Notes under the pieces: generated by a model
What the model was told of the DNA's origin: nothing
What the model saw: the letters and a program-made list of their open reading frames with translations, nothing else
Database searches by the model: none
Translations under genes and position numbers: made by a program
Shown: piece by piece, positions 1 through 64,000 of the stretch
How the letters are laid out: every line of letters starts with the position of its first letter
Position numbering within the stretch: the stretch's first letter is position 1
From: Polytrichum commune
Lineage: Eukaryota; Streptophyta; Polytrichopsida; Polytrichales; Polytrichaceae
Assembly: GCA_950295325.1 (NCBI GenBank)
Contig: OX485805.1
Coordinates: 34,645,501 to 34,709,500 of the forward strand
Length of the DNA stretch: 64,000 nucleotides
Direction: 5' to 3'

Positions 1-2156
1 GTACTAACGGTAGGCTAGAATTCATGCTCGAGCATTTGTATTAAGCTTTCCTATTTAATTTGATAAATACCTTCACTACATACACAAGGTATAAATCATG
101 AAATAATTAGGCCTTTATTACATATGTAAGTCACTAGGGGCTACTACCATATGACAACAATGGAAGAAAACATAAATTGGATGAGACTAGCACACCAATC
201 GTCAATGCATATTCCATTATTCACAGTGCTTGGAATGGTGTTTTTGTACCCTTACTCATGTCCCACGCAGTGTTCACAAATAACTTTGAGATGCTGAACT
301 ATGTCTATGTGACACTCGAGGTTGGCTTAAACCCAAGGACTTCACTTGGATCCTGTGGGGAACTATGAGGTTTAGATGCCATGGGTTGACATAATATTCA
401 TATGGATTGCCTTTCCAACACTTGATAATCCATCCACCCTACCACCTATGGTCCACCCAATCATGGTGGGGATATCTTTATGAATTGGATATTTCCAACT
501 AATCATGTGGGAACCAAGGGCTTTGCCTTTTAGGGTGATAGGTGCATGCTGACTTGTTTGTGCCCGTTCAAGGTGTTCACCATTGAGAAGAGACAATAAT
601 CCTTAGAAGACCTTTGATTCTCATGATGCATGTTTCGAGATCACATATAAACTTACATCAACTCGAAGACGAAGCTATATTATAATCCATGTTGGTGACA
701 ACATCATAGTCATCTTCATCCTACGAGGCACTTGTAATATGCATTAAACATATCTCAAGCATTCAAATGATACTCATCATGACTCCACACATAGCTAGCA
801 CAATTATGAATGTATTGAGTATTGTGCCACATAAATTGTTAACATTGAGAAATAGTGTGAAACTTAATCACATTGTATTGATAAATTATACAGATTTCAA
901 GAAATTATTGCAATGTGTTGGTACTTTATCAAGTTGAAATAAATGCGTCATTTATAAAAAAAAAACACATACTATTGGTCAATGAGTTCGGACCCACTCT
1001 CCGCGTGGTAAGTAACACTAATTATGAGCGCAAAGTAATGCCCATATTCAAATACACCTTCATTATTGTCCTATCCGGGCCTTCCAAAAGAAAGAGACAA
1101 CATCCTTGTTAATCATGACAACAACATGGTTCATGAAACATAGTGAAATCTCCATAGGAGGATTCTAGTAGCGTGTACCAAAAACATGTCAATGAATTGG
1201 CCAATATAATACTTAAGGCGTGCTTAGCCCGTGACTCGGGTGCATCATGGTCATTTCATATGATTTTGGTGAAAATAGGGGACCCCGGCCGAGGTAATGA
1301 ACTTCAACTTGCAAGTAAGTTAATGCATGAAAGTTGTAGATATATTTGAATGGTGGGTCTCTCCAACTTGGAAGCTTCCATGACAATAAATTGATGCTTG
1401 AAAACCCTAAAGTGTAAGGGGTCGTGAACAATGCTTCTTTTTGATGGGTGCTCTTTCATTTCATTTCACGGGCTATTTTGTCTTTTGCCAGTCAATGTGA
1501 CAGACAACATCAAAAACTACCTTTCAAATGACGGGTTAAGAAAATTTTAATCTCTCACACATAATTGAAGATTAAATCGTATTTCTTTCAAATATACATG
1601 TTGAGAAGTTTGAACTTCTTATAATATTTTGTCCAAATTGAGAATTCTCCGATTCTTTATGTTGCACCTTAACTCAAATATTGCCTTCCAATCCACATTC
1701 TCCACCTCTTACCCACACAATGAATAGAATAAAAGAACCAATCGATGAAGGAAACCCGGAAACCGAGACTCCACGGGAGGTCCAATAACAATACCCATCG
1801 AAGGGCCTTTGTCTATCCATTGGATGATCATGCTTATCCTACGACTAATCATAAATTTATTACACCAAGTCTTATCATAATAAGTTATAATGTTAAACTT
1901 TAGGGTTTTGGTACTTAGGTGTACGTCTTTGTTATAATGTTTAGGTGGGTAAGATGAGGAGTTGGTGGTTTTGAAGTCTTCTTTAACCATGCATGAGTAG
2001 GTTGAGGCGTTTGATAGATATTGAGTGTAATAGTTGCATGCAAGGTGGGCATGAAGGGGGTGTAGCAAATTTTGGGATATCTAAGCAATTGTGTTGGTAT
2101 GGATGCCTCCCCAAATGCCAACTAGCTGACATTTAAGTATATTTGGACAAACCAAT

Positions 2157-2350
2157 CGTCTAAAAACAATAAGGGATGTGCACTTGTTGGGACAAAAACA
2201 TCAAACAACAATAACAAAACCTTCCGCACAACAACCACAACTTTTAATGTTTGTATTCCATATTTGTGTAGTTTTGCGATCTAGTGTAGATCATATTGGC
2301 AATTGGAATTGTCCAAAAGTCATGCATAAATCCAAACATTCTTAAATCCT
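2157..2350 (+). repeat. Direct repeat, copy 1
   Basis: The segment beginning near gggatgtgcacttgttggga and running through ttgcgatctagtgta is repeated in the same orientation at 2996-3205, about 840 bp downstream. The two are roughly 85% alike by eye. The second copy has an extra ~20 bp, itself a short duplication of catgtttgt. No terminal inverted repeats or target duplications were seen, so the origin (segmental duplication or diverged long terminal repeats) is open. Confidence 0.7.
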
Positions 2351-2995
2351 AGTTAGTCGTAAGGGTGGTGAGGCTTACACATTATCGCACATTTTTCAAT
2401 GTGTTAATAAGTAGTTGGTATTTAGGTTTATTGCAGTGTATTGCTTGCGTGGGGTCACAATCAAGGCAAAACGTGAATTTGATGAAATGTGTGTACGTGC
2501 ATGTGTGTGTATGTTTTTTTTTTTTTGGGGGGGGGGGTCCCATGAGTGGGTTTTGACATTCATTGATATGGTATTGGAGTGAGAGATGAGAGGTTTATGT
2601 ATTTGCTAAACCGTTGTGTTGTGTCTAGCAGTTCGGATGTTGTTTGATGGTGAGGTTAGTGCACATGGAACGGATGTGGAGCCATGTGGCCGGAGCTTGT
2701 TTTGGGCATACGTGGCACATGGGGGATGGAAATTTAGTGGACCAAATGATGTGTATCCTTTTATGGATGGTGTATTGGCCATATTTAGTTTGAGTGTTTG
2801 TGCATTTGGGTGATGACCATTACTAGTGGGAAATGGTTGAGTGAATGAGGGGATTATTGAGCCATTGGACAACGTATGGGTATTGGGAACATCTACTAGT
2901 TAAGCAATGTATGGTAATTTACAACTACAATGGGCAATACATGGGCAAACTAGTTAGACAATAATTGACAATTAAGTGCATTTGGAACACCCCCT

Positions 2996-3205
2996 TGTCC
3001 AAAAATAGTATGGGATGTGCACTTGTGGGAACAAAAAAATCAAACAACAATAACAAAAGCTTCAACACAACAACCACAACTTTGAGTGTTTGTACTCCAT
3101 GTTTGTCAATCACCATGTTTGTGTAGTTTTGCGATCTAGTGTATGTCACATTGGCAGTTGGAATTGTCCACAAGTCATGCATAAATCCACATATTCTTGA
3201 ATATT
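2996..3205 (+). repeat. Direct repeat, copy 2
   Basis: Second copy of the repeat at 2157-2350, same orientation. It shares the ordered landmarks gggatgtgcacttg, caaacaacaataacaaaa, ttgcgatctagtgta and caagtcatgcataaatcca. Confidence 0.7.
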
Positions 3206-6200
3206 GGTTCAATGTATGGGCAATACACGGGCAATAACATGAAACTGCATCACTTGACATTGTGAATTAACATGTATTGGTAGTTTGCACATTATTTATA
3301 GCCATCTTACAAAACGTTCGCTTCGTTCCCTTTTTGTTACTACAACAATTTGTGGAAGAGGTAATTGTTGCATATGAGCATATCTCTCATCCATCAATGC
3401 TAAAATCCACACACTACGACCTTGTGGATGATTAACCACAAGTATGTCTCGCCAAACTAATGTATGGTCTTTGAAACTAATGTCAATGTCGTGTCAACTA
3501 ATTTGACATCTGTATTGCATGCCATTTTCATTGGATGAATGAGACGTACACTTGCATGGAATAATAACCTTCTCCACGAAACCATGTTCATTATAGAAGT
3601 ACAAGTACGAGTACGAGTACAAAACGGCAGGGTGTGCTACCCACTGACCCTTTCAATTGTTTGAAAGAAACAATAACAAAAGTTTGTCAAGTGCCCGGGG
3701 AGTGGACTCTTCATTGACAATCTAAATGACACGCGTGAGTCACTCTGAACTTAGACCCCCCTATATACCAAAAAAATTATCAAGAAAAAACAAACGTATA
3801 CTTACTAATGCATGCTAGAAAATAAAGTCGTGTATTTATACTAATCTTTTCAGTTTTAATGTGATGAATCACTCCACTGCATATATAAAATATAAATCGT
3901 GAACTTCGATAGGTCTTTTTTATACATAAATTCCATGTTCACTTTCCAGTGAGAAAGTCTTTGATTTTTTATAAATAAAATCCATATGACGTAACTCAAA
4001 TGCTTGCACCAAACAAACAAAGACAAGAGCACAACAACTAAGCTGCAATTTGGAGAGTAAACCTCGGGTTTGAAAAAACTTAGAACCCAAATGCAAGCCC
4101 TGAAATTAATGGACAAGGTAGTGATTGATGAATGTTATCATATGGCGACGATGGATGACGTGAAATGGATTAAACTAACACATATGTTGTAATTTTTTTC
4201 TTTAAACCTTCGGTCCCCCTTTTGTACATTCATCTTTACTTCAATTCTTAATAACCTTTCTAAATGCACAAACTAAAGAAAAATGATACCTCTTCCTTAT
4301 GTATACTATGTATGCTAATTCCTCAAATAATACCCCTTCTTACTCTCACATTTGTTCGTATGTGGTATAAAGAGTCCACCCCCGGGGGGTCAAATGCAAG
4401 TAGTAGACACCAAAACCACAACGTTGAAGTCCAAGAGAGGCATGCCTTAACCTCTAAATGCATTTGGAGTCATGTATGACCCCGACTTTCAATGAAACCA
4501 TTGTTTTGTATAATTAACTACCCATCAAACATATAATTGAACAAAAAGTTATACATATGAGTTTCGAACCGAATTATTAGAATTTGTTGTAGAAAAAATG
4601 AACGAAATAGGGATTTCTCTTTCTAATGTGCAAAGGGGGTTCCCACCGCTTGGTAGGCTATGCGTCCATATTGAGACTAATCATCATGTGACAAATCGTG
4701 TGGTGACACCTCACCAAACCAATGCTAGTCTAAGGTTGGACAATTTCCTAGGTTTCACTTTGCAATACCTTGTTTCACATAGCACATCTCGGTCGATCTT
4801 ATTTTATTGTACTACTAGTTCACATGTTAAGCACATCCATTATTAAGGTTTCCTTTGTTTTTCCATGTGTCCATTCATTGAGTTGAAGTTTTGGGCTCAT
4901 CAGATGCAACATTTAGGGTTAAGGCATGGCAAGCATCAGAAAGAAAATCATAATCAAGTAAGTTGTTGAAGGATTAAATTAATGCCTTAGTGATTGAGAT
5001 AAAGTAGAGATTCCCTACAAAAATTTGGAAAATCATCAATGTAATAGGGAAGTCATCATTTCTTCATTCCAAACAAGGGTTGCCATTAACGTTGTGTCAT
5101 ACCACCTCTTGTAAAGCTCTTACAATGCACCTAACAATGACATGTGGATGGCCACAAAAATAACAAACTTTGTACAATACAAACACCTCACATCCATACG
5201 GTTCAATGTCACCAAACATGCATTGATCACCTTCGAATATTGCCTAAACTTAAGGTTAGTGTGTTCACTCGTTTTCACCCCAAAAAACATTCAAGCGTAA
5301 TGTTGGTTTGCACAAGTTCCCTTCATCCGCCCACCTTGAATCATAGCTTACCAGCCATTCGAGCTTTTAAGTATACTTATCGAACCAACAAGCACAAGAT
5401 TTTTCCCAATTGATTTCCATTCCGAAGCTTCACTAAAACACTCCTAGAAGTCTACCCAATTCATCCATGTCGCACTTGTCCCCTCAAACGATGAAAGACG
5501 AATCGTTGGCATACCGAGAAATATTGTGTTGTTTTGTCGCACTTGGGAGAGTGATTCTCCTAAGTCTACATGCAACAACCACTTTCTTAAAAATATTGGT
5601 AAGGGCCTCCCCAATGTGGACATTAGATGGTTGTATAAGATCCCGGCCCGTTGATTGTGTTGATTATTGAGCCTAAAATGGCTTACATAGTTCGAACATG
5701 TAGTCCAATCTCTTCTACGTACATATCTCTTAATATTGTCCTTACACCCACACTCAATCACGTGCCATTCAAATGTAGTTGTCTAAGTAGAAACAAAGAC
5801 AGTGAAATGCCCACTCACCTTAGTGGAAAGACAAGTAAACGAAACTTGTAACTCATTTGTATAAGGATTCCCTTCAGTGTGGGTTTGTGGTGTCCATATA
5901 AACTCCTCCAATGTGGATCGCTCTAGTAAATCCAAGTCCCCTCTCAGTGACAAGGTCAATTCATTCTATATTTGACTCAATATACTAACTCAAGCATATT
6001 CCTTTTTCTTCTTCTTTTTGAACACAAGAGACGTGTGACCACCTGACTAGTTTCACCGTCAAGTAGAGAAAACTCGGGTATGTTTCCAATTCCGTTTTTG
6101 GAACCAAACAAGGCAAATAATAGAGGAAAAACAAATGAAATCATAGAGCAACTCGATGCATTTTTCGACCCGGTGAAGCTCTAGCCAAATCCCCTCCTAC

Positions 6201-6777
6201 ATGTACTACACCTAGGACGCCAAACATGAATGTGTGTGTCCCAAAGAGCGCTCTAAGTTCCGGCCTTTAACTCCTAGGCTTCATAGCCTTCCCACTTGCA
6301 TGGGATAAGCCACTTTCTTTCGTGGCCGTCTCCAATTTAATACTCTTTGTTTGGGTTGTCAGCCAATTTGACCTCGGAGACGATGAGCCATGAATGATGA
6401 TCATTCGGATGAAGTTGAGTTTGGAGCCCCTTTTGGTGTGGCCATTCCTCTTTAACTTATTAGTCCAACCAACGGCTTTTGAACTTATCCTACGTGGACA
6501 CCTTTTCCCATGTCAGCCAACTCCATCACCAAGTTCACAAAAAGGCGCCACTTGTAGAAGCTCACCGTGTGCCAAGGCTCGCTCTCCGATTTCCAAAACA
6601 ATCCGTTAAGCCGTGTGTGTCCTAGCATTATTATTATGAATGTCCTTCAAGGCTAAGGTACCCACTCCACTTGATGACATGGAGATTTTATACATATATT
6701 ATGAAGCTTTTATATGTGTACATGTGTATATGTATGCATGTTGTTCCCAAAAGGATATATACTACTACACCATTCAT

Positions 6778-7234
6778 GGTATTTGGTGTCACGTTTATAA
6801 TAGTGTATCTTACCCTGTTTGTGAACATATGCATCGCTACACTAATGATTGACGGTTTCACTCATGACATTGGGCGTTCAAGTGCACTTAACTGGTATCT
6901 TGGGACGAGTATGCTCAACATTGTCATGAAATGTGTGCAGATGTTGCATGATGGTCTACAAGTTGAGTAAAGTGTGTGCATATGACACGTGGCATTAATA
7001 CGCTCAATAGTACCTTCAACTCGCATACTGAAATGCAAAACTATCATCTCAAATATCCCAATGTACTATGCTGAATGTCGCCGTCTAAATAAAGGTTTAC
7101 TTGAAAAAATGACCTATGTTGGCGAATAGTATCATCTATGCAATTAGCAAGATGTGGCACTTTTGAGACCTCAAGGCACCCAAGGCACCTAGTTTAGTTT
7201 AGGCTCTACACAACACTAAAAACCATAAACGGTG
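6778..7234. mobile_element. TA-flanked MITE, CACC..GGTG ends (copy 1)
   Basis: The left end CACCATTCATGGTATTTGGT and right end ACCATAAACGGTG are inverted repeats, each followed outward by TA, so a TA target duplication is likely. The internal sequence aligns along its length with 52242-52991 (shared landmarks include atggtctacaagttga and gacctcaaggca), which shows both are copies of one element. No transposase is encoded. A TA target suggests mobilisation by a Tc1/mariner/pogo-type transposase; that is inference. Confidence 0.75.
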
Positions 7235-10159
7235 TAGTGACGATGTGCATGAGTATCATTTGCCTAATGTAGTAAATATAGTAAACGGTGCCCATATATC
7301 ACCGTCTCGGGTATCAAATTCAGCGGAGTCAAAGAACAAAGGAATAAGACCGGTTCGGTGTTTGTCTTTTTAAGGCCAAGAGGTTTGTGTTGGTGGCATG
7401 CAATGGGGGCCAGGATTTGTATGAGATGTGCTACTACGTTTTTATTAGCCTTTTGTGCACTTTTGGTGGCCATGTTCTCCACTCATGTCCAACTTGGTAA
7501 CACTCAAAAGGCTTCATGTGCTTGTGTTGGCTTTTGAAGTAAAGAAACGGCGAATAATAATCTATGTGTCAAAACGAAGCACGTTTCGTGCCCCCTCGTC
7601 ATCTTCTAGGAGGAACAACACGTTCAATGACGACCCTTGTAATATATGCACGGACACGTGCAAATTGGTTGCCCCACTCTATTTTATCGACATCCCACAC
7701 TATTTCGAGTGTTTGTTATCATGATAACAAACTATGTATTGAGTCTTTTACCATGGATGTTATGTGTATGGATAAACAAAGCAACATATTCATGTGGTCA
7801 AGAATTTCACCCAATGATGCAATTTGCATGGGTAAAGAGGCGACATGTTCATGAAGATAACTTAATGTTGAAATTTCAGAGTAAGGTGTGCAGGTCTTAT
7901 ATGGTCGTTTCTTTTAATCGGACACTTATGTTTACATGGTATATGGTGAAGTTTGTAGTAAAGCATCGACATCATAATACATGTCTTGTATACGATGAGA
8001 TTTGATGACGTGCTTGAAAATTTTATTGACTATTATATGTTCAACTTTCAACAACATATGTGTTCAATTGGGAGGCCCTTTGTGATCACTTGAAGAGAAA
8101 TAAACATTCCAAGTCGACCTTATATACCTTTTTCTCTTTCTCTTGTGACTTCCTTTTCCATTTCATTTTCTTTTGGCACCTCAACTCTAAGCGTACACCT
8201 TATCATGACAATGTACATAACTTGCAATTATTTAACAGGGCGAGACAACTCAAGATTTGATCAAATGGTCAAAATTGTTTGTGAAATTGATAGTATCCAA
8301 AACGAGGTTGTATATTCTTAAAATATTCTATTCACACCATCATATATACCCTAAGAGGTGCCGATTCTCTTACACAAGCTTTTGAAAGGAATTGAATTTG
8401 TTTTATACAATTTGGGAGCAATTTTGCTTTGGTTTGTAGGGGTTAAGAGCATTGAGTTGTGGGATAAACATCTTTGTTTATGTGAACCAACCCTAAATTA
8501 CCAACCTTGGATTTAAAAACAACGGAAAATAACGTCAACTTGCCCATAGTGGATGCTTGAGCACGTTCACATAAAGACTTAATGGAATTCTATGAAATGA
8601 ACAATCCACAACTAGGTTCAATCAACCAAGTTCACAAGTTACTTAAATTGTATTATTTAGATATAGCCATTGAAAAGCCAAGGTATATTTGCAATCTAAA
8701 GTAGCAACATTGGCCCTCATAAAGTGGATGGTTTTCACTATTGATTTAAAAAAAATCTATCTTAATGAACTGTTATTTTACCATTAAATAATATCATTGG
8801 CAAAATCAGGTGATCCTCATTTACTATCCTTTGTTGTTAAGGTAGTAGTCCCCAACGTGGCTCTCTAGTAGCTTGGGCACCTTTATACCTAGTAATCGAT
8901 TGAAGTGCGAGAGTAACTTGGGCAACCCTTAAAATAATATTTTAAATTTGGGCATATTCAAAAAGTTATTTTAAATAACTTAGACATTCATCCAAGTCAT
9001 TTCTAGAATTCATGAATGGTTACTTTGTTGGATTCTAGTGAATATCACTTGCATTATTGTGATTTTAGGCACTCTTTGAATATATATATGTATATGTGTG
9101 TGTGTGTGTGTGTACATACATACATACATAGAGAGAGAGAGAGAGACCTTTAAAATTAATCATCCTCTGTCCTAGCTGCTAGAGAGCTATGGTATCGCGG
9201 ACACTTTGGACATTGCAATCTTTTACCTAACATGGAATAAATTATCTAATGTTTTATTTGAATTAGCAATTACGTGTTGAGCACAATGCATCAATGTCAC
9301 ATGAATCATAATATATCTAAGTTCAATAATAAAAGCAATGTTAATGTTGAAGTATGTAGTTGCCCACTATGGGGGGGGGGGGGGCACATAACATAATTGG
9401 AGTCACTTGATGGACTTGAGCATTTCTACCTTATAACGATCATATGTATATGATACCTATGTGGGCCTTTTGTGGTCACTATTTTTAATTGGACCTATAC
9501 TCAAGAACTATATGAATAAACTCTCATTTAAGAACGAAAGATTAAAAGAACAATTGCGAAACTAAAATTTGACCATGTGCTCATTATATACTGACCACTA
9601 CAATTTCAGTTATTGAATACAATTGGTAGGGTCTAAACATAAATACAATTTAAGACATAATTATATAAACACAACTATACTTAAACACAATCATACAGAT
9701 AGAATTTGAGTCTTCACTTTAAACTTCGAGAACTTTTGTACGTCCACTACAATTTGACATTTGAAGTGATACTTCTTGTTTGCTAAAGTCGATGTGCATG
9801 TTTTAGTTTTCGATCTCGAACAGACATCTTTATTTGAGTGGTGTGTGGTTGGGTGTGAATCTAAGAACGGACACCCAAAAAATCCATGTTGAAAAGAGAT
9901 TGGATTGGGTGCTCATTTAATGACTCAAGAATCTTCACTTGAACTCCGAAAGTTATGAGGAAAGTGGTGACGGGCTTGATTTGGATTCTTGCACTAAATA
10001 ATTGTGTGTTCCATAGCCGCCTTCGGGAAGTGGGTGGAGAGAGAAAAAGTGCTCCATTTAAGACATGCTTACCTTAAGTAAATGAAAGAATCATGTTACA
10101 ATCCAACCGTCAAACTTGTATGTACAAGTGCCTGCAACATAACCACTTGCACACGTTGG
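7235..10159. other. Gene-less stretch with simple repeats
   Basis: No supported gene. It contains the mixed microsatellite at 9081-9146 and a G14 run at 9371-9384. 9800-10100 matches a dispersed repeat with relatives near 5650, 25650, 43500 and 60000, with the shared motif aaaagagattgga. The rest is AT-rich sequence in which I see nothing. Confidence 0.5.
9081..9146. repeat. Compound microsatellite (TA)n(TG)n(CATA)n(GA)n
   Basis: Four adjoining simple-repeat tracts read directly from the sequence: TATA/TATG, then TG, then CATA, then GA. It is followed 220 bp later by an uninterrupted G14 run at 9371-9384. Confidence 0.95.
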
Positions 10160-10361
10160 TGTCGAGGGAGAATTTTTGGGCATAATTGGTCAAGCTCCTA
10201 GTGTTTCCAAGTCCAACCGGGTTACCTATTGACATCGCTCGGTTTTCCTTGATTAATTTGAGGTATATTCCATAGATTCCTCTAGAACGATGGGTAATTT
10301 TCGTGAAGTCCTGAACTTCAACCGGTTATTTTTCAAACTCAACTGGTTAATATGTAAGTAA
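10160..10361 (-). repeat. Dispersed CCGGTT-type repeat (minus copy)
   Basis: This segment matches the reverse complement of 34873-35110 and 44205-44405, and a shorter copy at 43285-43400. It is also the host of the nest at 55455-56800. Landmarks in this orientation are ttttgggcataattggtcaa, ttaatttgaggtatattcca and aaccggttatttttcaaac. No coding potential was seen. The Harbinger-like copy that starts at 10362 sits at its end. Confidence 0.7.
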
Positions 10362-10859
10362 GGGCCACTTCACACACGAGCCAAGAGCCGTGACCAAGAA
10401 ATTGTGAGAGCCCAAAGGATAGTGTCCAAAGGTTGTCCCAAGACACCTTGAAAGTCATGTAGTGCAGTCATGGACCCTCGAGTGTTGTGTGAAGTCATAT
10501 GTGACTGGACCCTCAACCAAATGCTATTTCAATGAATGTCTATTCATGCAGGTCCTCGCACATGATAAAACATAATAAATCAACAGTTGCGAGCGTTCGG
10601 AGTGCCATGGCCTCCCGGTTTTGTGTTAAGCCTACCTCTAAGAGGTGGTTTTTGAAAACAATCCAAGTAACCATGAAACATGATCCATTCGATGCCATGT
10701 AGAAATCCACGTAGACTCTACATCCATCTTGCATTCACATACTCATTTGGTCCCTCAAGCGTAGTGTGAAGCAAACTTGGACCGGCCCCACTTTTCCACC
10801 AATGAGAGTGCTGGGAGTGGAATGGTCACGGGCTCTCAGTCTCGTGTGTAAAGTGGCCC
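10362..10859 (-). mobile_element. Harbinger-like MITE, family GGGCCACTTCAC (copy A)
   Basis: A 498-bp element with terminal inverted repeats GGGCCACTTCACACACGAG at the left and the matching ctcgtgtgtaaagtggccc at the right. It is flanked on both sides by TAA, the 3-bp TWA target duplication typical of PIF/Harbinger elements. It is in the opposite orientation to copies at 12924-13425 and 30694-31195 and aligns with them end to end. It encodes no transposase; short open frames inside recur in every copy simply because the copies are alike. Confidence 0.85.
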
Positions 10860-11110
10860 TAAACCTTCGAATCTAAACTTGATCCCATGGAAGCAGGCGT
10901 GAGATTAGATTAAGATGAGGTTAAGATGAGGTTAGGTTAGGAAGCGAACGTGGACCGGCTCCGCCTTTTCCACCAATGAGAGCGCTGGAAGTGAAATGGT
11001 CACGGGCTCTCAGTCTCGTGTGTGAAGTGGCCCTAAACCTTCGAAGCAGGTGTGAGATTAGATTAAGATTAGATTAAGATTAAGATTAGGTTAGGATAGG
11101 TTAGGTTCAA
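10773..11110. repeat. Tandem duplication of a MITE end plus flank
   Basis: The last ~87 bp of copy A and its outer flank (through aggttaggttag) are repeated immediately downstream starting at 10941, period about 168 bp. The second unit again contains cggctccgccttttccacca and tgtgaagtggccct, then a flank rich in GATTAGATTAAGATTAGG steps. The unit boundary therefore crosses the end of the transposon. Confidence 0.8.
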
Positions 11111-12923
11111 GCAACGACATTTGGTGGTACCAACACCACCACCTGCGAGAATGCAGGTCTCATCTCTTTCAACCTAAAATGAATCCTTGAATCTCTGTAT
11201 AGGGGGGTGTGCATTTTCAAAAGGGAACTAGTGGTGTGTTGTAGAATAAAGTATGGAACTTCGGTATCATACTGCTCATTCGTTTCCGTGCACGCGCTCT
11301 ATTGTACGGCGTGGCTAAGGGTAGACTAGGCATTAGAGTAAGGGTGAGTGTTCAAAGCCCGGAAACACAAAACCGCCGATTACTACCTATTGTAGCTCCC
11401 ATGAATCGCCATATGTAGTCACGTGGACTCCTAAATCGGGGTCGATGACCTCAAATTAGTCAAGTGCACTTCAATTGGGATGAATTATCAATCATCTTTC
11501 AATGGTTTCATTGTTACTTTTGTTGGTAATTTTTACGGAACCGAATTTTTTGAATAGTGTGTGTAGAACAACTTATCGTAAGTGGAGTAGGCAAGTGACA
11601 GTTCATAGAGTTCCAGGTCGTGGTTATTAATACATGGGAGGTGAAATATAAACTTGTTCCTTCTAAGTATGTTGTTGATTCATGCCAACTAGATCCCCAT
11701 TAGATTGATTCAGGCTCCTTGACCCCGAGTTTAGCGATGTAGTTAAATTGTGCATAAATCCCTTGGCTGCACATGATGTTAGTGTGTTTTCCACCCTCCC
11801 CCGTGATAGGGTGCCATGAAACTTAATTTGGCTTGGGGTTCGTGGTGTTTGTGTAAACCCATCCATCGTGAATGAAAGGATTGTAGTACAAACAAGTTTT
11901 AAATCCTTGTGCCTAATTTTGGGTCATTCATGCTATGTATAGACTTGACTAATTATCTTTAAATGGTTTTTTTAGGCTATAGGATGGGGCAAGAGGGAAT
12001 TGTCACACACAAACATACCGCTTATTCATTCAACATAAAAACCTTGAATTAACATGCAATCCAAAGATTTCTTCACGAAGTTGACTTGAAATCGGAATTA
12101 GCTTTAAAGTCTCCATAATAGTTTGGCCCAAGTTATTTAAGACGAATCGACAACAAACCCTAAGGAGTCAAGTTTTTTTGTTGGATAGACGAGAGGTACG
12201 CTTGTATGAATATTTTCCTCTTGCAAAAAAATAGTTCATTGTGTTCTTCACCTTCTTAATGGACGAGTTTACGTCAACGCCACTAATCTCTAGCCATGAA
12301 ACTTTACATGGCTCAAGTTCGTAATATCTATGTAGAAGGGCTAGTCAAAATAAGTACCTACAACGTCGAGGACTTATTCATTCCAACTGGATCCCACTAC
12401 ATCTCCACGGTCATTTATAGAGTCAAATAACCTGAAACTAACCATGTTCAAGCTATAAAACATTATGTTGCATTTTCACTTATGAAATAAACAAACTCTC
12501 ATAGACCCACAAATCCCTAGCCATGAACCCCCCCCCCTCAACTTCACAACCTCATCTACATGCAATTTTGATAGTTCTAAACAGGTAGGTAACTTACACA
12601 ATGTAGCTTCTAGCGTAGGTGAAAAGGCTCTAGTAAAAGCAAGTTCCCAACAAGGTCGGGGGTCGATTAATTCCAATTGGATCCCACTACATTAAATTGG
12701 GATGTTTGATGCCATTTCCGAAGTCCACTAATATCAAACTAGACCATTTCCAATTTACAATTTAATTTTGAGCCTTTTCACCCATGTAAAATACTAGTTT
12801 GCATATGTAGACACCACAAATCCCTAGTCATGAAACGTTACCCCTGAGTATACATTGAAAGGGAGAACAACCTTGGCTAAACACATAACACATGTAGGTG
12901 ATTATAAAGAAGTAGGTAACTTA
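11111..12923. other. Gene-less stretch with old dispersed repeats
   Basis: No supported gene. 11690-11890, 12280-12480 and 12520-12760 are diverged copies of a dispersed family carrying motifs like tggatcccactacat and gtaaacccatccat, also seen near 5880, 15560 and 33950. 12070-12230 resembles 17870-18050 and 30050-30220. Confidence 0.45.
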
Positions 12924-13425
12924 GGGCCACTTCACACATGAGACTGAGAGCCCGTGACCATTCCACTCCAAGCACTCATTGGTGGAAAAGGCGGAGCCGG
13001 TCCAAGTTCGCTTCAGACTACGCTCGAGGGACCAACGGAGTGTGTAAGTGAATGCAAGATGGATGGAAAAGTCTACATGGATTTCTACATGACATCCAAT
13101 GGATCATATTTCATGGTCACTTGAACTATTTTCAAAAATCACCTCTTGGAGGTAGGCCTAACACAAAACCTGGAGAGCCTGGCACTCCGAATGCTCACAA
13201 CTGTTGGTTTATTCTATTCGACCATTTGTGACGACCCGTATGAATAGAAACTCCTTGAAACAACATTAGGATGAGGGGCCAGTCACATATGACTTCACAC
13301 TACACTTGAGGACCCGTGACCACACTACATGATTTTAAAGGTGTCTTGAGACGGCCTTTGGATGCTTTCCTTTGAGCTCTCACATTTTCACGGTCACTGC
13401 TCTTGGCTCGTGTGTGAAGTGGCCC
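12924..13425 (+). mobile_element. Harbinger-like MITE (copy B)
   Basis: A 502-bp member of the GGGCCACTTCAC family. TTA lies directly outside both ends (12921-12923 and 13426-13428), a clean 3-bp target duplication. The interior aligns with copy D at 30694-31195 across its whole length. Its right-hand ~170 bp is the seed of the tandem array at 13257-13883. Confidence 0.88.
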
Positions 13426-13883
13426 TTATAGATATTGTTGTAGTTAGTTTTTCATAACATAGTAATGTTGAAACAACATTAGGTTGAGGGCCCCAGTCAC
13501 ATGTGACTTCACACTACACTCAAGGATCCGTGACCACACTACATGATGTTGGAGGTGTGTTGGGACGGCCTTTGGACACTTTCCTTCGGGCTCTCACAAT
13601 GTCATGGTCATGGCTCTTGGCTCGTGTGTGAAGTGGTCCTTATAGATATTGTTGTAGTTAGTAATTCACAACAGAGTAATATTGAAACAACTTTAGGTTG
13701 AGGGCCCTCGTCACATACGACTTCACACTACACTCGAGGATCCGTGACCACACTACATGATGTTGGCGGTGTGTGGAGACAGCCTTTGGACACTTTCTTT
13801 CGGGCTCTCACAATCTCATGGTCACAGCTCGTGTGCGAAGTGGCCCTTATAGCTACTGTTGTGGTTAGTAATTCACAACAGAG
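13257..13883 (+). repeat. Three-unit tandem array seeded by MITE right end
   Basis: Units start at 13257, 13470 and 13684, periods 213 and 214 bp. Each unit contains the right-hand portion of the Harbinger-like MITE (gaaacaac.ttaggttgaggg to gtgaagtggcccttatag) plus ~45 bp of outside flank (gttgtagttagtaattcaca). The flank within the unit shows that copying took place after insertion, by a process not limited to the transposon ends. Confidence 0.9.
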
Positions 13884-14080
13884 GTGGCCCAGGGTTGTCC
13901 TCACACTGGAGGCCGGTTTTGTGCCAAAAGAAAGGAAAAAAAAAAGAAACACTGGAGGCCGGCTTGGAGTGCTCTGCAAGCCGTGAGTGACAAGTCCGGT
14001 AAAGTCCACCATAGCCCAGCCCAGCCACAAGAAATAACTAAGTTATGGGGATTATAATGGGATTAAAAACCACCGGTTCA

Positions 14081-14133
14081 GGAGGCTTCTTCCTTGCTTG
14101 CTTGCTTCCTTCCTTCCTTCCTTCTTTGCTTCC
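14081..14133. repeat. CTTG/CTTC microsatellite
   Basis: Interrupted tetranucleotide run of CTTG and CTTC units. It sits downstream of a short duplicated motif (cactggaggccgg, twice between 13900 and 13965). Confidence 0.85.
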
Positions 14134-14433
14134 AAAGTGAGAGGCTGGGGAAGGGGTTGTCTGATGGCCGGTGTTTTATGAGAGGTGTCCCACACCCTGG
14201 CCGGCAACTACCCTGATCATTGCCCCCTCTGCATTAATTTGGCTGCAAAATTTGAAAGAGCCTGGGCTGGCTACCTCTGTGTAACGAAACATGAAATCTA
14301 CATCTGTAGTAGTGTCTCCCTAGCCCTTAACAACACTTCAATAGGTTGTATATAGGTAACGGTTGAAAGTGTGGAGTCAGTGTCTACTTTCTTGATGGCA
14401 ATCCATACGATTCAAAAATGTCCGCTTACTGTA

Positions 14434-14747
14434 CTGATGATGTCCCAATTAGTGCGTGTTGCAGTGCAATAACGTTAGTTAGGTGCCCACCACTACTATC
14501 CAAGCTGAAACCATAGTTATTTCTATTCTAAAATGTATGTATTATTGATACAACAATGTTCGGAGTTACGCAATGCAATAACGTCTTACTTGGGAGCTCG
14601 GTTTCTTACTGACGGAAGTTCAATAGGTTGTTTGGACATTATAGAACGTAAATGATTTTGCTTGATGAAAAATGTTACATTTTTGTAAAATAGTTAAAGT
14701 ATTGCATAACTCCGAATAATAACACGCACTACTTGGGATGATTGATG
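14434..14747. mobile_element. TA-flanked MITE with internal insertion
   Basis: Ends contain gtcccaattagtgcgtgtt at the left and the inverted aacacgcactacttgggat at the right, each bordered outward by TA. It aligns with the shorter 53900-54117 element, but has an extra ~80 bp (about 14476-14553). The extra piece also occurs alone at about 15222-15302 (ctagttatttctattctaaa), so it is a separate repeat. Confidence 0.7.
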
Positions 14748-16065
14748 TAGTAGGTAGGGGTATTCAAGTTTTGCTCAACCTCTAGTGAGCATTTAGATCT
14801 TATATGCATAGAGAGAGACAATTGAAACGCGTTTACTTTCAATGCCAAAAACCCATACAAAGCCATTGGGTACATGTATAAGAGAGGGTGATGGGCTCTC
14901 GTGGGTGTACCCGTGGAACAACAACAATCCAACATGGGTAAAAAACTTAGATATGGTTAACTAAGCCAACATTAGATGCCCTAATATTTCAATGCGCAAA
15001 TCTAGTGTTGTGTTTGTGGTTATAGGAGCTCGCCCCTCCCCAAATTCCATCATATTTGCCAATACCTCATCATAGATGACAACCCTATATGCATCTTTCC
15101 GTGTCACCTCCTATGTGATTCTAGCGTATTCAAGTATTTACAATTTTGATATATTCTCAATGTTTTTATGTGATGTTTGAAGTGCTCAAACTTGGTTAGG
15201 ACTAGACACCCACCTCTTTGAGTTGAGTACCCACACCACTGTTACCCAAGGTGAACCCCTAGTTATTTCTATTCTAAAAATATGTATTATCAATACAACA
15301 AGCTTTTATGATTACAATGATCTTTCATGTTTTTTACTTCTAAATTCAACATGGGAGAACCAAAAATGATTGTTGTAGTTCCAACTAGATGCCATCCTTC
15401 GATGGTGTATCGCTAATTATCTTTTGAAACAAGTCTCCTTTGGAATCATTATTATACAACACATGCTAGACAATACTTTATCCCATACGCCTCACCTTTC
15501 AAAGAGAAGGGGCTAACACCCTCTGCATTTCAATTGCTTGTACTCCCCTCACACCTCTAGGCTTGAGCTTTGTGGTGTCATGGTAAACTCAACCATCATA
15601 GATGAAATGGCCTCGGTAAAACCTAAGCCCCCCTTTCATGTCGAGGACCAATTCATTCTAGTTAAACAACCGCTACACTAATGCAAGGTGCATTACGTTG
15701 TTTATAAAGTCTCTCTCTCTCTTACACACACATACAAGTATCCAAGGTCGTATAACAACTCGATTCGTTGTCACCTTCACAAATGGACGAGTTCACCTAG
15801 ACACCGTCAAACTCTAGTCCACCGGGTGAAGGACCAAGGCTTAAGGCTAGAGCTTTGCCGTGTCTCCATCCTTACGGAAAACCAAAAACACAACAAACCA
15901 TCCAATAGTTTCAGAATCGACGATTCTAATACAATTTGAGTACCAAAATGGCATCAAAACCCTCGAAGTAGTGTAATCAACCTCTATACAACCCTCACGA
16001 TCTAAGGCAAGCCCACTCATCTTATGAAAACCCCTTCCATCCACAATACAATAAACGAGTGAGTG
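14748..16065. other. Gene-less stretch
   Basis: No supported gene. A repeat copy lies at 15222-15302, shared with the insertion at 14476-14553. 15530-15690 is a diverged copy of the dispersed family noted at 11690-12760. Confidence 0.45.
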
Positions 16066-16469
16066 TAAGCCTCGGCAAGGTAAGGTAAAAGGTTAACGGG
16101 TAATACATTGTCCTCTACCTCTACCTTTACCTTACCATTACCCTTACCCGAATCACCCACGCCTACCTTTACCTTTACCTACCCCTTCAACCCGGTAAAT
16201 CACCTGGTAAAATGATGGAATCCATGGGACATTTTATGGCGATCACTCAAAGCTCAAGGCGGACTCCGTTGTGCAAACAATTAGGCACTGGAGCCATAAT
16301 AAATAATTTATCCAATTACCTGTAATTACCGGGTAATCGGATATTCCGTTCGACTTTACCTTTACTCTACCCGCCACCTTACCTGTTGTCTACCCTTCAC
16401 CCTTTACCACTAACTTTTACCGTTTTACCGGGTACCAACCGGTGGTCTACCTTAGCTTGCCGAGGCCTA
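16066..16469. mobile_element. Non-autonomous hAT-type element rich in TTACC
   Basis: The left end TAAGCCTCGGCAAGGTAAGG and the inverted right end (CTTAGCTTGCCGAGGCCTA on the plus strand) match over about 20 of 22 positions. Outside them lie AGTGAGTG (16058-16065) and AGTGAATG (16470-16477), an 8-bp target duplication with one mismatch, as expected for hAT elements. The interior is full of TTTACC/TTACCC motifs near both ends and GGTAA in the opposite sense. This is typical of subterminal transposase-binding repeats. No coding sequence. Confidence 0.75.
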
Positions 16470-16784
16470 AGTGAATGTACCGTGGGCGAATAATAAAGTA
16501 ATAAGTTAATGTTGTTGTTGTTCTCCTCCATGTCGATTGGGGGGGTTGGGTTCGAAGTCCTGGGCCTCAGGCGGCGACTGTATATACGCGGTGTTTGACT
16601 GGTGTCCCAAGCAAGTGCCCCTAATTACCCGAGGCCAGGAAAAGAACACCAGGCAAGGCTAAAAAAGGCTCCGCAGTCTCCATAGATTATCATTTCATTC
16701 CTCCCCATGTTGGGGGCGCCTCCTAGTGATATAGCCTCCCACGCCCAAGGAACGCCAAGCCCCCAAATATAACACCCCCCCTCC

Positions 16785-16860
16785 CTCCCTCCCTCTCTCC
16801 CTCCTCCTGCGCCCCAGTATCCTAGTGACATGGCTAACCCCACCCCACCCCACCCCACCC
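16785..16860. repeat. C-rich low-complexity tract (CCCT)n and (CCCCA)n
   Basis: A run of CCCT/CCTC at 16785-16808 followed by repeated CCCCA units at about 16840-16860. The G-rich strand produces open frames full of Gly and Trp that I treat as artefacts. Confidence 0.85.
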
Positions 16861-16962
16861 GGTGAAACGCCGGGCCACCCCCCCAACCACCCCAAATATC
16901 CAAGCTACTGTGTTCCCTGCTTGGGTCCAGGGTGGCTGTGTCCATTTTCTCTCCTTCCAATT

Positions 16963-17447
16963 GACATGAGCCAAGGGTCGTGACCATGAAATTGTGAGAG
17001 CCCAAAGGCATGTGTCCAAACGTCTAACACACCTCCAAAGTCACTTGGTATGGTCACCGACCCTCGAGTGTGGTGTGAAGTCATATGTGACCGGCTCCTC
17101 GACTTAATGTTGTTTCAAAGAGTTTTTTATTCATGTGGGTCCTCGCATATGATGAAATAGAATAAACCAACGGTTGTGAGCGTTCGGAGTGGTCTCCTGA
17201 TTTTGTGTTAGGGTTGCTTCCAAGAGGTGGTTTTTGAAAATAATCTAAGTGGTTGTGAAACATGATCCATTTGATGCCACGTGGGAATCCATGTGGACTT
17301 TTACATCCATCTTGCATTCACTTGTATACTCCGTTGGTCCCTTGAGCGTAGTGTGAAGCGAACTTGGAGCGGCCCCGCCTTGTCGACCAATGAGAGTCCT
17401 TGAAGTGTAGTGGTCATGGGCTCTCAATCTCGTGTGTGAAGTGACCC
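16963..17447 (-). mobile_element. Harbinger-like MITE, left end lost (copy C)
   Basis: Aligns with copy A in the same orientation. The right end (gtgtgaagtgaccc, one substitution) is followed by TAA. At the left the alignment starts inside the terminal repeat at acatgagccaaggg, so the outermost ~12 bases and the left target duplication are missing, replaced by pyrimidine-rich DNA. Confidence 0.8.
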
Positions 17448-17559
17448 TAAGATCTCTCATCGGTTGAAAAGGACTTGAATGTCCAAGTTCATTGCACTCT
17501 AGTGGGTGAGGGTCAAATAGTCCAAACAAAATTATCATGGATGAAAAGTTTAGATGGAT

Positions 17560-17746
17560 TCCTGTAGGGCATACTGTAAATAATGTCACGTGGTCTATTG
17601 AAAGTTGCATCGAGCCTGCCTCTTGGAGGTAGGCACGACACAAATTCCAATAGTCTGTGTCATTGGTACAACCTTTGGATGAGAATCAAGGGCCTTCACA
17701 TTTACATGGGCACGACCATTGGCTTGCGTGTGAAGTGGCCCTTGAT
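17560..17746 (+). mobile_element. Diverged fragment of the same Harbinger-like family
   Basis: The stretch shares the ordered motifs cctcttggaggtaggc, gacacaaattcc and ttgcgtgtgaagtggccct with copies B and D. It is much more diverged and has no clear left end. Best read as an old, truncated copy. Confidence 0.5.
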
Positions 17747-19800
17747 TAGTGTTTGTGTTTTTTGAAATGAAGTATGTAATGGGATCGTGAGAGAGGTAAT
17801 TGAGCTCATCGTGTACGAGTGTACCTCTCCTTCATCCAACATGAAAAAAGGTTTGAAATATTGTGTGTCCCATAGGTTACTTGTTTTAAGTTGATTTTAC
17901 ATTAGACTCATTTTTAAAGACCCCATATTAGTTTATTCAAGGTCGCTTGAGATTAATCATCAACAAACCTTTAGGGGGGCAAATTTTGAATGTTGGATGG
18001 ATGAGAGGTATGTTCATATATGATGATTCCCTCTCTCCATGCGATCATGGCAAAACTAAGATGAACAAGATTTCTCAAAATCTTTGATGAATTCACTCAC
18101 CAATGGACTCTCCCATGTGGTTGCTTTTGTATTCCTCACTTGATATGTAATAGAGTGATCCTCTTCCTCTAACATGACTTTTGGTCCATAACATTTTTCA
18201 ACATGTAGGTTGGTTCCATGACCTTGGATTACGTCAATTATATTTTGTGGGGGTCCCCTAAACAAAGTAAGAACATTCATTTATTATTCATAAATTCATG
18301 ATGACACTTGGAAATTTGGGTGGAGTTATACTCCTGACACGATTCGCACGAATCATTGTTCTTCATGCCAATGTTGGACTAATTCATGACAAAAATTTCC
18401 CATTTGAGTTAAAAGGATAACTCTAATTCCTTAACTCCGTGCATTGTGTGGAGGGAGACAAACGACCTTGTTTTGCACTAGGTCTATCTAGTTGTAGACA
18501 CCCTTCTCAATTATAGCAAAGATCGAACGGCAAAAGACCATCTCACCTTATGAGGATAAATCCCATCCCAATGTGATGGAGAGTGTTCTTTGAATTCTTT
18601 GATGCAATTTGGTGGCCTCTTGGCCATGGTCGCTCCTATAAGCAATTTTAATAGTTACTCGATTTGGTACTAGTTCGACTACATGTGTGATTGCCTAAGC
18701 CACTAGGGTTGGTCTTCATATGACATTCTCCAACTTCGGTACGATATTCGTTTCTCATTTACAATCCACATGGTGTTTAGACTTACCAAGAACGCTAACA
18801 TTGTTGGAAGTTCTAAGATGACACCTTACCTCCAAGCTTGAATAAAGAACCTTTCTCCATGATATATTCAAATCCCCGTTGAAGGAGCTAAAGGGCAATG
18901 TATCACTAGGAATTTGAACATATCATGGAGAAAGGTTGTTTATTCAAGCTCGGAGTAGAAACAACCGATGGGAAATCATGTGGTTGTACATCCCCCCTTG
19001 CAATTGATTCATTTTCAATTTGTGCCAAAAAAAAAAAAAAACTCAATTTGTCATCATCTATTTGTCTTGCTCAATAATAATTGTAAACCACCCACGTAGT
19101 GTCATCTATCATCAATCATCACTAAACATAAACCTACCATGACATGATATTCCTTGTAAAACACATACGTGCACTGTAGATGTACAAATGTTGAAACTAA
19201 TGTCACTTGTTACATGATTCTCATTCATATTTCAATCATCCATGTAATATTTCATTACAAAAGTCTTAAGATGCAAAAAAGAAAAGAAGATTGTTTCAAT
19301 AATTGACATAGATTTCATTCAGATTTCAATCATCGTTGATAGAATTTGTAAACATATCCAATAAGAAGTGTTGTTAGAGAAGTTACCACGGCGACATAAA
19401 ACACCCATTTGACACTAAATGCAATACTTAGTGTAGAAGCATGGGCTCTAGACAAAATTAGTGTGGGCCACAGTAATAGGACTATGTGTAGCAAGGCTGG
19501 CACCACGCGGTTTTTCACAGTTTGGTTTTTTCATAGTTAAAAAAAAGAAACCCAATCATATGAGATCCAACAAAGTTTGGTTTTGTTCGATTTTATTGCA
19601 GATAAGTTGAGATTATCAGACAGAGGGGCCCAATGTCCGCCAATGATGATGCCGATTGCCAAGTGCCAAGTGCCAAGTGCTGGAATAAAACCATTTGCAG
19701 GAATCGGGTTTCTTTGCAATTAAACCCAAAACCCAATGCATCGGCCGGAAAGAAGTTGGGTTTTTCCCACCCTTGATGTGTAGAGTGGTGTGGTGAGAGA
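17747..19800. other. Gene-less stretch around the foldback
   Basis: Apart from the foldback I see no supported feature. A 74-aa open frame on the minus strand (18056-18280) has plausible composition but no recognisable family and no splice partners. An A14 run lies at about 19027-19041. Confidence 0.4.
18833..18952. ncRNA. Long foldback, candidate MIRNA-like precursor
   Basis: Arms 18833-18873 and 18912-18952 are 41 nt each and are reverse complements except for three mismatched positions, with a 38-nt loop between. Each arm holds aacctttctccatgatat or its complement. Weaker pairing extends outward. The near-perfect stem with a short loop is the shape of a young plant miRNA or siRNA hairpin made by inverted duplication. 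No terminal TA or TTA duplication was seen, so it does not look like a typical MITE from this window. Expression and targets are unknown. Confidence 0.5.
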
Positions 19801-20644
19801 AGCACCGAAACCTAAGATTTTATGACCGAATTCCGGCGCCAAATGGCCTCCACATCAGAAACACAACATGCCCGGAACCCTACCACCCCACCCGCCGAAC
19901 GGCCTGTGCGGCGCCCGCCCGCGACCCGGCGAAACGCCGGGCCGCTCCGGCGCCTGAGGCCGCCGATCGACACACCACCATCTCGGCGCCGCTCGCTCGG
20001 CCCATGTTTGTTCTGATCGTCTCGAGTATCCCCTCGCCTCGCCGTAGAAGTAAGTATAGTAGCTCAATATCACCGCCGGCCTCACCCACTTCGCCTACTC
20101 TCCCTCATAGCCAAGAGAACTCAACATCATCGTTACATAGCCGTTGGAGCGGCCTTTTCGAGTAAAAGCTCACTTGCTTGACCCTTTGAAGCTTATTTTG
20201 ATTTGATCGGAGTGGTGTGGGTTGTGTGGCTGCATACTTGTGTGGAGAGTTACGAAGTTGATTTCTGCAGCTGGAGTGGTGTGTTAGTGTCGAGTGGTGG
20301 GTTGCGCCACTGGCTTAGGCTGAACTGTTTGAAGGCCCGGAGGTTCGGAGGTTCGGAGGTGCAAATTTGTGGTTTGTGGAATTTGGTGTTCTGGCTGGCT
20401 GCTTCCTTGCAGCGTCCTACATTGTGCGGATTGAGCGAGTTTTTCTAACTGCGGGCAATGATACTTCCGAGTTTCTTCCAAGATTGAGTTGTTGTGTGGG
20501 TTTGGCGGAGGGTTGAGTGGTGCTGGTTATCTATCGCCTACATTGGCGAGAGACACGGAGTGCTGCGGATGTTTTGGAGCTTTCGGGTGAAGTGGGTTAG
20601 CAGTTAGTTGTTGTGGTGTAGGAGCTAGTAGGGGTGGAGTTCCA
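19801..20644 (+). promoter_or_regulatory. Probable promoter and 5' leader of the LPTEWTY-family gene
   Basis: The block from about 19840 to 20060 is sharply richer in G+C and CpG than the surroundings, as is common around plant transcription starts. From about 20060 to 20644 the plus strand looks like a long leader with short upstream frames, for example ATG at 20458 with a stop at 20487. The transcription start cannot be placed from sequence alone, and no convincing TATA box was picked. Open frames on both strands in the GC-rich block are treated as compositional. Confidence 0.4.
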
Positions 20645-22596
20645 ATGGCTTTCGAGATAGCCAGAGTGCATGGGTTAATACGGTCTAACATTGGGGAAGA
20701 TGGGTTACCACTTCCTTTCTCACACGGCATTAGCGATTCGCGGTTCCGTGAGCACTACCATTTCCCTTCTCCTGAGCTAAACATCAATAGCTCAGCGCAG
20801 TGGTCGGAAACCTGCTCACCCATCGAAACGTCTCCCTGCACCACCGAAACTGAGAGCGACGAAGATGAGGAGCTTCTTGCAGGCTTGGCTGAGCGGATTG
20901 CGTGTTCAATGTTGCTTGATGACGATGAAGCCACCGGGAGCGGGTTGATGGGGAAGTATTCGATGCCAAAGGGTTGTGACAATTTCCAGTCACCGGTTTG
21001 CGTGTCACCACCTTCAAGCTGGACTGCGGCGGGCAACTGGCCATCTTCTGCGGGAAGCTCAGAACACTCTTCCCGAGTTTCCTCACAAATGTCTTCTCCT
21101 CCCAGAACTCCTATCTCGGCAGAGAATCATGCGTGGGACTTGCTCTACGAAGCCGCAGGTGAAGTGGTTCGACAGAAGATAAATAATGAGAGGAAAGTTA
21201 TGTCACTACAAGCTCGTGTGCAGCAGTACCAAGCGCAGCAGGCGCAGCAGAGCGCTCAGGCCCAGAAGTGGGCGCAACATCAACAAATGTCACTGCAAAA
21301 CCAACAACAACTACAACAAACTATGCAAAACCAGGCTCATTTCCCTGCCGTTGGATACGCATCTCCGAAACCTTCGCAAAGATCGTTCCAAGCGTCCGGT
21401 AACGGCGTGTGCAGCCCCATGAGCTCGCCCATGAGTCCTCGCGGGAGGTTCGCTCCTGAGTTTCCGCAGTTGCAAAGAAGCCCAAGTTCGTCTCCGAAGG
21501 AACATATCAATCAGGTTGGTGGTCCCGGACAAAGCTACATTGTGAGTATCGGTCGCTCTGAGGATTGCTTAGAAGGTTTTAGGCATTTTGTGAGGCTTCA
21601 ACTTGCAATTTTGTGAGTTTTTTTCGTTGACATTGGGTGATATTCTTGTTCAGAGCCGGCAATCGAAAGGTGGACAAACTGGTGGAGGCTGGGCTAGGCA
21701 AAGCAGACCGCAAGGCTCCCAGGCACAACAACAAGCGAGTCGGCTAGGTGGAAACGGGAAACCTTCTAACAGCAACAACCACCGGAGTGGACGATCGATC
21801 AACTGCAATTCCCCGCATCGGCACCAAGTTCCTGCTGTCAATGGAGGATCAGGCATGCGTGCTGTGTTTCTGGGTGGAAATGGCACGGGACGAGAGTCTG
21901 GTGGTACCGGAGTGTTCCTTCCTCGTACTGTCGGCAGTGGTTCGGAGTCGAAGCGAAAGCCAGGTAACTTTCAAGTTCTGAACAATGTGATCGATTTGTT
22001 CAAATACTTTGTCATCACAAGAAGCAAATTCCCCCTCTCGAAATGCACATCAAAAGCAAGTCTGATTTTGATGTTTCCGTGTTTGCAGCTTGCTCAACTG
22101 TTCTATTGCCGACTCGGATAGTCCAAGTTTTGAATCTAAATGTTGAAGATATGAGGCCGAACCCTTCGTCCCCGTGTTCGCCGGTCATGCACAATAACAA
22201 CCTCAGAGCAGGTATTTGTGATTTCAGACTTAATTTAAGTCATCATTAGTTTGATGTTTTTTGGTTTGGGTGAAGTATGTACATTTGTCACCTCGTAGTC
22301 ACCTGTGTTTTTATCTGGGCATCCCGGGTTTCTCACCATTTCTTGATTTCGGGTAAATTTGATAACGTTGAGCGTTGTCGTTAGTCGTGTTTCTAATTTT
22401 GTTTTTGGGGTTTGGTGCAGATTGTTCGATATTGTCTGCTCCCACATACCCGTACCTTGCTGCTTCACCACCCGCGGCAGCTCCGAAGATGTGCCACGAG
22501 GAGAGCTGGGCCTCCGCATACAGGAAGCTCCACCCTTCGGTGCTTCGGCAACTGCCACCTTCGGAGCTTTGCCTTCCAACCGAGTGGACATACTGA
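20645..22596 (+). CDS. Plant-specific protein of unknown function, ends LPTEWTY (four exons, 501 aa)
   Basis: Exons: 20645-21541, 21654-21963, 22089-22211, 22421-22596; total 1506 nt with stop, phases 0, 1 and 1, all GT..AG. An alternative in-frame first donor is CAG/gttggt after 21514; I prefer ATT/gtgagt. Visible parts: an acidic patch (residues ~68-93, SDEDEELLAGLAERIACSML), Ser/Pro-rich stretches, the conserved AWDLLYEAAGEVVRQK (163-178), a Gln-rich coiled-coil-like region (~190-230), GMRAVFLGG (~367-375), GTGVFLPR, a conserved STVLLPTRIVQ block and the C-terminus LPTEWTY. From memory this layout matches an uncharacterised plant family that includes Arabidopsis At3g54000 and At5g59050; those locus names are unchecked. 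There is no signal peptide or membrane segment, and the function is unknown. The start is the first ATG of the open frame, in context ttccaATGG. Confidence 0.88.
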
Positions 22597-25250
22597 GCAC
22601 CTCCAGTTAGGCTCCCATTTTACTTTATCATCATCATTATCAGCAGCAGTAACACCATTTCCGGGGGAGCATATCTCCTACCGCAGAATTATCTTCTACT
22701 TTCTCCCAGAGTCACACAGAGGCGGCACTTTGGCATCAACTTTCGTTTGATGCTGAAATCTTGATGACAGACACAGTTTTGAGGCGAGAAATTTCATCTC
22801 GCGAGGACCCATGAAGAATTTGGTTGACAGGGTTGTACATTAGCAGCAGCATTAACAACAACATTGTAAAGTACATTTGCGGTGCAGTAGGTCCAATGGT
22901 TCGTCGTCACTCTTGAGAGGATAACCTTCCCTTTCTCAATTCAGGAACAAGGATTGATCAATTCCTGTAGCAAACATGGGAAGCAAGCCCCACAACAACA
23001 GCATCATCATCAACAATAAGGTACAGCAGTTTAGCAGCAGCAGCAGCACCAGTAGCCGCGCGGCAGCGGTAGTTGGCGGCAGCCATTCCTCCCTTTCGCT
23101 CCTCAAGAGGTCTTGACAGCATTCATTTTCACATGTGCCTCTTTGCACAGACAGAACACACGGCACACGAATCAAATAACTTCCGCGCCGGGCCATGAAT
23201 TTATCAGTGGCCCGCGTCGCATATATCATAAGCTCCTATGCTTTCATTTGTTGACGATCCTTTTTTTGGGTTCATGCAGAAATGACCTACGACGGTGATA
23301 CATACATTTTTCTTGTACCCTCGATGATCACTAAATAAGCGGTTGCATTCTACCAGTCCAATCACACCTGTGTAAATCTTTCTTTATGTGCTATATGTTC
23401 TATCTACTCTGAATTGTAATTTGCATGTTGGATTTAAGTGGTCTCAGCCAATGTGGACTGACATGGGATACAATTTTTTATGGGATTCCAGTACCTGTTT
23501 GGTCACCATAATTCACCATGTCCTCCTACAAGAGGACATATTCTGGATAAATATTAGCTAAATGCTGATCCACAATGGACTTTTGACAAGTGGAGATGGT
23601 AGATCTTTGTCTTAAGTTGGTCTTAGCTTGTTTTGCAGCTCAATTCCATCAAAGAGGAACTCGAGTCATGGATGTACCATTTTAAAGTTTGCCACATGTA
23701 ACGCTCCCGTTTCTTTTACTTTTAGCTCATTAAAGATGCGTCGCCGGGCCTTCAATGGATGCTGCAGTAATGTGCCTGATGATGTTACTGCAGCATTTAC
23801 ACTTCACAGTGGGGAAGATTGTGCGATCTCTTGGCAGGCGAAGGCGCTCCAGTGCTCTTAAATTCTACCGTACTAAACCAATCTTTTTGACCACCTCTAC
23901 CTGCAGTCTCCCTGCCCTCTACATTCTTTTTGACTTGCTGCCAGCATTGATACATGGATATCGGGCGGATTGTATGAGGTAGTTTTACCCCATATGTAAT
24001 ACGGGGAATACATAGTGTTGGTATTGGGTCATTTTTATACACCAATACCACTATTTAACACTTGTACATCTGAAGCTCACTATTGCACGACCCTGATACA
24101 GTGTTCGTTTTTGGTTTATTACACTTGAAGCCACTCACTGTAGTGTTACTTCCAAATGTAGGACGGCTGTTCCTAGTGTGGATTTTGCGTTTATGTATCA
24201 TAGACGCTTAATCCATGTCTCCAAACCAACACAACTGGGCTTTAAATGCATGATTGTAAGTAAATGGAGTTGCTTTTGGGCATGCTCACAACACTAAGTA
24301 CTAGCACCATGCCTACGATGCTCCAAATGTATGATGACAGTGGTATGTAGTGATGGTTTGGGGTATACGTATTATAGGCACTGGTCTCGGGCTTTAACCA
24401 GCTCTATTTACCCCAGTCATACAATTGAACTCCTCAATGTGTGATGGAAGTGCCCAGAGTTGGTATTGGGTTCATTGTTCAATGATGTTACATACTACTG
24501 CCATACATATGAAGCTCCAAATGTACTGGGTATGTCTGATAGGCTCTGGTCTCCGAGCTACTACCAACCCTATGTATTGATTTCATACATTTGAGTATAG
24601 AGTTGGTTTTAGGTTGAATGTTGGTTTGCATATGTGTAACAACACCACCTTACACATGAAGCTCCAAATGTACTGTGTATGTAGATAGGCACTGGTCTCC
24701 GAGCTACTACCAACACTGCGTATTGATTTCATACATTTGAAGTTCTGAATGTGTATAGAGTTGGTTTTAGGTTGAATGTTGATTTGGATATGTGTAACAA
24801 CACGTTACATATGAAGCTCCAAATGTGTGATAGGGGTACATAGTGATGGTGTTGGGTATACATATACGTACGTTGGGTACCTTTAGGGTTTGCAAGCTTT
24901 TTATGTAGTTAGATACCCAATGTAAGTTACTGCATGTGAAGAAGGTGATGATGGGAGGGAGCGCCATGGACATGATGATGGGCGAATAGATCTGGCCATC
25001 TGCTCCCATATCTGTGTGTCTGCCATACCATTCCTGACACCCACCCACCTGTACAAAACAATCTCCCCGCGACCAGTTCCGGGATCCTGTCTGTCTGCCA
25101 TCCCCATTCCTCCCTTTCTTTCCTTTCCTCCCCCACCTGTACGATGATCCATCTGGTGATGAATTTCAAATCAGTCTCTGTCTCTCTGCCTGCCTGTCCG
25201 TTCGGCTGTCTGTCTCTGCACTTGCTCGCTTGCGGTGAGAAAAGAAGGCC
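22597..25250. other. 3' flank and gene-less stretch
   Basis: 22597 to about 23300 is probably the 3' untranslated region and flank of the preceding gene, with CAG/CAT trinucleotide runs near 22630, 22840 and 23030. No polyadenylation site is chosen. Beyond that I see no gene. The degenerate tandem repeat at 24310-24812 is listed separately. Confidence 0.4.
24310..24812 (+). repeat. Degenerate tandem repeat, ~155-190 bp units
   Basis: Two close units (about 24506-24655 and 24656-24812) share gaagctccaaatgtact, ctggtctccgagctactacc, tattgatttcatacattt and gttggttttaggttgaatgt in order. A more diverged unit precedes them from about 24310 (ctccaaatgtatgatgac, aggcactggtctcgggct). Scattered relatives reach back to about 24050. 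Confidence 0.8.
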
Positions 25251-25385
25251 CTCCAACTCTTCAGACATATCCTCAAATAATGTTGCAATTACTTACCCCT
25301 CTCACGCGCAAGCAAAGGTCACTTGCACCACTTACACGTACTGTGGGAGTGGGGCAACATTATGCAGCAATTATCTGCCCAGGAC
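25251..25385 (+). repeat. Direct repeat, copy 1
   Basis: Shares the ordered motifs aactcttcag, tcaaataatg, tgcaattactta, cacttgca, actgtgggagtgg and aattatct with 25925-26075 in the same orientation. Identity is roughly 75% by eye over ~140 bp. No element ends recognised. Confidence 0.65.
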
Positions 25386-25924
25386 TATCGACCTCTCACG
25401 GCAGGCCGGCAGAGGAGAGGAGATGAGATTAAGGTAGATGTGTCCTTACATGGATACTTTTCCTCTCAGCATCCACTTACCGTGAGAAACACACAATTAA
25501 TGCAAGATGATTAGCAAATCCAAACCCTGCCGGTAACCTTCTTGCCTTGTAAAATTTTGAAGCTCGTATATAGTATCTTTTTCATTACCAAAGTGAAGAT
25601 TCTCGTGCCCATTAAGTGGTCATATAGCCTCCCCCTCTAAATATGTTGAGTGTTGAATCTAGAACGGTTAGCTCATTTTGAGCATGTAGTCCAATCTCTT
25701 TTAAACTAACGTTTTTGTTGAAGCTGGTTCTTAGATCCACACCTAACCACATACCACTCAAATATACGTGTCGCGATTATGGGTCTGTTCGATTTAGGCG
25801 CGCCTGCCTTAGATGAGATGCCAGTTGTTGCAAGATGATGCACCTGTGGAAAAGATTTTCTTGCTTCGTCCGGCTTCTAGTTCTTCGTCCTGAGGGGAAA
25901 TGCTGTGAAAGAATAATCAATGAC

Positions 25925-26075
25925 CTTTAAACTCTTCAGAGCGAGTCCAGACATGCTTTCAAATAATGCTGCAATTACTTACCTCGTTGCGGGAAAGGAC
26001 GACACTTGCAACGCTTCCACGTTGTACTGTGGGAGTGGCGACATTATGGTGGAATTATCTATCTGCGCAGAATTA
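25925..26075 (+). repeat. Direct repeat, copy 2
   Basis: Second copy of the 25251-25385 repeat. Both copies are followed by similar gatgatgca/agatgatgc-type text, so the duplicated block may be longer than the clear core. Confidence 0.65.
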
Positions 26076-26129
26076 TCAAGCGCGCAGGTGCAGGGGCCGA
26101 TAAGATGCCGGTTGTTGCAAGATTGATGC

Positions 26130-28103
26130 AACTGATGAATTCTTCCTTCATCGGCTTCCTTTTCGTTCGTCATTCCTTCATGCTGTGACAGAATGACGCG
26201 CGTCTGAATCGCTGAGGCAGGGCAATTCTGTGACTCGATGGATGCCTTCAATCATGCGACACACCATTATGTGTGTATACTATTGAGCTGCACTTTTCCT
26301 TAACCCTCTTACGGCCCAAGTTTTTTTTCTTTCCAAACTGGGACTCTCTAACACCGTATGGGTAGAGCTTGATTAAAAATAGGTCATGTTTAGCCAATTG
26401 GTTTCCCTCCTTTAAAAGCGGATCGACACAAAATGATTCCTGAATGGTTATGTGATATGAAGTGTTCCTGATGTCACAAGACATCTTGACATTTGTGCCA
26501 CTTAAGAATATGTAATGTTTGTGATATCCGACCACTCTAAGCTATTTAGGATTGTAACGAATGAGATCATATTTCTTAACAAAAAAATGAGAAAATTAAT
26601 TCTAAAGTTGACGGGGAGGAATCAAAAGAGTAAATTTTATATGATTACATTAATTACATTTACTTTAACTGTTTGGATGTGATACTTTGATGGTGCCTCA
26701 CAACTTCTTCTTTTTTTGTGATAATTCTCAAAACATCCCTTGGAAACATTATCTTATATAACACATCTTGCAATATGCAATACCCATCACCTAGGGTTAG
26801 CATTGAATTTTGCTCTTCAAAGACTTACAATTACTGTGCTTTTGACTGTCCACTCGATTCATGAAGCGTTTGTAGTCTTGTTGGAAACAAAGTCAAGGAT
26901 TTGTTGCACTCATGTAAGCTGAAGGTGAAAACGTTGGGGGTCCCTTATAGTTTGGAAATTTTCTAATCAAGCATATTTGACCCCATCATTAATAGCTTAA
27001 AACATGTGAATTAGTCTAGAGGGACTAAGTGGGGATGAATTGGCCATACACCTATAGGAGTAAAAAAGGTTTTAATTGAACCCTAACATGGATGCCACTG
27101 ATCCTAAGTATGGAAAGAACGGCATGTCAATCAAAAGCATAGATGGAGTCATATCCAACAACGATTGTTTTGGCCCAAAGTGGGCGGCTATGTATGTCCA
27201 AGGAAATACTAATGATGCTGTCATGAACATAAAAATCGTAGCTCATTTCACAAAAATAAACAAATAAACCAATGCTTAGCATTCTCATATGACTCTTACA
27301 AGTGTATTTTCCCTTCCTTATCTCAAAACTTGAACCAGGCTAACCGACCATTTATTGAAGTTCCAGACTAAAACCTTCTCACATGTGTATTATTAAAAAC
27401 TTAAAAACATTCATGTTGCAACAAAACTGAACCAATTCCCAGTCCAACACTACAACATGGTTGAGCTCCGTGGACGAATCCATTGGCAAATCACACATGT
27501 TAGCATGGTTCCAATGATATTGAAAACGACACTTTACACGGACGTCACAGTAAGAGAACAGATAAACGTTCTCATCTTATTCAGTCAGATAAACATTCTC
27601 CGTACACTCTAACTAAACTCACACATCTTTCATGAACTTCCAAAGATTGAAAATACGTATCATCCATGCCGTCCATAGAATTGAGCCAACGTATGGAGGA
27701 TAAATGCTCACAAGTCACGTATGAAACGTGAGCGTATGAAACCACAAACGGCTTCGAAAGAACCTAAACCCTCGAGTAGTGATGCATTGGCATGCGAGCT
27801 CCCACTTGAGAGGGGTATTTATTATTATATTTACTTGGCCTCACGGCGTCGTTAGTGTGGCCATGGTACGCCATTAAATTGGGAGTGAGTGGGGGCACTT
27901 CTTGGGAGTAAGTTCCCATAATGATGTTCATGTCCCCCTATGCTTGTAATGATACCACTGCGGCCTCCTAACCGTAAACTCATTATTGTTACCCGTACAT
28001 TTTTTACACTTCGGGTCAACTTTGACTCCCAATGCCCAATCCTTCCCTTCCTCCGACCTCGGGGCCACTCAAACCCGAGCTAGCTATATATAGAATGTTT
28101 TGG
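26130..28103. other. Gene-less stretch with one orphan frame
   Basis: No supported gene. A 59-codon frame with its own ATG at 27088 runs to a stop at 27267 on the plus strand. It has more balanced composition than its surroundings and no family that I recognise. Otherwise AT-rich sequence with nothing visible. Confidence 0.35.
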
Positions 28104-28337
28104 GACCGGATATGGTATTTAGTGCCGCTTACTATTTGGAAATTACATCATGCTTTAATTGTTTACTATATATCCCACTTGTTTTTCACTCTCTTTTTAC
28201 CCGTAAAGGTCAAATTGGTGGGTTGGACATTAAAGAGCATTTACATCTTCACTTGGTAAAAAAATTGTATCAATAGTAAAACATTATGGGTCTAAGTAAC
28301 TCCATATAGCAAGTGACACTAAATATCATAAACGGTG
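28104..28337. mobile_element. MITE of the TATTTAGTGTCAC family, tandem unit a
   Basis: First of three head-to-tail copies. The right end cactaaatatcataaacggtg is an inverted match to the left atatggtatttagtgccg. The interior carries the family marks gtcaaattggtgggttggac and cttggtaaaaa. The left end is slightly eroded. A TA separates it from unit b. Confidence 0.8.
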
Positions 28338-28339
28338 TA

Positions 28340-28572
28340 TGCTATTTATGGTATTTAGTGTCACTTATTAGTTGGAAGTTATGCAATGCTATACTTGTTT
28401 ACTATAGATTGTATTGTTTTTAATATTTTTTTGTCAGTAACGGTCAAATTGGTTGTTTGGACATTATAGAGCATTCAAATCTTTTCTTGGTAAAAATTAC
28501 ATTAATAGTTAGAAGTTATAGAGCATTGCATAACTCCAAAGAGTAAGTGACATTAATTTTTTTTAAATGGTG
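28340..28572. mobile_element. MITE tandem unit b
   Basis: Begins directly after the TA at 28338-28339 with ctatttatggtatttagtgt and ends in aaatggtg before TA at 28573-28574. The interior matches unit a (ggtcaaattggttgtttggac). Confidence 0.82.
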
Positions 28573-28574
28573 TA

Positions 28575-28791
28575 CATTGTTTATGGTATTTAGTGCCATT
28601 TACTATTTGTACTTACATAGTGTTATAATAATTTTCTTAAGATATAGGTTATTACCAAGTAAAGTCATATACGTTATAGAGTGTCCAAACAACCTATTTG
28701 ATCTTTGATGATAAAGAATAAAATTCACACACATAATTTATGGCAATGCGTAATTCCAAATAGTAAGTGGCACCCAACACCATACACATTG
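28575..28791. mobile_element. MITE tandem unit c
   Basis: Begins directly after the TA at 28573-28574 with ttgtttatggtatttagtgc and ends before TA at 28792-28793. The interior has the family segment in the opposite sense (gtgtccaaacaacc), so unit c is inverted relative to a and b although the outer ends look alike. Confidence 0.8.
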
Positions 28792-29080
28792 TAGGAATGG
28801 ACTCTTTAAAGGCCTCACAAGGAGACAAAATGATCCATTTCATATCATGCAGCTGAATTTGTGCACATAATCACTAAACTAAACATATGATTTACTGTGG
28901 CACTAAAATTGGTGTTGCCATGTTAATTAGGGTGGTCTACATGACTTGTTAGGTAGCACCAAGTGTTTCATGACACCCAATGATTGCAAGAACATCAATG
29001 TGGGTGTATGATAAGAAGTGTGGGCCACACTAAATCATATAATTAGTGTACACATTCTCCTACATCATGTGGGAAGGCTA

Positions 29081-29349
29081 CACTAAATAGGATCATTAGT
29101 GTGACTGATACTATTTTATTTGAAATTGCACAAATATCTCTGATACTTAGTTTACTACAATAATCAATATAATATTGGACCAACAATTCTATTTAAAATA
29201 CAGTACTACAATAAATTAATAAAGAAGACACATTCATACACCTCCACATTTCAAAAAATGAAATTGACTTTATCTCGGTAACTTGGAACCACAAGCCACT
29301 ATATGAAGTCGCTCTATGCAAAAGGTCACACTAACGATTCTATTTGGTG
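29081..29349. mobile_element. TA-flanked MITE, CACTAAAT ends (269 bp)
   Basis: The left CACTAAATAGGATCATTAGT and the inverted right end (actaacgattctatttggtg on the plus strand) match with few differences. TA borders both ends (29079-29080, 29350-29351). A solo palindromic relative (cactaaatcatataattagt) lies just upstream at about 29030-29048. Confidence 0.8.
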
Positions 29350-29978
29350 TAGTGGTAATCACGATGAAAATCCTTCTTACTAAGTATCTAGTTCATAGAT
29401 TCCATTCTTTGTCTAAGTGCCCGTTTTGCCATAGACCCACTTATCGTGTTTGAAATCTTTGGAAAATGATAGTTGATGAACCATTCACAAGTCTAAGAGA
29501 ATTCGAGAAAAAATAAACTTGTAATTTGTACACTAATTTGTGCAATCATGTTGCCCCATGCTAATTTATTGACATTGCACATTATTTTGAATATTCATCA
29601 CCATAATAATAAAATAAATTAGTGATTCTTATTTTTATTGTGGTTGATAAATAAACAAGATTATCAATTCTTGTGATATGATGAATTTTGACCCAAAGTA
29701 ATTTGCATGGGTAAAGGTGAAACCTATCTGCAAAGGCAACCTAATTGCACATACAATTGTAGTTGATTGGTGATTGAGGGCGAGGCTTTCTCCACCATTT
29801 GATAGCTGTTGGTATGCCAATACAAATTATTGTTAACTTAACTAGATCCACTTGTTTTTTTTAATAATGGGTGAGAGGGAGGCCGTATTCACACAACATT
29901 GAATATTCAACAATTAATCCTCAAATAGTGAATTGCTTAAAGTCTAAGCACTTTTTTGGGTTTATTTTCCAAGTCCAC

Positions 29979-29979
<1 letters not shown>

Positions 29980-30014
<35 letters not shown>
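29980..30014. repeat. (AG)n microsatellite
   Basis: Uninterrupted GA/AG repeat apart from one AAAG step. Confidence 0.95.
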
Positions 30015-30693
30015 CCTCTCATTCATCCAACATAAAAGTCCTAAGAGTAATATGCAACCGGAGGCTACTTTTCAAAGTTGAATTGAGATTGGAATAAGCT
30101 TTAAAGACTCCGAATTGGTCTACTCGAAGTTAAATGGCAACAAACTTGTAGGGGGTCCAAATTTTGTGTTGGATGCATGTGAGGTACACTCGTTCAAAAT
30201 GACCTCATGTGGTAAGCTTATATGGGGGTCTCCTTGTATGGGTTCTCTATGCACAAAAATGTGCATGTGAGCCATATACCTCCAATTTTAGCTATTTGTG
30301 TCAAAAGTGATCATATCTAAAATGAACTCAATCATCAAGTGTGTATTTAAATTGGTTGAATAACTCAATGTAATAGAAGATCTAGGTTCAAATAGGCAAG
30401 TTGGGTGCCCTTGGAATCATATACATATTGAGCATATGAATTAGATTAGTATGTACATTGTTTTAATGTACAATATCAATATGTGCCAATGATGATCAAT
30501 ATGCTCGATATGTATCAATTTACTTTCTCCTTGAGATAAGATAATGTACCAAATTAATTGCTTTGTAGTGGTACGTGCTACCATTGATAGATGTTGGGTA
30601 ATCTATTGTATAAGTACATTTACAATGGGTATCGCACGAGAGGTGTTGGGAACGATTGTTTGTGTTGAAATGTTGGCTACACTATGTAAGTTA

Positions 30694-31195
30694 GGGCCAC
30701 TTCACACACAAGACTGAGAGCCCAGGACCATTACACTTCAAGCACTCTCATTGGTGGAAAAGGCGGAGCCGGTCCAACTTCGCTTCACACTACGCTTGAG
30801 GGACCAACGGAGTATGTGAATAATGCAAGATGGATGTAGAGTCTACATGGATTCCTACATGGCATCGAATGGATCATGTTTCATGGTCACTTGGACTATT
30901 TTCAAAAACCACCTCTTGGAGGTAGGCTTAACACAAAACCGGGAGACCATGGCACTCCAAACGCTCACAACTGTTGGTTTATTCTATTTTATCATACGTG
31001 AGGACATGCATGAATAGACATTCATTGAAATAGCATTTGGTTGAGGGACCGGTCACATATGACTTCAAACTACAATTGAGGATCTGTGACCACACTACAT
31101 GACTTTGGAGGCGATTTGAGACGGCCTTTGGACACTTTCTTTTGGGCTCTAACAATTTCATGGTCACGGCTCTTGGCTTGTGTGTGAAGTGGCCC
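30694..31195 (+). mobile_element. Harbinger-like MITE (copy D)
   Basis: A 502-bp full-length member, same length as copy B, with TTA directly outside both ends (30691-30693, 31196-31198). The terminal inverted repeats are gggccacttcacacacaaga and cttgtgtgtgaagtggccc. Confidence 0.88.
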
Positions 31196-31198
31196 TTA

Positions 31199-33638
31199 GA
31201 GCCTTGATGTTTGAGGTCTATGCAAAATTGCATGTGGTGGATGAAACCTACTTACTTAAATGTGTTTAGAAGGAGCGGGCGATTTGATGAGTGCTCTCAC
31301 CTTCAATGTGTATCAAGAAGCACATATGAGGTGTTGAGGTTAGGAACATCTTCCAATAACCACCTCCACAAGGGTCTTGTAGTAGTGTTCCATGACGGAA
31401 TGGTTATGATAACAAACTATAGACGTAGCTCAAGTAAGTTTTTCTCTAACATCATTGCCAATTTAGAAATAGACCGTCCATGGAATAAAATCTCCAACGC
31501 ATTCTTATAAAGAAATTTATTTTCATTTTCAAGACTCGGTGAGGAATAGTAGGAATTGTGTACATAGATCGTACACTGAACTCGTAGACCTTTCAAAGAG
31601 TTAAGAAGTCATCTACGGCCTTCAATTTTCTCCTCAAAGCACCGAGGTAAGTACACCCATGAACAATCATTCTCACCACGGTGACATGATTTGCCAACCT
31701 CCGACGAGGGGTAGAGTTAGTTTTCTTTTGGTTTTTAGATTTATTTTAAGAATATTTTAATAGGGTTTTAATTTATTGGTTGGCGTGGAGTGAAAGTGAA
31801 CAAGTTCATGCCACAAGTGGATATTGAACTCATACAAAGGACCGGAGGGTGGGGACAATGTATGCCAAATCATGTGAGGATGTCTTCATCAAAATTATTC
31901 ATGTGCTCACTTATATAAGTACCGGCCTCGGCATGTATGAGTTGTACCTAGGCATATGAGACCCTCTATTCAATCACTCATTCACAAATTCGATCATAAA
32001 TGGGAGTACTACGTATGTAGCTTTGAGTGTTAAGTGTTTGCGTGTAGCTTGGAGCGTCATAAACCCCTCAGTATGGTCTCGGGTGTAGATGGACAAAAGC
32101 ATTGTGCAATGGTTACATAAGAATCTCAAAGCTTTCAAAACATTTCAAGATTATTATTATTTTTTGATATTATAGTAAATTTATGAGGAGGCTAATGTAC
32201 TTGAGGTTGTGAAATTTTGGCATCCAACGATTTAGATATGATTTTAGAAGATTCAATGTATCTTTGTGATCTAAACTCTTCTCCCCCAACCCACCCTCCA
32301 TCAAATTAAAAAACAAAAATAAAGGAGATACCATTAATCATTGAATCTTTGTCTCTATGTACATATGAATGTTCTTTTTTTCTTTGCAAAAGAATATCAT
32401 CATTATTCATTTTGAAATACATAGTTGTCCATTTTGGAGCATAAATAGGCATTCAAATTAAGTTGTTGATGACGTTGGGCATTTTTACCTTGGTCATTGT
32501 GTGGTGTAGACAACTTTTGATGGGATGCTTGGTTGTATTTCAAAGTTATCCTTTCTTGGCCCCTCTATCTACATTGATGTAATCTCTAAAAAGGAATTGA
32601 TCAGAGTCCACTCATTGTCTCTACAAAAATACATCCAATTATGAGTCCCTTTGAAATCCCGAACAAAAAATTAGTGGAGAATATTTCTCCAATGACTCAA
32701 ACCTCCAAAAGGAAGCCATGTAGAACACTAATCAATGTGGAACGTAAACAACTTTTTTTTATCATAAATGAAGAGACGAGCATGCTAGAGAACATTAAAT
32801 CTTTATTTCATTTTGTTTAATTTTGAAAAGAAAAATCCTCAAAATCCATCGTAGAGAGAAAAATTGCCCACCCCCATGGAGATGTTGTGAGGTTGAGGGA
32901 GATGTCAACGTCAATGTAACAGAGGATTTGCATGGGTGGCCATGTTCCCCACTCACATCGAAGGTATATATAAGTAGTATATAAGGTACGTATATCCAAA
33001 ACCACGACTATGTACCATATGCATACATTTGTTGCTTCCAAATGTATGTATGTGGTACATATTGGTGGTTCAGGGTACAAATACCTTAGCACTCAAAAGT
33101 TTTTTATGACGTGCTTGCACTAGCTTGGCTTTTGAAGTACATCACTTGGGATTGATCTATCTCTTAAAAACGACAGAGATTTTGTGCCACATCTGATAGA
33201 ATCATCAACACATTCAACAACTATCCAAAGGATAGGTCAATAAGTACTCGGTGAGTTGTAGGATAATCATATAAATAATTGTCCATGAACCACCCATGAC
33301 ATTTCCAACCTCCAATGATGTTGCGATGCATGTAAATTGTGTAAGGTAAGTTATACCTAAAACTGATAGAACAAGCAAGCGTTGAGCACAATTTCTACCA
33401 TTAGAGCGGTAAAGTTTATACAATTTCCTCCTTTGCAAGATCAAGGGATTCCAACGCACTAAAAACACATTGTTTGGACATTGTATGCAAAAATTATAAG
33501 GGCTTACAGTTTCAAATATAGATGACTTAAAACCAACAGTGTTTATATTAGATGCTCGGAAGGTGTACATCTTTGTAATCAACATGTATTTGAATGTACA
33601 AGTTTTTTAGGTGTTGGTTTTGGGTAAACTAACCTTAA
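31199..33638. other. Gene-less stretch
   Basis: Several open frames of up to 123 codons exist on both strands, but none shows a recognisable domain or splice-linked neighbour. AT-rich; nothing else seen. Confidence 0.4.
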
Positions 33639-33926
33639 GAGTGTCTCTACTCATGAAGCCAAAATTTTAAGGTGAGTCCCACCCATAAGTTCCTATATGT
33701 ATCAAAGAATATCATTGCCCACTTATTATATCATAGAGGCCCTCTAGCGGCTCACCAAGTATAGCAAGTTGAAGGGCCCTAGAGAGAGGAACCTAAATGA
33801 GTGATTAGTGGGCAGTAAGAATATATATAAGGACTTTGGAGACGGGACGTAGCATGCGGTCTCGCTTTAAAAAAGAGAAAAGCCAATGGTAGTGGCATGT
33901 TTGTGGCTTCATCAATGGAGATGCTC
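33639..33926. mobile_element. Harbinger-like MITE, GAGYRTCTC ends (288 bp)
   Basis: The left end gagtgtctctactcatgaag and the inverted right end (cttcatcaatggagatgctc on the plus strand) are imperfect inverted repeats. TAA lies directly outside both (33636-33638, 33927-33929). Ends of the GAGCATCTCCA type with TWA duplications are widespread in plant PIF/Harbinger-derived MITEs. Confidence 0.72.
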
Positions 33927-35267
33927 TAAGCACAAAACCAAGTCCCCTACGTGTTGAAGGCCAATTTGTTCCAATTAATTCCCATCAAATTAATATGGGG
34001 TTTTTGATGTCATTTGGAGTTAAATCGTCTTAGAATAATCATTTCCAAGCTAAAAGAATAGTTCACTACATTTTCACCTTCCCAGTAGATGGGCTTATGC
34101 AAGCAAGAGTGACCTACATGAGCAAGGATTTGGAGCAACCATAGAAGTTGAAGTTGAAAACATTGGGGACTTCTTGTAGCTCAGAAATGTGTTGTTTGAG
34201 CACATTGGAATTTGAAACTCGGAATCGCATCGGAAACTTCAAATTGTGTCAAAATTGTGCCCTCATGTTCAAAACTTGGAACATAAATTATACTAATATA
34301 TAACAAATTTACATATTGCAGACTTTGGACTTTAGTGTCACTTGCTATTCAGAGTTACACATTCCTATATTTTTTTACTATTCATCTAACTTTTTACCAA
34401 GTGGAAATGTTAGTATTTTATTATGTCCAAACAACCAATTCGACCTTTGTTGGTAATAAAAGAAATAAAAATGTACAATAAACAATTAAGTGACAATAAA
34501 TATCATATTTAGAGTAGTGAACCACAAATAGTTGACATACTTTGAGGACATTATCCAATCTCATTGTAACAAATGTTTGTACGAATAAGAGTGATCATAT
34601 GAGGCCCACATACATCATGACAGTAATAGACCAATGAATGAATGAAATGAAGTTGATTTTGTAATCCAGGAAGCCGAAAAGGCTAATGGGATTGAATGTA
34701 CATCAAGATGATTCCAAACCAACTAATTCTCTAGAGAGACAGAGTGCAATAGCCTTCATAAGATAGGGGCTAATGTCAACTTGATGGTCTAATTGAAAGA
34801 AAGAGTTTAGGCTCCCTCAAACTAAGTTCTCAAATAATAATGAAAACTTATCTCTAATGGGGTTGTATCTACAAATGGGTAGAACCGGCAGTTAGTTACA
34901 GATGAACCGGTTGAATTTGAGAAATAACCGGTTGAAGCTGAAGACTGCAAGAAAATTACTGATCATTTTCGAGGAATTTATAGACTATACCCCAATTTAA
35001 TGAAGGAAAACCGAAGGATGTAAACATGTAACCAATTGGACTTGCAAACACTAGAATCTCAACCGATTATGCCCAAAAATCTCCCTGATCACTGGGTTGT
35101 ATAGGGAAATGTGCCTCATTTTCAACCAATAATGTACCACCACGCCAGAGGAGCCCAGGCTTTGAAGAGTGAGTGATGTTAAAAATGTTAAACATCACCT
35201 CAAATTAAATACCCATTGATCTCATTATCCACAAACTTGACAATTAGAAGAATGGGCCACTGGGTGA
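33927..35267. other. Gene-less stretch with two repeat copies
   Basis: 33940-34080 is a diverged member of the dispersed family seen at 12280-12760. 34323-34517 is an eroded member of the tatttagtgtcac MITE family (actttagtgtcacttgct to gtgacaataaatatcat). 34873-35110 is a copy of the CCGGTT-type repeat, in plus orientation. No gene. Confidence 0.5.
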
Positions 35268-35804
35268 CAGAGCCCAACATTTTTCCTTTAAATTGCACCC
35301 ATACCCAGACCATGCCCATTAGCAGCGACCTATGCCCACCCATGCCCACCCATGCTATTTAAATTGCACCCATGTATTCAAAAATTATGTAATGTGTATT
35401 ACCCGCCTACACCAAGTCTTGGTTGGATTGGACAAATAAAAGGTCGTTCACTATTGCTGGCTTCAACCCGAAGCGCTTCTTGGTTAGCGTATTCCCTGCA
35501 TCCGAGAAGATAGACTCCGATTTGGAGTTGGATGCAGGGATGCACAAAACCGAACGCGCCACGCGCGACATGATGGGGAATGTGGGGGCTTCTTTCAACT
35601 TCCACCACAAGAGAACACTCAATTTAGCAGTGGTATCCAATATGCTTTGCTTTAGCCCATGCTCACCCATGAACAATAATATCGAACCCATGCCCACCCA
35701 TGAATGATAACATCGCAGCCATGCCCACCCATGAACAATAATATCACACCCATGCCCACCCAAAACCCATGGGCATGGGTATGGGCACCCAATGTAGGGC
35801 TCTG
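35268..35804 (-). mobile_element. Internally deleted hAT transposon
   Basis: The ends CAGAGCCCAACAT (left, plus strand) and CAGAGCCCTACAT (right, minus strand) are inverted repeats. The adjacent 8 bp are CTGGGTGA (35260-35267) and GTGGGTGA (35805-35812), a target duplication with one mismatch, as hAT elements make. GGGCATGGG/CCCATGCCC motifs fill both subterminal regions, including ~3.5 copies of a ~32-bp unit at 35655-35765, as expected of transposase-binding repeats. The only coding content left is the dimerisation-domain fragment at 35407-35634. Confidence 0.85.
35407..35634 (-). pseudogene. hAT transposase C-terminal dimerisation (hATC) fragment
   Basis: About 75 codons ending in a natural stop. 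The pattern is characteristic of the hATC domain: a WW pair, then FP and a V/ARSVL stretch, IPASNSKSESIFSDAG, an R-x-x-L-K-P motif and the final block LLFVQSN. This domain mediates dimer formation of the transposase. The DDE-containing RNase-H part and the zinc finger are gone. Upstream codons in the same frame come from the element's subterminal repeats and not from transposase. The frame is still open, which suggests fairly recent deletion of an active element or selection on nothing at all; I infer the former. Confidence 0.82.
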
Positions 35805-36384
35805 GTGGGTGAACAATCCTTCGCGTGTTCTTGAGGTTCATTTAGGTGTTCCGTCTAGTAATTTAGGCGCTTGCCTTCACATGATCCTCCTTGTTATATA
35901 ATATAGCAAACTCTAGCTCATTCAACCAGGATTTTGGTGATAGTTTGCAGTCAACTCCAGCATAGAAACTGGCAGGCTCACAACCACAGTAGACACCAAC
36001 TTACGCAAAACACATGTGCAAAGATAATATTATTTTCAAGCACTTAAAGAAACTGTACACTGTTTGGAGCCCTGCATTTACTAACCCTGCTCTTTTACTG
36101 CAAGGGAGGCTACCTACACACTGTCCTGGAATCTAAAGGGGCCCCTGCTGGAATGGAGTGATGACTACAAAGTGGAATTTGGATAATTCGGGTGATTCCG
36201 CCCCCAAGATTAGCAAACAATGGTGAACACCATCATGAATACAATTGGAAAACATCTGTGACTACTGTTGCCTTTGAGGCAGGCAAGCTTGGTGGAGCAC
36301 CATAAATGCATTGTGTACCTGTCCCCACTATGGGCAGAGGGAAAACAGACTGCCAATCAGCAATAGGTATCTTGTTCAGCAAAT

Positions 36385-42564
<6,180 letters not shown>

Positions 42565-42764
42565 TGCGCGCAACTCTGCGTTCTTCCCAGCGAGCTCCGC
42601 AAGTCGAAAGTTTAAGCTGCGCAACCCCGGATTATGTCGAGATTTCTGGTGCCGTGAGGGAGGAGGAGGGAAGCGAATCTCCAAGGCGACGGCAGCCAGG
42701 GTCGGAGCCGGTAGGTCGCCACGTGGCAGGAAGGTAGGTGCTCGTATTGGTAGCTAGTGGCTTC

Positions 42765-45700
42765 CTTGCTGACATTTGTGAGTGGCGGCCTTCATACTCG
42801 TGTCACGTACTCGACAATACCCGGTAAACCTAGTAGTACAGTACGTCCAGTCCGGGTATATACTTTCATGTGGCGGTGCTCTAGAGGGCTAGGCTTAGGC
42901 GCCCCCAGATCCCAGGCTCCATGCAGGGGCGAACTTGGGACGCTGGCCGTCCGATTTGAACATGTCGTTGAGATCGATCAACTTTTCTGGGGATATGGGC
43001 AGCCCGTGCACTCACAGATATCATCCACTTTCGGAGTTTCATCTGGTTATCTCTCAGAAATCATCCAAAGTTGTTCCCAATCATCATTAACTTCAAGGCC
43101 GCCCACACATACTGGTGGTGGGGCTCGGGCGAACCGACCCGTACACTGATTTCTTGGAGGCAAGGGTTTAGGCATCCAACAAGGAACGAGCGTATGGGTT
43201 GGTTCACCCAAATCTTGGTGGTTTGCAGGAATGAATGGGCTAACTCCGTTGACTACCACCAGTAAGTGTGGGCCTATTATCTATGGGGAGAACCGGCGGT
43301 TAGTTACATATGAACCAATTGAGTTTGAGAAGTAACTAGTTGAAGTTCGAGAGTTCAGGAGAATTACCGATCATTTTAGAGGAATTTACAAAATACATCT
43401 CAAACAAATAGACCTGCTTACTTTAAGTACCTTACCTTAGGCACATGCACTAGTGAAACAAAAAAGGAAGGAAGAGAAAATGTTCACTTTGATAATGTAT
43501 GAGATATTCATACTAGATTCAATAACTATGAGGAAGCTAGCTACGGGCACGATTTGGATTCGCTACTCACCTTGCATTAATTTTGTGCAAAGCTAACAAG
43601 TTTATGTTTTAAGACTTGTTGGCACCTTAAGTAAGGACATTAGCCGCACATACTAGTGGTGGGCACCAGTGATCGGGTGAACTTCATTCATTGCCACCAG
43701 TAAGTGTGGGCAAGTTGATGAACGGGAGAACTAACCGCTAAGGTAGATATGCGGAAAACAATGAATATAAGTTGATTCGGTCAAAAATATTTACTTGCAA
43801 GTTGTGCAAAAAAATTCAAAGATGGAGTAGAGGAAACGATGAGGAATGTAAGTTGTTTCATAATATTATTTCATGTAAAGAATTAGTTGCATGACCCCAA
43901 AGAGGTAAGTAAGTCAAACTCCCTACTTGTATAGTAAAGTCTCCCTACTTTGAGCATCAATATATCTTACTTAACATATGAATGCACACACAAAACGGTT
44001 AACTCAATGGCACCCAAAAACGACAATAAGTGATGTGAGATAGCACCTATCCGCCCAATCGTTGCATCCCACCTATCATTGCATCTTTTTCAGGCCACCA
44101 CTTTTATAATTAGTCATTTTGGGTCCATAGAAGCATCATTCTACCCCTACTCTAGTGCATCAATAGTGGTCATTCATTGTTTTCGATTTATGTACCTTAA
44201 GTTACAAAGATGAACCAGTGAGTGAGAAATAACTGGTTGAACAAGACCTCACAAAACTTACCAATCGTTCTAGAGGAATTAAGAGAATATACCTCAAATT
44301 AATAAAGAAAACACCGAAAGTTCACGCAACATGTAACCAATCGGACTTGGAAAGAATAGAATTTTAACCGATCATTCCAAAAAATCTCCGTGGACACCTA
44401 GTTATAGAGGGATATGGATTTGTGACTTCTATGTATACTCACTCATTGCAAAGGTGAAAACATAGTGAATTATCTCGCACAAAATATATGATAGTGCAAA
44501 ATTATCTTGCACGAAATTATCTGGTAGTGCGAAATTACCTCGCACATCAGCGAACATATGAGTGGCAAGACGGGTACACCCAGTCGTTATCATTGCTCTA
44601 AAGTGCCTCAAAAATTAGGCCTTGCTGGTGGGAGTCGTCGACTAGCATGACCACTAGCATGTGTGGGGGCCTATTCAACACTTAAAATGTATGAGGCTCA
44701 CATTTAAAACAAAACAAAAAACACACACACACACGCACATGCACATGCACATGTCTACAAGGAGGTTCAAACTTGAGTCTTTGCAAACAAGTGGATGAGA
44801 TTCAAATTGCGTTAACTATGGGCACACTCACTAGAATCGTTGACTCGAACCAAGGTTTGATTGTACTTATAACGCAATATGTCTTCATCCATCTTCCCAA
44901 AAGAGTTACCCACCTCAAAAAGTACCCAAATTCTCAATAGTCCACATCCCAAGTTTGTCCCAGCACAGGGCCCCCGTCTTATTTTGGGCACACTAAATAG
45001 TTTTCACATTAGTTGCAATCAACACCACACATGGTGTTTGTTAGTGGAGGTCACACTATTCATCATGGACTTATAACAATGAACATTAGACTACTTATGG
45101 TGGACAACATGGTGATTTTTTTTGGTAACACCGTTGCTTACTAATATATGTTATTATAGGACACATGATTTGCCATAGATGCAAATAAATGTGGACCAAT
45201 ATAACATAGCCAATATAGTAGGTGGAACTAGCACAAGAAACTCTAGTAATCTACAAGAAGACGATATGTCAACACGTCAACTTTGAAGAGTGTCAACTTT
45301 GAAGAGTGTAAATGGTGTGGCCCATGATAAACATGTCAATTCATGCCACACTTGGATTGTAACACATATAGTATATAGTATATACAAAGCATGTAGTGAG
45401 AAGTTGACAAGGAAGCAAATTGTGAATGAATGATACAACATAAAGAAAGAAGAAGAAAGAGAGGCTAGTGTGTAGGCAAGTGCCTTGTAGGTGCCTTGTT
45501 CTTACCTACCTACTTGGAGCCTCCTCCGTGGAAACCTTTATTGAAATGATGCGTTCAAGTGTTGGTGAATACTTTTGGAGTAAAACAAATGTATTTTGAG
45601 TGGACCCAAGGGGCCTTAGGTGGATCTTTGAGTTTTGAGTCTCTTGACATGATTGGCCAAAATATCCTCCACCCTTGCCTTGGCGTGCCGTGTAGGGTCA

Positions 45701-45781
45701 TGGGTGTGACGTGCTCTCTCCATTTCTTGCCAAACTCTAAGGCGGTCGGCCTAGGGTTTGGCCCAAATCAACCCTCCTAAC
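42765..45781. other. Gene-less stretch upstream of the protease gene
   Basis: 42565-42765 is probably the 5' leader/promoter side of the protease gene, moderately GC-rich. 43285-43400 and 44205-44405 are copies of the CCGGTT-type repeat. 43230-43270 and 43680-43720 share ccaccagtaagtgtgggc, which also has a relative near 48300. 45265-45310 holds a 19-bp tandem pair (caactttgaagagtgt). A CA-rich microsatellite lies at 44720-44753. No gene. Confidence 0.45.
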
Positions 45782-46159
45782 TAGTGTTCAAGATTGAAGT
45801 CTTCAATGCCCTCAAACGTGATTTGGCCCTTCAAAATATACGCCCTTCAAAACACAACTCCGAATTGAAAATGAAGACATCACTTGAAGTCCTCAATACA
45901 ACCTGCCTGGCACAAGAACCAACAAGCGTAGGGCATTGTCACTACAAGAAGTGGAGTTAAATGGTTGATTCTTAATTCTTCACATTATACTAGAAACATG
46001 TACCATGTAATTCATGCACAAGTTTAATATGAGGATTGTATTTCATTTCTATATTCTTGGATTGACGTCTTGGATTTGAACCAACCCTTCAGCTGAAGGG
46101 CTGAAATTTAAGAGCCCTTCAAAATGAAACTCATACGAGGGCTTCAATCTTGAACACTT
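45782..46159. mobile_element. hAT-type MITE with perfect 8-bp target duplication
   Basis: Inverted ends agtgttcaagattgaag (left) and cttcaatcttgaacact (right) are identical over 17 bp. Immediately outside are CTCCTAAC at 45774-45781 and CTCCTAAC at 46160-46167, an exact 8-bp duplication. The subterminal regions share gcccttcaaaat in opposite senses. No coding capacity in 378 bp. Confidence 0.85.
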
Positions 46160-46616
46160 CTCCTAACGCAAACAATTAAACCTATTGAATCCCCTCAAAG
46201 TGAGTAACCCACTTTGGAGTCGATTCTTCTCCTTGCTATGGGCTAAATATTCACATGTTGGTTCAATTTCACATGTAGGCAATGTTTTCCTCCATGTGAT
46301 TCACATAGTTAATCAATGTATGATCAATAGGAGATTGTTTTTCCTCCGATTCAAGGGCTCCGTTATAAAATTTCCCTATCTCGTATTGAAACCCCCCTAT
46401 GAAAATTTGCAACACCTAATGTGTGATAGTTTTATAATTTGTTTAATAAAAGAAATTAGTGCGGCGATGAGAAGACTTAATATGAAATTTCCCATTATTT
46501 ATGCATCAAAACAAAACATTGGATCAATATTAAGACCCTTACATATTTGGTGTGAATGTTCAATGGAAAACACCATGCTCCTTATACAATGCCCTTCACA
46601 AAGAAGGACAAAACAA

Positions 46617-46656
46617 ACAAACAAACACAAACACGTGCGCACACACACACACACAA
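46617..46656. repeat. CA/AAAC-rich microsatellite
   Basis: AAAC steps followed by (CA)n and AAAT steps, read directly. Confidence 0.9.
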
Positions 46657-46775
46657 ATAAATAAGTAAATATTATCTACACTCACAATCATAGTACGAAG
46701 ATGAATATCAAACTCCAACAATGTACAATATATTGAACACTACATATCATATTACCATATAACATTATTTAGACC

Positions 46776-46776
<1 letters not shown>

Positions 46777-46802
<26 letters not shown>
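46777..46802. repeat. (TA)n microsatellite
   Basis: Uninterrupted AT repeat of about 26 bp, just upstream of the inverted-repeat element at 46836. Confidence 0.95.
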
Positions 46803-46808
<6 letters not shown>

Positions 46809-46835
46809 CACCAAATGGACAACTTAGACAAGCTA

Positions 46836-47339
46836 GCATCATAGGTAGATCACTTAGTGCATTTTAAAAACGACGTGCGGCATAATATAGAGAGGATTAA
46901 AATCATTTGAAATAAAAATTATAAAGGAATTCCAAGTAATGAAGGGGCCATTAAATGTAGACAATCCCATTATAAGTAAGTTAGACGGACATAAAACGTG
47001 GGCCATTATTTTTTTGTAAAATTAATATAGGGGCTAAAGATAAGGATCCTAGAAGGTATGTTTAGTATGGTATGTAAATGGGTTTAGGACTCACGGGGAT
47101 GGATGATAATTGGGATTTCCGTCTGTCCAAAAATGGCTTAAAAGGAATATAGAATACAAAAAATTGCAGTGACTTGGACAATATAAGTAATGAAAGGGTG
47201 CAAACAAATGGGCCATTTTTGAAATTTAAGTAATTATAGGGAGGCTTTAATTCAACCCTTGAAGGTAAATAGCCCCAAAACAAAAAACCCCCAGCCGCAC
47301 GTGGTGCACAAAAATGCCTTAGAGTGATCTACCCGTGGC
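46836..47339. mobile_element. Inverted-repeat element with ~50-bp imperfect ends
   Basis: The left end (gctagcatcataggtagatc, later cgacgtgcggc) and the right end read on the minus strand (gctagccacgggtagatcac, later ccacgtgcggc) match over about 50 bp with gaps. GCTAGC at both tips makes the exact boundary and target duplication ambiguous; TA is the simplest reading. The AT-rich interior has no gene. Confidence 0.6.
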
Positions 47340-47588
47340 TAGCATATTTGCTTTCATGTAAAGAAGTATCAACATTCATCAACATTGACTTGGCCCATAA
47401 TTCTTATTGTAATGTCTTTTGATTCGTCATCTAGGGGCTCAATTTTCTAATCCCCACATAAATCATGCAAAAGTAATTGAAAGTAATTGAGCGTAACCAA
47501 GCGCAAGGCCTAACCCTAATTTGGTGCCTACTACGGCATCTAGATAATTGTGGCAAGTCTGAGAACTTCATCAAACTAGTTAAACTAA

Positions 47589-47799
47589 CAGTGTCTGTAA
47601 TGTTGCTTAATATTTGGAATTATGCAATGCTATGAATATTTAATGTATATCTCACTTTTTACCAACAAATGTCAAATTTCTTGTTTGGACAGTATAGACA
47701 CTAACATCTTTACTTGGCAAAAAAAACTACTTCAATAGTAGAAAGATATAGCATTGTGTAACTTCAAATAGTAAGTGACATTAAATACAATCTTTAGTG
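47589..47799. mobile_element. Eroded MITE of the TATTTAGTGTC family
   Basis: The interior matches the 28104-28791 units (caaatttcttgtttggacag, cttggcaaaaaa, gtaacttcaaatagtaagtg) and the ends are weak inverted repeats. No clean target duplication remains. Confidence 0.6.
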
Positions 47800-47989
47800 T
47801 GGTGACCATCTAGGTTTAATAATCAACATAATTCAAAGAAAGTCTATGTGATCACTCAAAAAGAACTAGTTCTTACTTTGACATCTTGTTGCTTTTGCAT
47901 CTCAACTTTGGGTTTAAACTTGAAATGACCATCGTTAGGATTTGTAATTGCTTACGTGATGATAGGATTCGCCAATTGAGTACATAGTA

Positions 47990-48165
47990 ATTACCAAACC
48001 TCGTGCAAGTAGCTATGTCACACGGCAACGAAACCTCGTTTAATAGGCACCGAACCTTAAAAGTAGTTGCCAAACCTCTACCGTAGCCACCGAACAGTGT
48101 TTAATGGTTGCCATACCTAACTAGTAGCCATTGTACCTCAATTAGTAGCTACCTTTACCTCATTA
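47990..48165. repeat. Degenerate ~27-bp tandem repeat
   Basis: Repeated pattern of the form (tag)tagc-cacc-aaacctc: accaaacctcg, caacgaaacctcg, caccgaacctta, tgccaaacctct, caccgaacagtg, tgccatacct, cattgtacctc. A short minisatellite of seven or so decayed units. Confidence 0.65.
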
Positions 48166-49510
48166 ATTTCCGTGTCAACGCTAACGCACATTTCCGTGTC
48201 AAAACCGTGACACAATTGGGAACCTTGTCATGTGGAGGCATTAGAATACCCTGCGTTTCCTACTAGTGCTTGCTGGTAGGGGTTGTTCGTTGGTGGCCTG
48301 CACCAATAAGTGTGGGTGGGCTATTGCTCAGTGGCATTGTTGCACTCACTTGTTTGTGGCTTAAGGATTAAAAATAATTGTCACCAAAAGGAAGGCGTTA
48401 TTTTGAGGCCTCAATACCTTAAGGTAGACAAGGCTAATTTGGTTAGCTTCCTTTATTGAGCACCTATTTTTGGTTCTTAATTGGCGATATAGTTGCTTTA
48501 ATACGGTGGGTGAGTAACACATGGTGATTTAACCGCCGAATTGATGATATTGGTTAGTCATCTTTGCAAAAGTCAAACTACACCTTGCATTCCTCATAAT
48601 GAGGAGTGCTATCCACTGAGTTATGACACGCTTGAGGTGGACAAATTAACAAGTGGCTACTTGGGCAAATTAGGAGGCGGTATGTGGCTGTGAGGTGCTA
48701 ACCAACTTCTATTGTAGCTAATCTATAATGAATAAACAATCTGGCAACATTTTATCTTACTTGTGACCACTTTAGAGACATGACACAACCAATGTTGGCA
48801 TTCAACTTAGTTTCCATTGGCAAATGACCCATGTAGAATCTACTGTTGATGTTGTATACTTACACAACATTGTATGATAAAAGAGTTCCCAACTATTACA
48901 CCACATTGGGAAGTAGAGAATCTTTGATTTTGATGCCTACATCAACACCTTCCTCAACTCTGATTTCAAGTTCTTTGGTCTTGATTCGCAATTGCTAATA
49001 TACTCAAGCTTCTAATGCTCTAATCCATTGGCTAGATGATTCCATAGAGTTGGAGGTGTCCACATTAGCCTCATCTACCTTACTAGCCAACCTAAATCCG
49101 GACTTTTCAAGTGAATATGTAAAGTGGTCCATTGGTTGAGTGTTGGACCAATTGGTTTAGATTCTGTTATGAATAGGTGGAGAAAATTGATACTCAATGA
49201 ATAACTTATATTATTTAAAAGGTCCAAAAGTGTCAAAAGCCCAAAATCCTTCGGTTTCAAGTTGAGCCATTTGTGCCGATTGCACTTCAACTCCGGCTAA
49301 AAGATAGCCCTTTGAAGAGTGCTTTTGGAAATATTATTATGAGTTCCCAAAATACACACAACTTGAAACTTTGTACCATGCCCACACTAGGGCCAGTCGC
49401 TGGTCATGGGCAGTAGGAGGAGTCCCTCTTGATAAGGGAAAGTGCATAACTATCAAAAAAATTACTGCTACCGGTAAGAATTTCTCGTTCTACTCATAAT
49501 AACCTCACTA
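48166..49510. other. Gene-less stretch
   Basis: No supported gene or element. The repeat-like phrase accaataagtgtgggtgggc near 48303 relates to 43260 and 43700. Confidence 0.4.
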
Positions 49511-49816
49511 CATTAAAAATAATATTTAGTGTTTTGATACATTAAATACGGACGCATACATTAAAATGTCAATAACACTATGAAAGTAAGTAGCAATAAC
49601 TGTAAACTCAAACACTAAACACCAACTATGGTAATATGTGGAAGTTACATGTTTGAATTCAATGTTAGTAAGGATAAGAAATCCATGCTTCACATGAAAG
49701 GAGATGGCAGTAGGGAAGGTAGCAGCACATTTATGTCTAACAGTGATTGCCAAGGAATTGAGAATTAGTGTTCGAACAGTGTAGGGTGGTAACAACATTA
49801 AATATCCTTTTTAGTG
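49511..49816. mobile_element. TA-flanked MITE, CATTAAA/CACTAAA ends (306 bp)
   Basis: The left cattaaaaataatatttagt and the inverted right end (attaaatatcctttttagtg on the plus strand) match over ~21 bp. TA sits directly outside both ends (49509-49510, 49817-49818). No gene inside. Confidence 0.78.
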
Positions 49817-49818
49817 TA

Positions 49819-51684
49819 GATGTCATGTACTGCAACGTCGTCCAATGCATACAAGACAAGACCTCCTATCAAGATGGGAACTCTCCCAATGATATGGGCC
49901 AATCCATGGTCCGTGTGTGGACATTACTTGTTGTCCTCCCCCCAACCACTAAAGAAAAGGGAAGCTTCACCTTGTAGTTCCCATAAAGACAAAATATTAG
50001 GCGACTGAAAAGCGGAGTTGCACAAGGCATTAAGTTCGTTGCAGGTTTGATGACATGGTGGCCTCCTTGCCATCCTTTTGGGGTAAGAATTGGATGAAAA
50101 AGAATATGAGTGGAATGGAGATTCCAAGATATTTGCTACCTTTCCAACTGGAAGTGTGAAGTAGCTATGGATGTAACTATGTAAGTTTGAGGTTCAAGAG
50201 CATACTAGGGGCCTCGGCTTGAAGTGAAGAACATCAAATCGAATAACGTTTCTCGAGGTTTAGGGAAACTAAAGTAGGGTCCCTTCAAGACCCAACAAAC
50301 TCCCAAACCAATCGATCCTATTTGTTAAGCGGGGAAATTGGACCCAAGAAGTTTATGTTGAGGGTCCAAAGTGAAGTTCATGCACCAAAAACATCATGGG
50401 AACTTCATCACAAATTTTTCATGTCACCTTTTTTTTCTTTTCCAATCCAATATTCTGATTATCATTCAAAAACTTCTATAATATCATCTCAAAATGATTA
50501 TGTTTTGCAAATAAAAATAAACTCAATCAAGCAAAGAAGGAGCCATAAGGCTGCAGTTCGACAAAGCAAAAGAGGGAGCTAGAGAGTTGAGGGAGGGAGG
50601 TCATTTGGACCAAGCTCAAAACTTCATAATCTTGGGGTTTCTTGGGGTTTTTTTCCCTCGCTCCCCATAGCCACGCGGACGTGAGGAGTAGGTGGTGAAC
50701 GGACTTCGGAAGTCCATGTATGAGAACACTGACATTATTTTGATTTTGTTATTTATTTTATTTTCTTGGGTTGTCCTGGGTTACCAACAATAGTCATGGG
50801 GTTTATTTGGGGCATGTGAGAGTATTATGCCGAAATAAAACTACAGTGAACACAATTCATCTCAAACCCATGGTTTGAATCTAGTGTATGGGTACTTTAC
50901 GGATAACTTTAACGTCACAATTAAGTATAGAATCTATATCACCGCTCGACATGGAGATCCTATATGTTTAAAGAATGGACAAGTGAAATTCACACAAGAT
51001 TTAGATTCAATTTGAAGAATGGTGCTCAAAGTTGTTGTTGAAGTTCAAAGGACGAAGGCTTGGCTAGGAAGGCAAAGTTAATGCATGTTGTTCTTGTCCA
51101 TTGTAAGCATAAACTATATGTAGCAATTTGTGCAACATCTTGAATCAATTTTGTCCCAAAGATGACATTCAACTCCAATATGAAATATGGGAGAGACACA
51201 TGTGACATGGTCAGAGCTTGCGGCTTTGATTTAGTTGAAGCGTCCCTCATTCATTTGCAACCCAAAGAGTTGGTGTCGTCTCTTTGACCTTGTCACCATG
51301 TCACTACACTTTGACCCAACTTGAACTAGTTGCCCCAACATGAAAATCTCAATTGGTGGAGTTTCTCAAATTCTCTCTTCATCAAGTCAATATATACTTT
51401 TGGTTTTCACATACAAATGCCATATACAAAAACATGTTGATGCTCATTGGGTTCAAATGTCCACAATGTAAACTTTAGTTAAAAACCTTCAATTTAACTA
51501 GATTGTAGCTTGGACCAAGAAAGGGTAAACTTAAGATATGTGGACCCTATTGTGATCACTCTCAAGCAAACAACTTAAATTTGTGTGGTACAAGAAAAAC
51601 CTTGTATTTGTGTGTGCGTGTGTAAAATAGGCACACTAACTTACCATTATGACAAGGGACCTGCCCACAAAGGCAACTAAGTTA
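49819..51684. other. Gene-less stretch
   Basis: No supported gene or mobile element. 50575-50700 is slightly richer in GA and GC and might be mistaken for a leader, but no coding exon follows. Confidence 0.4.
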
Positions 51685-52064
51685 GGGTGAGTTTCCATGT
51701 AGGCCGCTCACCCATCATATTCTAGTATGAATAAGGACAAACCTGACCAAATGTAGAGGGAATTTAGTGGGGTAGTGTTCATATGTCCAACTAGCTACTC
51801 CTATCTTCTTAAATTTGGGCCCACCTACTAACCTCCTCCTCCTTTTAAAACCGGTCTTCAAAACCTTCGGTGACCAACAATTGTAAGTTGAATTTTTTTT
51901 AGTGAATGCATGAAAGTCTAGTGGCCCGTGTTCACAACCCTCCACATTCTAGCGAAATGCCAAAATGTGGTTGGATGGCAGCTTGCGCTTAAGTACATGC
52001 GAACACCTCCGACCCACTATTTTCTAGAATATGGTGGGCAAACGGCCTACATGGAAACTCACCC
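51685..52064. mobile_element. Harbinger-like MITE, GGGTGAGTTTCC ends (380 bp)
   Basis: The terminal inverted repeats are about 42 bp: left gggtgagtttccatgtaggc, right gcctacatggaaactcaccc on the plus strand. TTA lies directly outside both (51682-51684, 52065-52067). It is a different family from the GGGCCACTTCAC elements but has the same TWA target rule. Confidence 0.87.
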
Positions 52065-52241
52065 TTACATTACTATGGCTAGGTAGGTGGTTGACTTGAG
52101 GTTGCTTGTGGTGTGAAAATTGCAACCTTAGATTCTATGGGCAACCAATGGGAACCGGGAATGTGGAAGGTTGTGTGTGGTTCAAGACTTGTAAGGTGTA
52201 CCAAAGCGCAAGAGCTCCCGTTTCAAACACATCTTCCATTG

Positions 52242-52991
52242 CACCGCTTATGGTATTTAGTGTCACATACGTAATTGTGTCACTTACCCTATTTTGAGGC
52301 GTTTGCTAGGTTCCCATGATGATTAGCAACGTCATCGTAAGTGTCACTTCATGATACTTGGTGTTCAAGTGCGCTTATTCATATATTGGCATGAGTATTT
52401 TTTATACATTAAATATGCCAATTAGTGAGGGTGGTGCTAATCAAGTCACATGCATAATCCAACCAAATCTCAAAGTTACCAAGGATTGATTTTTTTTACT
52501 AAGTGACATTGAATTCATGAATACATGCTCATTTACCATACATTTAAAGAAAATCAATGTGTGCCACATGCTTGCCAAGTGCCAGGATGAACAAAGCTTT
52601 CTAGATCTTTTTGTGGCACTAATTTCATAGCATAAATGAATTTAGTGTCACACATTCACTAATTATATATTTAGTGTAGTGTCATGAGGTGCATGCCTAT
52701 GTTGCACAATGGTCTACAAGTTGACTAAAGTGTACACAAATGACACTTGTCATTAGTATGCTCAAAAATATCATCCCCTTGCATACTTAAACACAAGACT
52801 AGTATCATCTAATGTATCCCAATGTGCTACTCTAAATGTCATAATGTAGATATTTTTCACTTAAAGAAGTTACTTATGTTGATGAATGATATCATATTGG
52901 CAATTAGTGGGCATGACACTTTGAGACCTCAAGGCATCTAGTTTAGGCCCTCCACAAATAGTGTATGTGACACAAAATACCATAAATGGTG
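52242..52991. mobile_element. MITE, CACC..GGTG ends (copy 2), interrupted
   Basis: The left end caccgcttatggtatttagt and right end taccataaatggtg are inverted repeats. TA follows the right end. Aligns with 6778-7234 except for the 270-bp element inserted at 52407-52676. Confidence 0.78.
52407..52676. mobile_element. TA-flanked MITE nested in the preceding element
   Basis: Left cattaaatatgccaattagt; the right end inverted gives cactaaatatataattagtg. TA flanks both ends (52405-52406, 52677-52678). The uninterrupted relative at 6778-7234 lacks this segment, which confirms the insertion. Confidence 0.82.
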
Positions 52992-53899
52992 TACTTAACT
53001 TACGTGTGGGTGTTGTTTTGTTCATTTTTCATGTTCTCCAACTTTTATTGATTAGATTTACACAACGAACTTTTGTTGAATTAGCGAATCTACAATATAT
53101 GAAGCATCAATCAAATTCCAATTGAAAATGAGACCTTCCTTAATTTAGAAATGGTTATTGTAAGTGCAATGTTTGTTGTTGATCCCTTAACTTAATCCAT
53201 GGATTCTCTCAAACATGTTCAATATTGAGTGTGGAGTCTACATAGTCCACTCCCTTTTAGACTTGTGTTTTGATGGTGTTTATTCTTTGATTCTCACCAA
53301 ACCACACACCCATCAAACATAGGTGTCCAATTAAGAAAAGTAACTAAATAACACCTGCATAGATTAAAATAAGTAACTTATAATCGTAGGTCCTAATATT
53401 GGAAGTTTCCAAGAACAATAAATTTTTAGTTGAATTTAAAAAATGATTTATTAAGTTATTGGACTTATTATGGACATTTTGAACAATTTTGGCATGTATG
53501 TAAAAATTACTACAATAAAGAAAAAAAAACTAAGTTTGAATTCAAGGTGAGTATCTTATGAACTCTTAAACTAAGATTCAAAGATCTTTGATGTTTTGCA
53601 TTCAGATACCATTTCCAATTAGACTTGGATATGTGTGTGTGTGTGTGTCCACCATAGGTCATGGTCCATGAAAAGTGCACTCACCTTATCAGTGACATTT
53701 GTAAGTAAATCTAAAATACATCCACACGAATGATTAGAAAACACATTAAAACATAAACAATCAAGACTTAAGAGAAAACAATGAAGAGTTTTTTTTGAGA
53801 TGTGAACACTTCATAAGCTAATAAAGATATTCATGCATATACATATGGTCAAGAGTTTAGAGAAAATAGATCTATAATTCTAGTAGTTTATGTTTGCTA
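52992..53899. other. Gene-less stretch
   Basis: AT-rich sequence with a short (TG)n at 53634-53648. No gene or element seen. Confidence 0.4.
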
Positions 53900-54117
53900 C
53901 ACTGCTTATCCCAATTAGTGCGTGATATTGTTTGAGTTACATAGTGCCTATAACTATTTAATGAGAATGTAATATTTTACCAAGCAAAGTCATCTATGTT
54001 CTATAATGTCCGAACAACCTATTGAAATATTGTTAGTAAGAAATTATACTCGTGAGTAAGATGTTATTGCACTCCATAACTCCAAATAGTAACACACACT
54101 AATTGGGATCATCAGTG
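53900..54117. mobile_element. TA-flanked MITE, 218 bp
   Basis: The left cactgcttatcccaattagt and the inverted right end (actaattgggatcatcagtg on the plus strand) are matched, with TA outside both (53898-53899, 54118-54119). It aligns with 14434-14747 and internally with the tatttagtgtc family (ccgaacaacctattgaa). Confidence 0.82.
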
Positions 54118-54467
54118 TAGTAAACACTTGGTTTTGAGCAAATTATGATCTTTTGGGGATCATTTACTTGCAATTGGAACATTTTAATTATTGTTCTAGG
54201 GGGGCCACACAAGTCATTTGAAACGAGATATTATGGCCTGGGCTCGTGGGTGTAGGGGCTTATCATAAATTATACTTTTTTAAAATTATTGTTAATAAAT
54301 AAATAACTAAATAAATATTCATGTTACTTCTTAATTTGTGAGCTTTGCATCCATGGCTCCAATTGAATGGAGGGTTTTTGTCCCTACACCGCTTTATTGG
54401 TGACAGGCTTTTATCTTTGTGAGCCTTTGATAAATTGACACTAAAAGGTACATGTGTTGTGGTGTTA

Positions 54468-54761
54468 AGGTAGGAGCACCTTAAATTGAGAGATCAAGGT
54501 ATTTGGCATACATCTGGCAGCCGTATGAACTAAGTAGAATTTATATCTTGGTAGGAAAAAGAAGACCAAGTATATTGCAAGTCATGCCCCTAATGTTGAA
54601 ATGAACACAAATTTTTGAAGTGAATTTTGTGTTGGTGTCCAAAACCGTGAGGCGACCTAATGTTCACATGGTGTACATTCCCAAAACCAACATGTACTTA
54701 TTAGGCAAGATTTCAAGGGTGTTGGTTTTGGGTGTTGTCTTGGTTTAAGGTGCTCCTACCT
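54468..54761. mobile_element. Inverted-repeat element, AGGTAGGAGCACC ends (294 bp)
   Basis: The left aggtaggagcaccttaaa and its perfect inverted copy tttaaggtgctcctacct at the right are 18-19 bp long. Flanking TA (or TTA/TAA) is consistent with a 2- or 3-bp target duplication; the palindromic edge prevents a firm choice. No coding content. Confidence 0.75.
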
Positions 54762-55454
54762 TAGAGTTGAAATATAGATTCATCACATTTCTCATTGTTT
54801 CGATGAGAAACTCGATAACATGCTTGCTTAACTTACATAAGCCATAGATTGGTGAGACTTGACAAGTTTAAAAATGGTAAATTGTCTCTTCAGATATGAA
54901 CACCTCATGGGGTATAGATTCTCTTACGATCGAGAATTTAAATGGTGATAGACAATTTTAACAGTTACTTTTGGCATTGCAAAAGGCCTATGCCACAATC
55001 AACTTCGGAGAGTTATTTGTGCTTCAATCAAAGTTGGATTTGTATAAAATTCTCAGTGGCTACTCCAACATTTGCGAGGCTGGGGAATTTTCGGGTTTTT
55101 TCTCAAAAAAGAACACCAAGGTGAAGTCCACAAAATTTCGCTGAAAACAGTGTGCATATCTTATCCTATATTGAAAGATTTGGAAGCAAGGGGACCAACG
55201 ACAGAAATATCCTCTGCAAAGCACACTGCATCGCTGATGTATCAAAGCTCTAGGTATATGACATCCTAACTGCTGCACTTGTAAATATCAAGTGCAATCT
55301 TAGGGTACCATTAAAAGAGTTTTGGACTCCTGGCCCAGTTTGTGCATGTGGAAAAGGACATGACTGGACAAAATAAGTATTGCCTTAGTTTGAGGTATTT
55401 TTCATGCTTCACATCAAACCTTCAACGTGATCACTCCAAAGAGTGCAAAATGTC

Positions 55455-56815
55455 ATCTTCATCAGTGCCCGGGAAGTTTTTGGGCATAGTCGGTCAAGAT
55501 CCTAGTGATTCTAAATCCAATCGGTTACATGTTGACATCTTCCGGTTTTGCTATTATTCAATTTGAGGTGTATTCCATAGATTCCTTTAAAATGATCGGT
55601 ATTTTTCTTTAAGTCTCCAACTTCAACTGCTTATTTCTCAAACTTAACTACACTAAATAGGTAGATTAGTGTTGGAAACACTAATAGTCGACGAAAACGC
55701 TAAATGTAAATTGTCTCTATAGTGTTAGAACACTAAATGTCAACTCTAACACTATTTATACCAAGTAGTAACTTTAAATATTTACATGAGCGCATTTAGT
55801 GTTAGATGATATTTTGTAAATCTTCAAATGAAGAATTGAAGGAAGAAGAATGGGGCCATTCACGGTTGGGGTACTACTTTTGGGACAAAGGACTTAAGGA
55901 CTTTGTCGCATTGATCTTGGTTTTTATCATGATTTACTATTATTTGATCAATAAATTTTACATAAATAAGTAGATAGTTCATAAGCTTTATCAAGAAAGA
56001 TTTTTATTATTATTTAATAATCACCCTAAATCCTAAACCCTAAACCCTAGGCCACATCAGGGGCATTTTTTTGCTATTTAGGTGTGCATTGGTGGTCAAT
56101 TATTTCATGTTATGTATCTTGGTACCTTGGTAAAAGTGTCATGTGTCCATTCATATAAATTTTTTTGTCCAATTCTAATACTAAATGTTCCTTTTACGTG
56201 TGGCCGTGAGTATATGTATATTTGGACATGTTTGGTGCTACATGTAAAGTTGGGCAATTGCTATTCAATACATATTTGGTTCTATTGGTACACACTTGAA
56301 CGATGAGTGTGAGGAAAATTTTTGGAATCGTTTCGATTGATTCTTGTTGTCCTTTTCATTCCTTGATCCTAAGGTGAACAATTAAGACAACACTCCTGAA
56401 TGTCCTTTAAGGAATCAAAAGGATATCTTAGATGACCCTATTCCTTCTAAATTAACTTTGTCAGTGTACTCGATATGGAGTATGAAATGTAGGTATGATC
56501 CAAAATATGCTTCACAATACAAATCTAAGCATACCAAGCATGTGAAATTATCCAAAAAAGTCCGTTTTCCATTAGACGGCCAAAAGTAGTACCCCAACCG
56601 TGAATGGCCCCGAATATGAGAACCTCATAAAAGGTATAATTTGTTCAAACCCTATTCAAACACTAATTGTAATATTAGTTGAAAATTAGTGTTTTAGGTA
56701 ACTATTGCATCTAACACTAATCTTCATCTAACACTAATCTTCATCTAACACTAATCTACCTATTTAGTGTAGTTCATATGTAACTAACCGCCGGTTTTTC
56801 CTGAACACAAATCTT
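55455..56815. mobile_element. Three-level nested insertion in a CCGGTT-type repeat
   Basis: Outer layer: the CCGGTT-type dispersed repeat in minus orientation (55455-55650, continuing 56770-56800 as gttcatatgtaactaaccgc). Middle layer: 55651-56769, ends cactaaataggtagattagt and its inverse, flanked by TA on both sides; the uninterrupted repeat elsewhere shows the target was ...aacTAgttcatatg. Inner layer: 55852-56611, listed separately. Confidence 0.85.
55852..56611. mobile_element. Inner element with 32-bp near-perfect inverted ends (760 bp)
   Basis: The left ggggccattcacggttgggg and right ccccaaccgtgaatggcccc (plus strand) are perfect inverse matches that extend inward to tactacttttgg. GAAT lies directly outside both ends (55848-55851 and 56612-56615), a possible 4-bp target duplication. 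The interior includes cctaaaccctaaaccctagg near 56032-56050, a plant telomere-like run of two to three units. No transposase seen; superfamily not assigned. Confidence 0.75.
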
Positions 56816-57269
56816 CATCATACAATTCCTAGGATGCTACATGTAGCAGTGATTAAAAGCTCTTAAGAATGTATGACCATGGCTTGGCTTGACCAATGCG
56901 TTTGGTAACGGACATGTCTGTATAAATGCCTTGCTATCAACTATAGTACACATTCAATACCGACCTTGCCACTATCACGGTTCAATAGGTTGGGCGCCTA
57001 CCAGAGTCCTTAGCAAGGCTCCTTGCAATTTTGACCTAGTCCATCATAGTTATTTATTGAAACCAAGAACCCTCCTCGGTCTTTTGAAGGTTGTCTTTTC
57101 AGATTTTAGGTACAAATAATAAACTACTCCATATCTTTGGTCGCACCATTCCAACTTAATTTTTCTAAGTCACCTCTTCCGTGTTTTAATTTTGTCCCCA
57201 GAAGAGCATATTCTTTGTTATTTTTGGACAAATGATTTGTCCAAATATACTTAAATGCCAATTAACCCA

Positions 57270-58410
57270 CTTTATACTCGGGGTTGGATTGAGGGCCAGT
57301 CTGAACTCTAAGAATTTCAACCAATAAGATCGCTCTGTTTCATCAAATTTGTGACAAGAGCTTTATACTAGGGTTGGGCCGAAACATTTACTCAATTGGT
57401 GGTGTCCTTGGTTGCAAGAATCTGGTGCCAAATCTTCTAACTAGCTTGAAAGAATCGGGACAGAGGTTTTCCTCGGCACAAACTCTCAACATGGGCCAAA
57501 TTGGGCTCATGTGTTGGATGGTGAACATCTCTACTGTTGATTCATGGAAGGTTAATTCTGTACTAAAATATCCTCTCAAGAACATCGGGACCTAAAATTA
57601 GGCCTCATCAGGTTGGGACCAAAAAAAGTTGATAAAGCTAGGTTAGATTGACAATCAGGCCAACCCTAGCCCGTGTATAAAGTCACCCTTATGGACTCAA
57701 GATTGGAACCAAGCTTGAAGTTTGGTGTCTCAAATTGCTTAGAAAATTAGAATATTCTCTTGAGTGGATACTACGTACCAAGAATTGATGGGGAAATATC
57801 ACCACATTAATGCCACTTCATTCTTTCATTCTTGGAATTGGACCATGTGGAAGCTCCTTGGGTCCTTCTTTTGGCTCTCAATCTATAAGATTGCTCAATT
57901 TTAGAGTTTCAATTATGGAATTGGACCTAAGTTTAATCCACCCTTAGGATGAATTTACATTAAGGATTGGGTCTAAAAAACACGGGGTTCGAAACACCCT
58001 TTAATGGATCATCGTGTCGGACTCAAGATTAAATGCAAATTGAAGATTGGTTTCTTAAAGTAAGATGAGTAGTTTCTTGAGTGGGGATTGTTGAGATTTG
58101 GCACAAGAGTGAAGGCACATTAGCACGACTTCAATCTTTCATGCTTGGACTCAGACCCTAGTGGAAACTCCTTGGGGACACAAATTTTGCTCTCAACCAA
58201 TAGAATTGCTAAGTTTAAGATTTTTTTTGCTCTTGAACCCTAATGTAAAGACACCCTTAAGGCAGTTTTACATTAGGGTCTAGGTCTAGGTCAAGAATGC
58301 CACATTAGTGCGACTTCAGTCCTTCATACTTAGACTTAGACCCTAGTGAAAAATCTTTGGGTTCAAAACCAATAGGATTGCTCAATAGAGTTATGTGTTT
58401 AGCCCTTCAA
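57270..58410. repeat. Degenerate long tandem repeat
   Basis: Recurrent ordered motifs: cacattartgccacttca-type text at about 57803, 58119 and 58293, each followed by a ctttcat.cttgga segment, then tggaa.ctccttggg and an aat.ggattgctcaa segment. ggactcaagatt occurs at 57694 and 58021. Units of about 175-320 bp are strongly diverged. No gene. Confidence 0.6.
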
Positions 58411-58903
58411 AGAGGGACAAGAGCTTGGGTTTGATCCTTCTTTGAGAAGACTATTTATTAAGAGCTCATTAGCTTGTCGTACATTAGAGCCTATTTAGAC
58501 ACTTGGGTGAAACTTTTGTCACCTCTTTTTTACATCTCTCAAACTTTGAGAAAATTTTAGAATCCAAAATAGGGTATGTGCATGGACTAAAGTCCGCTGT
58601 CCTAAATCCCAGATCGACCTATGCAAGGCTAGCTTGGAACACACATCCTAGTAAGACAAGCTAGAAAGCCGGGTTTCATTAGCCCAACACCACTCTTTAT
58701 ATATGGCTAATGTAAGCATTAAGAAAACTTAGGTGACTTTATCTTTAACTGTCATAAACTCAAGGTTTGGGACTAAACCTTGAGTTTTCATCTCCTTTAC
58801 TTTATAAACAACTCTAATGTCATGGTTTCTTTGGCTCCGCCGGTTTGGCCTTGGACCCTTTAGAGTGTAAAGCCACCACGCTTGCCTTATTACTTATGAG
58901 ACA

Positions 58904-61900
58904 CTAACTTAGTCTCGGGCACGAACTTAGGTTCCTAGGCAGACAGACTCCCGGGAATCCCACCGCGAGCCAAGCAGCCCAATCCCACAGCTGCCATCGT
59001 TGCAGCGCCGCATCCGAAGTCCTGGTCACCGGAATCCGGCCCTCGAGAACATCAACCATGGTGTTTCTCAACGCAAACATCACGCTCTCGCCGCCCACCA
59101 TCTTCTCATACAACCGCTGCATGAACGCCCTGCACAGAGCGCTGTCCACGCTCCGAAGCGGCGCAAGCACTACGGGCACACCTGCCTGCAGGAAAGCCCG
59201 CGACATTCCAAGCAGCCCCTCCCCGGTTTTCGCCCCCAAGCCCACTTTGCAAGCTGACAACACGACCGCATGAGCGTTCATGGATCTCACGTCGTTGGCC
59301 ATGATCTCCGGGGTGAGGAATCCGAGGTTCTGAGCGTGTTGATGATGATTTGACGACGAGGTGTTGCGGCTTGTAGCTGGATCGGCTGCTTCGACATCGC
59401 CAGCTTCCACAGTACTAGCGCGGGACATGAACAGCACGCCTTGGGGGTACTCAGAGTTTACCTCGCCGTGACATGCGAAGTGACACCAGGAAGCCGACTT
59501 CATGACTGCAGTCACGTTCTTCAAGGTAGCCTGTTCTCGCGTGAGAGTAGTTACGACTGATGAGGCTTCGTCGTTAAGGGTACTCTTCGTCATGGTGGTA
59601 ATGGCGGCGATATCGGTGACCTCCTTGATCGAGTCGTCCAGAGGGACCTTGGCAACTCCCAACGGATTAGGATCAGCCACCAGTAGTATTGGGTTGGTTG
59701 TTGACGTTGTGGTCGTTGATGATGATCTTGAAGCAGTGTATTGGTGCGTGGCCCATCCGAGGGTGCGTAAGGAGGAGACCGTGCCGATGGGGTGCTTCTG
59801 GATCAAGTGCTTCGCCTTCTTGCCTGCAGGTTTGAGTGCTGCGAAGGGGACAAATGACAACCCCTGCAACAGTGCAGTTCCCAATGTATCAAGAGCTGTA
59901 GCCATGTTGTATTCCATGGTTTCGTGGAGAGATGATGGTTTTACGTATGGTAATGGTATATGTAGACGTGCCTAAATAGGTTACGTATCTTAATCGGACT
60001 CTCATATTTGAGTGGTATGTGGTTAGGCGTGGCTCCAACAACGGATACAAAAAGATGTGTTTAAAAGAGATTGGACTACATGTTCAGAATATTATAATCA
60101 TTCTAGGCTCCATACTCAACATAATTGGGGAGAGCTACATGACCATTTAATGAGCACAATAATCTTCACTTTGATAATGAATGAGATTTTCGTATCGGCT
60201 CCAAAAATTATGAGGAAAGTGGCTACGGCCTGGATTCGGATATGCTAACCATCTCGTACTAATCGAATGTTTCGTATCCTAATGGGCTACTCGGAAAAAG
60301 AAACCATTTAAGACCCATCTACCTTACGTGTCTACAATATGCTCAAAGGAAACAAGCTGACCATCAACAATAACGTACCTCATGTGGAATGAAGATGACT
60401 GGCTCCCCGTTGACCAACTGATCAGCAATGGGCTTGATGAGAATCCTATACAGGGCGTTTATTTTCTTGGCATCTGGATCTGGTCCGTTCCGTAGATCCT
60501 CAATTTGTCTCTCGAAGACAATTATGGCTTCAAACGCCTGTTGACTCTGGAGCATGAAGTCGTAGTGGGACTCCGACGTCCGTGGCCCGAACATCCACCT
60601 AAAATCCTCCAAAAATCCAGGAAGCTCGTCAGTGGCCAGGGAATTTTTGTAGTCAGCTAAGATATCAACAGAAAACATGGAGGGTAGAGTTGTTGATGCC
60701 TGGTTGGAGCTTGGGTCTTGCGTCCCGTAGCTATGCAGGACCCATATGAGCATATGGCGGCGTGTGAGAGAGTATTCCACAAATGTGACCATCTGAACCT
60801 CTGGATTTTGTTTTTTGATTGCATCTGCACTAACTGTCATGCAATGTTTTAAATGTCCCCATGCATACTCCTTGTCAAGGTCAAACCTCTTCCAGTCCAT
60901 TTTTTCCACGCTGTGATCATTAGAGAGACTATCGCCGTTCGTGTCCCTGAGCCACATCAGAAATAATTCAGCTTGTCTGTTCACAAGCGCTATTTTGATT
61001 TCAATTCTACCGCGCAATGGAACAGTTTTGAAATGCAGCGTGCAAAGTTTTCAAGATGAAGTATCACTTGTCTGAAAATTATTAAGAAGCATTGATTGAC
61101 CACATTAAGACGAATCAAATGCTTGTTTCATGTGAATGAGTAAGATTTTTGCTTCACCCAAATTTGCACCTTGCCTTCACGAGTTTCTCTAGATTGAATG
61201 TAAGGTCACGGCATCGCCCTTGCTCAGCAGCTATCAGAGCCTCCATAGCTTTGATCCCCTTTTCGCATTGATCAGTTGTCTGCATCACATTAGGAGATGA
61301 GCTTCTGATTAAGACTTATATGTAGATAATGGCAGAACGAGGATACACAAAGGCACGCTGCTTACCTATGCTTTCTCAGTATTAGTAATGTTTTCGCACT
61401 GCAATTTCAAAGCGCACCAATTGTGTTTTCCAAGTTGAACATAAGCAAAAGAAATCTACCAAAGAAAGTTAGTCCAAGTATGAAAATATGGAACGCGTAT
61501 CTAAAGTCGCTGTGGGAGTAAGATAATTTTTCTTGAAAAGGTGGAAAGAATAAATGAAAACATCTCATCCAGAAACTTTGATGTCTTCACAACATTGACG
61601 CCCTTGCAACTGTACTGAAATTTTAATGTCGTTGCTTGTGTTCTGCGAGAACATCAGAAGGAGGTTGAATCCTAAACCTGCTGATAAATTTGAAACAAGC
61701 AGGATTGCAGATTATTATAAAACATCTTCAATGATTCGAAGGTAATAATACGAAATTCGCTTGTCAAATTCCTTTCCATGAGGACCCGAGAACATGCATC
61801 GACGGCCTGCCTCAGTTCAGCCTCAGCCTCAGATAGTCGAGATTGCTCCATTAATGTTTCCCCCAGGGCTCCATGTAGTCTGCCAGCCAAGTACTCTTCA

Positions 61901-64000
61901 ACGGATCCATGTGCGTCCAATTCTTGCAGTCCTTCCCTGAACATTATCCACAATGTTTTCAGAGTCTACTAATGATTACACATATAGTGATTACACCCGG
62001 CCCACCTAATACTCCAATGAATTAAATCCCAATTAATATCGCACATAAGATCTGCACACAGGGTTTTATATATGAGTCGGTATTTTGAGTAATCCGGTAG
62101 GTCAGAACCACCTTGACTCTTAAACATCCAAAGTGACTAGTTCTCAAGCCACCAAAAAAGTTCACAGGTGTTAGAGTGACAGGGGTCACAGGCCAAAACC
62201 TCACCCCTTATGTCATGTATATATATTTTATGATCTTATGGTAATAGCTGCCTACTCAATTATCGTGTTGACATATTCATTCTTTAGCAGCAATAGCACG
62301 ACTATGGGCCGACATCGGAAAACTTAATGTTCATTACAGTATTGATTTCTAGAGCTATCAACAGAGGAAAAATAATGAAGAGAATGAGCAGGTTGGGCTT
62401 CTCATGACATCCTGTGGAACGTATTAGCCTGAGGAAATACATATGTTTACAGATATACGCAAACGAAGATATTCTAGCCTGTGTTATGAATGGGCGTCAT
62501 AACATTCTTAACCATCTGACGTGTAAGCAAACTGGATCAAATCCAGAAACTACACAATGCAAGTTGTTGTCTAGAAGAATCCGGAACGATTCAAATACCT
62601 GTAATAATTCTCTGCTGATAGAAAATTCCCCATGAGTGCAGCTAGATTCCCGCACGTCCAAGCTGCACTTGCAGCTCGGAAAGACAACTTGAGTTCCTTT
62701 GCAGCTTTCAAGGCTTCGCTACATATGGATTGTGCTCGTGGAAAATGACCACCGGATAGAAGTGCATCGCTCAGCCTCAAGGAAGTTGCGATCCAATTGA
62801 ACTTAACATAGAATTCGCAATGGCTGGATGAAAACTGTTCTTTAAGCAGTTTCACGGAAGTTTCTAGCTTACTGGTTGCAATCTTAAGGTGGTCATTCGT
62901 CCCGCAATTTGTACTGATCTGACCAGGGGATTTGCTTTTGCAGAGTTCCAGATATCCCTCAGCACCTAAGGAACACAAAGCACACAAGGCACACACGGTA
63001 AGATCTCGAGGTAAATGTGTATTGTGCACTGGTTCATTGATCCTGCATTGATCCAAAGACTCATAACTAGGAGCTATGCCGGCTGACGTCCAACGGAGGC
63101 CTTACGCTAATTATCGAATTTTTTATTTCTTGAAAAGTCCCAATTTCTAAATTGAAAGGCATTTCAGAAAGCGACTATCCAGGTCAGCACTGAAGGCGGA
63201 CTACAATACCACTGGTGCAGTTGTATTTCTAAGGTTTATATGTCGCAATTGTAAGAGGTTGTCATGGTATACATTCATAATATGAGCTCCTGAAAAAATT
63301 CGGAAACAATTTTACTGATAGTATATCAACCTGGTCTCGCCTAAACTTCAGCAATAAACTACACGTAAGTGTACAGCCATAATCTTACGGCTATCAATAA
63401 TGAGTAACAAATCATATCACCTCTTTGCATCTTGATCTAGTTAAAATAGGGCTCCTCACAATGCACTTGCACAATGCAAACCTTGTGAAAGATCAGATGG
63501 CTTGTGTAGAACAGTTGCCATGATGGCTCCATACAAGTTGAGGGCCTCATACCTTCGATAATGGCCGCGAGGACATTGTCGTCCTCCACAAGGACTGCAT
63601 TCTGCGTCAGAGTGTTTCGGGCATAATGGAGTTGTTTTTCTGCTTCAGGAATTTTCTTCTCATTCGTATACGTAGTTCCAAGCATGAGATGAAGGTTGAC
63701 TTTCGGACCAATCAATCTTTCCTCATCAGCCAACTTCAGAGCCTTTGTGCAACAATTGATCTTCTCCTCATTGTCTTCCAGCAAATCACACATTTGGATG
63801 TACTCCAGCAGAATTGCCATACAGATTTCTTTCAGCTTGGGGTTGGGCTGGTCAACAAACCACGAAACAAATTTTTGCAACATTGGCTTTGCTATACGAT
63901 GTTGAAAGTGCATTCTCAGCATCTCTACCATTCTATTCAAAGTGTATAGAGCAATCTCAACGTTTTCAAATGGAGTTACGGCTGATGCTGAAGAAGTCCC
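58904..64000 (-). CDS. TPR-CHAT protein (caspase-like/separase-like protease), 5' end outside window
   Basis: Exons in coding order: 64000(partial)-63553, 62965-62599, 61936-61678, [61455-61366], 61279-61170, 61006-60379, 59863-58904; all GT..AG with matching phases (1, 2, 0, 0, 2, 0). Without the bracketed exon the window encodes 923 aa plus stop. The upstream exons read as helical TPR-like repeats (ALKLADEERLIGPKVNLHLM, EALKAAKELKLSFRAASAAW, GRLHGALGETLMEQSRLSEA). The last exon is a CHAT domain: VPFAAL near its start, catalytic His in WCHFACHGE (coordinates ~59468-59470), catalytic Cys in VVLSACKVGLG (~59249-59251), then GLLGMSRAFLQAGVPVVLAP and a VD segment with an ALRNTM helix. CHAT proteases are clan-CD relatives of caspases and separase; TPRs usually bind regulators or substrates. 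An insertion rich in Ser, Asn and His (~residues 150-180 of the exon) separates the His and Cys blocks. The bracketed 90-nt exon ends in TAG. Substrate and role are unknown. Confidence 0.85.
59864..60378 (-). other. Last intron of the TPR-CHAT gene
   Basis: Donor GAG/gtacgt at 60379/60378, acceptor ctgttgcag/GGG at 59864/59863. It contains a copy of a dispersed repeat (59995-60300: ttgagtggtatgtggttagg, aaaagagattggactacatg) found also near 5650, 9800, 25650 and 43500. The intron falls exactly between the TPR-side linker (EPVIFIPHE) and the CHAT block GLSFVPFAAL. Confidence 0.8.
61366..61455 (-). other. 90-nt phase-symmetric exon ending in in-frame TAG
   Basis: Bounded by a good acceptor (tttctttggtag) and donor (gtaagc). 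The preceding exon ends in phase 0 (CAG/gtttag) and the following exon starts in phase 0 (gatgcag/ACAACT), so this exon reads in the TPR frame (ISFAYVQLGKHNWCALKLQC...). Its 30th and last codon is TAG. The other two frames also contain stops. Including it truncates the protein before the CHAT domain; skipping it leaves the full frame open. It could be a regulated poison exon, a single C-to-T (CAG to TAG) loss-of-function change, or an assembly error. Confidence 0.7.

Follow-up and report, generated by a model that had tools for sequence, protein, structure and literature searches.

The CHAT family itself has long been known, and the plant proteases with caspase-like folds are usually said to be the metacaspases and a separase. 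The closest described systems include Craspase, in which the linker and CHAT rearrange and the dyad closes (PMC9729208), the fungal gasdermins that are under CHAT control (PMC10197012), among them a Podospora gasdermin activated by a CHAT protease bearing tetratricopeptide repeats (TPR) (PMC12881547), and the animal protein TTC28, which has a role in cytokinesis and whose CHAT function is poorly understood (PMC12314368). Among the titles listed in our literature searches none is on plant CHAT proteins, and none of the papers searched joined the CHAT domain with TPR and moss, or with land plants and tetratricopeptide; subscription papers lay mostly outside the search, so a description may well exist elsewhere.

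Here we analysed a window of 64,000 nucleotides (the whole stretch of DNA under study, G000:C3:34645501-34709500) within a 408-Mb genome. The protein predicted from it and its flank has degenerate N-terminal TPR helices and a C-terminal CHAT domain of the caspase/separase type with a His-Cys dyad.

Gene structure

The TPR-CHAT gene lies on the minus strand, its 3' part occupying window positions 64000-58904, and is predicted to extend ~2.3 kb past the right end of the window. A total of 11 exons are predicted, from ~66334 (extended coordinates, with the start codon and first exon border uncertain) to 58904, and the window takes in six of them, whole or in part (Table 1). All exon borders are predictions of a home-made gene finder, whose training set was the exons of the same six CHAT genes described below and whose splice weights were assumed. 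Joined with the flanking sequence L001, the model encodes 1393 residues, is free of stops and has GT-AG predicted splice sites. Exons that the gene finder proposed still farther upstream of the 11-exon model were not believed. The acceptor of the last exon varied between two runs (59863 vs 59971), and the former was preferred because of the continuous CHAT profile match of the joined model and the intron place common to the paralogues. With this acceptor, the donor GAG|GTACGT (exon end 60379) and GCAG|GGG form a phase-0 join.

Table 1. Predicted features of the TPR-CHAT gene within the window (window positions)
Feature	Position	Strand	Evidence and remarks
Last exon, most of CHAT domain, stop TAG 58906-58904	58904..59863	-	Pfam CHAT 114 bits; acceptor GCAG|GGG; intron place and phase common to four predicted paralogues; other run: acceptor 59971
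Catalytic His codon (WCHFACHGE)	59468..59470	-	His in 22/23 distinct aligned CHAT rows
Catalytic Cys codon (VVLSACKVG)	59249..59251	-	Cys in 22/23 distinct aligned CHAT rows
Arg codon in place of usual Trp (LW, strand after Cys)	59153..59155	-	Trp in 21/23 distinct rows
Ser codon in place of usual Asp (LWxVxD)	59141..59143	-	Asp in 20/23 distinct rows
Phase-0 intron within CHAT (PHE|GLSFVPFAAL)	59864..60378	-	GT...AG ends; place and phase common to 5/6 predicted CHAT genes
Exon, linker and first CHAT part (KINALYRILIKPIADQL...VIFIPHE)	60379..60946	-	Gene model; CHAT match starts at residue 1046; joining lifts 114 to 132.1 bits; acceptor 60946 less certain
Exon with AEQGRCRDL; same region in predicted paralogues: AERSRTNAL, VERGRARTL	61170..61279	-	Gene models
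TPR-like exon	61678..61936	-	Best stretches TPR_10 (786-814) and TPR_8 (782-809), both below cut-off
TPR-like exon	62599..62965	-	Holds most of best TPR_12 stretch (698-765; 28.9 bits, E 1.4e-6, cut-off 30.1)
Exon, runs on to 64413 outside window (L001)	63553..64000	-	Gene model; no second genome copy found

Domain content and predicted fold

The open frame 59971-58904 by itself matched the CHAT profile PF12770 in Pfam with 114 bits (E 1.2e-32), and the joined model, aligned to positions 3-288 of the 289 in the profile, reached 132.1 bits (E 3.6e-38), the cut-off being 24 in both cases. On the joined model TPR_2 scored 28.4 bits (E 1.3e-6, cut-off 27), which is the sum of weak repeats of which none passes alone, the strongest (residues 73-100) falling in an exon beyond the window; all other TPR models were below their cut-offs. 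Through TPR_2, a TPR array thus stands N-terminal to CHAT in one predicted joined protein, whose linker has an AExxRxxxL-like motif. For the window's own exons, TPR_12 (Table 1) and TPR_MalT (27.2, cut-off 45) both fell below cut-off, as did the TPR matches of the L001 frame 1903-2661, and none of the nine frames of L001 (the 5' part and upstream) gave a Pfam match over its cut-off. The sequence-only reading, which had proposed spliced TPR-like exons joined in phase to a C-terminal CHAT domain and had looked to a CHAT profile match on the last exon, is borne out by these results.

A phmmer search of the 355-residue last frame against PDB returned no CHAT chain; its two matches, both flagellar P-ring proteins, had an E of 0.5 and were judged to be due to chance. 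PADLOC gave nothing for three proteins queried; it had no match for the last exon and missed a cyanobacterial TPR-CHAT protein too.

A fold of the CHAT exon was modelled from a seven-row alignment (A2) in which six bacterial rows, among them L012 without the dyad, accompany the window's exon, and the model was of moderate quality (pLDDT 63.1, pTM 0.72); a single-sequence fold of the 355-residue frame (pLDDT 37.7) was discarded. Foldseek against PDB placed DdvA (8rot, 8rw5) and SAVED-CHAT (8tl0) at the top, with E from 4.5e-05 to 2e-03 (4.5e-05 for 8rot, 2.5e-04 to 2e-03 for 8tl0) and TM-scores to CHAT structures of ~0.4 by query length. Next, and weak, were the metacaspase Yca1 (0.024), Dronc (0.027), separase 5mz6 (0.037) and caspase-3 (0.055). 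In a search of PDB chains with the six-row CHAT profile, DdvA (8rot) reached E 0.0054, and numerous caspase-7 chains lay between 0.045 and 0.39. The moderate model supports a caspase/separase fold (clan CD) for the window's CHAT domain, in keeping with the kinship of CHAT domains to separase and caspases that the sequence-only reading had named.

That the gene is itself a separase, or a fragment of one, is scarcely credible. The fold matches do include 5mz6, but the profile that matches is CHAT, Peptidase_C50 (PF03568) is absent among the Pfam matches listed for the last frame and the joined model, and the genome has a separase gene separate from the CHAT loci, with its Peptidase_C50 match at C2:43.88 Mb.

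The CHAT genes of this genome

The PF12770 search of the genome, in which counts for large families are lower bounds, found at least eight exon matches at at least six loci, namely the window's gene and five further ones. A phase-0 intron interrupts CHAT at one common place in five of the six predicted genes (PHE|GLSF, PTE|LLAE, PDK|ILYR, PCE|VVAG and PDK|VCLQ); the remaining gene, which lies on C2, is predicted to lack it. The common place and phase support both the splice junction and a common descent of the plant CHAT genes. When a 449-residue TPR part from the window's gene was searched against the genome, the matches were all to the exons of that gene, with no second copy.

In one of the CHAT paralogues, two PP2 lectin domains in tandem are fused ahead of CHAT.

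A LEAFY profile found three loci in the same genome. Two copies read MRDYVHC and GAWCQACY and one reads MRHYVHC and GAWRQACY, and from the letters at sites 312 and 345 we take the two to be type II and the one to be type I. Copy L027 had its best PDB match to 4bhk (311 bits vs 281 for 2vy1), which are presumably Physcomitrella LFY1 and Arabidopsis LEAFY, respectively. The two LEAFY types are told apart at those sites, and both occur in mosses outside Bryopsida, for which Polytrichum commune is cited (PMC6588583). The genome is therefore that of a land plant, in all likelihood a moss outside Bryopsida.

Active-site residues

The catalytic His and Cys are aligned and intact in the window's copy, and the dyad is kept in all six plant CHAT genes. 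Among the distinct aligned rows only L012 is without them, lacking both (Table 1); residue counts are given for 23 rows because two of the 25 duplicate others (L014 is L007, and L018 is L010). The HxxxHG and SAC motifs around the dyad are likewise retained despite wide divergence elsewhere. The claim of an intact dyad in WCHFACHGE and VVLSACKVG holds for both residues, but it was incomplete, since the copy has substitutions at two further positions that most CHAT rows conserve. These lie in the LWxVxD strand, a pattern common among the compared rows and no formal definition of CHAT, from which the window's copy departs by having R for W and S for D, so that the strand reads RSVDS. The W and D are present in the other five plant copies, the window's copy alone being changed among the six.

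In separase the residue that recognises the P1 Arg is D2151, and the bacterial TPR-CHAT protein has K670 at that place (PMC9729208). The Asp of LWxVxD may correspond to D2151, and the R and S in its strand suggest that in the window's copy the cleavage preference may differ or the activity may be weakened. The RSVDS strand agrees equally with an altered specificity and with an activity that is weakened or lost, and so a pseudoprotease or scaffold has to be weighed, in which the CHAT fold and dyad persist and the protein acts by binding, perhaps like TTC28. The loss of W and D in this copy only, and its branch, which is the longest end branch among the six plant rows, are what such a protein could display. 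The retention of both catalytic residues, HxxxHG and SAC through a remainder that has diverged widely argues otherwise, and we hold a pseudoprotease to be a tentative alternative on the unlikely side.

The same divergence and lost residues could also mark a decaying copy on its way to becoming a pseudogene. The argument against this comes from 1393 codons free of internal stops, the GT-AG splice sites and the phase-0 intron common to five of the six predicted genes. Since the model was built to be open, its openness alone leaves room for decay; taking these points together, we regard decay as improbable.

Prokaryotic relatives and phylogeny

A scan of prokaryotic genomes with a six-row alignment and one peptide pattern confirmed six of 38 candidate stretches, four of them cyanobacterial, one from Bacteroidota and one from Streptomyces. 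Of four genomes behind these loci, three had 7, 10 and 12 matches at E 1e-5, and the Streptomyces genome had none. A tblastn search of plasmids with the last exon returned 46 records, and cyanobacteria accounted for 27 of the best 30. Two scans of viral contigs found no relative, and a third, with an alignment led by bacterial rows, found two loci (L025 and L026). Judged by sequence, ordinary TPR-CHAT proteins of cyanobacteria are the closest prokaryotic relatives that these searches found, Csx29 being farther off.

The plant CHATs, six in all, grouped together in a tree of 25 rows, 23 of them distinct (support 91/92), and again in a tree of 21 rows (96/94). L026, whose region is shorter than 200 residues, was left out of both trees, and four long rows (L012, L018, L023 and L025) were left out of the smaller one. 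The eukaryotic side of the trees comprised the six plant rows, and the bacterial rows are a biased sample, having been picked for their similarity to the query.

These data bear on whether the window's gene was acquired separately from a cyanobacterium, with an origin unlinked to that of the other plant CHAT genes. The prevalence of cyanobacteria among the nearest prokaryotic matches found would fit such an origin, as would the GC content of the last exon (0.57 vs 0.44-0.52 in the other ten predicted exons), and a placement of the window's copy with ten cyanobacterial rows was not rejected (p-AU 0.111). Nevertheless, the single plant group in both trees and the intron place that five of the six predicted genes have in common point away from it, and we assign this origin a low probability.

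Proposed function

Our preferred reading, to which we lean with modest conviction, is that of a functional nuclear gene of a land plant, probably a moss, for a TPR-CHAT protein that would be a ligand-released protease with a substrate preference of its own. The TPR part would bind a partner or ligand and hold CHAT inactive; binding would shift the linker and, by analogy with Csx29, bring His and Cys together; and the released protein would then cleave a specific substrate, as is reported of Csx29 and, in the activation of a gasdermin, of a fungal TPR-CHAT protease. The changes of W to R and D to S near the active site may set its choice of substrate apart from that of the plant's five other CHAT proteins. 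Roles in proteolysis and immunity are what we infer, stress or immune signalling being the likeliest field of action and cell division, as for TTC28, the next.

A more speculative possibility, which we think unlikely, is that the plant CHAT genes are a small family of sensor-proteases with exchangeable sensors (degenerate TPR arrays, and in one gene a PP2 lectin pair), constituting a caspase-like class of plant immune receptors, of which our literature searches turned up no description and in which the window's gene would have an altered cleavage preference. At least six CHAT genes with intact dyads, one of them lectin-fused, in what is probably an early-diverging land plant offer a candidate, open to testing, for signalling of the caspase-like type in early land plants. 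Gene knockouts are routine in the moss Physcomitrium.

Comparison with known systems

Csx29 (type III-E CRISPR) has the same TPR-linker-CHAT layout and a His-Cys dyad (PMC9729208), and the sequence-only reading was right about the gene and its layout. It over-stressed Csx29, the likeness holding for the layout and not for a close relation in sequence. Csx29 was not among the best 50 of 563 Foldseek matches, and against a profile of the six plant CHATs the chains that we take to be Csx29 matched at E 0.21-0.85 only. The cyanobacterial TPR-CHAT proteins (among them H1 of Nostoc, L007 of Lyngbya and L009 of Calothrix) are closer, with the same C-terminal CHAT after TPR, the dyad and ~24-34% identity over CHAT. 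Their genes are single open frames, whereas the plant gene is intron-rich, and the aligned cyanobacterial rows, the degenerate L012 aside, keep both the W and the D that the window's copy has replaced. The structures that the CHAT model matched best in fold differ from the TPR-CHAT protein of the window: going by the titles of the entries, DdvA (8rot) is a transmembrane anti-sigma factor and SAVED-CHAT (8tl0) a filament-forming SAVED fusion.

Among eukaryotes, the likenesses are by description. The fungal CHAT proteases that activate gasdermin combine a repeat sensor and CHAT in one protein, as here (PMC12881547, PMC10197012). At a threshold of E 1 the genome gave no gasdermin (PF04598) match, which is weak evidence of absence because the control of the profile matched only in E. 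coli, below cut-off. TTC28/TPRBK and the coral TPR-CHAT proteins have TPR ahead of a single CHAT, like the window's gene (PMC12314368). TPR-CHAT proteins of eukaryotes are already known from fungi and animals, and the window's gene adds a plant case.

CHAT paralogues and the CHAT exon

The CHAT exon of the window's gene (58904-59863, minus strand) has a GC content of 0.57 and a GC3 of 0.66, the gene's other predicted exons being poorer in GC at 0.44 to 0.52. Among the paralogues of the same genome, profile searches of L002 identified two stretches of PP2 (Phloem protein 2, a lectin), followed by a long region and then CHAT, with the second PP2 (E 1.4e-10) and CHAT (E 5.1e-45) sharing a single unbroken frame. 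The predicted product looks like a lectin-sensor protease fusion. In the paralogue L003, more than 100 extra residues, many of them charged, separate the catalytic His from the Cys.

Outside the plant, the bacterial CHAT protein of L012 is likely a natural pseudoprotease, as judged from its sequence, because the His and Cys of the dyad are both missing.

Features located in the window, its genome (G000; C, contig) and external loci
Feature	Location	Strand	Remark
PP2-CHAT paralogue	L002:1964-6802 = G000:C2:28487963-28492801	minus	PP2 and CHAT profile matches
CHAT paralogue with insertion	L003:2990-4270 = C5:5218989-5220269
Bacterial CHAT protein	L012:2028-5282
CHAT protein	L025:1501-2529 (IMGVR_UViG_3300029624_000238)		SAC motif (around Cys) intact; contig classed as viral
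Papain-family cysteine protease gene	window 38650-42753	minus	pieces of the gene; I29 propeptide
hAT transposase fragment	window 35407-35841	minus	C-terminal dimerisation
LEAFY locus	L027 = C1:40571425-40572195
LEAFY locus	L028 = C1:62298386-62299612
LEAFY locus	L029 = C7:8635861-8637757

LEAFY loci

The specificity positions of the LEAFY loci are H/R (type I-like) in one of the three and D/C (type II-like) in the other two; both types were previously reported from non-Bryopsida mosses (PMC6588583).
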